Assembly: GCA_019914945.1 (NCBI GenBank)
Contig: CM034099.1
Location: 620,001-684,000 of the forward strand
Source: Typha latifolia
Taxonomy: Eukaryota; Streptophyta; Magnoliopsida; Poales; Typhaceae
Length of the DNA: 64,000 bases
Direction of reading: 5' to 3'
Made by a program: the position numbers and the translations under genes. The stretch's first letter is position 1. Every line of letters begins with the position of its first letter. Shown one piece after another: positions 1-64,000 of this stretch. The notes beneath the pieces were generated by a model. It saw only the letters and a list, made by a program, of their open reading frames with translations, was not told the DNA's origin and did no database searches.

Positions 1-2844
1 ATACTTTTTTAATCATATCCATCTCCAATCCCTGTTGGACCCTTTTGGCTTATGCACAACCGTAACAACAGACAAAAGATAATGCAAAAAGTTCCATAAT
101 AGTTATATTTCCATAGCTGACAAAGAACAAAAAAATATATTGGATTTTCAAAGGATCTACCTGCTTGATCTTTGCACAATTTCTTGTCTCATTACTTTAG
201 TATCGGAATCCTGTTTCTCAGCGACAGCCTCCATCTCTTTCTGATAAATGAGGAAAATATAGTCAACTACACTCAATACATTTATCAACAACAAAAGAAC
301 AACTAAAGGACATTAACTACAATGATCATTTAATCATTTGAGCTTTCTTCTCTGTAAAAATTTAATTATCGCTTGAGATTATCCACTCTTGCAAAATACA
401 GAAAACTAAACAACTGGCTATATTACACCTTGGATTTATATCTGACATGACCAAAATTTTCCTCTTTCCTCTATCACATGCATTTCCTAATATGAACAAT
501 TGCTGATTAGCTTAGTCATGTTGTAAAAGAAGCCAGAAATTCAATTCACTGCATAAACAAGTTAGCTCCACATGGGCATACTGCAAGGTATTCTTCAAAT
601 TATTTTCAGAAAATATCATTAGAAAGTCACCTCACCATTCCTTTCCTTCATAGAAATGCTAATGCAGGAACACTTATTTGAGTATACTGAAATTGTTTGT
701 GATATCTATGTAATCTATTAGAAAAGGTGAATAACAACAAATAAAATTGTCTTATAAGCGGGAAAAAGTTTCACCAAACCTCTATCTACATTAAATACAG
801 TAAATAAATAATGCTAAAAGTGTTTTTAAAAATGTAATGTCTTACCGAAAGCTTATCAGCCTCATCATGTTTTCCTTTCATACGGAGTTGTAATACCTTT
901 GCAGCCAACTGATTTGCAGTCAAAGTTTGTGTATTGACTGAAGACACTTTATCAGAGATTTCATCCTTCAATGAGCTTAATTTATTTACAATGTCTTCAG
1001 TTGCCTCTAGTCTTACATGAGAACTACTAGAAACAGCAGCATCTTTAGATACTTTCTTTTGGAGACAGTCGATGTTATCCATAAAGCTTCCGTCATTAGA
1101 AAACTTGTTTATACCAGATATTGCAGCAGATATGAGTGATTTATCCTGTGAAGAGATATTTTGGCCTTTATTCCTTTTCCAAGATAAAAACTCCTGCCTG
1201 GGCTTTCTCATTTCAGGATGCCGAGAAGAAATGTCACGCAAATAATCACGACTGCTGGTGCGTACTTCATCTGCATCTCCCTTCAAATCATTGCATCGAA
1301 CATCTTCATCATTTCCTGCTTGTGCTCTCTTTCTATTCTTTATGGCATGTAAATGGGCATGAGAAGGGGCAACTCTAGAAGCTGCCACTGATCCAGCCAA
1401 TTGGCCCAAAGAGCCCCAACGTTCTTGAACGATCTGCACAACAAAAACTATAAACATTTTGCTAAAATAATCTGGTGTTACTGAAAAATATGAATTCCAC
1501 TACTACACAATTTGGCATTATATATTAATATGATAGAGAACTTATACATCATCAAGTTTCCGCCCTTCACGAGTTGCTTGCTCTTTAGCCCTCTTCAAAG
1601 CTTTCAGTCTCCAACTTGCACCACCATCACCAACAACTGAAGAAGAAAGCAACTTGTCACCGCCCTCTGGTAATGCTGCATCATCAGGGTATCCACTTCC
1701 ATTATCTTTCAGATATGGATTCAGTTCCCTTGGGTTTGTCTTTTTTACCTGTTAGTGCCAAAAAAAGGGGAAAAAAAGATAATAATAGCGAGTTGTGTAG
1801 GATACTTTATATATTATCTGTGTCGTAAATATGAAAAAGATGAGAGTTGGGCTGTTCTTTAGAAGTTATTTTAGTGCTAGATGAGAATCATATGGGTCAG
1901 ATCCACACCATGAAAGAACTTTTGTTCTCTACAAGTAGAGGGGGTAGCAATGTAGCATAAGGAGAGAGAACTTTCTATGAACTCTTAAGTGTGTAAGTTT
2001 TTATAAATCCAAATACTGTGAATCTACTAAGAGCATTTTATGCAAGCAAAATATAAAGCAAAACAACCAATGAAATTACAGCTCAATTTGATCAGAATAT
2101 TACGCTACATCCTGCAAAAGATAACCAGTTTTACCTCTTCAACAACTGGTGGCTCAGGCTCCTCTTCCTGTTCTGGCTGACTACTTTCGCTCCTTGTCGC
2201 AGACTTCAGCATCCATTCAAGACCCATCTCCTTCCTCGCTATTTCATTGCTAAGTAATGCCTTACCATCTTCACCACTAGTCTCCTCATCTACAATAAGC
2301 AAAAGAAAAAGAACAAAAATAAACAACAATTCTTCATAATTCTAAACCTAAAAAACCTATATTTCGCAGTAAAAGGGATGAGAGCTTACCTGAGTACTCA
2401 TCATAATTCTTCCCACGCCTCCTGCTCCCACTCTTTCCCTCCTCGGATTCATCAGAGGAATAAGAATCCTCCTCCGAAAAGTTCCTCTTTTTACTCTTTC
2501 GCCTCCTCCTTTTTGACTTCTCCTCCTCACTACTCGAAGTCTCCTCCTCGCTCTCCGAGCTATACCTCTTACTTCTCCTCCCCCTCCTCCTCCTCCTCTT
2601 ACTCTTATCCTTCTTCTCCTTCCCCACATTTCTCGCCTTCGTCCGCCTCAAATCCTTGCTCTCCTCGCCGGAATCATCCGAATTGGAACCGGGCTTTGCC
2701 TAATAAAACCCTAGAAATTTAATTCCTCCGAAAAACTGTCAAAAAAATCAGGAAAAAGGGAAAAAAGAAGAAGAAGCAAAGATTGGGGAGAAAACTTACA
2801 GCTAGGAGCTGATCCTTGGGGACGAACTTGATCCCCGAGAGCAT
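1..2844 (-). CDS. CWF19-like protein 2 homologue, 5' part (3' end outside the window)
   Basis: Probable plant CWF19L2, a nuclear spliceosome-associated protein of the CwfJ/Drn1 group linked to lariat debranching. Exons read on the minus strand: 2800-2844 (ATG at 2844, first residues MLSGIKFVPKDQLLA), 2390-2699, 2135-2289, 1548-1748, 846-1433 and 161-240; all have GT/AG borders and compatible phase. The second exon encodes a strongly charged segment of Ser/Glu and Lys/Arg runs typical of the family's N-terminus. Recognisable conserved stretches are NPYLKDNGSGYP in the fourth exon and ERWGSLGQLAGSVAASRVAP with APSHAHLHAIK in the fifth. The catalytic-like CwfJ C-terminal domains lie beyond position 1, so they cannot be checked. 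An in-frame upstream extension is possible but the 2844 ATG follows a fresh leader. It is transcribed away from the gene at 3765. Family assignment is from remembered motifs. Confidence 0.8.
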
Positions 2845-3526
2845 CTTTGAGGAGCCTTGAGAGCCTACTCGATCGGTGGTGAATCGAGAAGCCCGAGAGG
2901 AGAGACTCAAAGAAAGCAGGTACGAGGACCTGGTGAAGAGGTTACAAAAGGGAGTCGGCAACGACATCGAAGTCGATGCCGAGAGGAGGGGAAGAAAACA
3001 ACGACCCATCTTAAACTTTATGGGCCTTATCTTAAGCGGACTGGGCTTACGTTAGGACTCCAAAGTCGTGTTTGGATTAGAAAATAAAAACGGATCGGAT
3101 CGTGTAATAAAAGCCATATCCGTTAAGGTTCAACAAATACCTTGGCTGCAGTAAGTTCGTGCGTCCGGGGCTGCATAGGATCCTCTGCTATCCCATTAAA
3201 TAACACGCTATAACAGTTAACGGGCAACCAACGCGCGCGCATTGCACTTTTATTGTTTTTAATTTCGAATTCTTTCCAATTCTTCGCGAGTGCGCGTGGA
3301 AGAAGGGATTCTTATCGGATCATGTTTGTGAAATAATTTCGAATTAGAGTTCCCTCTAATTCCTCAATAAGCTTTCTCCTTTTTAAGCCTTCTGTTTTTT
3401 ATGTGAGGGACCGGAGAGATCGGCCTATCTCCCCATTCAACATCGCAAGATTAATCCTATCTTTTCTCCAGTTTTAGAGAGGAGAGAGAAGCCCGGGCAT
3501 TTGGGGAACGGAACGGGGGACAGCTG

Positions 3527-3586
<60 letters not shown>

Positions 3587-3764
3587 CTCTTGCCCTCCAT
3601 GCCATCGAGCCGTTGCAGATCTCCAATTTGGTACCTTTTTCTTGCTCGTTGATTCTTTCTGGGAATTGGGTCTTCTTCATTTCTCTCTAGACATGCATAA
3701 AAATGCGAACTTTGTGGAAGGTTCAATTTGTTCTCTAGTGTAGAGTCTGATACATATTGTAGTA
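2845..3764. promoter_or_regulatory. Divergent intergenic promoter region with (CT)25 tract
   Basis: About 920 bp separate the start codons of the minus-strand CWF19-like gene and the plus-strand myosin-binding gene, so the two share this region for transcription in opposite directions. It contains a perfect CT run at 3531-3580, likely in the 5' leader of the plus-strand gene, and a GC-rich patch with CGCGCGC near 3232. No convincing TATA box was identified. GA/CT tracts in plant leaders are known binding sites for BBR/BPC factors; that role here is inference. Confidence 0.5.
3531..3580. repeat. (CT)25 microsatellite in the leader of the myosin-binding gene
   Basis: Perfect CT run about 185 bp upstream of the ATG at 3765. 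Frames crossing it on either strand give artefact Leu-Ser or Arg-Glu repeats. Confidence 0.97.
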
Positions 3765-6566
3765 ATGGAATCGATGGTTCCTGGGAGATCACAAGATGGT
3801 TCCTGGGTGTTGTTATCTAACTTGTCTTCTGCTTGTTCTGAATGGTGTTTGATTGTTCTGTTATTTGCTAATGCTCTACTGTCATACTTGGCAACAAAAT
3901 TTGCTCGCTTCTGCAAGCTGCAGACTCCATGCTTGGTGTGCTGTAGATTGGATCACATTCTAGGCAACGATAAATTATGGTTTTGTGGAGATTTAGTTTG
4001 CATTGCTCATAAGTTGGAGATCTCATGTTTGGCATATTGCCGAAGTCATCGGAAGCTTGTGTATATCCGTGATCTATGTGAAAGTTGCCTCCTTTCATCT
4101 GCTACGTTGGTGGGTGATCTCCGGGACAACAATGAGGACGGTAGAAATGTTCATCTGAAGCAGCTTGCAACTAGCAATGGTGATGGATCACCACGTATGT
4201 TTGATGGAGATGATCCGGTTAAAGTTCCTTTGTTAGAAATGGAAAATGAATCTAGTTCTCGACATACAAGACTATGTTCATGTTGTTCAGAGTCAATTAG
4301 AAATATATCTATTGTGCATAGGATGATTCACGGCAAAAAGATTTGTCAGGAAACTGAATGTGGGATTAGTAAACAAGAGGGACTCAGTAAGAGAAAGGAA
4401 AAGCCTTTGGGGCTGACAAACTTTTATCATTCAGAAGTTGCAGGGTTTGATCATTTGTCTCATATTGGATACAGTGAGCTAAAGATTACCTCTGACTCCG
4501 AATCTGAAGTCCCTTTCTCAGATGATGATGACAAAAATGCCATGTTACGTGGGGCCAATGATCTCAAGAAAGAGTCAGTGTTTCGATGTCAACAACCACA
4601 ATCTGTAATAAACAATGCTAAAGGTTCGTCGACAACTGTTTATGAAGATACGGTTCCTGAGAAGCTGATTCATCAGCCTCCTACAATTCCTGTCAATTCT
4701 GTGTCAGATGCTGAGAGACAACAAAATGCTGATCAGACAAGTGAGGTTGCATCCTCAGCTGTTGCTATTGGGCATGGTTTGGAGGAAATTAATTGGAATC
4801 AGCTTATCGTAGGAAGCAATCCTGCCTCATCATCTGCAGCTGTACCTGAGCAAGTTTCTGTAGAAGTTGTAAAAGCAAACTGTCAGTATTATCGATATCA
4901 TCTTTTCTTGTTCAATATAGTTTGACAATCAGTTATCCTTTTAGGCCTCAGTTTTATTGACTAACTAATTTGCAATTATCATTTTACAGTTGATATTGAG
5001 GAAATTGGTGATTCTGAATGTGTTTCGGGCCTTTCGGCTAGTTCAGATGGGGATATTACAAAAGGATCTAGTTCAACCGGAATAACAAAGCAAGTTATTA
5101 GTGAACCTGGTCCACATTTACGCTCTCGTACAGATCACAAGACTAGTTTGAAGCGTGTTCTTAGTAGCCTACAATCTCCCAGGCCTTCTGAAATAATCTC
5201 AGCAAGGGATAATTCTCGAACTCACGAAGATCTGAAGATACTGATTTCTCAGATATCCTCTAATCGAGGATTTGATGTTCCATGGGGTGAGATGAGTCCT
5301 AGTCCTAGATTAAACATGCCTGGTGATGAATCAAAAATATGTGATGTTTCTAGCTCAACTCCAATCCAGTATACTGGTAAAAGATTCTCTCTGGAGAGAG
5401 AGTATTCTGGTTTGGAGTCTTATGATGCTACTGTTGTCAGTGAAGTTGAAGGAGAGAGTTCAGTTGACAGGCTAAAGCGGCAGGTTGAGTTGGACAAGAA
5501 GTCAATGAACATTCTGTACAAAGAATTGGAGGAAGAACGAAGTGCTTCAGCAATTGCGGCCAATGAAGCAATGGCGATGATTAATAGATTGCAGGAGGAG
5601 AAGGCTGCAATGCAGATGGAGGCATTACAATATCTAAGAATGATGGAGGAGCAAGCTGAATATGATCAAGAAGCGATCCAAAAACTAAATGATGCCCTCA
5701 CTGAGAGGGAGAAAGACATACTAGATCTGGAAGCTGAGCTTGAAAGCTGCAAGAAGCGGTTCGAGGATAAACCATCGGAAGAAAAACCTATTGAAGCACT
5801 GTGTGGTTCAGAAGTACCAGATGGTTTCACGTCTGAGATACAGAACAGTGGATATCAGACTAATACAGTCTCCAAGTACTTGAATGGTCTGGGTATTATG
5901 AAGGATCCTTTGTTGGATTTTGAAGATGAAAAGGCTTATATTTCAGAATACTTGAGGACACTGGAGAAAAGACTTCAGCTGTTCTCCAGTAACGTAGTTC
6001 ATGCTGATGGGTCCAGATTATATGGAAAGGCAGATGGGCTACCTGATAAAGATGGTGATAGTAATGCTGATATAACCTATAAACACGAGAATGGATCCTT
6101 AGGACATAATACAAACAGAAATGATGATTACATTAGAGCGGAAAATAATTGGAACGAAAATAACACAGGGACTAGTGAGTCAGAAGGGGAAATTCAATCA
6201 GAGAATGATATATCATCCTTTTCTTGCGAGCGTCTAAATGCTGCGGCTATTTCTGTTCCCTCAAGTCACAGTACCAATCTTATTGTTAAAGAAAATCATA
6301 AGGGAAGTATCCCTTGTTCTGATTCAGATGATGATAGGCAGGACCCATTGGCTAAAACAAAGAATGAGATAATATCTCTTGAAGTTGAAGTTCTGCACCT
6401 GAATGACAGATTCAAGGCACTTGAAGCAAATCAAAAGTTTATTCAGCACACTATTAATTCCCTTAAATATGGAAATGATGGATTACAATTCATTCAGGAG
6501 ATAAGCAGCCACTTACGAGCATTACAAAGAATTGTGATCACAAAGAGAGAGCAAGCTGTTGCATGA
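3765..6566 (+). CDS. Myosin-binding protein (GTD-binding / DUF593 family)
   Basis: Membrane-anchored receptor-type protein of the plant MyoB family, which binds the globular tail of class XI myosins and marks motile vesicles. Exon 1 runs 3765 to about 4881 and exon 2 4990-6566, giving about 897 aa. An N-terminal hydrophobic segment (CLIVLLFANALLSYL) is followed by a Cys-rich stretch (CKLQTPCLVCCRLDHILG, then further Cys pairs), the usual start of this family. The middle is acidic and low complexity. The GTD-binding coiled coil lies at about residues 530-630 (VDRLKRQVELDKKSMNILYK, then EERSASAIAANEAMAMI and LQEEKAAMQMEALQYLRMME). A second coiled coil ends the protein. The acceptor at 4989 is clear, but the donor is uncertain: the phase-compatible GT at 4882 is weak, while the better-looking GT at 4886 would break the frame. 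AATAAA at about 6598 is a likely poly(A) signal. Confidence 0.88.
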
Positions 6567-7617
6567 CCTTCTCTCTGGATAGTGGTAATCATTTTGGAAT
6601 AAAAGCATATTAGCCATTTCATAGTTCCTACAGATGTTAGTAGTTGCTATGAGTTGCTTGTTTCAATTTTCTTGTGACAATTTCCGTTAGCTTTGGTCTA
6701 CTTTTGTTTCTGCAGATATTAGCACTGGTGGCACTCCAGTATCATCACTCTCGATATCTGGGCTCATAAAATGTTCTTGGTTGCCAAAATGCAATGTTGG
6801 CATTGCACCATTGAGTTGAAGATACAAGGACCTCGGTTGTGATCTCATCAGACTTGGATTTTGCAGAGTTCTCTCATGGTTCTTTTTATTATGGATGGAT
6901 TTTGCTGCTCCCTTTCCTTTCTTTCTGTAACCTGAAAGATAAATTTTCTAAACATATGATTAGACTACTGGGAGATCAGTTTGAAATGTCAGTGTAACTA
7001 AATTTATGAGTTTTCTGAGTTCAGTGAGCACATGGTTGTTTATGGCTACAATTGCTCATCTGTGAATATATATAACCCCAATAGTTTAAACAAAGGAAGG
7101 TCTTCTAAGGATTTTAGATCTTTGGGAGCTGGTATTCTGGAACTTGGCTCTTGGTTAAAATCTCGTGAGTTTAAGTACGATTGTACGAAGGGGAGGAAAG
7201 GGAAAGGGAAAGGAACACTTCAATACAAAGCTGTTCCTGTTCCAGCAAGATTGGATATCAATACCCCTCTTTTTCTTCATTGACCTCAAAAATACATAGT
7301 AACTCTTTCTAACTTGCTTGACTAAAAGAAAAGAATCACCTAAGAACTTTAGAATAACATGAAGATTGACATTTAACAAGGCCTCAGATTTCCCATTACT
7401 GCAATACACAGAGTACAGAGTGAAAAAAGAGAACATCTGAAAAAATTGTTCATGACAAAGTGCAAAATCAACAGGAAGTATCATCTGTTGCAGTCTTCTT
7501 TGAGGAGTTAATCAAACATCAGGATCACAAGAATACAACAGTAAATATGAGAACAAAGATAAGCCAATTAAATAACCAAAAATAATCATGTGTTATTAGC
7601 TTCAAGGGCAGCTTGTT
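6567..7617. other. Convergent intergenic region
   Basis: About 1 kb between the stop codons of the myosin-binding gene and deoxyhypusine synthase. It must hold the 3' UTRs of both. Apart from AATAAA near 6598 nothing was recognised; open frames here lack conserved sequence. Confidence 0.5.
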
Positions 7618-10600
7618 TTAGTCTTCCTGCAATCTTCTCGCAAAAGTCGCAGCCACCAGAAGAGGAAAAGCAATAGTTGCATCACAATGGACCTGGTTAA
7701 TTCAGCAACAATTCAGAATTACAGAAATTGGAATTGGAAGTCCAACAATGTGGAAAGAAACTTAATAACCGAGAAGAATGATTTAGACATGAATACTTGA
7801 CAGCATAATTCACCAAATGCATTTCCAACAAGATGTCCTAATACTGTCATACTCTGTGTGTGCTCACCAAGGACATCTGTTAAAAATTGGTATGATGCCA
7901 ATGGAAATAGAATGGAGGGGAGGGAAGCAGGCTAAGAGCCTCACCTTAATGGCTTTTGCTGAACCTTTTATTTTTCCCCATGAAACAGCTTCATCAGGCT
8001 GTGCTCCAGAGTCACTCCCATCAAACTCTTGTGCTGTGTTGATGTAAACAGCATAATCTGCACCATTCCGTAGCATATTGGCATTGCAAATATGGTGCTT
8101 TGGTAGCCCTCCACCGAGTATTATGATCCCAGTTTTTCTTGGACTGGCATGAACAGCTTCTCCATTCATTGCACGTATATCTGCTCAAGTGCTCATGTCA
8201 CATACTGAATATTAAAAAGTTGGGCAACTGAAGGAAATATATCAAAGTATCATACCTTGCACGATATCAATGAGCAAACCAGGATTGTGGACGGAATGGC
8301 AGTACAACATGTCCCCTAATGATCCATCAGTCAGTGCCGGGCAGAAGACAGGAATACCATTCTGCTCAAATTTTACATTGTTAAGCACTGTTATTAACCT
8401 ACTGAACATCAAGCATCAAAAGGTCCAGTTATGGGCTTATGGCAGTGTATGCCAGTATAATATATGGATTCATCTTAAATCAAAATTGAAGTTACAAGTA
8501 GAATTCCTTTACATGCTTCAAGTGGGCAACTTTAATTGTAAGCCTTTGATGGTATATACAACATAAGTTTACTTGTGATTAATTTTAATTGTGAACCAAA
8601 TATATAGCAGTCCATTTTCATCCCAAATGGCATTGACTGTATAAGTAGTCTAGTTTCTGTGCACAGGAGGATGACAGTATTAGGAAATCACATTGTACAA
8701 TACCGACCGGTATAACTAAAGCAGGTGATGGATCCACATATCATGGCAACTAGGAAAAGAAAATCTAATTGACTGAATCATCTAAAGATGAGATTCCACT
8801 TTATGTCAAAATGTAAGCTAACCAAACTAACTCCTAAACATTTGATATCTCTCAAGACTACTAGAGAAAACATCTCTGAAGGAGGTCTCATGATCCCTAA
8901 GCATCTCATAGAGCTCTAGATTTCTAAAAGCTTGAGAGAATTTTCATAGATGGATTGTTAAGATGTTGATCATAAGAATAAACTTAAATTACAATATATA
9001 ACGACAATTACAAAAAGATAAATAGATCACTTCATTTTTGAGTTGGACTTGCACAATTAAATTTAAACTATAGTTAGAATTGCTAAATAAGCCATAGAAA
9101 AGGGACCATAAACCCAAGGAAGTTCTTTTTCTTTTCCCTGCATAATTAACTACAGATTTGTTCTAGAAATGTAAATAGATATGATAGGTAGTTACAACTA
9201 TACATACCTTATATGCCCAGTACAGATAGGAACTCTCATTGTTTATTTCTTTGCCAAGGCGGGAGATCACCTTTGATGGTGTCCATACATTCTGGTGAAA
9301 TGGAGAAAAAAGTTGCACATTCACATAGCATGCCAATCTAAGACAGTGAAATTATTAAAGAGAAGACTGCATCCACTTAATAGGAATTAGACCTTTTCCA
9401 TCAAATTCTGACCATATGATTACTTTATCGAGCTGCATAGTACAATGATAATGTGTGAGTACTACTGTACTACAGTAACATATTTGACGAATCACAAACT
9501 AGATGGGCTTCTTAAATAGTAAGGATACACATGGATTGAATATCTGAAAAGAATCAAAGTATCAGATAGAAAATGCTGAACCTAGGAGATAGACTAGCTG
9601 AGGGCACAATTTGAAGGTGCGTGCAAATAGTGTTTTTTATTATAACTATGCCCTATTGCATATCTCCTCTATTGGTTCCAGAAAAACCCTGGTGAAATGT
9701 AAATTAGCCACATTAATGTGAACCAAACAAGTCCTTGATGCAATATTCAGTGGGATCACAACCCAAATTTTTTTAATGTACTTGGTTGCATTATTTGAAC
9801 TTTGATTGCAGCAAGAACAGACACCAAATGGAGATGACAAAATCTTACATACAAGCAGCTATGGCAATGCACTTGTAAAGAAGAGAATACCAAATAATTG
9901 TGAATTATGTCATAGACTTACGTTATCCAGCCGAAGGACTGTCAGATTTAGTTTATCGCTTTTTTTTTCCAATCATATAACTACAACTTCTGACCTCCTA
10001 TTGTGAAGAAATTTTGGTACAGCTCACAACTCTCTCAAGATAGTAAAGAACAAGTACCTCCATGGACTGCTCTAGCAATAGCTGGTCAAGAAGTGGCATA
10101 ATCCAGTTCTCAAATTTGCAGTAATTGTCATTAGGCACCAAAAGGTTTCCAATCCGATTCAATCCTTTCGAGCGCAGGTATGCTCCAGGCAGAGAAAAGT
10201 CACCTTTATATGTCGGTGAAAGGCATTTGATTAAGTCCTCCTCTATACCACCAGCTGTCGTGACCAAGACATCTACCTACACAAACCGTCGTTATTAGCA
10301 ACAGCATTCAAGAAAAGCATCGAATTGAATAAAAGTTCCACAATTTAAACTACTCTTAATTGACACCTAAAAAGAAAAACTTGAGGATGTCTTATCTTTT
10401 CATAATATCTCTTTTTAAGCCTTTTCCTCAAAAATAATTTATGTTTGGATGAGCTTTGAACTGATGTAATCTTGAAAACCAAGGTGGAACCGCCAAGTTT
10501 ATAATACGATTGCACCAAAGGAGGCTACTAAACTATGAACTGATAGGTGAAGGGCCATGTTTGTTGGGGCTTAAAAAGAAAAAGAAAAAGCCTAAAAAAT

Positions 10601-11142
10601 CCTTATCCAAGGATACTTTGCCACCAAATATTAAATACCTGAACTTGCAGGAGCACTCACCATACGATGCTCAACTAGAAAGCGAATCACGTCCCTGACT
10701 CCAGAAGATATCAGGTTTGAAGTAAAGCCAAGAAAGATTTTGCACTTGACGGACTCTCTATACGCAGGGTTGAGTTCCACTTCGTCGCAATCTGCGGTCG
10801 GATCCTCGTGGGACAGCCGCCAATCTAACTTCATATCCATTCGAGTAGAAACGAACAAAAGAACACATTAAAGATGCAAACTTTCTGTTTTAGAAGAAAA
10901 GAACTAACGTAAATATCAACTTATACCATCTGATTGACGACGGCGATAGCGTCTCCAAGATTGGAGGCTTGGAATCCAGTGGAAACCAAGGAGCCGAGGA
11001 GGCCAGCGATGTCAACGCGGCGGTTGAAATCGTAACCATTGATCCTTGGAAACCGGTCCTCATCTAGGGTTTCGGATGGCTTCAGGACTACCGCGCGGAC
11101 GGCATCAAGGGCATCCCCGTCCTCCTTCGCGCCGCCGTTCAT
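7618..11142 (-). CDS. DHS: Deoxyhypusine synthase
   Basis: Cytosolic NAD-dependent enzyme that transfers the aminobutyl group of spermidine to one lysine of eIF5A, the first step of hypusine formation. Seven exons on the minus strand: 10927-11142, 10661-10828, 10058-10276, 9208-9291, 8256-8361, 7945-8180 and 7618-7692, all GT-AG, in phase, totalling 367 aa, the normal family length. Diagnostic stretches include [50 protein letters not shown] and [20 protein letters not shown]. By my count the catalytic lysine, equivalent to human Lys329, is Lys334 in EAVSWGKI. The last exon [18 protein letters not shown] is also typical. The ATG at 11142 starts a reading frame in line with relatives. No key residue appears missing, so it should be functional. 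Confidence 0.96.
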
Positions 11143-11228
11143 CGCCGGAAAGTGGTGAGGGAAAGAGAGAGTAACTTACCCTTAGCTTTACCTCTATAAA
11201 AGAAGGAGATTTTTATAAATCTCACCCT
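11143..11228. promoter_or_regulatory. Short promoter/leader region of deoxyhypusine synthase
   Basis: Only about 85 bp lie between the start codon at 11142 and the left arm of the inverted-repeat element at 11229. A CTCTATAAAAG string at about 11191-11201 reads as TATA-like only on the plus strand; no clear minus-strand core element was found. Confidence 0.3.
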
Positions 11229-12037
11229 ATATTTTGCTTATTTTATAATTCACAACCCGTCTTTTGAGATTTTATAACACAACCACTTATTTTTTCTATC
11301 ATGTTCATTTAACACCTTGAGTTAACTTAATCTAATCATAATCAAACTAAATAATATCAGAAAGAGAATATTTTATTATAATTTACTATATAATTTATAA
11401 CATTTTTAAATTACTCTTGTACTTATCTCTAATTTTATTCATAACATGAACATCCATACTTATTGCTTTTTTTTAAAACCATAGGGAACATTACCTAAAT
11501 GCCAAGCCAATCTTAGAGTTTTCAAACTCCAAGCCATGGAGATCTTAAAACTCCCCAAATGCCAAGCCAATTTTGTTGATTGCAACCTCAAAGATGAGAA
11601 AGGAGATTGAAGAAAATTTAGAAAAAGATGGAGAAAAAAAGAGTTTGAGTTAGAGAGATGAAGAAAAATAAGTAAATTTGGGGGAAGCTTATAAAGCTTG
11701 TACGTGGTAGGAATTTTGGGAGTTTCTTATGGGTTGTGGGTTTTGATATTATAATTTTGTGAGGTAGAATTTAGTTATAGATAAGAGGATTTAGATTTTG
11801 TGGGGTTAGGGTTTAGTTTGGTGAAGAAAGATTTTGTGGTGATTTATATTAGGTCAGAACTTTTTAAAGGTATTTTAGTAATCTTTAAACTAGAGTCACA
11901 TAAACTATATAACATAGTTAATGTTAGTTAGCTAAAGTAACGTTGAAGTGTTAAATGAACATTATAGAAAAAATAAGGGATCATATTATAAAATTCCCAA
12001 ATACGTGATGCGAATAATAAAAAATAGGCAAAATGCA
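11229..12037. mobile_element. Non-autonomous DNA transposon with long terminal inverted repeats
   Basis: The segment 11229-11330 and the reverse complement of about 11935-12037 match closely, though imperfectly. Shared pieces include ATTTTGC-TATTTT, TTTTATAA and the long block CTTATTTTTTCTATNATGTTC followed by ATTTAACAC. Arms of about 100 bp enclose about 600 bp of AT-rich DNA with no transposase-like frame. Long arms without coding capacity suggest a Mutator-like or foldback MITE, but no target-site duplication could be found, so exact borders and superfamily are uncertain. The interior has a short repeated phrase CCAAATGCCAAGCCAAT near 11497 and 11556. It sits immediately upstream of deoxyhypusine synthase. 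Confidence 0.65.
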
Positions 12038-12927
12038 AAGAAGATGGTGTCCCTCTATTTCTCCTATCTGCAAATAACAACCTACTATTTCTTTTCTTTT
12101 GCAAAAATGCAAAATGCTTCTTGTATATTTTGATAATCATAGGACCAAATTTAGGTACACCACAGAACGGGCTTTTACACTTTAATTATAGTTATTTTTC
12201 AGTTAGCAATATTAAGCTTTTAAAAACTGAGCTTATATTTATTTTACAGTCAAAATATATTTCGTTATAATAAAATACACACAATTTGTATATACGATAT
12301 ATAACTAAAACTTATGATTACTGATAAAAAATAAAAGCCCATAACCTAAGAATCCTACCCTTTCTAGCTCACCAAAAATATGATTTGCAAATAATGAATA
12401 ATATGGATTCAAACTGCAAATTTGCTTCTATGTACTTCCAGCTACTTGGCAAGCTATTACAGCTATTACGAGGCTGCCAAGTGCCAAATATCAAGCTGCT
12501 GACTTAATTCATGATTTGCTTTCATTTACTACTACAAGAAAAAAAATGTTTAGGAATTAAAACCTGGCGAGATGAACAGAGCAAGATGTACAAAATGGTG
12601 ACGATAAATACAACACATGATTGAAACACAAAAGTATTTGTAGTCAACGCAAAGAATTCGAAACCAAAAGGGCCATTTATACTTTTAACTCAGATTTTCA
12701 ACCACAATATTACTTCAGAGTTTGGAGTGGATCATTAGACTATACAGTCTTGTCTCTGAAACCAGGCTTCTGCTTCCACTTCTGGGGTTGGAATCTCCAC
12801 TAGGATAAGCATTATGCCCATGAGGCCATGAATCATCAGTGATCCAGTGTACATGTGCATATCAGAGCAGCAGGAGAAATACGCTTTTATTAGAGAATAA
12901 TTCTATCGTCGTGAGCTGGAATAGCAG
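12038..12927. other. AT-rich intergenic DNA and topoisomerase 3' UTR
   Basis: About 0.9 kb from the inverted-repeat element to the topoisomerase stop codon. It is AT-rich, with no conserved frame. The part next to 12927 is presumably the 3' UTR of the topoisomerase gene. Confidence 0.4.
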
Positions 12928-15900
12928 TTATCTGCCACGATTTGGGCAGGCATTTGCAAAGTGTGAGGGATCACCACAGGTAAAACAGCAACCAGAGACT
13001 CTTTCACCAGTTGCCGATACAAATGTCATACCATCAGCATTTCTTCCTCTTTGGCCTCGCCCACGGCCACCTCGCCTTCCAGTGGATGATGACCTGCTGC
13101 TGCTTCCACGGGACTCACTACGACCTCGTGACCCACTGTTCTCCACATCGTCTTCCCATCTGCATTGCACATTAGAATTGTATTGAGCTTTGTTGCGCAA
13201 CTTTTGTGGTAATATAAGATCGTAACCAGATATATCTAGTCATTTAAATCATGGCTATATCTATTCATACATAAAGAAGCCGCATTCTTGGAATTGGCAC
13301 TTGTAGAACTTCCTCCCTCTATTAGTTTCTGTATTAGCAGTTCGCAATGCACATTGTGCACCACATGAGTCGCACAATATTTGACCTGCATTTAAATTAC
13401 TTTGAGAATGAGTAAAACAATCATTTCAGAAGAACATAGTCAATAGGTAAAATAAATAAAACGTGACATCCATCTAATATCATAGTGTGCAGGACTATTG
13501 TGTAGTAAGAAGTATCTAAATATTGACTACTGCTTGAACTGAAATGCGCCAATTGTTGTTGTGTACACTTTGTTACTATTGAGCATATCTAGATATTCAA
13601 GAAATTGTGAGCTCTTCCAAGTCGAGCAATACAATCCAGTGTATAGCAGTTTTTGCTAGATGTGAAGAATGAACCTTGTTATTACCTTCCAGATGTCATT
13701 CTATCGAGAAATTAATTGTATATCTTTCCCAATCATGCATCTCAGACACTACATAATACAGATGAGTAATAACTAATAATTTCAGGTGTATTATTAGTTC
13801 ATTAGTACCAGGAACACAAGTAGCATAAGTCACCTGGAACACTTCTTGATCTTTGGACACTGCTTGACTGAGCACTGTTTGAACGCATAAACTGAGAAGG
13901 GCAATCATCTGAAGAATGCCCTGCTTGCCGGCAATATGTACAAGTTTCCTGTCTTGAACTTCTGTGTCTGGTATTAATTGGAACCTCCACGGCTCCCTGT
14001 CCTCTTGCTGTAATCAGGGTAAAGTCAATCAGAATAGCTAATCTTTCCGCTTCTCTTTATAAGTGAGTGGTCTCTCAGTTGCTTAGCTAGCCATTATATC
14101 TTCACTAATCACTACCACAAGATCAAAAACTAGCTGGAGAAGGAAGACAGTAAAGTCTTGCCCTAGCTAATATTGTATATATGCCTAGACGAACCTGCGG
14201 TGGAAGTATGATTACGAGACCCTGTTCTACAAATCTCAGTTAATTCTCTTAATGTGATGTCGCAGCCGCCAATACAACCTAACAAGGTAAAAGGTTTTTG
14301 AGCCAATTAAATAAAGTACAGATGTTAGGAACTTTACATTTCTAATATGAAACCAAATATTTTATATAGAAAAAAAAAACAAACTTCTGCAGGCCTTTTA
14401 AAAGTGAGGCACAAATTATATGGGACAGAATGCATAAGCAATGATCTTTCATAAATTAAAATTATTTTACATGTACAGGGATGAAGAAAGTAACAATGAA
14501 CTCTAGCAATGGAGTATACATACCGAGATGATCAACCTCATAGTTTGGTGGAATCTCCACTCGACGAAACTTAAATTGAATCATATAAATTGGACCTATA
14601 GTAACAAGATAATTAACCACCAACTAAAAAGAATAAGAACAACTTGGTTGACTGCGTTGAAAATGAAGATGCTAAATCTCTGAAATGTGAATAGCGACAG
14701 AGAATGACCTGGACCACATGTTGGGCAAACATGACCAGTCACAGCTGCTTCTGATAATGAGCTTGGGAGCCAAACAACATTCCTACACTGAAAAGAAACG
14801 CCAAAATGACTATAGTCAAAATACATCACCAGAATTCAGAGCTCTAAATTGTAAACACTATAAATGCGTGCTATTTTAAAATGTAACTATTGTGGGTTGA
14901 GCTTCTAAGTTATTAACAAAAGTATGGGCATCTGCTATTTCTTAATAGAAGTAACAGTACACCAAAACTCACCAGTGGAAAACGCAAACATCCGACCATA
15001 AATTCACCATTCTGTGGAAAAAGAATATGATTTATAATTGAAAAACTAAAACTTTCAACAAGTAGCTCAGTACATGGTGAACATTATTACCGGCCGTCGC
15101 TTCAGAACCATATCAGATTCATGGCACACACCACAAGACCTGACAACTTCTCCAAAGTTATGTGCATCTCCATTAGATCTACCAGATCTTAATACATAAG
15201 CAGAAAATATAAGACTTAGTAGAAAGTTAGAAACAAGAGAAATAAGAGGGGTCTATTTAATACCTCTCAAAGAATATCTCCATTGCCTCAAGGAGTTTTA
15301 TTTTGTTCAGTCTTGCCTGCAATGGCATCAAGAAGTGTTGTGTACTCAACAACAAATAGGTACTGAAACAGGAGCAAGTTCAGTAGGAAAATATAAATGA
15401 AAATATGCAGAGAGAAGACTACATAAGTAGCAAGGAACAAGGAACCAAAGTATACAGTATTTAGAATTGACAAGTGTTACCTATGGGAGAAGTAATGATG
15501 AAATAAATTTTTCCCAGAGTTGGAAAATATAAAAATATCTCAGCTATAAATCTCTAAGAATTGCACATTGCAATTCTATTCAAACTTTTAAGTTTTAAGT
15601 TTTAACTAGTCTTCTCTGATATACGATATTAATATTTTTAAAACCTTGGTGTTTTTATTCATATGTTAAATTCTACTAACACATGGCCATGAAAATGGAG
15701 AGGTTGAGCTTATCTGGATTCCACATTACCACTGTTTGCAACATCTTAACCAACATTCAGCAAATTAGCACACAAGAACCTTCAGGTAAGAAAGGGTACA
15801 CTGTTTGTGACATCTTAACCAACATTCAGCAAATTAGCACATGAGAACCTTCAGGTAAGAAAGGATACATGCTTAACCACATCAACCATATCTAGATTTT

Positions 15901-18900
15901 GATATTTGGTAATATCAAGTCCACCATGTACACATTCATAAACTGCCAAATTTTGGTTTAACATTACATGTCAATAGGAGTATGATCACTACAAGATGAC
16001 TAAATATCGTCATGTTGCTCTTCCACAATCAATAGAAAAGATTAAGGATGCTTCACCTTCTCTATTGCATAACACTAGAAAAATGAAGCAAAAGTTTTAA
16101 TATTAACTTACATCCACAAAACAAGATTTCATCTGATGCAAGCAACTCTCTAATACTTCAGATTTCCTCTTGGTACCCATGCTAACTGCTTTCATGTCAC
16201 ACTCCATCATTGATCTGAGGTAGGGCTTCCAGAGCTCATAGCTGAAAGTTAGGTCAGTCGGTTAACATTTAATGCTATCGACATTGCAGCAAGCAAGAAT
16301 CTGACCATCAGAGTTGATCTTTCATTCTTTCTCCTCCTCTTTTAAACAAGTATATATGTTTGCAAGGTTAAATTGCCAAAAATAGAGATAAAAGCAATTG
16401 ATAATGAAGTGAACATGAGACAGTACAAATGTAGTGTTTGGGTATAAAAAGCTGTCAAGGCTACTGATTCCTAGGGGAAAAAGAAAAACATGTCCACCTG
16501 TAAGGCAGTTAGATATATTGTAAAGAATAGATGTCTGCCTTCAAAATAATGGATATATTGTATTTGGACATTTCACAAGAAACAGCAAAGAAGAAAGCAA
16601 AACAGTTCATCACGAGAGTTAGAGAGTAGTGAGACCTCACAGATATGATGGAGTTGTATTAGCTAAAAAGACTAGTGCAGCTGCCGACAAGAATATTTTT
16701 GACTTTATTTTTCCTCCAATGAGCAAACTACATACGGAGAGTGCCACAGGAGACCTGTGGTAATAGAATATAGCTTATTTACATCATCAACAGGATGATG
16801 AAGAGCATGAGGCTTCCATAATCAAAATTATAGAATCCATTACCATACAAACAAACACAATCTAGAGATTGTAGTTTTGTACAATATTGTTTGCTATTTA
16901 TGAACATAGCAATTTGATTAAAGGTGTTACAAAAAGGTGGCACAAGGTTAAGATTGCATTACAATTTTGTATAATGTATCTAAAGTGGATTATTGTTGCA
17001 TCTAGAGTACTTGGTATAAGATGTAACTTGTAAGAAAATAGAAAATTTTAAAATGGCATACCCCATATCATCGTAACCCATTACTAACGCCTCACCCTGC
17101 AATCAAGTAAACTCATTATTACCAATAATAATTACTGGACAAAAGGAACAAATTAAACTTATAACCCAGCCAAGTGATGTTCCTTGAAAGTGCAATCAAA
17201 TGTCTCACAATTGTAATAATCAAGAAACTAAAACAAAAGAAGAGTTATGAGTTATGACAAGTATCAAAAGGGTCTTGTATTTATATATGCATGTAAAGTC
17301 TAAAGATATGCCTCGCTATGGTTGAAGGCACAAGAAGATGCTTAAAGGACAATACTCCTAGTATGCAGCATCAAAGACAGGGAAAACTAACAAATGAATT
17401 AATTTCAAATTCTCTCATGCATGACTGAAAGAAAAATTTCCACAAGAAGACGATATTAGGCAACAATCAATACAAGGTTTGTTGGGGAGAAACGAGTATT
17501 TGAATCTTTGGTCGCATAGCATCGATCAATTAACTTCTTGATGTGATCATGCATCGTTGCATCAGTGCCAATTCCTGACTACAAATAGAATGAGAAAGGA
17601 AGGTCAGGAAACCAATAAAGCACCTGATATATTCAACACTGCTTTTCTTCAAAAGAGAGGTATGTTAGTTCATGATGCATAAAATCACATAAATTGCAAA
17701 CATAAGTCAAGTTCTTTATTAAGAATAATGCCAGTAGATAGTCACCTTGTCCATGCGACTAAGGAGATCAGATTCACTTAAAAGAGGAGGTGGTCTTGTC
17801 ACTCCTGAATCAAGTGTCATAGTCGTTGGGATAAACTGCATAGAAAAAAAGGAAGTTCATCTACTTATCAAACTTTATAAAAGTTCACATGACACCACTA
17901 ACAAATACAGATGAATGATAGAACTAAGTTACATTCAAGTAGGTAATATCAAAACAGACTAGCATGGTATGTGCCAGCAAGGATAATCCATCATTTTAAG
18001 GATATAATCACATATTAGTATGTTTCATTTTTTATGAAACCTATGATTGCTCCCATTTGAAAGATTGCTCGCAATCCCAATATTACTATATCCTCTTTTT
18101 ATGGTATGTAGTGGCACAATTTACTCAATTAAAATAGCAATGTCAATGGAAAGTATGGTATGATAGACAGCTGACCTGTTGCCCAACTGTGTATGTTGGA
18201 AGTAAAGTACCACCCCATGATTCAAAGCGATAAACATCCAAATAATTTTTCTACAGGGAAAAAGAAAAGTAGAAATAAAGATTAAACTAGGAATAACCAT
18301 GTCATAGCCACAATTCTTACAACTGTACCATCAAAATGGAGTATTTCGCTGAAACATCAAAATTCCTTTATGATTGTGCATCAAATAGGGATTCATAGAA
18401 CATCTGCTACATGTAGAATAAGAAAATAGAAATCAAACAACAGTAATGCAACATTTCAACTAATTTTTTTCTCACTGTATCTACAAGTACAAGACAAGCA
18501 TTTAAGGGACGGATACGAGTATACAACAATGCTTAAGTCATTTGGTTTGCTAGCGCTTTCTTTCCATTCTACATTACCCCTACAGAAAGCTCCGATAGGA
18601 TAATTTCTAGCAAAACAGAATAGAATGGATATGACAAATGGAAAATGTAGGGTCAACAAATTCCAAGTGCTGAAGTATAGAGTCCATCAAGCTATATGTC
18701 GAAATAAACAAATTCTAGCAGATGGTAAGGTTTTTATTTTTTTTATAAAAGCAAATGATAAGGTTACTCACAGCAATTATCACACGGCCAGAGGCATTAA
18801 ACTGTTCACCAGCAATGTCGATTTCTACTGTGGTTTCAGCTCCTACAGCAGGTTGTGAGACACAAGCAAGGAAATGGCGAACAACAAGCTCATATAATTT

Positions 18901-21740
18901 CTGCAGACAATAATATAAGTGATCCATGACAAATGTGAAGCCTTATAACCAGAAAAAAACAGATTAGGTTCTTAATTTCGTATGAAACTTGTTGAAAGAA
19001 GTAGTGTACTTACATTATGGTCTTGACTCCAGTTAGGTTCACCCGAAGAGAACTTCGTTGGATGAATGGGAGGATGTGCCTTGTCATCATGTCCACCATT
19101 ACTAGGGTTTCTCCACAGCATTGTCTCTGGATCTAAAAGTCTTTGAGCATATGAACCCCAAATCGGATGTCCCGCTTGCTCTTGCACGATGCCCTAAGTA
19201 AATTATGATACACTAGCTTAAAGATTAAGCAAAAGATCAAGTCTAACAGACAAAAATGTTTCAAATTAAAAAACCTAAAAAGAAAAGGAAACTTAGGAAA
19301 ACATTCATATCTCCATCAAATGAAAGGAAAAGGAGAAAATTAAAAAGTCAATGGTAGGTACTTTATCTAAAAATACAAATTTAAAAATTTACAAACATGT
19401 AGGTCTGTGTTCACTGAGAAGCTGTCTGTCTCTGTGCGAGGATAACTAATGAATCCAGCTTGATAGAGTTCTTCTGCCACCTGTCCAGTAGTGACTTGTT
19501 CAAACCCTAAGACAAAACCAAAATCCTCACCAATCAGCACCAAAATCCTCACCTTCATTGTGTGCTCAGAACTCATTCTGAAGTATCTGGAAGCCCGTTT
19601 TTGAAGCTCGACTGTGCTCAATGGATATGGGGGATACTTCATTTTCTCCTGGAGCTTGACATTGTTGACCTGAAGAAACAAGGAAAGACAAACAAACATC
19701 ACAATTTCCAGAAATCATATTCTTTGATCAGGATTGGCATAACTCTATTTTGAAGCTAATAATCATGTAAGCCTTACAGTTGCTGTTGGTTCTTCGACAC
19801 ACAACTCATAAATTACCACAGCGCACGTGTAATCAAATAAATGACCTCGCCTGCATGTAACAAAGACACTACATAAATTTTATAACAGAGATGTAGTTAA
19901 AATAGAAGAATATCCCGCATCTCACATCCAGCTGAAAGTAGCAGTTCCCTCATCTGAAGTGTGTGAGCAGTTTATTGTCCAGAACTCTTCAGGCTCATGA
20001 GATTGTATCTCCCAAAAACGTTCAACAATAAAACCAAGGGTTGGAAACTGTACAAAACAATGAAAAGGTAAGTTGTTCCAACAGGTTCTTCAACATATAA
20101 GTAGAAAATTTAAGTAGCCAACATTTATTTATTGAACAGTATAACAGACCTGACAAGGACCATAACTTAACACAAGATTTCTCTCATCCCCTGCAAAATC
20201 GAGAACAAATGCATCTTTTAGCAGCATAGTCTGGAACCTAGTGAAAGAGGCACCTATTCGGAGGTCAATTTCCTGCCAAATATTTCCAATTATCAGTATG
20301 GGTTTACCAAGTTAGACATAAAGCAGGTGGCAAAAGCATGATTGTTAACTCTGGGCTGGATAAAATTTAATAGAAAAAGGAAAGCTGTGCCACATATTCT
20401 ACAACAGAATATATCTATTAAGAAATGAATCCTACCCAGTCCTAGAAGACCAAAACAAATGAAAAAAAAAAAAAACGCACTATCAAATGTTGTACCTAGA
20501 TTTACATGCATTACTAGGTTGAGATAAGCAAGTTTGAAAGTTTCTTTAACAAAAGATAATGACCCTCTAGACCACATTGGCTTCTGGAGAGATCTTTATA
20601 GCCATTTGTTTCAAGAGTTAGTGGCTCGTCTTGGAATTATGAATTCTGGATCTACTGATAGAACCAAATAGAAGGTAATGAGTATTGGAATCACCTGCCT
20701 GGCATCAACAGCATCAGCAAATAATTTGTTGGGTCTGGCAAGATTCTGAACTGATTCATGTATTTCCCTGGCATTTCAAATTAAACAAAAATTGTAACAG
20801 GAATATGCAATTGTGGATATGATATACCAACAGTAATCCACAGCCATTAGTACCTCTCAATTAAAGCCGAGAAACGAGCTCTCCAAATGTTGAGATTGTG
20901 ATTTACAGCTGTGCAAACCTCTACCACTTCAAATGCAATGTTTTCACCTTCTCTATCACAATCAAGCCAAAGTACCAGCCACTGACATTTCCTAGCTTCC
21001 TCCTCCAAAGTTCGTTTAATATCCAACTTGTCCTGCAATCCTCAAAACCATCAAAGAATGGAAACAAAAATGGGCGGGAAAAATACTATTGTTGCGCATT
21101 GGGTTCTAATACTAAGTGACACTTGAGGGAATGAAAAAAAAAGCAAAAAACAAAAACATAATCTTACCCTAGAACCGCATGGATAATGCAGTATGAGGAA
21201 AAAAATTAACACAGATTATTGCCAAAGAAGGGAGATAGTTCTCCTGATACCAAGTAATGTGCATTGGGGCCTCAGATACAAGATTCTAATCCATGTAATA
21301 TTTATGTCAAGAACTAATCATTTCTTTCTTCTTTACTCTTCCTCGTAAGGACTCAACGAACCACATCCACAATACGAAATATTTCACTACAAAAAGGTTG
21401 CCAACCAAATGTTCGACAAAATGTCTTCTAGAGAAAAGACTCAAACCTGAGGGACGTGCTTGCGGATTGGGGCGTGGTAGAGGTCGACAGGGTCGCACGA
21501 ATGCCACTTGCGGAAGCGATCTTCGAAATCGAGCTCCATGAGGTGGCCGGTGACGGAGGTGACGAGCATGAGGCAGGGCTGGGATCCGATGGCGTACTCG
21601 AATTCGAACACGCGGTTGTAGCGGGAGCGGCCCTCGCGAGAACGTAGGCCGCGTCCACGGGATAGGATCTCCGACACCGACTTGGCCACCGACGGCTTCT
21701 CCGCCACGTTTAGGACTCGGATCCGACCGCGACCCGACAT
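12928..21740 (-). CDS. TOP3A: DNA topoisomerase 3-alpha
   Basis: Type IA topoisomerase of the RecQ-TOP3-RMI complex, which decatenates recombination intermediates in the nucleus. All 24 exons were traced: 21447-21740, 20854-21032, 20695-20767, 20150-20272, 19926-20047, 19778-19850, 19553-19669, 19397-19480, 19014-19193, 18772-18900, 18176-18250, 17746-17835, 17474-17578, 17062-17096, 16112-16241, 15264-15316, 15091-15187, 14973-15011, 14709-14787, 14524-14595, 14195-14278, 13834-14007, 13271-13385 and 12928-13159. They sum to 2754 nt, 917 aa, in unbroken phase. Toprim residues appear in VLNVAEKPS and in [10 protein letters not shown] (about Asp122/Asp124/Glu126). The active-site tyrosine is Tyr340 in [11 protein letters not shown]. 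The C-terminus has a topoisomerase zinc finger (CGVC, CPTCGPG), a CCHC knuckle at about 767-780, a GRF-type zinc finger at about 805-845 (CDSCG, GRKFYKC, ECGFF) and a last CCHC knuckle [14 protein letters not shown]. This arrangement is expected of plant TOP3A. Confidence 0.95.
15731..15868. repeat. 69-bp tandem duplication in a TOP3A intron
   Basis: Two adjacent near-identical copies, 15731-15799 and 15800-15868, each begin ACTGTTTG, continue through CATCTTAACCAACATTCAGC and end near TTCAGGTAAGAAAGG. They lie inside the intron between the exons at 16112-16241 and 15264-15316, and differ at only a few bases, so the duplication is recent. Confidence 0.85.
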
Positions 21741-22167
21741 GGCGATGGTTCGAAATTGGAGAAGAAGTGCGCGCGGTTTGTTATTTTTTTTTTGTGTACT
21801 TCCTCTGCTTTATTTTTCACTTTTCATTTTCTTTTTTTGTTTTCAAATTTCCTTCATTTTATTTTATTTTATTTTATTTTGTAATAGAAGTCGTAGTAAA
21901 GAAATGGATGGTATTAATTGTGAAAAGGTCAAAGCGCTCACGTCAGTCCCCTCAACACTACCTGATCCCCGACCACATCTCATCAACCAAACAACCAGTC
22001 CACCTATACATGACTCTTCCTCATCTCCGCAAATAAAAAGCCGCCACGTCATAGTCTTCAAAATTACATGAGCTGCTAACCGTGTTGCACGTTCTGTCCA
22101 TTTCAGTCGATCCCTCCCACCTTCGCCACGAGAACACTTCCGGAGCCAAACCGACCTTTCCCCCTTC

Positions 22168-22211
<44 letters not shown>
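21741..22211. promoter_or_regulatory. Compact bidirectional promoter between TOP3A and the F-box gene
   Basis: The start codons of TOP3A (21740, minus) and the F-box/kelch gene (22212, plus) are 471 bp apart and point away from each other. The interval has a T-rich left part with repeated ATTTT units (about 21850-21880), a short GC-richer middle, and a perfect CT run (22169-22210) ending directly before the plus-strand ATG. Co-regulation is possible but not shown by sequence alone. Confidence 0.55.
22169..22210. repeat. (CT)21 tract ending at the F-box start codon
   Basis: Perfect CT run directly abutting the CATGG start of the F-box/kelch gene, so it forms the end of the 5' UTR. Confidence 0.97.
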
Positions 22212-22215
<4 letters not shown>

Positions 22216-24938
22216 CTTCGTCTTCCTCCTCCACCGCCGCCGCCGCCCTCCCGGAACCCCTAATCCCTGGTCTCCCCAACGACATCTCCGTCGTCATCCT
22301 CGCCTCTCTGCCCCTCCCCATCCAATCCCGCCTCCGCTTCACCTGCCGCGAATGGCGCCGCCTCCTCTACCCCTCCACCATCCTCCCCCTCCGACGACTC
22401 CTCCGCCTCCCTTCTCACCAACTCCTCGCCCTCTTCCCCTCCGACCCCTCCCTCTCCTCCCCCTTCCTCTTCGACCCCTCCTCTCTCTCCTTCCTTCCCC
22501 TCCCCCCTCTCCCCTGCTCCCCCCACCTCTTCTACCTCTCAAACTTCTCCCCCCTCTCCCTCCGCCACCACCTTTACCTCCTCGGCGGCTCCCTCTTCGA
22601 CGCCCACTCCTACCCCCTCGGCCATCCCGTCTCCTCCGCCGCCGTCCACAGCCTCGACCTCGCTGGAGACCCCCCATCCTGGATCCGCCTCCCCGACATG
22701 CCCACCCCACGCGGAAGCTTCGCCTCCGCCGCCGTCGATTCCGCGTCAAGTCTAATCGTGGCCGGCGGCGGATCGAGGCATCCGATGTATCCGTCGCAGG
22801 GAAGTCGGATTGTATCGGTGGAGTGGTATGATATGGCGGCGGGTGAGTGGAGGATGGAGGAGAAGATGCCGAGGCAGCGGGCCGGGTGCGTAGGGTTTGT
22901 GGCGGAGGGTGAATTGGAGGAGGAGTTTTGGGTGATGGGAGGGTATGGGGAGTATAGGGCGATGGCGGGGGTTGTGCCGGCGGATGTGTACTGTAGGGAC
23001 GCGGTGGTGTTAGGGTTGAGGAGTGGGAAGTGGAGGGAGGTGGGAGATATGTGGGAGGAAGGGGAGAGGAGGAAGCTTGGAGCTGTGGGTGTGGTTGAGG
23101 GAGAAGATGGGTTGGCCAAGGGTGTGTTCATGCTCGATCGCAATGAGATTTTTAGGTAAATTTGGTGACGATATTGTAGTGTTATGTATTCTGCTTCTAT
23201 GTTTTTCTCATTAAATAGCATCTAAGCTGGATGATGTTATGAGTATATGGCACATTGAGTTCATTGTACAATTAAATTTCTAGGGAATTGCAATCCCAAG
23301 AACACATTATGCGAATCGCTGTATTAGTGTGAGTTCAATTTCTTTGAAAGGCACAAGATATGTTTCACTAGTCATCTACTCATCTCATCGTTGATGAATA
23401 GATCTGTTTATCCCTGTGCTCTATTTTTTTTATTCTTCTTTGTTTGCTTATCATTCCAAATTTGGTAGTTGATCATAGATAGTTCTTGATGCATGGAGAA
23501 GAATATTTTTGAATCTTTGGCTACAATTGTTGGAACAGCAAAGAAAATCTGAATTGGCCATATGAAAGCATGATATTACCCTGGTACCTTTTAGTCTGAA
23601 TTTGGCCGTTTTATTCACTATCCTAAATGTGCGACATGCCAACATGCCTTTTCCCCTGTTTTTTCTTGTTTAGATAGGTGAGTTGATGTCACCACAATTG
23701 GGGTTACCTCAAGGTTTTTATTGAAAATCTTTTTCACTCTTGTGCATTATACCCCCAATTTAGAGGCTACTTTGTTTGGCACCATTGACATGAACAGAGG
23801 AATGCATTTTGTTATGAACCTACACATACCTTACTCTTGAAACTTCTTGGTCCTATTTAAGCTATACAAATGCTGCAATTTTTTCCAGATGTTTGTCAAG
23901 GCTTAGTTGACTTGTTTACAGGACATGTTGGAAATTATGGTGAGTTGGCTGATGAAGTCCTAAACAAAAGTCCTCTTGTGTACTTCACTCCATATGTACC
24001 AGAGCAAGTGAACTGATTCCTTATTAGAGTTTTGATATCATTTTTGGCCTATTGGGAGTTATTTTATGGGGTATGTTATTCTCAGTCTCGTACTAGAAGT
24101 TAATCCCAATAGTATGCAATCTATCTTCATGTGGTAAGGTTATCGGCATAAAGATCAGGATTCCAAAGGCAATAAGCTTGTTCTGGAGGAACCATCAAAA
24201 AGATTTTTAAATTGTTTATGTGGAAAATAGTACCATGTTACTGAGCTTCCTGTACTAAGTTAAATTTCTTGTGATATGGGGGTTTTGTCCTAGTATAGTG
24301 TTTGTCATTCTGGAATAAGAAAACTTCTACTTCTGATTAAGTTCAAAGTCTTTGGTGCTTGGGCGTTTGGACCTGATAGTGATGCATGTACTGTGAAATA
24401 GAGTTGGAGCGTATTCCTCATCAAAATCCCAGCTCCTTCACTAGTTAGAAATCTTTTGGATTCTTAAGCACTGCACATTATTGAACTTTAGCCTGTATTT
24501 TAAACATTTCAATGCATGAACCTTTCTAATTCGACATGGTAACATATTAGTATTTTGATCGCATGCAAACTCTAATTCTTCCACATGTATTATTTTTAAA
24601 AGGCCTATTTCTCTGGGAAGTCATATTTATGGACAGTTCTGCTTTGCAGATATGATTTTGCTGTAAACAGATGGCTGAAAGAATCGTGTTTGCGGAGAAA
24701 GATTCCAGCCAGTGAATCTTGTGGTTTTGCTGCTATGAATGGTGAGCTGTATGTGTTAACAACAGCACAGCCCTCTCCAGATATCTCAGATCTGCGGAAG
24801 CGTCATAAGAAGAGGTGGAGAATGGAAATACAAGTATACAACCCTGAGAAGAAGAAATGGAGATTCCTTATTGCAAATCCACCATTCCAGCAACCCGTAG
24901 ACTTTAAGACCACAATGCTCTGCACTATTCGATTATAA
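22212..24938 (+). CDS. F-box/kelch-repeat protein (OR23-like)
   Basis: Probable substrate-recognition subunit of an SCF ubiquitin ligase. Exon 1 is 22212-23155 and exon 2 24650-24938, joined in phase through a 1494-bp intron, giving 410 aa. The F-box is at about residues 17-60 (LIPGLPNDISVVILASLPLP, then SRLRFTCREWRRLL). Kelch blades follow, seen as LYLLGGSLFD, LIVAGGGSR and FWVMGGYGEYR, with Trp-containing partners such as GEWRMEEKMP and GKWREVGDMW. The exon 2 part RYDFAVNRWLKES and WRMEIQVYNPEKKKW completes the propeller. The start is a CCATGG immediately after the CT tract. Exon 1 is extremely rich in C on the coding strand and becomes G-rich near its end, a steep compositional gradient of the sort seen in monocots. 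The OR23 label rests on general likeness of the LIPGLPND start; the substrate is unknown. Confidence 0.85.
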
Positions 24939-26638
24939 ATTCCCATATGCTAATTCCTGGTTGTACAGCTTCATGCTATTTGCCAAACTTATGCTACAGA
25001 GACATCCACATACCTATAATTTTTATATGCAACGCATTGTACAGAGTGATACAAACGTTGCTGGTTGCAATGCAGGTAGGACTCACCGGGGTGGAGGAAA
25101 AGTCTTTTCGGTGGTAGGTCTTAAGGCTTCGTGTACTTTGTAATTGATGCTGATTCTTGTATATGCCCAGTTAGATACACCAAGGTATTTGTATATATTA
25201 TAGGTGTGATTCATCTTTGTGTTTTAAAAAAGATGCCTTATTATCTTTTCATGATTATTGTATATGACCAGGTGGGACTCACCCAAACAATTATATACTT
25301 TCATGTTACCTTATTATATTTGTACATTCTAAGTAGTTTTTACTCCATGATGTGCTTTGGAGCAATACTCTGTTATGTTACTGTTATATACTTTCAGGTA
25401 GGACTCACCCAAACAATTATATACTTTCATGTTACCTTATTATCTTTGTGCATTTTAAGAAGTTTTTTCTCTATGATATGCGCCTGAGCAATACTCTGTT
25501 ATGTTACTGTTTTATACTTTCAGGTAGGACTCACCCGAACAATTATATACTTTCATGTTACCTTATTATCTCTGTGCATTTTAAGAAGTTTTTTTCTTTA
25601 TGATGTGCGCTGGAGCAATACTCTGTTATGCTACTGTTTTATATTTTCAGGTAGGACTCACCCAAACAATTATATACTTTCATGTTACCTTATTATCTTT
25701 GTGCATTTTAAGTAGTTTTTTCTCCATGATGTGCTCTGGAGCAATACTCTATTATGTTACTGTCGTAGCTGAAGTTATCATATACTGTGGATCAAAACTA
25801 CTGTCTGTACTTGCTGCAGTTGTAAAATTGATTCTTAGCATATACTAATGGTTTAAGATTTTTGTTTTCGTTGCAAGAAATATCACTTGCTTCAATGATT
25901 TTCCTCTACAGTTCCAAGGTACCAGGAGTTTAACTATTAAATAAGCATAAAAATTAAAAACTGTTTTAGAAAAGAATTATATTATAGTTTAAGTAGGAGC
26001 CCAACTCAAAGAAAAAAGAATAAATAAATTGCAACAAATTGTATCCAAAACAGCCACAGTTCATGACAAAAATAAATGAAAGCACAAATCAGTAAATTAT
26101 AAAATAAAAAAAATAGAATAATTCATGACAAAAATGAGAATTGCAAAGCATCAGCAAAGAATTGTCCTGTAAAATGGTTACTATTTCATGAACAAGTTGG
26201 GTACATGCAGTTCATGGATCATTCAGAAAAATTAACATCCACAACCAAATGATATATCAGTTATTCTGTTCAACTAAGCAATTCGTACGTGCCCTCAAAG
26301 CAGTATTTTTTTCCTCACTGTGATACAAAATTACTATATGAAAATGGATTCAGATTTTAGCAGTTGTTCCAACAGATCTTTTAGCTTACAAAGCAATGGC
26401 CACCGAAACTTCATTCAAAATATACAGAAGCCATTGGCTAAGTGCAAATTCCACAATGATACATAGAGAAGGGCATCATTAGCATTGAACTAACTACACA
26501 ACTACTCAGATCATTTAACAGAGAGCTAAGCCATGAGATTTGCAATGTCCAAACAACAAGGAAAGAAGACAGTTTAATCTGAAAGTACCTACTGGCTACT
26601 GGATTAAACTTTGTCAACTCTTAGTTACCACCAGAAAC
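24939..26638. other. Convergent intergenic region
   Basis: About 1.7 kb between the stop codons of the F-box gene (plus) and the GIF1-like gene (minus). It contains the 126-bp tandem repeat and otherwise AT-rich DNA with presumed 3' UTRs on both sides; nothing else was recognised. Confidence 0.5.
25271..25765. repeat. 126-bp tandem repeat, about four copies
   Basis: Copies begin at 25271, 25397, 25523 and 25650 (periods 126, 126 and 127), each starting GGTAGGACTCACCC (first copy GGTGGG) and ending in a pyrimidine-rich TACTTTCA before the next GG. The last copy stops at about 25765. A lone fragment GCAGGTAGGACTCACC sits at about 25074. Because the period is a multiple of three, open frames run through several copies, but the translated product is hydrophobic, without family likeness, and sits past the F-box stop codon, so I do not call it a gene. 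Confidence 0.9.
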
Positions 26639-29181
26639 TCAACTTCCTTCCTCTTCAGAACCTTTTAGATACATAGGCTCAGACATCTCCCCACTTTGAC
26701 CTCCAGCATTGGCACCCCGCACATCACCAGAAGATGGAGTTCCAGAATCTTGCTTTCCAGCTCCACCACTGCGGCCAAAGACAGGAAAGACTCCAGTATT
26801 CAGCATGTTATTGCCTCCCATGCTTGGCTCACCATGGAGTGCATTAAATCCACTGGTTACACCTGAGCTCATTCCAAGCTGGCTATGTGCCAATGCTTGT
26901 TGCTGCATAGGCGACAGGGATGATTGAGCATATAGCATCGACGATCGAGCAGCCATCATTGACTGTGGGGTCATCAGTTGAGCCTGTTGGGGGGGCTGCA
27001 TGTACCTAGGGCCTGACTGCATGGCAATGTTTGAAGGGTACTGCCGGAGGAAGGAAAGAATGACAGAGGTGAGATCATATCATGACAACATTCATTAAGT
27101 TGGTTCTGGCATGAGCAAATTTTTGAAGCCAAAACACTACAGTCTGTCAAGAAAGTTAACTATTATATGAGCCTGAACCCCCTTCAGATTCCTAGCAGAA
27201 GATAATATATGTTAATCAATATATCAAGATAGCTTAGGTTCATGTATTTGACATAACTAACATCAATAGAGTCCATACATGGTCATGTTTTTAAATGAAT
27301 CATACCTGTACCATGTTGGATGCATGAGGAGGTTGGCTATCTGCTATGGCAGCAAGGTACATGAGATTATGTTGAAGCTTAGCTTGATTCCTGAAGCAAC
27401 AAACCAGAGAGTAGAAATGAATCATGATTAAGGAACAAGAGAAATGCAGGGGAATCTTTGTCTGCGTATTCTTTACATCATCAGCTTAGATTTCTCCATA
27501 TGTCATTCCCTATTAGAATAGCAGAGAACAGTATATGCAGCTTATAGCATAAATATACGAGATCAAGACCAGCTATATGAGATCATCTTGGATATACTTC
27601 AGCAGGGAGCTTCTAAATTTCCTTAGCGGCAGATAAAGTAAGTTCAACCTTCTAATTGTATTTTGCCATAGGATGGATCCTAAAGGTGGGAGATTAGACT
27701 CACCGAGCACATTCCTCCACTTTCCCAGTATTCTGGTTATCAAGAATGGCCAGAATCAATTGCTTGTTCTCATCCAAATACTGAAACATATGAAACAGAA
27801 GCAAGATGTATCATTACATCAGAAGTAAAAGGGGGAGCATATGGACATAGTCCAACTCAAGATAGCATATAAACAAAATCACAATATTATTGAAGTTTAA
27901 ATTCCAAGGGGTTTAAATTTAACAGGAATAAGTAAGCTTCATAGTTGACAATAAGATGCACATCTAGCAAATCACTGAGGAAAGACAAAAAGAAGTGATA
28001 GAGCAATTGTCAATATTAAGTCTTCCTGAAATAGGGGAAAAACCAGAAAGGAGCAATTTGTTAGCTGTGAAGATAAAGGATGACTAGCATTGATGACAAA
28101 CACTGCTCAGAACTTCAACAAATTAGCAATGACAATTGACAAATAAAAGGTTAGAAAGGGTTTCATTTGTACAGTAACAGTTAGGCAGTGCATTTCGAAT
28201 TTGAACCTAAAAGATATCCATAAATAGGTAACAGTAACCAATGTAAGACTAGATTAATAGACAGAGAGATAAAAAAAAGGTTAACTTTTGCATATGAATA
28301 CAAAAAAGGTATTTCTTTGATAATTGATGTAAGTCATTCGTTCCTATATAGAACTCGAACCATAACAACACATCAAAAAAAGGGATCTGGAATGTAAATG
28401 AAATTTCATACACCACATCAAATAAAAAAAAATGGGGGTAAAAAACTAAAGACAGTTCAGATAAGCTCTCTAGTTTAACACTCTTCTTCCCTTTTACTTT
28501 TCAAGCACATAAGTCGTTCCAGAATAGAAGGGCATATAAGTTCACAGAGACAAAGTTACATAGGGAACCTAAGATAGAAAAGGAGATTAATTAGTTTAAG
28601 AAAACCAACAAACCCAGTAACAAAAACACAAATCTTCAGATCAAAAACTTGAAAATTAGAAATGCACAGTTCAAGTGCCCCATCAAAGCAGTCATGGAAG
28701 CACGTCAACATGACATTAAAGCCCAGGAAACATCACATAAAGAGTACAAAGACACCCAAAATAAAAACAACTTTACAGTCATCAAAATACAGCTGGAGAA
28801 TCAAAGAGAAAGAAAAAAGAAGAAAAACAACAGAGAGTACTCTTTAAGCATTTGTACCCTATTTACCCCAAGAGAAAGAGCCCAATTAAAAAAAAAAAAA
28901 AACATCAACATGCATAAAAAAAAAATCTAATCAAGATCAGTCTTTTCCCCTCCCATTCATCTGTCATATACTTCTCATTTACTTTTTGTTTCCTCTTGGC
29001 TGCAAATCACCAGACATATCAATGACAGAAAGGACTTGAAGAAATATCTAAACAAACCTAGGAAGAAAAAAAAAAGGAGGGGGGGAAAGAAAAGCACCTG
29101 CTGAATGAGATCAGTGGTGACAGTGGTAGGAGCTGCATAGCCCCCCATTATGCTCTGATTCATCTGCATGATGTGCTGCTG

Positions 29182-29184
<3 letters not shown>
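26639..29184 (-). CDS. GIF1: GRF-interacting factor 1 / ANGUSTIFOLIA3-type co-activator
   Basis: Nuclear SSXT/SYT-family co-activator that partners growth-regulating factors (GRFs) and recruits SWI/SNF remodellers to promote cell proliferation in leaves. Four exons: 29098-29184, 27704-27780, 27306-27390 and 26639-27040, all in phase, 216 aa. The SNH domain spans the first three exons: MQQHIMQMNQSIMGGYAAP, TDLIQQYLDENKQLILAILD and QNTGKVEECARNQAKLQHNL, then YLAAIADSQPP. The C-terminal half is rich in Gln, Met, Gly and Ser (YMQPPQQAQLM, SPMQQQALAHSQLGMSSG) as expected for the QG domain. The ATG is directly preceded (sense strand) by a GA tract at 29186-29219. The first intron is about 1.3 kb. 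GIF1 rather than GIF2/3 is favoured by the N-terminus and length but is not certain. Confidence 0.93.
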
Positions 29185-29221
<37 letters not shown>

Positions 29222-30370
29222 GAGTTTTAGTAAGCGGAGAGAGAGAGGATTTGAGAGGGGGGTTTGGGGTTTTAGAGAGTCGATGCTTCTCTCTTCTTTG
29301 TCTCTGCTCCTTTTTTGGGCACACGCACAGGACCAAGGACTAGGGGGGAGAGAGACGTTGATACGCTAAGTTAGAATTGGAGGTAATCTTACCTAGGTGG
29401 TGATGGGATGCACTTCTCTTTGTAGTTTTGTCTCCCTTTCGGACAGCCCGAAAGTCACGTGCCTGTTGGGCGGTTTGGAAATTTCAATTTGTCCTCCAAT
29501 TTCCTCTTTCTATTAATTAAGCGACGATATATATATATATATATATTATAATTCTTTATAATAACGGATGGGTATCATCTTCCTTCACCCAATTCGTGCG
29601 AAAGTGAGGAAGAGTTGGAATCCCAGATTAAAAAAAGTAATTTGGGTCTCCTTTTCCCATGAAAATAATGATAATTTGTCTGCCTCTGCATTGAAATTTG
29701 AAACTTAAAGAGACTACTCGCTTTGTTTTTAATATTTTGTCGTTATTTAATTTATAATTTTCTTTAAAAAAATTTAATTAATTAATTTTCTTAATCTATA
29801 AGCATTATTATTATCATAAAACTAACTAAACGTGACAATTTTTGGACATTATATGGGGAGAGAGATAGGACGGGATATTGGGCCGTAGGTGGGCCGGCCC
29901 GACATCCTCTTTCTTTTGGCCCATCATCATCATTATATGACGTTATAATCCCACTAAATAATTCTAGACCAAGTTGTAATAATAAATAAGTTATTAAATA
30001 GACCAATTTTTTTTTCTATTTTCAAATCAAACTATATTTTTTTATTTGTATAAGAGGAATTAAGTGTTGAAATTAAAAATACATTAAAAAAAATTATAAT
30101 TAAACCCAACCACAAGAAGAAGATACAGTCTGCGTACTTGGAAGCCAAGAAAACTAGGAAAAGTTTTGCTTTGACTTCTACATCTTGACTAAGAAACAAT
30201 AGAGCTGCTAAAATTCGTACGGTGTAACCCATTTCAAACTAATATATTATCAAGTCAAGCAATTAAGGTTTCTTTTTTTTCCCCCTTTTTCCCAACACGA
30301 GATGAGCAAAGTCAGATCATTTCACGGTCTATATTCTCGTTTTATACGTTCCTTAACCGTTACTATTTTC
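29185..30370. other. Intergenic region between GIF1 and the peptide array
   Basis: It holds the GIF1 promoter and leader with a CT run (29186-29219), a TA run at about 29527-29546, and then AT-rich DNA. W-box cores TTGACT at 30171 and 30185 already belong to the upstream sequence of the first peptide gene. No gene was recognised. Confidence 0.45.
29186..29219. repeat. GA tract in the GIF1 leader
   Basis: CT run on the plus strand, GA in the sense of GIF1, ending two bases before its start codon at 29184. It is the third gene in the window with such a tract next to or near its ATG. Confidence 0.95.
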
Positions 30371-30653
30371 TCTTGTTTTACCAAAGAATTACTCAACACG
30401 GTTCCAGTGGTAGTTAGACGAGACCAAGTATATACCATGCATGCATAAAAGTCCATCACTTTGACTTCAAACTTTAACAAGAAAATCAAACCATGCATGC
30501 AGTGTAAAATTCTCTTCTTCCTTCCCTTATATATATATATATATATAATGTAACTCCTCCTCCATTGCCAGTCATCCCCTTCATCAAAATCCACAAACCA
30601 CCTCCATCTCCTTCTACACTCCATCACATCCGAGAATTAATTGTAATTCAAAG
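30371..30653 (+). promoter_or_regulatory. Type I promoter of peptide gene 1
   Basis: A block shared with the regions upstream of the genes at 33770 and 37533: CTCAACACGGTT at 30392, then GACCAAGTAT, then TTGACTTCAAACTTTAA at 30461, then CCCTTATATATA at about 30526 as the TATA region, then CATCCCCTTCATCAAAATCC in the leader. TTGAC(T/C) is the core W-box bound by WRKY factors. Additional cores lie at 30171 and 30185. Pathogen- or stress-linked control is therefore plausible, but this is inference. Confidence 0.6.
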
Positions 30654-30872
30654 ATGGCGAGTGTTCTGAACAAGATCAGTAGCTGCACAAAACTTGTCAT
30701 ACTACTCGTCCTGGTGATCTCAAGCTTCCAACTTCTCGAAGCCTCAAGGCCATTGAAGGAAAGTTGGTGGGCTCAAGATGTGGTTGAACTCCTGAGCTCT
30801 CTTTCCAACTCGCCGGTGCCGCCGTCCAGCTCGTCGTGCACCACTCACAGTCCCAGCAATCACTGTCGGTAG
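30654..30872 (+). CDS. Small secreted peptide precursor, array member 1
   Basis: Intronless 72-aa precursor. A hydrophobic signal peptide (CTKLVILLVLVISSFQLLEA) is probably cleaved after LEA, leaving about 42 residues that begin SRPLKESWWAQDVVELLSSL and end PVPPSSSSCTTHSPSNHCR. The two cysteines near the C-terminus could form a disulfide. Secretion signal, RPL motif, Pro-rich tail and paired Cys are the build of plant phytocytokine precursors; the tail is most reminiscent of SCREW/CTNIP peptides (remembered C-T-x-x-P pattern with a second Cys), less so of PIPs. This member lacks the SG before the cysteine that members 2-4 carry. A GGAAATCAATAA element follows at about 30980, matching the poly(A) region of its paralogues. 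Family placement is tentative; existence of the gene is well supported by conservation among copies. Confidence 0.8.
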   Translation: MASVLNKISSCTKLVILLVLVISSFQLLEASRPLKESWWAQDVVELLSSLSNSPVPPSSSSCTTHSPSNHCR

Positions 30873-31694
30873 ATTGATCTGATGCATGGATTACAAGATT
30901 TAAGATTACGAAGTGTATATATGGCAGCCAATTATAGTTATAGGCAACTGTGTAGAAGCATTCTTTGTATTCTTTCAAGGAAATCAATAACGATTGATAT
31001 TATCTTTTTTTCTATAATTTTCACTGTTTGTTGTAGAACTAGAGATGAAAAGAGTTCTTATATGAACTTCTTTCTAAAGAATAATCTCAGTTTACTTTGA
31101 AATAATTATTTCTTATATTACTTGACCGTGATATAATTCGCTGAGTAACCCAATCAATATTTCAATGCCTCAAAATTCGTTTAAATTTAAGGGCATTTTA
31201 TGAGAAATACCCTCCCTTTTATCATCATCAAAAACTCCACCACGTTACTTTGTATTTTTTTTTCTTGCCCCCAAAATACTTCTATCTAAATCTAATCTTA
31301 TATAGCTACTAAAGAAACATAGAATATTATAATATATTTTTTAAATAAATTACTTGAAATATACTTTGATAGTAAAAAAAATTTTGACTCAAATACCTCT
31401 AAACTATATCATCATTATCGTAAATATATTTTCTGCTAATTTCTTAGTAATTTTTTCATTCATTCATAGATTGCCATGTACAAATCACGTGATTCCATAT
31501 GATATATTTATACTTATATTTTAAAGTGAAGAAGAGAGATAAATTTTAGGTTAAAATTAATCTTATCTTATCATTGGCATTTTGATCTTATTAGTTTTTC
31601 CCTCTGTATCATTAGTGGATGAGATATTTTTAATAATTCTACGTGTCAAAAGTAAAAGAAAAAAAATTAAATGTATCCAAGTGTAATTATCACT

Positions 31695-32020
31695 AAATAA
31701 TATTCAAAACAGTGGATTTGATTTATGTCCGTGATACCTGGGAAGTATTGAAGTTGGGCTCGGTCTTATGGGCGCGTTTGCTACGTAGTCGAGTAACAAA
31801 AACTACGACCAGGTCTTGAATTCAAACTTTTAGACCAAACCATGCAAAAAATGAAACTGAGACTCTCTACGTACTCCTATCTATATATATCTCCTCCTTC
31901 CTTTCTCTCGTTTCTCATCACATCTACCTAGCTCGTATAATAATTTACAAGCTCGATCACTGCTCCAGCTCAATCAAGAGATCATAGATCGAGATTTAGT
32001 TCTTCCCTTATATATAACTT
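31695..32020 (+). promoter_or_regulatory. Type II promoter of peptide gene 2, followed by a type I core
   Basis: A long block shared with the regions upstream of the genes at 35886 and 38622: TTGGGCTCGGTCTTATGGGC, GCGCGTTTGCTACGTAGTCG, ACCAGGTCTTGAATTCAAAC, TTTAGACCAAACCATGCA, then TATCTATATATAT as the first TATA region at about 31880. After a leader ending near AATTTACAAGCTCGATCAC, a second TATA-like CCCTTATATATAAC at about 32006, followed by TTCATCAAAATCC, matches the type I core promoter. GCGCGT fits the CGCG box of CAMTA factors; function is inference. Confidence 0.6.
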
Positions 32021-32101
32021 CATCAAAATCCACAACCACCTCCATTCGATCCATCTCCTTCTACACTCGATCACTTGCGAGCTAGAATTGATAGATTAAA
32101 A

Positions 32102-32320
32102 ATGGCGAGTGTTCTGAACAAGATCAGTAGCTGCACAAAACTTGCCATTCTACTCATCCTGGTGATCTCAACCTTTCAAGTTCTTGAAGCCTCAAGGCCA
32201 TTGAAGGAAAGTTTGTGGGCTCAAGATGTGGTTGAACTCCTGAGTTCTCTTCCCAAGTCGCCGGTGCCGCCGTCCGGGCACCCGTGTGTCACCAATAGTC
32301 CGAACTTTAACTGCCGGTAG
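32102..32320 (+). CDS. Small secreted peptide precursor, array member 2
   Basis: Intronless 72-aa paralogue of member 1. The start is the ATG at 32102 because paralogues begin MASVLN there; the frame is open further upstream but without an ATG. Signal peptide CTKLAILLILVISTFQVLEA, mature start SRPLKESLWAQDVVELLSSL, tail SPVPPSGHPCVTNSPNFNCR with Cys pair separated by eight residues. Compared with member 1 it has Leu instead of the first Trp of the WW pair and a full PPSG motif. The coding region and near leader resemble member 1, while the distal promoter is of the other type. TTTCAAGGAAATCAATAAAG at about 32434 is the shared poly(A) region. Likely an apoplastic signalling peptide; receptor unknown. 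Confidence 0.82.
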   Translation: MASVLNKISSCTKLAILLILVISTFQVLEASRPLKESLWAQDVVELLSSLPKSPVPPSGHPCVTNSPNFNCR

Positions 32321-32451
32321 ATTGATACATGAAGACTATATATATATATATATATATATAAATACTAAGTACTTTTGATACACAGGCAATTGTATATTGG
32401 TATTTTGTAAACTTTATTTGTACTAGTCTTAATTTCAAGGAAATCAATAAA

Positions 32452-33480
32452 GGAAATTGATTGATTATATTGTTTGTATTTTTTTTTCCTATCCCAAATT
32501 CTAAACTGCATAATATGTAAACGATACGCAGATATTTATCACGACCCAAATGATGCCAATCAAACATACCTTCACTTTTAAAATTATTTAATAAAAATTT
32601 TTGTATATAATGCATACTTTATAATGTATTGTGATTTATTGCAAATTGAGTCATATGATTTAGTAAATTATAATTAGCGTAACACCATGAGAATATTTCG
32701 TAGTTTAGTCATTTTATTTCTAAAATAATTAAAATACTCTTAGTATAACTTGGTTGAGGATATTTTATAATTTTCTAATATTATTAACTTAACTCAGAAA
32801 TTTAGTTTCTGCACATATTCACTAAATTATATAGCTCGATTTGTAAATAGTAAAAATATAAGGCGTAAATTATAATTTTATTAAAAAATATGGTGTTATA
32901 TGCAAATTTCTTAATGTTCGAGAATTAAATCTTTTTATTATGAACTTAGAATAATATCTCAACTTGTACATATCTATTTAAACAAATATCAGATATATAA
33001 AAGCTTATCTATCTTGTTGTCTTTACAACTTAAAATTTGCGTTTAAACTTGTTGGGCTAATTGTAGTTTACTAATCCACTTTTGTTGTTTAAATTTAAAC
33101 ATTTTAACTCTCCGTGGTCTACCATTAAATTGCAACCATATTACTTCTGACATTCTCAAATCAAATTATATTTTTACGTAGTATAATTAAGTGTTTTTAT
33201 ATCCTTGTTAACAACTGACTAAAATAATTGCAACTTAGTATAAACTAGAGAAAGATTAAATACATGAATTAAAAGTTAACATCAACCCAAACCGGATACC
33301 CGCCGTAATTCTTTCTAGAGAGAATTACCACAAGAAAGCTAAATGTAAACAGGTATTACTTTGACCGGCCTCTATTTTCTTCCAAAAAGAAACGGATACT
33401 TGACTTGACTAAGAACATTAATGTATAGAGCTGCTAGAATTCTTATTATTTAGTTCATTTCAAACTAATATATTTATGAA
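32452..33480. other. Spacer between peptide members 2 and 3
   Basis: AT-rich intergenic DNA. It is recognisably repeated between members 4 and 5 (for example CTTGTTGTCTTTACAACTTA near 33014 and again near 36821), so it is part of the duplicated block. Several W-box cores at its right end (TTGACC 33361, TTGACT about 33399 and 33404) belong to the promoter of member 3. Confidence 0.6.
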
Positions 33481-33769
33481 GTCAAGCTAGGTACGTACTT
33501 TCATTTGATGGTCTTAATTCCCAAAAGAGTATTTCTTGTTTACCGACCAAACGTTACTCAACACGGTTCTCGTTGTAGTAAAACGAGACCAAGTATTCCG
33601 TTCATAAGATTTCATCATTTTTGACTTCAAACTTTAAGAAATCAAACCATGTAATGAAATAAAAGTCTCCCTTCCCCTATATAACTATAACTCCCTTCGT
33701 TGTCATTCATCCCCTTCATCAAAATCCACACCAGTTGACGCACTCGATCACTTCCGAGAAGTAATTAAG
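33481..33769 (+). promoter_or_regulatory. Type I promoter of peptide gene 3
   Basis: Shares the type I layout: ACTCAACACGGTT at 33556, GACCAAGTATTCC, TTGACTTCAAACTTTAA at 33621, CCTATATAACTATAACTCCC as the TATA region near 33677, and ATCCCCTTCATCAAAATCC in the leader. With the upstream cores at 33361-33410 there are at least four TTGAC(T/C) motifs within about 400 bp of the start codon. Confidence 0.6.
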
Positions 33770-33988
33770 ATGCTGGGTATTCTGAACAAGAAGAGTAGCT
33801 GTACAAAACTTGTCATACTACTCATCCTGGTGGTCTCAACCTTGCAAGTTCTTGAAGCCTCAAGGCCATTGAAGGAAAGCTGGTGGGCTCGAGATGTGGT
33901 TGAACTCCTGAGTTCTCTTCCCAAGTCGCCGGTGCCGCCGTCCGGGCACTCGTGTGTCACCCATAGTCCGAACTTTAACTGCCGGTAG
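33770..33988 (+). CDS. Small secreted peptide precursor, array member 3
   Basis: Intronless, 72 aa. It begins MLGILNKKSS rather than MASVLNKISS, a feature shared only with the pseudogene at 37533. Signal peptide CTKLVILLILVVSTLQVLEA, mature start SRPLKESWWARDVVELLSSL, tail SPVPPSGHSCVTHSPNFNCR. It keeps the WW pair of member 1 and the full SGHSC tail. The 3' flank (GGGATGAGTTTCTAGGGACG near 34051) is also shared with the pseudogene, showing that the two came from one duplication. Predicted secreted signalling peptide; processing sites are not known. Confidence 0.82.
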   Translation: MLGILNKKSSCTKLVILLILVVSTLQVLEASRPLKESWWARDVVELLSSLPKSPVPPSGHSCVTHSPNFNCR

Positions 33989-34450
33989 ATTGATGCATGT
34001 ATGAATTATATATATAAGACTGTATACTTAATTAGTATGCATGTCGTGTCAGGGATGAGTTTCTAGGGACGTTGGGAATAATATTATGTTACTAATTTTC
34101 GATAATGTACTGGCAATTGTATACAGCGATTAATTGTAACCATTCTTTGTTATCCTTTCAAGGAAATCAATAAAATAAGGATATTTGATTCATATATTCG
34201 TTCTTCCCTGTTTGTTGTATTCTTTCAAGGACATCAAATGTATAGAGGCACTAAGTTTTGCAGCATTACTGTTCATTCATTATTTATCCGAATATGGATA
34301 TTTAAGAAGGGATATTTTCATTTCATACGCTCCATTACGCCTTTATTTTAGTTTACACACCAGCTTTAGTTTTTTTTTCTTATTTTTAATTTGATCCTTG
34401 CCTTTTCAATATCTCGTAAAGAAAATCTTACCATAAAATGATAATCGACT

Positions 34451-35490
34451 GTTATGAACCGATTTGATCCGGATCCGATTTGAAAAGTTCTAGACTAGAT
34501 TTGGGACGTGACCTTCGAAGAAAGTTGCGGATGATCTAGCCCTTGGATCTTCCTGAAATTTAAATATGTTGTCGCCCTTGAAAATAGCTTTCCAATGAAT
34601 CTAAAATCGCATGGTTTGAATAGTTAGATCTTGAGATGGATGGTTAGATCTTGAGATATCGACCAAATAGTGGTCGAAGGTCAGATAAACCCTAGCTCGA
34701 TAGCCCTTCAATGGCTAGATATGTGCTAGGTTAATTCCTTGGTGTGAATGGGGAGAAGTTGTTGTAGAAAAGAAAAATTATGAGTTAGAAGAAGCTGACT
34801 AAAACGGTGGAAGGAAGGAGATGGGAGAAGGCACCGATTGCTAAAGGAGATAAAAGCACAAAGTTTTCAATTATCAGATTAAATTTCAATTACGGTTTCA
34901 TTCACATATTTATAGGGGCTCACCCTAGGAACCCAAACAACTAAGTTAAAATTCTAACAAATCAACTAAACCAGTTTTTCTTATCTTCACAAATTAACCC
35001 TGCAGATAGATTCCGAATGTCGAGAAGTCGTGAATACTTTGTAGATCTCGAGGTTGGCGATCTTATATAATTTGTTTGATATTATTCTAATGTCCGTAGA
35101 ATATACTACGAATATTTTTCTAAAATTGCGCAAAATTAAATTTAGCTTATTAAATAAAATCTCAATCTATTAAAGCTCTAACTAAACCAAATAACCAAAT
35201 AAGATAATTAAACTCAATCCATTAAGCTCAGTCTTCCTTTGATGTGACCATAAGAGTATGTTCGATCAAAACTATTAGATGCACTATTAATATTCAATTG
35301 TAATTGTCTCATACACCATTTCATTAATTTCTCATTATCTTTCTCAATCATAAGTTATCGTGAATAGCTATATAACATACTCATCCTTATATCTTGTATC
35401 ATTACTTTAGTTATTTAATCTTATGAGATGACGTATTTTTAATAATTGAAGAGAGTTCAAAATAAAAAAGTTGAGGAATATATATATATA
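34451..35490. other. Unassigned insertion-like segment between members 3 and 4
   Basis: After the shared sequence ending TATAATCGAC-like at about 34450, member 3's downstream DNA stops resembling that of the pseudogene. About 1 kb follows that has no counterpart elsewhere in the array. It contains CCGATTTGATCCGGATCCGA, a locally repeated GGTTAGATCTTGAGAT phrase (about 34619-34659) and no coding capacity. It could be part of a retrotransposon or a non-autonomous element; no terminal repeats were identified. A TA run at about 35480-35501 marks its right side. Confidence 0.4.
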
Positions 35491-35494
35491 TATA

Positions 35495-35815
35495 TATATA
35501 AATAATGTTCAAAGCAGTGGATGTGAACAATGTCCGTGATACCTGGGAAATATTGAGTTGGGCTCGGTCTTTTGGGCGCGTTTGCTACGTAGTCGAGTTA
35601 ACAAAAACTATGACCAGGTCTTGAATTCAAACCTTTAGACCAAACCATGCAGAACTGAAACTGAGACTACCTACGTACTTCTATCTATATATATCCTCCC
35701 TCCTTCGTCTCGTTTCTCATCACACCTACCTAGCTCGTATTATAATTTTCAAGCTCGATCACTACTCCAGCTCAATCAAGAGATCATAGATCGACATTTA
35801 GTTCTTCCCTTATAT
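35495..35815 (+). promoter_or_regulatory. Type II promoter of peptide gene 4, followed by a type I core
   Basis: Nearly the same as the region upstream of member 2: TTGGGCTCGGTCTTTTGGGC, GCGCGTTTGCTACGTAGTCG, TTAGACCAAACCATGCAGAA, CTATCTATATATATCC as first TATA region, then leader, then CCCTTATATAACCTCATCAA as the second, type I-like core at about 35809. A direct sequence reading supports the shared stacked layout; which core is used is unknown. Confidence 0.6.
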
Positions 35816-35885
35816 AACCTCATCAAAATCCACAACCACACCTCCATTCGATCCATCTCCTTCTACACTCGATCAATTATTAAAA

Positions 35886-36104
35886 ATGGCGAGTGTTCTG
35901 AACGACATCAGTAGCTGCACAAAACTCGTCATTCTACTCATCCTGGTGATCTCAACCTTTCAAGTTCTTGAAGCCTCGAGGCCATTGAAGGAAAGTCTGT
36001 GGACTCAAGATGTGGTTGAACTCCTGAGTTCTCTTCCCAAGTCGCCGGTGCCGCCGTCCGGGCACTCTTGCGTCACCAACGGCCCGAATTTTCACTGTCC
36101 GTAG
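35886..36104 (+). CDS. Small secreted peptide precursor, array member 4
   Basis: Intronless, 72 aa, closest to member 2. It begins MASVLNDISS; signal peptide CTKLVILLILVISTFQVLEA, mature start SRPLKESLWTQDVVELLSSL, tail SPVPPSGHSCVTNGPNFHCP. The last residue is Pro instead of the Arg found in members 1-3, and Asn-Gly replaces the Asn/His-Ser pair, so the terminus may be processed or perceived differently. The Leu-Trp pair is shared with member 2 only. A MITE is inserted about 47 bp after the stop codon, ahead of the shared poly(A) sequence (GGAAATCAATAAAG near 36578), which would lengthen its 3' UTR. Confidence 0.82.
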   Translation: MASVLNDISSCTKLVILLILVISTFQVLEASRPLKESLWTQDVVELLSSLPKSPVPPSGHSCVTNGPNFHCP

Positions 36105-36150
36105 ATTGATACATGAATAACTATATATATAAAAGTATATATGTTACTAA

Positions 36151-36522
36151 GATCTCGTTTATTTCAGGAATAAAATTTATTATTATTTTTAAAATAAATT
36201 TTTTTTATTTAAGAAATAATTATACTTATATTTATTTATATTCTAAAATAAAATTATAATAATTATTTTTGATACGATACAAAGTGAAAAAAAAATCCAA
36301 AAAAAAGAAGTGTTTTACTTTTGATGAAATTATAATAAATACTCTTTGATGTAATATAAAGTATGATGATGAGATAGATATTAAGGGTAAATTAGTAAAT
36401 GAGTTAGTGTGTAGTATAAGATATAATTTTGATAAATAATATTTATATTTTAGAGTATAATTATTATAATATTTAATTATTATTTTAAAATAAAGAGTTA
36501 TATTTCTGAAGTAAACGAGTGC
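36151..36522. mobile_element. Tourist-like MITE in the 3' flank of member 4
   Basis: 372-bp AT-rich insert absent from the equivalent place after member 2. The ends are inverted copies: GATCTCGTTTATTTCAGGAA on the left and, reverse-complemented, GCACTCGTTTACTTCAGAAA on the right. The insert is flanked by TAA at 36148-36150 and 36523-36525. A TAA target duplication with short inverted ends fits PIF/Harbinger-derived Tourist MITEs. It has no coding capacity. The site resembles the uninterrupted member 2 flank (ACTAAGTACTTTTGATACAC at about 32363). Confidence 0.8.
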
Positions 36523-36525
36523 TAA

Positions 36526-37299
36526 ATTTTGATATACATGCAATTGTATAAACATTCATTGTACTCTTAATTTCAAGGAAATCAATAAAGGAAATTGATT
36601 GATTACATTCTTTGTATTCTTTCCCATCTCAAATTCTAAACTGCATAAACGTAAACCATATGCAAATATTTATCATAAGCCAAATGATGTCAATCATACC
36701 TTGGCTTTAAAATTATTTAATTTAATATTTGTCCACGTTTTAGTGACAATAGAATCTTTTTATTATCAAGTAGAATAATATCTCAACTTATACGTCACAC
36801 ATATAAATGCAAATCCCAGCTTGTTGTCTTTACAACTTAAACTTTGCGTTTAATTAGGCAAATTGTAGTTTACTAATTAACTTTTGTAACCATATTACTG
36901 CTAACATTCTCAAATCTAATTATATTTTTATGGAGATAATTAAGCGTTTTCATATCTTTGTTAACCACTGACGACTAACGATTGAATCTTTATATAGACC
37001 ATAGAAATATTAAATACTTAAATTAAAAATTTATGAACGTAAGTTAAAGTCAACCCAAACCGGATAATGTAATTTTTTTTCCTAAAGAAAATTACCACAA
37101 GAAAGCTAAAGGTAAACAGATATTACTTTGACTGGCCTCTATTTCCTCCAAAAGAAAGGGGTATTTGACTTGACTGAGAATATTAATATATCGAGCTAGC
37201 TACTAAATTCTTATTACTTAGTCCATTTCCAACAAATATATTTATGAAGCCAAGTAAGGTACTTTCATTTGATGCTCTTGATTTCCAAAAGTTTCTTTC
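36526..37299. other. Spacer between member 4 and the member 5 pseudogene
   Basis: AT-rich DNA that parallels the spacer between members 2 and 3, with the same order of short conserved phrases (for example CTAAACTGCATAA near 36639, TTTGCGTTTAA near 36843, TTGACTTGACT near 37166). It contains W-box cores of the following type I promoter. Confidence 0.55.
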
Positions 37300-37532
37300 T
37301 TGTTTACCAAACACTACTCAATACGGTTCCAGTTGCAGTTAAACGAAACCAAGTATTCCATTCATAAGATTTCATCACTTTTGACTTTAAACTTTAATTA
37401 AGAGATCAAGCCATGCAATGTAAAATTATACCTTCCCCCTATATAACTCCCCTCACTGTCATTCATCCCCTTCATCAAAATCCACACCAGTTAACACACT
37501 CGATCACTTCCGACTTCCGAGAAGTAATTGAG
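37300..37532 (+). promoter_or_regulatory. Type I promoter in front of the pseudogene
   Basis: Keeps the type I order: ACTACTCAATACGGTTCC at 37313, AACCAAGTATTCC, TTGACTTTAAACTTTAA at 37381, CCCCCTATATAACTCCC near 37435, ATCCCCTTCATCAAAATCC in the leader. The promoter has decayed much less than the coding region behind it. Confidence 0.5.
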
Positions 37533-37710
37533 ATGCTGGGTATTCTGAACAAGAAGAGTAGCTACACAAAACTTGGCATAGTATAGAAGTTCTTGAAGCC
37601 TCAAGGCCATTCAAGGAAAGTTGGTGGGCTCGCCTGAGTTCTCTTCCCAAGTCGCCGGTGACGCCGTCCGGGCACTCGTTTGGCACCGATAGTCCGAACT
37701 TTTAACTAGT
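37533..37710 (+). pseudogene. Peptide precursor pseudogene, array member 5
   Basis: Begins like member 3 (MLGILNKKSS) but reaches a stop codon, TAG at 37584-37586, after 17 codons. Compared with member 3, about 35 bp of the signal-peptide region are missing after ACAAAACTTGGCATA, and a second deletion removes the stretch between GTGGGCTCG and CCTGAGTTCTC (the DVVEL codons). The tail region has changed as well: the codon for the first cysteine reads TTT in the corresponding segment and the final Cys-Arg is lost. The gene therefore cannot make the family peptide. Leader and 3' flank remain similar to member 3. Confidence 0.85.
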
Positions 37711-38370
37711 ATGCATGTCAGGGATGAGTTTCTAGGGACGTTGGGAATAATATTATGTTACTAAGTTTCGATAATCTACTGGCAATTGAATATAATACAG
37801 CTATTAATTGTAACCATCCTTTGTTATCCTTTATTTATCCGAACTCTATGGATATTTAAGAAGGGATATTTTCATTTCTTAATTTCAATTTAATCCTTGC
37901 CTTTCCAATATCTCGTAAAGAAAATCCTACTAAAGAATTTTATAATCGACAAATAAGTTCGAGAATTCACCGGGTTTAATTTGATTCTATTAAAAATATA
38001 ATAGTAGAATTACAAATAGTTAAAGAGCACAGGGTGTAAATTGTAAACCGTAATAAATACATAATACAGGGTGTAAAATAAAAAGAAACTCCACATTTTC
38101 TCGTGGCGAAAATTAAACCCATAAGAAAATATAATCTGAAGAACAATCAAACATCCAGCATAACGGTCTGGGGATCTCGTTCAAAGTAGTGGTAACCATT
38201 CAACACTTCACCTCTATATATTCAACTGCCAATTAAGTCTTAACCTATGGTAGAGTAGACCCACGGCATCCATTAAGAATAACGTGGTGATTAATTAACA
38301 CTATATATATATATATACACACACACGTACATATTGTACAAAATAATAATATTCAAATTAAGTGATGTAG

Positions 38371-38621
38371 GTGATAAGGTGGGAAATATTGAAGTTGGGC
38401 TTGGTCTTATAAATGGGCGCGTTTGCTACGTAGTTGAGCAACGGAAACTATGACCAGGTCTTGTATTCAAACCTTTAGACCAAACCATGCAACCTTAAAA
38501 GTGAGACTCTTCCTACGTACTTGTATTTATATTTCCCCCCTTCTTTCGTCTTGTTTCTTATCACATCTACCTGCTACTAGTATTACAATTTACAATCGAG
38601 AGAGAGAGAGAGAGGACTAGT
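38371..38621 (+). promoter_or_regulatory. Type II promoter of peptide gene 6
   Basis: Shares with members 2 and 4 TTGAAGTTGGGCTTGGTCTT, GGGCGCGTTTGCTACGTAGT, TGACCAGGTCTTGTATTCAA, CCTTTAGACCAAACCATGCA and TCCTACGTACTTGTATTTAT, then a leader ending AATTTACAATCGAGAGAGAG just before the ATG. Unlike members 2 and 4 it has no second type I core between promoter and start codon. Confidence 0.6.
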
Positions 38622-38843
38622 ATGGGTTTCGTTGGTGTTAGAAGAGATTGGTGTATGCCATTGTTGCTTGTTATCTTGCTCGTTTCGCACTCGCAGCCAC
38701 TAGTAGAGGCGAGGCCTCTTGAAGAGAGCTGGTGGTGGCCGGCGGAGTTTAGCGATAGCCTCCTGAGTTCTCTGCCGAAAAATACTCCGGTGCCGTCGTC
38801 CCAAGTTTCGCCGGGGACGCATAGCCCCGGTGGGTCGAGATAG
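38622..38843 (+). CDS. Divergent small secreted peptide precursor, array member 6
   Basis: Intronless, 73 aa. N-terminus MGFVGVRRDW, then signal peptide CMPLLLVILLVSHSQPLVEA; mature start RPLEESWWWPAEFSDSLLSS; tail NTPVPSSQVSPGTHSPGGSR. The order RPL-ESWW-LLSSLP-PVP-THSP identifies it as a relative of members 1-4, yet both tail cysteines are absent and Gly residues replace them. Codons and flanks after the stop differ from the other members. The conserved promoter and intact frame suggest it is functional, perhaps as a linear rather than disulfide-linked peptide. It could be the older type II gene from which the promoters of members 2 and 4 derive. Confidence 0.75.
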   Translation: MGFVGVRRDWCMPLLLVILLVSHSQPLVEARPLEESWWWPAEFSDSLLSSLPKNTPVPSSQVSPGTHSPGGSR

Positions 38844-40625
38844 CTGGCTTACTTGATCGGATATATATATACAAAATAATTGCTCAGTAATATCGGCGAT
38901 ACAATTATGTAAAGTTAATGTAATCTCTAACGATTGTATGATTATAGAATAGATGAGAATAAATGAGATGTGTTCTCTTACGTCTTATTTCATCCTTATT
39001 TCATCATAGAATGTGAAACAAAGAGGAAAAAGTTTTACGTGTGTGATGCATTACATCTGTTTGCTGTGTATATATATATATATACTCTCTCTCTCTCTCT
39101 CTCTCTGTAGAAACTAGAAAGCGATCAAAGGAAAAGATAAGATCTTTTAACTCTTGTAAAGTTACTTATTACTGTAAAATATTAAGTTTTTAGAAAAAAG
39201 TTATTTTCATATTTTATATTTTTTAGAACTTGTACTCACTTCTGGGCTCATGTTATTTTGAAAGATCTTAAAAAATAGATTTGATTTAAATGAACGAAAG
39301 TTTTATATTTTAAACAAAAATTGCGCTAGTATTTGATCTTAAAATCACTTTCAAAATTTAAGTTGTTCTATTTTATATTCTAACCGGCCTTACCTTTCTT
39401 TTATTTATTTTTCTTTTCCTTAAAGAAAGAATTACATATTGTCAAGAAAAGAAATAGAACTATGGTGAAGCCATTTATGCACTGACTAAGATATAGCAAG
39501 TAGCGAGCATACACAAATTCATGTGCTGCTATTTAATGCGTACTATTGACAAATTGATAAACTAAGCTAGGAAATAAACCCATTCGCAAGTAAATCATAA
39601 AAATTTTTGGGAGTATAACAGTAAAACACCCATAGTATGGAAAGAACAAGTTAAACCAACAAGCTCTCAGTCTAGCAGAGGATCAAAATTACAGAATTCT
39701 AGGCTGATAAAGATTTGTACAAGTGCGCATAACAAGAAGAAAGATGGGCAATTGTATGATACATTCAGGATTACATATAGGTATTTTTAACTCCAAAGTT
39801 CAAACAACCAATAAAACTTTCTTCTTCCTCTTGTACTTCAGAAGAATTCTCCACTGCTACATTGTGCTCCTCCTTTTCTGAATGAGGTACTAGGTTATCT
39901 CCTTTACACAGCTCCTTCTTGCCATGCTTGGTATGGCCACAAGACTTGGATTGGTTGGTGAAGGAAATCTGGTTAAGAAGTCTTCAATTGGTACTGTGAC
40001 ATTTGTATTCATCGAGAGGGGATAAAACAATCCTGCCGATCGTACTGCAAGAGAGGCATGGCATATGTTTTGCGTAGGAGTGGTAGCTGATTTGCGATCT
40101 AATTTTTTGTTTCAGTTCTCACTGTACTCCTAGCCTTTTTTTGGCCTAACTTCTCCGAAAAAGAATTATAGTTTCACTCCTTTATCCTTGGTCCTTCCTT
40201 TTGATCACTCCTAATTGTCAGGAAATTAAGCAGATTGCTTAGTTCCATGATGAAGATTTCCCGCTAAAAAGAGCATGATAAAGCAAGCCCCAAAATTATA
40301 GCATCCAGCAGAAACTGTTGAACATAAAGATTGTACACTAATCTATCATGCTGAATTTTCTTCCATCCTATTAGAATCTGACATGCTCTTGTAATTTTTA
40401 TTTATTTGGAGATTACTTTGACATCATCCGGCAGCCATTCATTGTCAACTCTGTCAAAAGCAAGAACCAGATATTTCTCTGAGAAATTCTTTCACTTTGC
40501 AAGACATTCCTAGTACAATTTTCCATTGTATCCAACTTTCACCTGTGCTGGCAAAATTATATGGATAGAATAAAACCCAGAAGTCCTATCTGACTATATA
40601 CCATCCAACTATCTGAATCAAGAAA
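38844..40625. other. Intergenic region after the peptide array
   Basis: About 1.8 kb of AT-rich DNA. It holds a compound TA/CT microsatellite at about 39068-39106 and, towards its right end, the presumed 3' UTR of the minus-strand PPR gene. Nothing else was recognised. Confidence 0.4.
39068..39106. repeat. Compound TA/CT microsatellite
   Basis: A (TA)n run followed directly by a (CT)n run, about 230 bp after the last peptide gene. No sign of function. Confidence 0.85.
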
Positions 40626-42746
40626 TCAGAACTTATCATCAGGTACAAAACCTCTTTGAAGCATTTCATCATGAAGCCGTAATGCCTCTTTCAAGTTGTC
40701 AGCAGCAATGTGACCATTTATCAAGGTTGTATATGTACATCTATCAGGCTGAGTCCCTCTCATGATCATTTTCTTGAAGATCCAACCAGCTTCTTGCATC
40801 TTCCCTTGTTCACAAGATCCACTTATGAGCAAATTATATGTAATAACATCAGGAAGCACCCCTCCATTTTCCATTTTATTGAGCAAAGAAAAAGCTTCCT
40901 GCACCTTCTCTTCTTTTACATAACCATGTATGAGAGTATTGTATGTAATTGTATCAGGAAATATCTTATCTTTGCCCATCCTTTGCAAGAATTTTTCAGC
41001 CTTTGATGTGTCGCCAGAACAACAATAACCTTTAACTACGGAATTATACGTCACAATATTAGGCAAAATACCTTTGTCTACCATTTCATCCCAGAACCGA
41101 AATGCTTCGGCCATTTCTCCCTTCTCACAGTAATTGTCAATCAGAATGCTGTAAGTGATGTGATTGGGGAAGATTCCTCGAGCATGCATATCATCCCACA
41201 ACTCGTTAGCTTTCTCCATGTCACCTTCTCTGCACATACCATCTATCAATGTATTGTAAGTAACAATATCTGGCTTCAAACTTTGGTGCAACATCATTTC
41301 AAACAACCCCAAAGCTTTCTCTGCACAGCCATCTTTACAGCACCCATTAATGAGAGTTGTAAAGGTGCAAAAATCAGGGGCAACCCCTCTTTCCATCATC
41401 TCCTGGAAAAGCCTATCAGCATCCGCTAGCCTCTTTTCCTTACACATTCCATTCATAATCGTGTTATAAGTGACCACATCAGGCATGCAACCACGATCCA
41501 CCATCTCATCACGCATCTTAAGAGCTTCAGAGATCAAACCGATTCTACAAAACCCACCAATAAGCATAGTATAGATTACACTATCAGGAACCAGTCTAAC
41601 ACTGTTCATCTCTCTAAGATACTCTAGTGCTTGATGCATATCGCATTTCTTTGCAAACAAACCAATCATAGAGCTAAAGCTAACCATATCAGGAACAAGT
41701 TCTTGCTGCAGCATTTCATTATAGATCTTCGTCGCTTCCTTTACATCACCCTTCTTACAGAGTGCGCCGAGCAAAATATTAAACGTAGAAGTATTTGGCA
41801 CCAAGCCGTTGTTCAACATTTCACATAACAATTCCTTTGTTCTCTCATACTTCCCAATCTTACACAACCCATTAAGAACAGAATTATAGGTCACCACACC
41901 AGGCTTCAATCCCTTCCCAACCATGGAATTCAGCAAATCCAACGCCTTATCCAATCCACCAGCACGACAATGTGCATCAATCAGAGTATTATTTGTCACG
42001 ATATCCGCAGAAATTCCCCTTTTCTCCATTTCCAGCAAAAAGGAATCAACTTCCTCGATTCTCCCATCCTTGCACAAGGCATTGACCATAATATTCAAAG
42101 TATAGACATTCAAACTTACCCCCATCTCCAGAACCTCCTTATAAATCTCCCGAGCCATGTCGATCCAATTGATCCGAACCAATCCAGCGAGAAGACTATT
42201 GCAAGCATTCACCGACACGAACACTCCCTTATTCTTCAACAATCGAAAAGCCTCCGCCGCCTCTCTTACCTTCCTCGCCTGCACGTAGGTGCGAATCAGG
42301 AGATCGAACACGGAGGAATTGGAACCCAAACGACTGTAAGTAGAAATCAGCGAATCAACGATCTCAGACCTGGAAGCGCCTCTACGGCGGACCATACGAA
42401 GGATCAAGGACTGGGCTTGGGAGGTCTGGTAGTTTCGGACCGAGGTGTGGATCATGGCAGCGAGGATTTCTGAGGAGAGCTTGGGATTGGGTCTTTGGAG
42501 GAGGAAATCGACGACCCTGTGAGACAACTTGGGTGCTCTTTGGTTGCATTCGGAGAGGACGGAGACGACGGCGGCGGAGGACAGGGCGTCGAGGAGGGGA
42601 ACGGCGGCGCCGGGGCCCCGATCGAGAGCGGAGAGGATCTCTTCGAGGTTAGAGTTAGGGTTTTGGTGCACGTTTAGGGTTTTGAGAGGGTTTGAGTTTA
42701 AGCGGGAAGGAGAGAGTCGGGTGGCGATTCTGAGAGGCGACGCCAT
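40626..42746 (-). CDS. P-class pentatricopeptide repeat protein (At5g01110-like)
   Basis: Intronless 706-aa RNA-binding protein of the P-type PPR class, probably acting on organellar transcripts. Tandem 35-residue motifs run from about residue 145 to the end, around fifteen in all, seen as repeats of VVTYNTLIDGMCREGDMEKA, VTYNSVVKGYCCSGDTSKAE and DVITYNLLISGSCEQGKMQE. Three stretches recall Arabidopsis At5g01110: FDLLIRTYVQARKVREA, VYTLNIMVNALCKDG and the C-terminus DEMLQRGFVPDDKF. The first 40 residues are rich in Arg, Ser and Asn with few acids, suiting a mitochondrial or plastid transit peptide. There is no E, DYW or SMR domain. The ATG at 42746 is the first in frame. Specific RNA target unknown. 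Confidence 0.94.
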   Translation of the reverse strand: MASPLRIATRLSPSRLNSNPLKTLNVHQNPNSNLEEILSALDRGPGAAVPLLDALSSAAVVSVLSECNQRAPKLSHRVVDFLLQRPNPKLSSEILAAMIHTSVRNYQTSQAQSLILRMVRRRGASRSEIVDSLISTYSRLGSNSSVFDLLIRTYVQARKVREAAEAFRLLKNKGVFVSVNACNSLLAGLVRINWIDMAREIYKEVLEMGVSLNVYTLNIMVNALCKDGRIEEVDSFLLEMEKRGISADIVTNNTLIDAHCRAGGLDKALDLLNSMVGKGLKPGVVTYNSVLNGLCKIGKYERTKELLCEMLNNGLVPNTSTFNILLGALCKKGDVKEATKIYNEMLQQELVPDMVSFSSMIGLFAKKCDMHQALEYLREMNSVRLVPDSVIYTMLIGGFCRIGLISEALKMRDEMVDRGCMPDVVTYNTIMNGMCKEKRLADADRLFQEMMERGVAPDFCTFTTLINGCCKDGCAEKALGLFEMMLHQSLKPDIVTYNTLIDGMCREGDMEKANELWDDMHARGIFPNHITYSILIDNYCEKGEMAEAFRFWDEMVDKGILPNIVTYNSVVKGYCCSGDTSKAEKFLQRMGKDKIFPDTITYNTLIHGYVKEEKVQEAFSLLNKMENGGVLPDVITYNLLISGSCEQGKMQEAGWIFKKMIMRGTQPDRCTYTTLINGHIAADNLKEALRLHDEMLQRGFVPDDKF

Positions 42747-42773
42747 TCTTTTCTCTGGGGAGTGAGTCGGAGA

Positions 42774-42789
42774 TGGGGGGGGGGGGGGG
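42774..42789. repeat. Poly-G run upstream of the PPR gene
   Basis: About 16 consecutive G residues lie about 30 bp upstream of the PPR start codon (C-run on the coding strand). Such runs are prone to length variation and sequencing error. Confidence 0.8.
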
Positions 42790-43281
42790 TGGAGGTGCCT
42801 GCTAATAGCGCCGTTTGTATGAACTTGGCAAGAGGCCTTTTAGCGCCGTTTGTATGGCTTTTGCCTGCTAATAGCAACGAGAATTATATAACCATGAACA
42901 GTACCTAATACAAATCCTACCTTTCTTATATAATAATAAAATATAAATAATAGACAGGGGAATGATATTACTGTTTGAAAATCAAACTTTAATGCTAAAG
43001 ATAGTTTAGTGGCTTCTTATGTGTTCATACTGAGCTAATAGGATCATCTTGAACCATGCATCCCTGTGCATGTGAGTTAAATCATACTTAGACAGAACAT
43101 TACCTTCATTACAACTGAAATGTTATGAAGAACAGCACTGAATCCTAGTGCTCAAGACGAGTTCTTTGACATGATCTTATGCTGTCAAACAGATCTTTGG
43201 TTAAAAATACTTGAGTAGTATCTTATCTTGCTAGCTACATATACCACCATCTATAAAAAGCTTTTGGCTAGGATAATTAAA

Positions 43282-43620
43282 ATGGCCTCAAAGAAGCTTT
43301 CTCTGCCTATTCTTCTCCTGCTCTCTGGTATAAATTACTCTTATCCTACCTTTACTTCAGTCTAAATTTAGAATCGACATCTTTCTATACTATCTTCCCT
43401 TGTTCTTGAATCTTGGGTCTGATGATTTTTGAGCTGATGCAAAGCAGTGAAGCAGTTTGAAGCCCTGCTTGTGTTAAAGGAGCTTATATCTAGTGGTTAC
43501 AAGGAGAGAGTGCTCGAATGCAGTTGCTGCAGTGCTACTCCAGGGGATGGCTATGTGATCCACTTGCCTACAAATTACTATGTCCTTTCAAGCTTTTGTT
43601 CTTCCCTATTTTTCGCGTAA
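43282..43620 (+). CDS. Possible two-exon small secreted protein, unrecognised
   Basis: Weak candidate. An ATG at 43282 opens MASKKLSLPILLLLS, which looks like a signal peptide, and meets a GT donor at 43328. An AG acceptor at 43447 joins in phase to KQFEALLVLKELISSG, YKERVLECSCCSATPGDG and YVIHLPTNYYVLSSF, with a stop at 43620, giving 72 aa. TATAAAAAG at 43253 could be a TATA box, although it is rather close to the ATG. The CSCC cluster is notable. I recognise no family. The match in length to the peptide array is probably chance, since the sequence is unrelated. It may equally be a gene remnant or random frame. Confidence 0.25.
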
Positions 43621-44763
43621 ATTTCATCAGTTTGGTGGATGATGGTTGCTATGATTTTAAAGCCAAAAAAAAAAATCCAATTGTTTTGATCTAATCTACG
43701 CTTCGTACCGGACTTACATCGAAAAGTTTGTATGCACAATATAAACATATTATAGTTACAAATTTTGAAGAAAAACAAAAGAAGAATTGTATTTTGCATC
43801 TTGTAGTTGAACTCCCCACAAATGGCAGCATGTGACTTTGTTTTCTTCTTTGGAAGTGAAAAAAAGATAAGAACTCAGTCACAGAAGCAGCAAGCATGAC
43901 AACCAATCCGTTTGCTTTGACTAGTAGTGATGCTTAAGAAGCACTTCAAGTTCTCTCTTTTAGATCATCAAACAAATAATGAATGGATAATTTCTTAGAT
44001 TTTGTGCTCACTAAGTCACTATGACTATCCTTCGCAACAATAGGCTCAATTACACAGTAAAATTCCTAACACATGAAAGTCGGCATAAAATCAATTACGT
44101 TGCAGAATCACTGCAAAAAGGAAGTCGGCGTCGGGAGCATTAAGTTGCCGTTTCCTTCCTTTCTTGCAGCAAATTCTCTCTATTTAAGCGCCGTTCCATT
44201 GTATCGTCGAGTAGACAACATAAAGCCATTCCATTTCGCGGGAAATTTTTAACAAGATTCGGAGTTGGAGACGTGAGAGAGGAAGTAAGTAAACATGGTT
44301 ACATCTCTGCTTTCTTCTTCTATAGTTCTATAGGTCTCGTGTTGTTCCTTCTCTTTCTTCTCTTACTTTTTCAATTCTTCTCTCCATCTGCTGGTATTGG
44401 ACGGTTTTGCTTCATGGTGGCTGGTTGTTTTGTTCCTACCTATGAACATGAGAATGTGTCTTGAATAGAATGATTGTTTTCTTACTGTGATGCATTGACC
44501 AAAAGAATCATGATCTCTTGGCTTCTTGATGATATTCTTGTGAGGGAGATGTTTCTTTATGTATCTTCTATCCCAATTCTTTTTGTTACACCATGCCATG
44601 CTTGCGGTTAATTCTTCTCCTAGCTGCTTCTTTTTGGGTGATGAACTCATGAATGTTCCTTCTTGGTATGTCTTCCAACATCATCATCAAGTAGCGACGA
44701 GAGGTTCTTGGCGAGGATCTTCTAGCTCAGAAGAAGACTAAAAAGAATTTGCAAGCTCCAACC
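43621..44763. promoter_or_regulatory. Upstream region and probable 5' UTR intron of the AP2-like gene
   Basis: TATTTAAG at 44181 could be the TATA element. A strong donor GGAA|GTAAGT at about 44284 and acceptors near 44621 (TTCTCCTAG) or 44694 suggest an intron in the leader before the ATG at 44764. Frames in between have no conserved content. Confidence 0.35.
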
Positions 44764-45285
44764 ATGGTTCCCAGGGACACACATCCCTCGAAGCCATTCA
44801 TAGGAGTAAAGAAAGTGAAGAATGGATGGAGGGTCCAAATATGGTGTAATGCAGGTGAGAGACAAATAAACCTCGGCTTCTATGAGACGGCAAAAGAAGC
44901 AGCATTCTTCCGCGACAGATTAGTCATAAACTTCGGTATGCAGTCGCGCCTCAACTTTCCGATAGAAGAGATGAGAGATGGTGAATTTGAGTTCTTGCGA
45001 AGTCAACATCCAGAGATCTTCAAGGATATAATCAATAAAGGATTGTACGAGACCAAGTTTCAGGAGTTCTTGATGAATGCGAAGAAGGGTCAGAGCAGCA
45101 GGCAGGAAGAGGGAGAGGAAGTTAGTTTATCTGAGAAGACTCAGGCAAAGGAGGAAGATAGCTTATCTGAGGAGTTAATCCGTAAGCAGGGAGAAGAGAA
45201 AGTGGGAGAGAAGGAAAAATTGCCTGAAGAGGTGACAGAGGGGGGGACGACACTCAGGTTGTTTGGGGAGAATATTTGCTTGTGA
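44764..45285 (+). CDS. Small protein with a single divergent AP2 domain and RLFG tail
   Basis: Intronless coding region of 173 aa; the ATG at 44764 has a strong plant context (AACCATGG) and precedes the domain directly. Residues 11-66 read as a divergent AP2/ERF fold: FIGVKKVKNGWRVQIW, then NLGFYETAKEAAFFRDRLV, then SRLNFP. These match the classical YRGV, LGTFxTAEEAAxAYD and NFP landmarks, but the usual WAAEIR strand is WRVQIW, so DNA contacts may differ. An acidic, Lys/Glu-rich linker follows. The end TTLRLFGENICL contains RLFG, the core of the repression motif known from B3/RAV and class B heat-shock factors. No B3 domain is present. Probable transcriptional repressor; targets unknown. A microprotein-like competitor role is an alternative. 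Confidence 0.7.
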   Translation: MVPRDTHPSKPFIGVKKVKNGWRVQIWCNAGERQINLGFYETAKEAAFFRDRLVINFGMQSRLNFPIEEMRDGEFEFLRSQHPEIFKDIINKGLYETKFQEFLMNAKKGQSSRQEEGEEVSLSEKTQAKEEDSLSEELIRKQGEEKVGEKEKLPEEVTEGGTTLRLFGENICL

Positions 45286-46045
45286 TAGATTCCTTTTGGA
45301 AGATCCATCAAACAATTCCAAAGTCTAGTTCAGTGTGCTGCTTGAATCTGTTTCTCAGAAGCAATTCTCATTCTTTTCTGCAAGCCTCTAATCTCTCACT
45401 AATTGGCTCTGCGATATCTACTTCAGATTGTCCAGTACTCCCCTTCAGATATTTCAACCTCTGAGGCAGAGCTCCTAAATCTAGTGAGCTCAATCACAGA
45501 TCAAAAAGAGCTTTGAATTAGTAGGCAGGATGTATTCTGAAGATTATATGTTAGAATGTGTATAATCTCAAGAAATTCAGTAGTCAGACCTATATGCAAG
45601 GAAACAAATTTTCACCCAAAAAGCTTGGATACCAGTGATCATTATTAGTCGAATCTCTTTCTTAAGTTTGCGACATAGAGGTTAAACATACTTAGATACA
45701 GAACTTTAACTCACAGAAGAAATCATGCTTTGTTTCACGATAGACCTTAGTCTTACAATCTAATAAAATTATCCTCATCCTGTTTTGTATAAAAGGATGA
45801 TATTACAATGATGGTATAATTTTCCATGTTCTCTTCTTTGAAGTTTACACAAAAATAATAATCTATCTTTACAACATGCTAAATTATATATATACCCCCT
45901 CAACCATCTTATCTCACTCGTATAGTACATCTATATCGTGCTAACATTCTTTTTTGTGTAACAAATGCGAGCATTGTCCTAAAGCCAGATCCACCCGCAA
46001 TGTTTCTGCAATCACAGAATAGCAACGTAGAGATAATAGGCAATT
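45286..46045. other. Convergent intergenic region
   Basis: 760 bp between the stop codons of the AP2-like gene and the BEL1-like gene; 3' UTRs of both are expected here. No further feature was recognised. Confidence 0.45.
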
Positions 46046-49000
46046 TTATGCCACAAAATCATGCAGCAGATGCGTTGAGCCAAACCTTTGTCTATCCTCT
46101 GCACTCAGATAATCAAATTCTGCTGCATTTGTCCCTATAGGAGTAACACTGCTGTAAACGTCTTCCCCTTGCATTGCGAGAAAGTTCTGTTGAACGTTGG
46201 ACATGGAAAGGCCGCCGTTGCAGTGCTGTAAACCCAACGTGAGAGACACCCCGCTGTTCTCATAGCTACCCAACTCGGACATCTGATAAGACATAAACCT
46301 TGCATTCCCATCTGTGTTGGTGATAGCATCTTGTAGAAGCCTACAATCATCACCATTAACTCTTTCGTCATTCAGCTTACGATTCACATAACCATCTACA
46401 GCGCTAGCACTATTCTGCAAGTCAGAAGATCCGCACAGAACCATGGTGGGCATGACAGCCGACTTCGAGGAGGAACTGAATTGGCTCGCCTGGTGTCTTT
46501 CATCTGAAGGGCTATGTAGGTCTTCACAATCCTCAGAGGATCTGATCTCACCCTTATCTTTGGGTGGATTCACCGAGGAAGAATTTGAGTCAATCTCGTT
46601 GTCGCCAAGTTCTTCTTTGTACATGTCCTCAATCATAGGCTTCCAAAGACGAACACGAGCATTGATGAACCAGTTCGAAACCTGGACCAAGGACAAGTAA
46701 ATTTGATCAGCCTACATAATGAAAATGGCAACTTTTTGAAACGCTAGTATGAAATATTGAAAAATTATTGCAACCAGAACAAAGAGTACTGCAATCTAGA
46801 ACAAGATAAGCCTTGTGTATAGGAAGCAATGCAGCTAAATCACATTGCTAGACAGAGGTGCTGAAAAACCAGTAAAAGAAGTGCTGTGCATGCAGGCATA
46901 AGGTAAAAAGATAGGTCCAGAATGCGATAAAAGTAGCAAGCTTCATTAATCTCATTTACTCCTTCAGCAATCAATCCTACACCCGGGCATCATAAAATAT
47001 AAAAATATTCCCAATAATTCCCTAGTTATAAAAGGGAACATAAAATCCTATACACATGCATCTTTCAAGTTTCATAAAAAAGGAACACACCTGACTCCTT
47101 GTCAGACCTGTTTGTCTTGCGAGCATGAGCTTCTCAGAATCCTTGGGATAACTAGAAAAGAGATACCACAATCACATTATTAGTTAGTTTGAAGAAACAT
47201 AATATAGAAGTTGCTCGTAAAAATGGAAAAGGTAGTTTTAGTAACTTACGGATGGAGAAAATGCTCAAACAGCCAAGCGCGGAGTATTGACACAGACGAC
47301 TCAGGTAACCCCCTTTGTGGCCTCCAAGCATGTTGTTGCATCATACCAAATTGCTGCATCGCCCTCTGTTGCCGTAGCTGCTGATCTATGTAGCGGAGGC
47401 GAGATATTCCACTACCCTTGCTGGTTGAAGTATCTTGCTCTCCAAGAATTTTACGGGTAGCCCGAATCTGGCCACTGATGGCATCCCTTAAGCATCGGAA
47501 ATGCCGAGAGATTGTTTGAAGAGCGAGTGCAGTGTAAGGTTTAGCAGCCCCAGAACCTGCTATTACATCAAAAGACGACACCACAATCTGCATTTGATGG
47601 TAGTATTGCTTGTATCTTCGATCAACCTATGGTAGAAGGAGAAAACTACAATTTAATCAGAAAAGATAGCAATAAGTCCTACTTGCAAATAACATTACAA
47701 TCTCATTGATGTAATGGATGTCAAACAATACAAAGTAACAAACAGTTATTCAGAAGGACTAAGAATGTTGTGGGCCTTATTCAAAAATCCTTAACAGCAT
47801 GAACTTATAGATGTGAAATGAACTGAATATTTGATCACAACTTTCTTTCCTTAATCCAAAATAACTGTTCTTAAGACAGCTTCATCACGGTACAATATTT
47901 CAAGAACTACTTCATGTTATATGTTGCTGTTTGAACCAACATAACTGGTCAGAATAATAATTAAGAGTTATCTTGCGTAAATACATATTATACCAAAACA
48001 TAACAAAATCAGTTACAAAGTATTTAAGAATAAGATGCCCCAATACAAGTCAAGTGCTTCCCTACCTGCTAGAGGCATCATATGTTCAGAATGATTTCAC
48101 ATCTAAGAAAATAAGATTACACCAAAGATGATATGATGGTGCAGTCTGATTCTCTTAGATATGCAAATGATAATAAACCATGCAAATTTATCAGCATTAG
48201 ATAAAGGACAAGTTTTAAGGAAAAAATTATTAAGGAAAAATTACTACTATCTAACGCCTACTGAAACATGGAATTAGGCATTTGACACCGCTTGGGAAAA
48301 GAGCTAGCAAGGAACAAAAATATGAAGTATAAAACTGAGGAGATGAAAAAAAAATTCAACAGAATGAGATGAAGATACCAATTTACAATCACAATTTGTT
48401 TTAATCAGAGTTTACTTCTTTAAACATTTGAAAGGGAACAAAACTGTAGCCTCCTGATGGTCCATTAATGTAGTAAACAACAGAAAGGAGAAGGATGTTT
48501 GTTATATACAATAAAAGCAAGCACTGGTATTCCAAGAAATCATAACTAGTTAACCAGTATATAATCCAGAAATTAGCAACAGATATAATAGCACAGCTTA
48601 GAAAGATGACATGTTTGGTGGTTGGTACAATTGATGAAAGAAAATGATCTAGCGAATACATAAAAATTGTTTCACCGAAAACAATGCTAATCCAAATTAC
48701 TATGTTTTTAATAAATTGAATTATAACCATAACAGAACTTTTACATGAATCTTACCAATAAAACTAAATTAATATAGTACTAAACAAATAGCATGCAGAA
48801 GGGAAGGTACAGTTGCAGACCTCATCCAACATAGCCAATAGCTTTGTTACTTTGTTCTGAAGGTCTTGCCTTTCAGAGGGTGAGATCTCAGTTGAAGAAT
48901 TGGCAGTGGACTCTTGGTGGTTTAAAGGCTTATCCTCACTCTTTGACTTGTCAGTATCATTGCAACCCGCAGTACCAGCAGAGGCAAGACTCTGACTTTT

Positions 49001-49726
49001 ATCTGCTCTGTGTCTCAAAGCCTCCTTGACATTAACAACATCATCAAGTAATTCTTGTGCTGCCTTGAGATACTTTGACTTTGGAATGGAGTTTGTGAGA
49101 TCTGGCTGTCCATGAGGAGAGAGATAAGAATGCATTTGTTTATTTATGTTATTTCCATCTCTGAATGATCCACTATTCCCAGGAATTGACCGATTTGGAC
49201 CAAGAAAAGAAATGTCTGCACCTGAGGGCCGATACTGGTAAGGCGGCATTGGAACCTGCGTGCTCAGGCTAAGTGACAATCCTTGGTTTTGCATGGTTGA
49301 GATACTTGACTGCTGCAAAGACAAGTTCTGCCCATTTAAGATGACTGATTGCGCCCTCAAGCCCATCTGGGGATCATCAGTAATAGAGTCACGAACAAGA
49401 TCGTCTGTACCATTCATAGACCCACCAATTGTTTGCATGAACAACATCTCGTTTCTCCTATCTCCTTGGCCTGTATAAGTGTGGTCACCAAGATGGGAAG
49501 CTACCATGTTAGGGACCCCGGCAAATAAGCCTTGTGAAACCATGGTGGATGGAAGAGGAAGAAGGACACAGTTTTGCTGGGCTTGAACATTGCCTGAGAA
49601 CGCATCTGAATATGAACAAGAAGAAGAATAATTAAGGTGCAGCATGTTGCCTGCAATTGATGACTCCGGATACGGAGGATGTCCGGGATCCCTTTGGTTG
49701 GCAGAGCTGGAATTGTAGGTAGCCAT
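46046..49726 (-). CDS. BEL1-like homeodomain (TALE) transcription factor
   Basis: Nuclear TALE homeodomain factor that works as a heterodimer with KNOX proteins in meristem and organ patterning. Four exons: 48821-49726, 47250-47626, 47091-47151 and 46046-46681, in phase, 659 aa. The first ATG in the paralogous position is 49726 (MATYNSSS). Domains in order: an N-terminal ZIBEL-like [10 protein letters not shown], the SKY box from residue 217 ([15 protein letters not shown]), the BELL domain from about 285 ([20 protein letters not shown], then [11 protein letters not shown]), the homeodomain at about 405-465 with the three-residue loop PYP and recognition helix [15 protein letters not shown], and a C-terminal ZIBEL motif VSLTLGLQH. 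All family landmarks are present. The homeodomain is split over three exons as usual. Whether it corresponds to BLH6/7, BEL1 or another subgroup cannot be settled by eye. Confidence 0.94.
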
Positions 49727-51084
49727 TTTTCTCTCCGCCAACAATTAGCAGCAGGCCAGGTTCTTTAGCAATAGAAATAACTGAATGATGGATCATCACA
49801 TCAGTAAGATAAAAGTCGTAGCTTTTACTGTCCTAAGGATTAAGGGAGGCTTTTGAGACTGCGTCTTATTGAAAGATGAGGTCTTCACTCTTTGCGAGAT
49901 CAGTTAACTGCAAAAAGTTGAGCATGATGAGAAATGATTACACAAGCAGACAAAACGCAAACATAGCCGCGATCATGAAAAAAAAGCTCAATATAGAAGT
50001 CAATAATATGCCCACAAACATACTTCCAAATTATCTCTGAGTAAAATTTTATTCTGTTGATCAGCAGCATTCTTGACCAGAAAATTACGATCAACAGTCG
50101 AGAAAGAAAAATATCTCCATTTTATCTAAGGATTGACACAAAGTTAAACAAAGAAATTGTGAATTCATGAAGAAACGATGATGAAAGAAATAATATAACT
50201 GAACGGAGTGATCAAAAGGGGCAATTAATGATGCCCCACTCTGAGTTGTTCCGTGTCATCAAACAGAAATAAGGAGCTGATGACCAATCATCCACAATTC
50301 CAAAAGCACAGCAATGAGTTAGATTTTACTCTCTTTTTTAGAATCTAAATTCCAAATAGTTCAGGAAAGAAGCAATCAAAAGTAGACCACCACCACCACC
50401 ACCACCACCACCAAGATCCTAAAAATAACATCTTTCATTTCCTCCTGCTATCTTTGAGCAAAAGGGCTTTGCTTCAACAATCATGTAAAAAAAGAGAAAC
50501 CCCTTCACCAATAAAACTTTGCAGACCACTCAGAAACTCCACTAACCCCAACTAAATAAATACCCAAAATTGTAAACAAAAAAAGGAACAGAGAAAATAA
50601 AACCCAACTTCCCGAAAAATCGTGATCAGAGCAGCTAAAAAAAAACCAAATTTTGACAAAGGAGGGAAGCGAAATTTCATCAAGATGACAGCTTTTACCA
50701 AAAAGAAAGCAAGAATTTTTGGTGCACTCCGCAGCCACAAGAGAAAGAATAACCTTATCTACAAACCCATACGGAAATAGAAATAAACAAATGGGTGGAA
50801 ACATAAAATTAAGTACCTTGAGACGAAAAGGAGAGAGAGAGAGAGAGAGAGAGCCTGAGGACTCTAGAGAGAAGGGTTCGCTGTGCGGTTTATGGGGAGC
50901 AAGAAAGCAAGAATTCGCAGCCGATCTTGCTGTGGGAGATCCTCCCAGTACGGGGACAAAACCCGATCCCAAGGATTCAAAAGGAGGGAAAAAAAACGAA
51001 AAAAAAAATCTCACCTTTCTTCCCTGCTACCTAATAAAATACTCTCACTACCCCAATAACAACAGCAGTCTACTTATCTTAATC

Positions 51085-51170
<86 letters not shown>

Positions 51171-51240
51171 ATCACATTATCATCATCACCACCAAGTTGA
51201 GAACCCAAACATTCTATCTTGCACGTGAGAGAACAATACA
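49727..51240 (-). promoter_or_regulatory. Leader and promoter region of the BEL1-like gene with GA/CT tracts
   Basis: About 1.5 kb upstream of the BEL1-like ATG. It has a GA tract at 50830-50853, a trinucleotide (ACC)n run at about 50388-50412, and a CT-rich microsatellite at about 51090-51167. A non-coding leader exon with an intron is likely because several short upstream frames precede the ATG, but the splice sites were not resolved. Confidence 0.45.
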
Positions 51241-51517
51241 CCCCCCTCTAAAAGGGCATGCAAAGGTCCCTTTTTTTTTCCTCTCTCTTTTTCTCTCTCT
51301 TCTGTATTCTTTTACAAGTTTTTACCTCACTTTTTGGCCAAGTTTGTAACATACCAAGTTCCTTCAAATCTCCTTCACTCCTTTGAGAGTTGGTGTTGGT
51401 ATAGTTAAGGTGTTCAATCTCCTAACTACCAGTTGGTAGACCTAAAACCTGCTCTTAAACCCCATTTGTGTCCAACCTTTGTTCCATGCTCCCACTTCTT
51501 CCTTTTCTCTTCTCTCA

Positions 51518-51522
<5 letters not shown>

Positions 51523-51580
<58 letters not shown>
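51523..51580. repeat. (CT)29 microsatellite
   Basis: Perfect CT dinucleotide run of 58 bp in gene-poor DNA. The open frame that crosses it is an artefact of the repeat. Confidence 0.97.
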
Positions 51581-51582
<2 letters not shown>

Positions 51583-52769
51583 CTGCCTTTATCAATCCTG
51601 GATTCCTAAGCATGGGGAAGGATGCTGACATCTCACAATCCAAACCACATCTTAATAAATGGCTCCTTGCTCTAAATCATCCCTTATTAAAAGACCTATT
51701 CCACTAACCACCTTTTATTAAATTTGGTGGAGGATTGCTTTAGAATAGGAGCATTATTATTTGGGTGATAGATAGGTGTTGTTTTGCCCTCGCCTTTCAC
51801 GAGTTTATTGAGTATACCTTTTTTTTTACTTTATTGATGCACTAAAATCTTTTTACGACAGAAAAAAAGTTAATAAAATATGAAACTTAACTTTGAGGTT
51901 GCAGCCTAATACTGGATGAGAATGATAAGAAAAAAAAAAGTTCCAGTGCTATGGATAAAATAATTTAATAGCACTATTACCGGTCAAGCAAGAAATGCAT
52001 CAAGATTATTCCATGGAATAACGATAATTAAGGTGGAATACCATTGAATGAGACAAAGTTTGTCAGCAACCTGGTTAGGGGTGGGTACTTCCTCATTCAT
52101 ATTATAATCTGCTATAGAAGAAAAGAACTGGTAGTAGAGTAATCTAATCAAGATATCTACTTCTTTTAATGTCAATTTGCCAAAACAAAATTAGAAAACT
52201 GTGGCATTCTTTACACTAACAAAAAAAAAAACTTACACTTACATAGAGTTGTTGCTCCTATGAGTAGAAGTGGCTGTTCTGTTATTAATAGTAGCTCCAA
52301 TAATTTGCACTGAAGGGCTCCTCTGCTTGGCATATGCAGTTAGTCTTTATTTAGCATCCAACTTTCATATTCCTAGTAACTATCAATTTTCCAATCAAAT
52401 GGCTTTTTTTGCAAGTTTAAAGATTTTAAGAATTTTCAGCTGTTACACTATCTGTTTATGGAATTGTTACTTCATAAGCATAAAAAAAAAATAACATTTA
52501 CATTGGAAATGTGAAAAATTATGCAATCCTATATTTAGCCCCGGATCTAATTCTCCAAAAAATAATTGAGTTTGATACCCAGATTTTCCACAGGGAATTG
52601 GAGCCAAGCAAATTAAAACATATTCCCCATTGCTGACACAATATGGTCCCAGAAATTGGTCATTGTGGTGGGGGTCCATCTATTCCACTAATGAGGTCCA
52701 ATAAAGGAATTTGTCCATTTCCATTTGCTCCTTATCTCCCTTTTTGAAATGCTCATATTAGTGGTGGAA

Positions 52770-52873
<104 letters not shown>

Positions 52874-54624
52874 AAGGGGAAATTTCTTTTTTCTTTTTCT
52901 CTCTATCTTTATTTAATGCTTTGGCCCCATTTTGATGATAACTCAATGGTCCCTCCTTTGTGGAAAGTGTTCTCCTCTGGATTCTTTAGAAACCATCTTG
53001 CACTAGCTTTTCTTACAAGTTGAGCATATCACACTTATCATAAAGAAGAATGAAATCCAGAACAGAACCAAACATTATTTTTATTTTGCTATTGAATCCA
53101 AATGCATGCCAACATAATGCACCTAGAACACCCCCCAAGTACCTAAGCTGGGTTACAGGAAATTCCTACAGTAGAGGCACGGAGATGATCCGAGCTGCTG
53201 CCATCAATCAATGTAGGGTGGGGAGTCAAAAGCTGGCCCTTGGACTAGCAGCAGTGACAATGGGAGCTTAAGATTGTGTGCTAAGGTACGGCTGTTCGAA
53301 TTGAATTGATTTCCATTGGGATGTGCTTCCTTTGCTTTGAACTCAAACGTATCTATGTTATGTTAGTATGCTAACATAGTTTGGAGTACTTATTCTCCTC
53401 CTCGCACCCCTCAAGATAAAAAGAGGTTGTCCTCTTGCAAGATTTTTTATTTGTTGTCTTGTCTTTTTTAACTCATGAGTAATGGACCAGGGAGAGAGGG
53501 AGAGAGACAAGAGGTTGGTGAGCCCAAGAAAGATGTTAGTAAAACAGTTCCGTGGAATCGCTCTTATTAATTTCTTTTGTCTCTTCGGTAGTTGTTGGCA
53601 TCCCCTGTTGTCCTTCTCTCCTCCTACGCCCCCCCTCCTCTGTTTTCCGTGCTTTCCCTCCATCTTTATCCATTAAAAAAGAATTAGAGATTTTTCATAA
53701 AGATTCTGGGCTTTCCTGACTGTAGGAATTTTGTACAACCGTGGTACTTGGCAGTCCATAGACAATATGGGCTGCGAATATTGCCGCCATATTCTTTTGG
53801 GCCTCGCTTGGATCTTAATAACTACCAACAACAGGTAAAACCAAAGGTGTTTTTTCTTTTACATTTTCACCCTTGTAAAATAACTTATTTATATGCATAT
53901 TCCTCTAAATTTTATATTTTTTATAGCCGGCAAAGTACTCAGTTTTTACATGAATATCCCTCGAAACCCTTGAGGTCTTATTCACGTTCAGAACAAGGAG
54001 GAATAGAGATAGCATAAATTAATTTATTATTATAATAGCTAAGATATGTATGCAATGCCAATAGAGTTGCAACGCTATTGTGCTAAAGTAGGTGTACAAT
54101 TATTAACAACTAAGTGTGCAGTATTAAAGTAAGTGCGCAATGCCAAAGAGTTGCAATGTTAAAGATAGGTGCGTAATGCCAACTATGTAATGCAAGGGTG
54201 TTGGGTATACAAATATTTTGATAAATTTATTCTAGAAGAAAAATATATAATTATTTTAATAATAAGATAATTTTATAAAAAATATTATATCAATTAAATA
54301 TTATTAAGATTTTTATAATATTTATATTTAAGTATATACAATTAAAATAATATTTAATAATAATAATACTTTTTAAAATGTACTCATTTTTTTGAAAGTA
54401 TTTAATTATTGACATTTGTGCTGTTTAAGTTGAATTTTATTTATTTAGTGTAACATAAAAAATATGATAAGAGACGAGCGAGAGTATAAATGAGTAATAA
54501 ATTATACTAAGATGTTTGAGAAAGAGAAGAGATAAATAATAAATTATGATAAGATGTTTAAAAAAGATAAGAGATAAATAATAAATTATAATCAGATATT
54601 TAAAGGAGGTTGTAGTTAAATAAA

Positions 54625-54755
54625 TGGGTTAGTGCACGATATAAGATGTAATTTTGATAAATAGTATTTATATTTTAGAATATGACTATTACGATGTTTA
54701 GTTATTATTCTGGAATAAAAATTTTATTCTTCCTAAAATGAACAGAGGTTTATTT
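54625..54755. mobile_element. Diverged partial copy of the Tourist-like MITE
   Basis: GGTTAGTGCACGATATAAGA and the following AATTTTGATAAATAGTATTT, ATATTTTAGAATATGACTAT and GTTATTATTCTGGAATAAA resemble the right half of the element at 36151-36522, ending near GAACAGAGG. The left half is not recognisable, so it is truncated or much diverged. Confidence 0.5.
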
Positions 54756-55392
54756 TTGCGAGGATACCATTTCATTTCGTGAGAAATAAAATACAAAAGT
54801 GTGTTTATTGTATATCGTACATATTACTTTCAATTAAGGGAATTTTTTTTATGGGTTAAATAGTTTGAATTTTAACATTGAGTTGTTAAAAGTAACGAGA
54901 TAGGATTTGTTTAATTATTCGTTAACAATTGATTCTTAATAATCCAGCGGAGCAAAACTGAGGTCCATATTGGTGAGCACGACAGTATAAATTAATTTTG
55001 GTCCATTATTCATCTATCTAACGACTATGCTTTCGAGTTGGTTAATTAATTGACATATTATTAAAGCAATATTTTATACGACTTTTCTCATTCAACTTTG
55101 ATCATAATTAAATTATTTTAAAAGAAATTTATGGACCCCTTCCTAGTACTGTAATTAATCAACACCAGACCCTGTCAACTATCCCCATAATTTCCACACC
55201 AACCCATCTCAAACCTACCCAATTGAAACCCCATCACCTGGGCACTGCTAGATAAGTAGACATGATAGCAAACAAATCACGTAGCTATAACAAATCATGC
55301 ATACAAGGCAACAAAGAATTGTGTGTATAAATTATCTGTCATCTGTCGAATTTTACATTTGCTACAAACTATTAAACTCTTCGATGCTACCA

Positions 55393-55668
55393 TCAAACGG
55401 CAGAATAAAGAATAACTTGGGCCGTGTCAAATTCGTGTCCAAATCCAACGCCCTCCCCTCTGCAACTCATCGGAAGAACAGGAACCCGGTCGAAGGCGGC
55501 GGAGATGGAGACGGAGATAGACGAGTCGCCGCCGTCCCGGTCACAGGCTTTACCGGCTGCCGTTGTTTGTGGCGGCTTGTAGTACATCCTGGCCGTCTGC
55601 GGACAGTGCGAGTGGAATCTAGCCGCAATCCTAACTCCCATATCGAACAATTCCACATACTTGGCCAT
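55393..55668 (-). CDS. Short plant-specific protein of unknown function
   Basis: Intronless 91-aa protein starting [20 protein letters not shown], followed by [14 protein letters not shown], then a less constrained segment and the end [20 protein letters not shown]. The first block, with Arg-Phe-His-Ser-His-Cys and a Tyr-Tyr-x-Pro-Pro turn, recalls small uncharacterised plant proteins that I remember only loosely; no function is known to me. The ATG at 55668 is preferred to upstream frames because conservation begins there. A TATATATATA element at about 55757-55768, read on the minus strand, lies about 90 bp upstream and suits a core promoter. There is no signal peptide or membrane segment. 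The gene is divergent from the folate carrier. Confidence 0.6.
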
Positions 55669-56714
55669 CTCTCTACAGAGAAGAGAGAAGAAGGAAGAGA
55701 GAGGAGAGAAGAGAGAGAAGTTTGCGTTGAGAAAGAATGGGAATGGAGAAGACAACGTATATATATATACACACACTTCTGGCTTGCTTTCGTCGTAGTT
55801 TCCTTCGGAAGCATCGGTGAGTTCCAAAGACCGCGTAGAGAAGTAAGAGGCGGGGATCGTCTGCATCCAAGTCTGCGGGAAAACTGTACGACAACCATTG
55901 AAGAACTGCCGACGACCTCCATGTATCGCACATTCCTGCATAAAGAATGGTCAAGCTGACCCGGTCTACCTTCTAGTGGTCCGCGTGCAGAGGAGGAATG
56001 AGTTCACTCCCACTATTGTTGACGTGGTAACAACAGTGGTGTTAAATTGTCATACCAATTATAAAGAAAACGTGTGACATTTTAGATTATAATCACGCGA
56101 GGCAACTTGCAATGTGGAAAGGGGTTAGATTCCATGCGTATGAAATTCGAGTTGCTATTTTGTTAAGCCTCAGTAACGTGGGTTGTTTGGTAGAGAAGCA
56201 AGAAAGCTAATATAATTTTAGCTTGTGCAGTGTGGAAATGACTTAAGATCCCAAGCGTATGTCATATTATTTCTATTTCTTAGAGCTTTGTAATGTGGTT
56301 GTTGGGTAGCGGAAGAAGGCAACCTCTAGATCAGCAAATATCTCTACTCACATAAAAATACTTATATTGATATAATTTAATATTTAAATATATTTATTTA
56401 GAAAAATAACCAGTCATTAGAAAGTACTTTTAAAAGCCTGATTGATTTTAATTATTATTATTCATTAATGAGCTTCTAGATCACCGGCATTCTTTTCTTC
56501 AATAATTTATGACTCACAACCTCATAGGCAATTAATAATAACAATAATGATGCACTTTATGGCGCTATAGTAAGTTCGTGGGCTGATATGGGCCACAAAA
56601 ATTGATCCATAATAAGAATTTAACCGTAGGCTTAGGCCCGTATAAAATTTTCCAAATACTTTTGGCATACACCGCTGCCCGAGACATCCGTAGCGGAAAA
56701 GCGCCGCCTCCGCG
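55669..56714. promoter_or_regulatory. Divergent promoter region between the 91-aa protein gene and FOLT1
   Basis: About 1.05 kb between the two start codons. The left end holds the TATATATATA element of the minus-strand gene and a CT/GA-rich leader. The folate-carrier side has no clear TATA box. No gene was recognised inside. Confidence 0.45.
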
Positions 56715-59700
56715 ATGTCGGCGTCCGACACCGAGAAATGGAAGTGGGAGAACGCCGCCGCCGGAGCCGTCGCCGGATTCGCCACCGTCGCTGCCTTCCA
56801 CCCGCTCGACGTCGTCCGCACAAGGTTCCAAGGTCTCTCTCCCACCCTCTTGGATGCGTCAAATGCTATCGTATTCCAAAGTCTTTGATTTCTTTATACT
56901 ATCTCTTTGTCTCCTCTCGTGACAGCGAGCGATGGTCGAGTGTCGAGTCTGCCGCTGTACAAGAACACGGGCCACGCCATCTACACGATCGCACGAACGG
57001 AGGTTGGTTCTAGATCGGTATTCACTCTTCAATGGTAGATTCTTGTCAGTTTGGGGTTTCTTGAACCTTCTGATTAGCTAGGTTTCACGTGATTAGATCT
57101 ATATCTTAAATTTTTGTGATGTAATGCGGTTGGGATCTGTTTACTTGAGAATAGGGCATGGATTCCTTAGGTATATTTCTTGGAGATAAGAGAAAATGTG
57201 AAGAATAAGCCAGTCACATTGGTTGGGTTTGAATCATGAGTAGGAAGATAGTGATGATGTGTTGAAGAAAATTTTTACCAGATAGAGTGATGGGCGCCTA
57301 TTTGTGTGCTCTACTCTCGGCTGGGAAAGTTATGAGCCAATCTGAGATGTGAATTCTTGAACTCAGGTGTCTGGTTTATGCTAATTCTTTAGATCGCAAA
57401 TAATATTTAAATAATGTTGCTGATGAATATACCTCTAACTTGAATGATTACTAAATAATATAATCATTGCCTTCCTGTTATTGCTGGTTACATTTCTTCA
57501 ACTCTATTATAAACTAAGGGGGTGCGTAGCAACTCCAAAGTTAATGGAGTAGTTGGTTAAAAGTTTAGAATTTTGAATTTCAGATTTCTAGACGTGTTTG
57601 GATACCTGAAAGAGTGTAATTAAGTACTCTGGTTAGCTGCCAAAATCTTGAAAATTTTGGCATAAAATAGAAACGCTAGTCCTACCTCCATAACATTTTT
57701 ACATAGGTCGTCATGCTCTCTTCCCAACTCACCCTTCCTCTCCAATCCACACATAACCCACGTCCCACCCATTACCTTCTTCAGCCTATGCACAGCCAGG
57801 TTCACCAGTGAGTGGGCGCTGTGCTCTCACTGATGAAGGGGCACCATGACCCCTCAATGATCTGTGTTTAGTGTATACCTTAGTTGGTCTGGAAATCTAA
57901 GTAAGAACTATATGGTAGGAGACTGTGGTTTGAATTTGCATTGGGGCTACAATTTTTGTTTGAGATTTTAACTTCTTATGTTTGAAAAGAATATAAAATC
58001 TTTTATGTGGACAATGTTTCTTTGAATCCAATGAACAGTGGACCTGGTGACATGGAGACAACCTTTTGCTCTTGGCTTTTCTGGATCAGGACCTTTTGTT
58101 GTCCAAAAGTTTTTTTTTTTTTCTCTTGTTTGATTCTTATGTGTTCATATTTTCCACCTGGTCTGGTCTATTTTATCTGATTGTAATTTTGCCATTGCAT
58201 CTTGGTAGGGTCTGAGAGGGCTCTATGCAGGTTTCTATCCTGCAGTTTTTGGATCAAGTGTTTCCTGGGGCCTGTACTTCTTTTTGTAAGATATATTGCA
58301 CTTTTTTCATTTTATTTTTCTTGCAAATGCAAAATGCATCAGTGCTTTAGGTATTATGACTCGGAAATCATAAATTGTTATAGGTCTGTGGCTAGGAGTT
58401 TTTGATATGCAAATTTTTTTTTTATTATAAATTTGTAGAAGAGAGGGAGAGAGCAGAAGATATTTTCTGTTTTTCTATCAATTTTATAATTCTTTAGGAT
58501 TTTCCTGCATTTTATAACAAAATTTAGTACTTTATGGAATTTATAAAATAGATACTGGAATGGCTAATAGGATGGGCTAATATGTACCATTTTTTCATGT
58601 AGCGGATCCCGATTTCGAAACTGATACCTAGAACCTTTGTCAAGATGCTTTCATGGCTGCTGAATGTGTATTGTTTCCATTAGCATAGTAGATGTCATTA
58701 TGGATTCTCATCTATAAATAATATCCTACAATTTGCAATATTCTTATGATTGCTGATCTAATTAGATTCTTTGTTTCTTGTAATTGGTATATAATAATCT
58801 CTTGTCATTTCTATTAATATGTATGTTACCTAATGGATGGGCTTTTTACTATGTAGCTATAGCAGAGCAAAACAAAGGTATTATAATGCAAATGATAAAC
58901 AGCTCAGCCCAGGGCATCATCTTGTTTCAGCTGCAGAAGCTGGTGCTTTGGTCAGTACTCCTTTCTCCCTTACCAAGACTCAGAATATTTCTGTTATGTT
59001 TGTTGTCAGCTTATCTTTGCACCAACTGTATGGCGTGTTTCTGTTAGTTCTTTAACTTATACATGCTAAGCTCCTCTTTGGCCTAGTCTTCTCCTAAGCC
59101 TTTAACATAATTCCATAGTTATATGGGCAACGCACATGTTGATATTAGTTACTGGGTTACATTCTAATAGTTAGTGTCTCGACACTCAACATGCTGCATT
59201 GGACATTAAAGTCTTGCTGCAATTTTTGTTATGATGATTCTAAGTCTTCACTTCACATGTCTAGCCAAGGGTACTCAAAATTGAAAAAGGAATTCAGATG
59301 GCCAGGTTTAGGCAGCCTGTGATACACTAAGGCTGGTGCCTGTTGACGAAGAGGAGGGTGGGTGGGCGAGAGTTGCAACTTCTGCCTGGAGGAGCTTAGG
59401 AGTGACAGAATATGGTGCAGCAATAGTAATTACGAGTCCAGATGTCTTGACTGGATGGATTCTCTCCGTGCACGCAGGCACATGCTTGCAACCCCAATAT
59501 TAGTGGTTGCCAACAGCAGGAAGTATCATGAAACAGATGGGACGGCCTAACAACAAAGTGGGCAAGGGTATATAGTGAACGGTAGTTGGGTTTTCAATTT
59601 TAATTGACCTTTTCTTTTACATAATTGAGATTAAACACCAAGAAGTTGTTTTGTTTGCTTGCTAATATAGATATTTTAATGTAACTTCAGACCCAACTAT

Positions 59701-62700
59701 GCATGCTCCATTGTTTTGCACTGGACGCACCTTTTCTTTTTATAATTATTATCTGCTTTAAAATACCATTTTTGTATGATGACTGACAAAACAACCTTCT
59801 TTTGGTGAACTTATCAGGTATGCTTGTTTACTAATCCTATTTGGGTTGTAAAAACAAGATTGCAGCTTCAGACACCTAATTATCATCATCGACCATATTC
59901 TGGATTTTATAGTATGTTCTCCTATTATCATATTTTTATTTGTGAACTTGAATGTATTGATGTTGCTATGATAAGATTTGTAATCCAAATGAGCAAGAAA
60001 CTTTGTGATGAATGATGTACCATAGAATCTATAGTAAGTAATCATGGATGTTAGGGCTGACCTAGATATAGTTGAGGTGAGTAAAGAGTCAATATGCAAA
60101 TGGTATGGAAAATGCTTTTGGTTAATAATTGTCTACAGATTGGAGGAAAGAAACTCCTGTTGTGCAGTGTACATTTGATCTGGATAAAGTGGAAAGAGGA
60201 TATAATTTTTTCTACGGATAAAGACAATGTGTTCAATTTGAAAAGATCTATCAAGGGGGTATTACTATTTAGAAGAAATTAAATGGAATGGCTTCAAAAA
60301 GGTAAAACTCGAACTTAAGATAAAGGATAATTTCTGTGCAAACATATGAGAAGAGAACTGGCATTGTGAAAAGCTGGAGGAAGCAAATATATGTCATTTG
60401 TAAGGCAATTTTCAGAGATTACTAGGAAAATAACCATTTTAGTATGTGGCGCATTGGCACAACTGTCTTCATAAAGTTGCACATGGCCACTGGCATGAGA
60501 ATCCATGATCTTGAAGGCTTAGGCTGGACAATAGAGGGTGATCTCCTTCCCTTAGAATAGGCCATAAAAGTTAAGCTTGGGGTTACTTGCCTGCATTGAA
60601 CACTCAAACCACTTATTAACCCCTGAGAACATGCAAACGTCTGAATCTGGTAAAAGATGGGTCTATGGAATCTCCCCTGTTGCTTGAAACCAAGGTTTTT
60701 CTAATCTATAACATCTCATGAAGTAGACAAACAACTCACTTTGTTGAGTGTTGATTAGTGGGAGAGGAAAAAGAAGAGGAGTCAACTGAAAATTTTAAGA
60801 GGTTTGGCTGAATGGTAGAAATGTGATGGGAAGGACAACAATGTACTCCTTAAAAGAAAGAAATTAAAAGGGCCTAATAGTTAGGATCATAAACCTCCTG
60901 TTGTTGTTTTGATAAAAGTGCTATTTGAAGATTCAGTGTTCTTTTGAGTATATGTGATTTTTTTAAAAAGAAGTGTCCCTAGCAGATAGATTGCTACAAG
61001 CTACAATAGATTACTTATTCATGATATGTCCATCTGTTTATATTTCTATCCTGCATCCACGGTTATATATTAGAAATATCATGCAATTAAGATTGTCAGT
61101 CTGTTTAGCATGCGATCTCAATTTTACCTATTCTACTTTGGTAGAAACTTTTTTTTTTTTATTATACTGCTGTCAACTTCTCTACCTTAGAATTGACTGG
61201 TATCTAGTAAATGATTTGCAGGAATTAGGAAATGGTTGTTTATTCACTGATATATTCATAGTATCTTGGTTTTTCTAGTTTATGTAAATTAAAAAATTAT
61301 ATTTGATGGTTCACCATGCTACATAGTATTCTTTCCAACATCCATAAATGCTTTGTGATTTTGCTATTTAACATGATAAGGTCAGATGCTTTGAGAACCA
61401 TTTTGAAAGAGGAAGGATGGCGTGCACTGTATAAGGGGCTCGGGCCTGGACTTTTTCTTGTATGTATTTTTCAGCTGTTCATTCTTGAACCTTGTGCCTA
61501 TCTTTTGTAAAACATTATCTTAAACATGTAAGTGTACTCGAATGGATTTCAATATACTCAGTTATGTGATATCTTAAACATTGTCTTTATTCACTATTTG
61601 TTTCCATAAACTTCTCAACTGACACCGTGTAGTCAGTTGTATTTCAATTGGTCTGTCATCATAAAATCAAGTTAAACTAATTGGATTACCCTTATCTACT
61701 GATTTAGTGGGAGGGCTATCTACTCAAAGCTTGTGTAGTCTTAGCCGACACAGCTTTCCCCTCTTTAAATAAATGGTAACAATACCACAAAGTCAAAAAT
61801 AATAATGCTAATACGTGAAAATACAATTCAATATTATGAGAATTTATAACTAACTATTATTACTTAGTTACAATAATTTGTATTAATACTTATTGGATGC
61901 AATAACTTGTGATTGTTGTATTATATTTTTATAGTATATGTAGAAAATTCCTGCAATAGATAATTTCTGTTATAAACTTTTATAGTATATGATAAATATT
62001 AGTCCTAAAAAGTGTCTTAAGAGTATCCAAAAGTGTCCAAAGAGTGTCCGAATTTATTTTATTATTTTTTAAAAATTGGATACAATGTGGAAATGTCCGA
62101 CACGTGTCCAATAAGTGTTTGACGGATGTTAGTGTACGATGAGCGTCAGACACAGACACAACATGCTATTTGAGATGTCTGTGCTTCATAGTTAATATTT
62201 GATTGAATTTTTAGGAACTTTAGATTACCTAGGGTCCCATGTCAAATTCTCCTTGACAAGTGTCAGGCACAAACACAACATGCTATTTGAGATGTCTGTG
62301 CTTCATAGTTAATATTTGATCGAATTTTTAGGAACTTTAGATTACCTAGGGACTCATGTCAAATTCTCCTTGACGAGTGTCGGACACAGACACAACATGC
62401 TATTTGAGTTGTCCGTGCTTCTTAGTTAATATTTGATCGAATTTTTAGGAACTTTAGATTACCTAGGGTCCCATGTCAAATTCTCCTTGACACCTAGGTA
62501 CTTGAAGTTACTTCTATGTATATCTGTCCTATGTGAAAAATAGCTCATTAGTCATGCATTAACCAGATAATTCTCATGTTATTTGGCCTTTGGAGAGTAT
62601 GCTTTTGATAGATTGTTTTACCCAGTTTCCAATTTCCAATGCCTCAAGCCTTATCTTATGATTCTTTTTCTTTGGTCCATTTTATTGGCAGGTTATTACT

Positions 62701-64000
62701 CATGGTGCAATACAGTTTACTGTTTATGAAGAACTTCGTGATGCCATTATTCATGTTAAGAGTGGAGTAGGCACAAGAAATTATACTGATGGTGATCACT
62801 TATTGGTATTGTAAACCAAGCCATACTCAAACAGTATTGCCTGCTTCTCTGAAATTCTTGACCTTGAATAGAGTAATAGACTATACGGTGCTCATTGTTA
62901 TGCACCAATGCTAACTCTTGGTCTATATCATTAACTTGAAAATATTCCTTCTTTCATATTTCTTACTGCTAGAATTCTTTTGATTACGCTTCACTTGGGG
63001 CTTCTTCAAAAGCTGCTGCAATCCTACTAACATACCCGTATCAGGCAAGCTTCTCTTTAAGACTAGTTGTCTTCCTTTTACTGTAAATATGTAGAGACCT
63101 TGAAGCAGTTGATCTTATACCTATATTTTGTGCTGTTATTACGTAAAATATTTGCGCATAGCTAAGTGAATGCGTCTGTCCTTGTGCAGGTTATTCGAAC
63201 CCGGTTACAGGTACCAACTTCTCTCTACTTTCCCTTTGCTTTATCATTTTTCACAGTTTGATGTTCCACCCAAATCTTAAAAGTCAAAACCATGACTTGT
63301 CATCCCAATAACAACAGTATATAGAGTAAATTGTGTGTGCCCTTTGAATTAGATAGCAGATAGTACTTTCTCCATGAAACTAATTGTCCTTTTTTCTTGC
63401 ATAAATTCACTTTTTCTCGTAACAATAATTCAGCAACGACCTAGTAGTGATGGAAGTCCGAAATACTTGGATAGTTTACATGTTGTGAAGGAAACAGCGA
63501 GGTAAATGGTATTCATTCCCCTTCCTCTATTCAACTACTTGTCTTTTCTTTTCCCAAATGTTTTTGGTTGGAGCAAAAAAATGTTTTTCTCTCATTTCAT
63601 TTAAAGTAAAAGAAAAGGTATGGTTTGTTTGTTTTGGCCTGAGATCATCTGTTAGTTATGAAACATCTAAATGGGATGATTCATAGGAGACTAGTAAGCT
63701 CAACGATTGGTGTAGTTCAAGCATGGTGCAAATGTTAGATGATGTGATATCAGTGGGGGTGAGACTGAGCATGTATGTGGTAACCAGTCGTTTAATTTGC
63801 TAGACTTGAGTTAATATCAGCCTGTTAGCAAGATAAACGCTGCTATCAAATTCTAATTTTATCTCTTCAGAATCTTATGCGATTCTTTAATAGTGACTGT
63901 CAGGCTGTCGGGCATTCCATCAAAGGCATCCTTTTCTTTTGTCTTTTGAAAGGTCTTAATTCTTAAATGAGTTGGGATACAAAACGAAGAATTTTTTCAG
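56715..64000 (+). CDS. FOLT1: Folate transporter 1-type mitochondrial carrier family protein (3' end outside)
   Basis: Inner-envelope carrier of the SLC25 family; the Arabidopsis relative imports folates into chloroplasts. Ten exons seen: 56715-56832, 56926-57002, 58209-58285, 58857-58950, 59818-59911, 61386-61459, 62692-62805, 62973-63044, 63190-63210 and 63434-63501, in continuous phase. The three carrier signatures are HPLDVVRTRFQ, NPIWVVKTRLQLQ and YPYQVIRTRLQQR; Trp and Gln in place of the second and third acidic residue are characteristic of the folate/pyrimidine branch. Other shared stretches are GLRGLYAGFYPAVFGSSVSW, AAEAGALVCLFTNP and THGAIQFTVYEELRD. The intron after 63044 starts with GC, and exon 9 is only 21 nt. 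The last part of repeat 3 lies beyond 64000. Plastid or mitochondrial location cannot be read from this sequence. Confidence 0.92.
62144..62494. repeat. 117-bp tandem repeat, three copies, in a FOLT1 intron
   Basis: Copies begin at about 62144, 62261 and 62378, with the phrase ACATGCTATTTGAG at 62161, 62278 and 62395 giving an exact period of 117. Each includes GTGCTTCATAGTTAATATTT and TTAGATTACCTAGGG and ends GTCAAATTCTCCTTGAC. The copies lie in the 1.2-kb intron between the exons at 61386-61459 and 62692-62805. Confidence 0.92.

Follow-up and report, generated by a model that had tools for sequence, protein, structure and literature searches.

Among the described secreted peptides of plants, the closest to the locus considered here are the CTNIP/SCREW phytocytokines, represented in Arabidopsis by CTNIP1-5 and their receptor HSL3/NUT, HSL3 being the name given to AT5G25930 (PMC9191895, available part). 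The same part of that paper gives two cysteines at a spacing of 9-11 aa as the criterion for a CTNIP, and reports that CTNIP4 is active and binds its receptor only when both cysteines are present (PMC9191895). A survey of wheat secreted peptides merely mentions SCREWs in its available sections (PMC9532867). Another peptide, TaNNS-C, is found in the PDB entry 9uob: it carries a CTNNP motif, is from wheat judging by its name, and is accompanied by a receptor chain named as kinase-domain. Literature searches for TaNNS or HSL3 returned no paper about the TaNNS-C peptide among the matches listed.

The window, i.e., the whole 64-kb stretch of Typha latifolia DNA that was analyzed, contains an array of small precursor genes. 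The ORF coordinates confirm that the plus strand carries, between 30654 and 38843, five intact precursors (W1-W5; 72, 72, 72, 72, and 73 aa) along with one pseudogene (Table 1). All five intact ORFs have a hydrophobic N-terminus (best 12-residue Kyte-Doolittle mean 2.8-3.3, a crude measure and not SignalP), in agreement with the shared signal peptide proposed in the preliminary description; after the hydrophobic segment, W1-W4 read EAS-RPL and W5 reads EA-RPL. The feature tested for CTNIP/SCREW membership, a precursor of <150 aa with a signal peptide, is found in 5/5: 72-73 aa, a hydrophobic N-terminus, and small residues before R32 (R31 in W5). Other parts of the preliminary description stand with corrections: R-P-L-x-E-S marks the mature start in all five members, but the preceding S is present in only four; that all share LLSSLP was slightly overstated, because W1 reads LLSSLS and the block is intact in 4/5; and two tail cysteines do occur in four members (W1-W4), though separated by exactly eight residues, not “eight or nine,” while W5 has none after the signal peptide. 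None of the five intact precursors reached the cut-off of any Pfam family, W3 searched singly against the PDB gave no match, Rfam gave 0 matches on the whole window, and no occurrence was found of two exact peptide strings sought in the literature.

Table 1. Features of the peptide gene array, with positions counted from the start of the window.
Feature	Position	Strand	Description
W1	30654..30872	+	intact precursor, 72 aa; C-x8-C tail CTTHSPSNHC; LLSSLS replaces LLSSLP
W2	32102..32320	+	intact precursor, 72 aa; tail CVTNSPNFNC
W3	33770..33988	+	intact precursor, 72 aa; tail CVTHSPNFNC
W4	35886..36104	+	intact precursor, 72 aa; tail CVTNGPNFHC
Pseudogene remnant, W3 copy	~37533..37705	+	stop after 17 codons, stretches missing, both tail cysteines gone
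W5	38622..38843	+	intact precursor, 73 aa; no cysteines after the signal peptide; closest relative on contig C6 (79% identity)
Duplicated block, copy 1	31694..34449	+	contains W2 and W3; blastn
Duplicated block, copy 2	35499..37950	+	contains W4 and the pseudogene; blastn
W5 upstream region	38345..38595	+	homologous to upstream of W2 (78%) and W4 (81%)

The likeness among the array members is not due to chance, since the gap-free 250-nt matches to W2 reach 81% for W1, 90% for W3, and 88% for W4. W1-W4 are gap-free across the whole CDS, and their flanks contain many gaps. Tandem and block duplication of the array is shown by the alignments: the block with W2 and W3 recurs as the block with W4 and the pseudogene, and blastn aligns 31694-32369 with 35499-36151 (88.5%), 32373-32592 with 36527-36721 (79.5%), and 32920-34158 with 36745-37832 (73%), two further short pieces reaching 34449/37950. 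The DNA upstream of W5 (38345-38595) aligns with that upstream of W2 at 31696-31950. W-boxes in the 1 kb upstream number four for W1, two for W2, five for W3, none for W4, five for the pseudogene, and none for W5, at 1.1/kb in the window; as these counts are inconsistent, W-box enrichment is not taken as evidence.

Intact relatives number at least 22 in the 214-Mb genome, counting those of the window. Eleven of them form a “canonical” set with CTNIP-like tails (e.g., SGCTNNPNNHGGTCP); none contains the literal CTNIP. Counted at the first cysteine of all 22, literal CTNIP occurs in 0, C-T-N-x-P in 2, C-T-[NHS]-x-P in 8, and a looser pattern, drawn up after the sequences had been inspected, in 11 members. 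None of the five intact array members has a CTNIP-type motif, C-T-[NHS]-x-P included. In the canonical set, 9-11 residues lie between the cysteines in 10/11 members (10 in nine of the 11), and 13 in C7. Measured from T-[HN]-x-P, the array has its first cysteine one position nearer the N-terminus, and the array loop is two residues shorter than that of 9/11 canonical members. Two canonical genes are located on the same contig as W1 (C1), ~47-49 kb upstream of it and on the opposite strand. W5 is best read as a member of a cysteine-less branch, in which some precursors carry a 23-residue unit (e.g., SESVLSSLIKAPVPPSGVSPVTD) in three and six tandem copies. In a peptide tree of 20 of the 22 members (all except C6f and C6g), three of 17 inner branches are starred and the deeper ones are weak. 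Counted outside the 22 are C4:7834718 with one tail cysteine, C2:1628915 and C6:11250649 with GGTNG tails, weaker matches on C14 and C60, and the broken copies, i.e., the window pseudogene, two on C6, and at least two on C4.

The connection to described peptides was made by profile comparison, with three PDB chains, in their aligned parts, as the outside CTNIP-type sequences. Against 177,635 distinct solved sequences, the best match of the canonical profile (A5, 11 sequences) was 9w1s_C (NGCTNIPRGTPRC; E 0.058, non-significant alone), a peptide from the same PDB entry as AT5G25930, i.e., HSL3. TaNNS-C (9uob_C, APNGCTNNPKHPPGGKC) was one of the four matches listed, and unrelated chains ranked behind 9w1s_C: TMH4C4 (E 0.19) and the erythropoietin receptor (E 0.95), whose matches lie in the signal-peptide part, and, with profile A2, five MORC3 zinc-finger chains (E 0.81-1.1). 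The matches listed for the array profile A3 included no CTNIP chain. Aligned directly to the three CTNIP-type peptides by hhalign, the canonical set reached P 8.2e-7, with 0/300 column shuffles as good. Because TaNNS-C had first surfaced through a canonical profile, the test was repeated without it, giving P 5.0e-6 (full) and 2.3e-6 (mature), with 0/150 shuffles as good in each case; for scale, comparing the canonical set with the IDA sequences of this plant yields P 0.0023. The mature part of the array, in turn, matches that of the canonical set at P 9.5e-11, and the W5/C6 group matches the canonical set at P 4.6e-8 (0/100 shuffles as good for each). At the level of sequence, these comparisons show that the mature part of the array is homologous to the 11 canonical genes, and that those genes match the solved CTNIP peptides. 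By itself, the array would not securely be called CTNIP: compared directly by hhalign, it reaches P 0.082; with full precursors 38/300 shuffles are as good, and with the mature part P is 0.024 (3/150), while the W5/C6 group gives P 0.13 (6/150). As these direct comparisons are marginal or non-significant, CTNIP membership would mean descent through intermediates.

The array is probably a local expansion derived from CTNIP/SCREW peptides and specific to its lineage, the lineage part being inferred from this one genome; the likeness and expansion suggested earlier are borne out insofar as the evidence runs via relatives elsewhere in the genome. An undescribed family, the other option raised in the preliminary description, becomes less likely, because the array joins the published CTNIP/SCREW family through the 11 canonical members. 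That a separate secreted-peptide family converged on Pro-rich two-cysteine tails would agree with the weak direct comparisons and with the missing C-T-[NHS]-x-P in 5/5 intact members, but is improbable in view of the shuffle tests on both steps, from array to canonical set and from there to CTNIPs. The array could also be a decaying, functionless cluster whose frames are open only through the youth of the duplications: one of six copies is dead, C4 and C6 carry additional broken relatives, 26% of simulated copies keep a frame of array-ORF size after 25 random changes, and W2-W3 has a dN/dS of 1.42 (16 changes). However, W2-W3 is the only array pair above 1, dN/dS over the whole CDS being below 1 in the other five of six; pooled pN/pS in the mature part is 0.48, the CDS of W1-W4 is gap-free amid gap-rich flanks, and the internal repeats of the relative C6g have a pN/pS of 0.26, so that decay seems an unlikely explanation.

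IDA and PIP peptides are ligands of HAESA/HSL2 or RLK7, and the array could belong to this type instead of the CTNIP type. A PPSG core is common to the tails and to the IDA family of this plant (GFLPRGAPIPPSGPSKQHN), as is an LP(K/R) block for some of the tails, and each of the three groups scores above 100/100 shuffles against IDA, the cysteine-less W5/C6 group most strongly (P 8.9e-5); the comparison covered the IDA side of this type. Nevertheless, the array scores 17.2 to IDA vs. 48.3 to the canonical set, and W5/C6 23.2 vs. 37.6; the (K/R)(R/Q)(H/Q)N end of IDA peptides is missing; at least four ordinary IDA-type genes are present separately, two additional IDA-probe places (C2, C5) lying outside this count; and IDA against the CTNIP-type PDB peptides is non-significant (7/100 shuffles as good). 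A 2026 review, in its available part, likewise sets CTNIPs apart as unrelated in sequence to IDA and PIP (PMC12907539), and IDA/PIP membership is very unlikely.

Candidate receptors for CTNIP-derived peptides are encoded as well. One search with a HAESA probe, in which 74 of 687 candidates were scored, gave as a lower bound at least three HSL3-type genes with an open first exon, the part on which they were compared and judged (the kinase end lies outside it), plus one frameshifted copy. Among solved chains, L034 and L033 are matched best by AT5G25930 in 9wum and 9w1s, with HSL1 and HAESA behind, and L033, L034, L036, and L039 cluster together with 100/100 support; first-exon homology thus shows that the genome has more than one receptor gene of HSL3 type. 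In the proposed mechanism, the signal peptide would be cleaved before R32 (R31 in W5), the C-terminal part (~LLSSLPKSPVPPSGHSCVTHSPNFNCR) would be freed into the apoplast, and C62-C71 would form a small disulphide loop in W1-W4. Receptor kinases of the HSL3 clade, paired with a SERK/BAK1 co-receptor, might then perceive the peptide and trigger the Ca2+/ROS/MAPK and stomatal outputs that are known for CTNIP/SCREW.

The shifted and tightened cysteine pair of W1-W4 would most likely alter the potency of the peptide or its specificity for receptor paralogues. In W5 and its relatives on C6, the cysteines appear to have been lost entirely, and since CTNIP4 needs both for HSL3 binding, their peptides should act differently, be it through another receptor, as antagonists, or on the way to decay. 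It is a tentative and rather doubtful suggestion that the CTNIP-derived peptides of this lineage split into three ligand types: canonical (mostly C-x10-C), the array with its shifted C-x8-C pair, and a cysteine-free branch that includes 3- and 6-copy precursors. HSL3 paralogues that evolved separately would perceive them, or else the cysteine-free forms would act as antagonists or as ligands of another HAESA-group receptor. If true, CTNIP-type signalling would have a mode that is independent of cysteines and uses multi-copy precursors. The coexistence in one genome of the three forms and several HSL3-type receptors would offer a natural experiment in how ligands and receptors co-evolve. Moreover, because the C6 precursors repeat one unit, this unit suggests where a functional peptide starts and ends, which the available part of PMC9191895 leaves open for CTNIPs in planta.

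Among the known systems, IDA/IDA-LIKE peptides resemble the array in their Pro-rich core: PPSG or similar is shared with the PIPPSxPS(K/R)(R/Q)(H/Q)N-type core of this genome's IDA genes, whereas the end motif is absent in 5/5 and the score is lower than against the CTNIP-like set. The tail of TaNNS-C is similar to the canonical tails of this genome and differs from the array by its canonical cysteine position, with 11 residues between the cysteines compared to nine in the two solved CTNIP peptides and eight in W1-W4. Measured against the 9-11 aa spacing, W1-W4 fit only if the position difference (9) is counted, and W5 is without cysteines. From CTNIP/SCREW, the array differs in having no C-T-N-x-P, a first cysteine shifted by one, and a cysteine-free member, but it resembles them in its short precursors with a signal peptide, in the C-terminal cysteine pair of W1-W4, in a tail that can be aligned to CTNIPs via the canonical relatives, and in sharing its genome with HSL3-type receptor genes.

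The peptide array comprises five intact ATG ORFs (W1–W5) and one pseudogene in the window ORF scan, and its members have in common a hydrophobic start and the motif R-P-L-x-E-S, together with a block rich in Leu and Ser and a tail rich in Pro. The block reads LLSSLP in four of the five intact members and LLSSLS in W1. Two tail cysteines are separated by exactly 8 residues in each of W1–W4, and W5 has none. A block of W2 and W3 was duplicated to give W4 and the pseudogene; the region upstream of W5 is homologous to those upstream of W2 and W4, and a TATA-type box lies 75–93 bases 5′ of the ATG in W2, W3, W4, and the pseudogene. Among ten neighboring ORFs scanned against Pfam, the six with matches (zein-binding domain; topoisomerase; F-box/kelch; PPR; homeobox and POX domains in two pieces) suggest no functional link to the array.

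The window corresponds to C1:620001-684000 in a genome of 214 Mb and 62 contigs whose genes are those of a plant. Searching this genome with four members as queries, followed by inspection, yielded at least 22 intact family ORFs, i.e., five in the window and 17 elsewhere. Eleven of the 22 fit a loose tail pattern that was written after seeing these sequences, and are referred to as canonical. C-T-[NHS]-x-P occurs in eight and C-T-N-x-P in two of the 22 intact ORFs, and literal CTNIP in none. Between the last two tail cysteines, canonical members have ten residues (9 of 11), 11 (one) or 13 (one), and C4a and C4b carry additional cysteines. The shifted C-x8-C type is represented by four genes, W1–W4, while seven, namely W5 and six genes within about 36 kb on contig C6, have no cysteine beyond the signal peptide. 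Two of those on C6 are multi-unit precursors, C6g with six internal repeats of 23 aa and C6f with three tandem units of roughly 23 residues, read from translation; both resemble a multi-peptide prohormone. The intact members on contig C4, two of which adjoin broken CTNIP-like pieces, repeat an S-[RK]-P-L-x-E segment inside the precursor. In a 20-row family tree, W1–W4 (99/98 support) and W5 with C6a–d (100/99) form groups, and deeper branches are weakly supported.

Locations of the array and of related loci in the same genome
Feature	Locus positions	Genome position	Strand	C-terminus
Peptide array	window 30654-38843		+	
C6g	L016 5738-6295	C6:4489738		
C6f	L013 5074-5433	C6:4479074		
Broken CTNIP-like pieces	L015 3182-3316, 3738-3884, 6651-6812, 6850-6951	C4		
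Receptor L036		C11:9911815-9916221		
Short ORF, L027	1415-1636			PPSAPIGGTNGSNN
Short ORF, L029	1349-1546			PPSGPSGGTNGDNN

The array is probably tied to CTNIPs by descent through intermediates, a reading supported by profile comparison, since the array matches the canonical set and the canonical set matches CTNIP peptides in the PDB; the direct comparison is weaker and does not establish membership. A profile of 14 family members had a single PDB match up to E 10, the peptide 9w1s_C (E 0.35; aligned part EIRFVFQALQRGPVSGSGPNGCTNIPRGTPRC). The same chain ranked first of seven for five canonical members (E 0.39), five of the remaining six being MORC3 zinc-finger chains, and first of four for all eleven (E 0.058), followed by two chains aligned on the signal-peptide part and by 9uob_C (E 1; aligned part RGGGSAGAPNGCTNNPKHPPGGKC). 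Against 9w1s_C, 9wum_B (aligned part GPVRGSGRNGCTNIPRGSGRCH), and 9uob_C together, the canonical set gave P 8.2e-7 with 0/300 shuffles as good, and 0/150 with 9uob_C left out. The mature part of the array matched the canonical set (0/100); directly against CTNIPs, 38/300 shuffles were as good for full array precursors, 3/150 for their mature part, and 6/150 for the W5/C6 group. The peptide 9uob_C is named TaNNS-C, has a CTNNP motif, and was solved with a receptor chain, 9uob_A, resembling HSL3-type ectodomains; this contrasts with the statement, in a passage of PMC9191895, that a clear CTNIP was not found in grasses.

The genome also encodes at least four ordinary IDA-type precursors (L060–L063, e.g., GFLPRGAPIPPSGPSKQHN). 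Two short ORFs with a hydrophobic start (L027, L029) have a cysteine-free tail that seems to fall between the IDA-type PPSGPS and the CTNIP-type GCTNxPNN forms.

Candidate receptors were sought with a HAESA ectodomain sequence, which gave at least 157 matches, with 74 of 687 candidates scored. In a tree of 17 receptors, L033, L034, L036, and L039 form one group (100/100 support). The best PDB matches of the L034 and L033 ectodomains are the AT5G25930 (HSL3) chains of 9wum and 9w1s, followed for L033 by GSO1 and 9uob_A, then HAESA; L036 and L039 were assigned through similarity to L033. Because of a frame change at about residue 169, in the ectodomain, the HSL3-type L036, a 98% identical tandem copy adjoining L033 on C11, is either a pseudogene or an assembly error. 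Three of four receptor pairs are less similar in the ectodomain than in the kinase part (L033/L034, 57% vs 74%), and the two parts are equally similar in the recent pair L033/L036. None of the four receptors lies inside the window or adjoins the peptide clusters.

Whole-CDS dN/dS of array pairs was 0.53, 0.71, 0.48, 1.42, 0.26, and 0.45, and pooled pN/pS was 0.48 for the mature part and 0.26 for the C6g repeat cores; C6a–d pairs ranged from 0.37 to 1.06, the two values near 1 being based on few changes. Purifying selection, as measured from paralogues only, is moderate rather than strong.

HSL3 is the receptor bound by CTNIPs, which also recruit BAK1 and set off Ca2+, ROS, and MAPK responses; for CTNIP4, the last 23 residues are sufficient and both cysteines are required (passages of PMC9191895); an excerpt of a 2026 review adds stomatal control via ABI1/ABI2 and OST1 (PMC13056886). 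By analogy, W1–W4 would act in the apoplast as ligands whose loop is altered. The same cysteine-dependent contact would be impossible for W5 and the C6 group, for which partial constraint suggests another mode of action. Multi-copy precursors are known from other plant peptide families. Cysteine-shifted or cysteine-free CTNIP relatives and multi-unit CTNIP precursors are not described among the literature matches listed, a weak indication, as the SCREW paper and the CTNIP supplementary alignments fall outside this scope. A divergent, inactive CTNIP, Arabidopsis CTNIP5, has already been described (PMC9191895).
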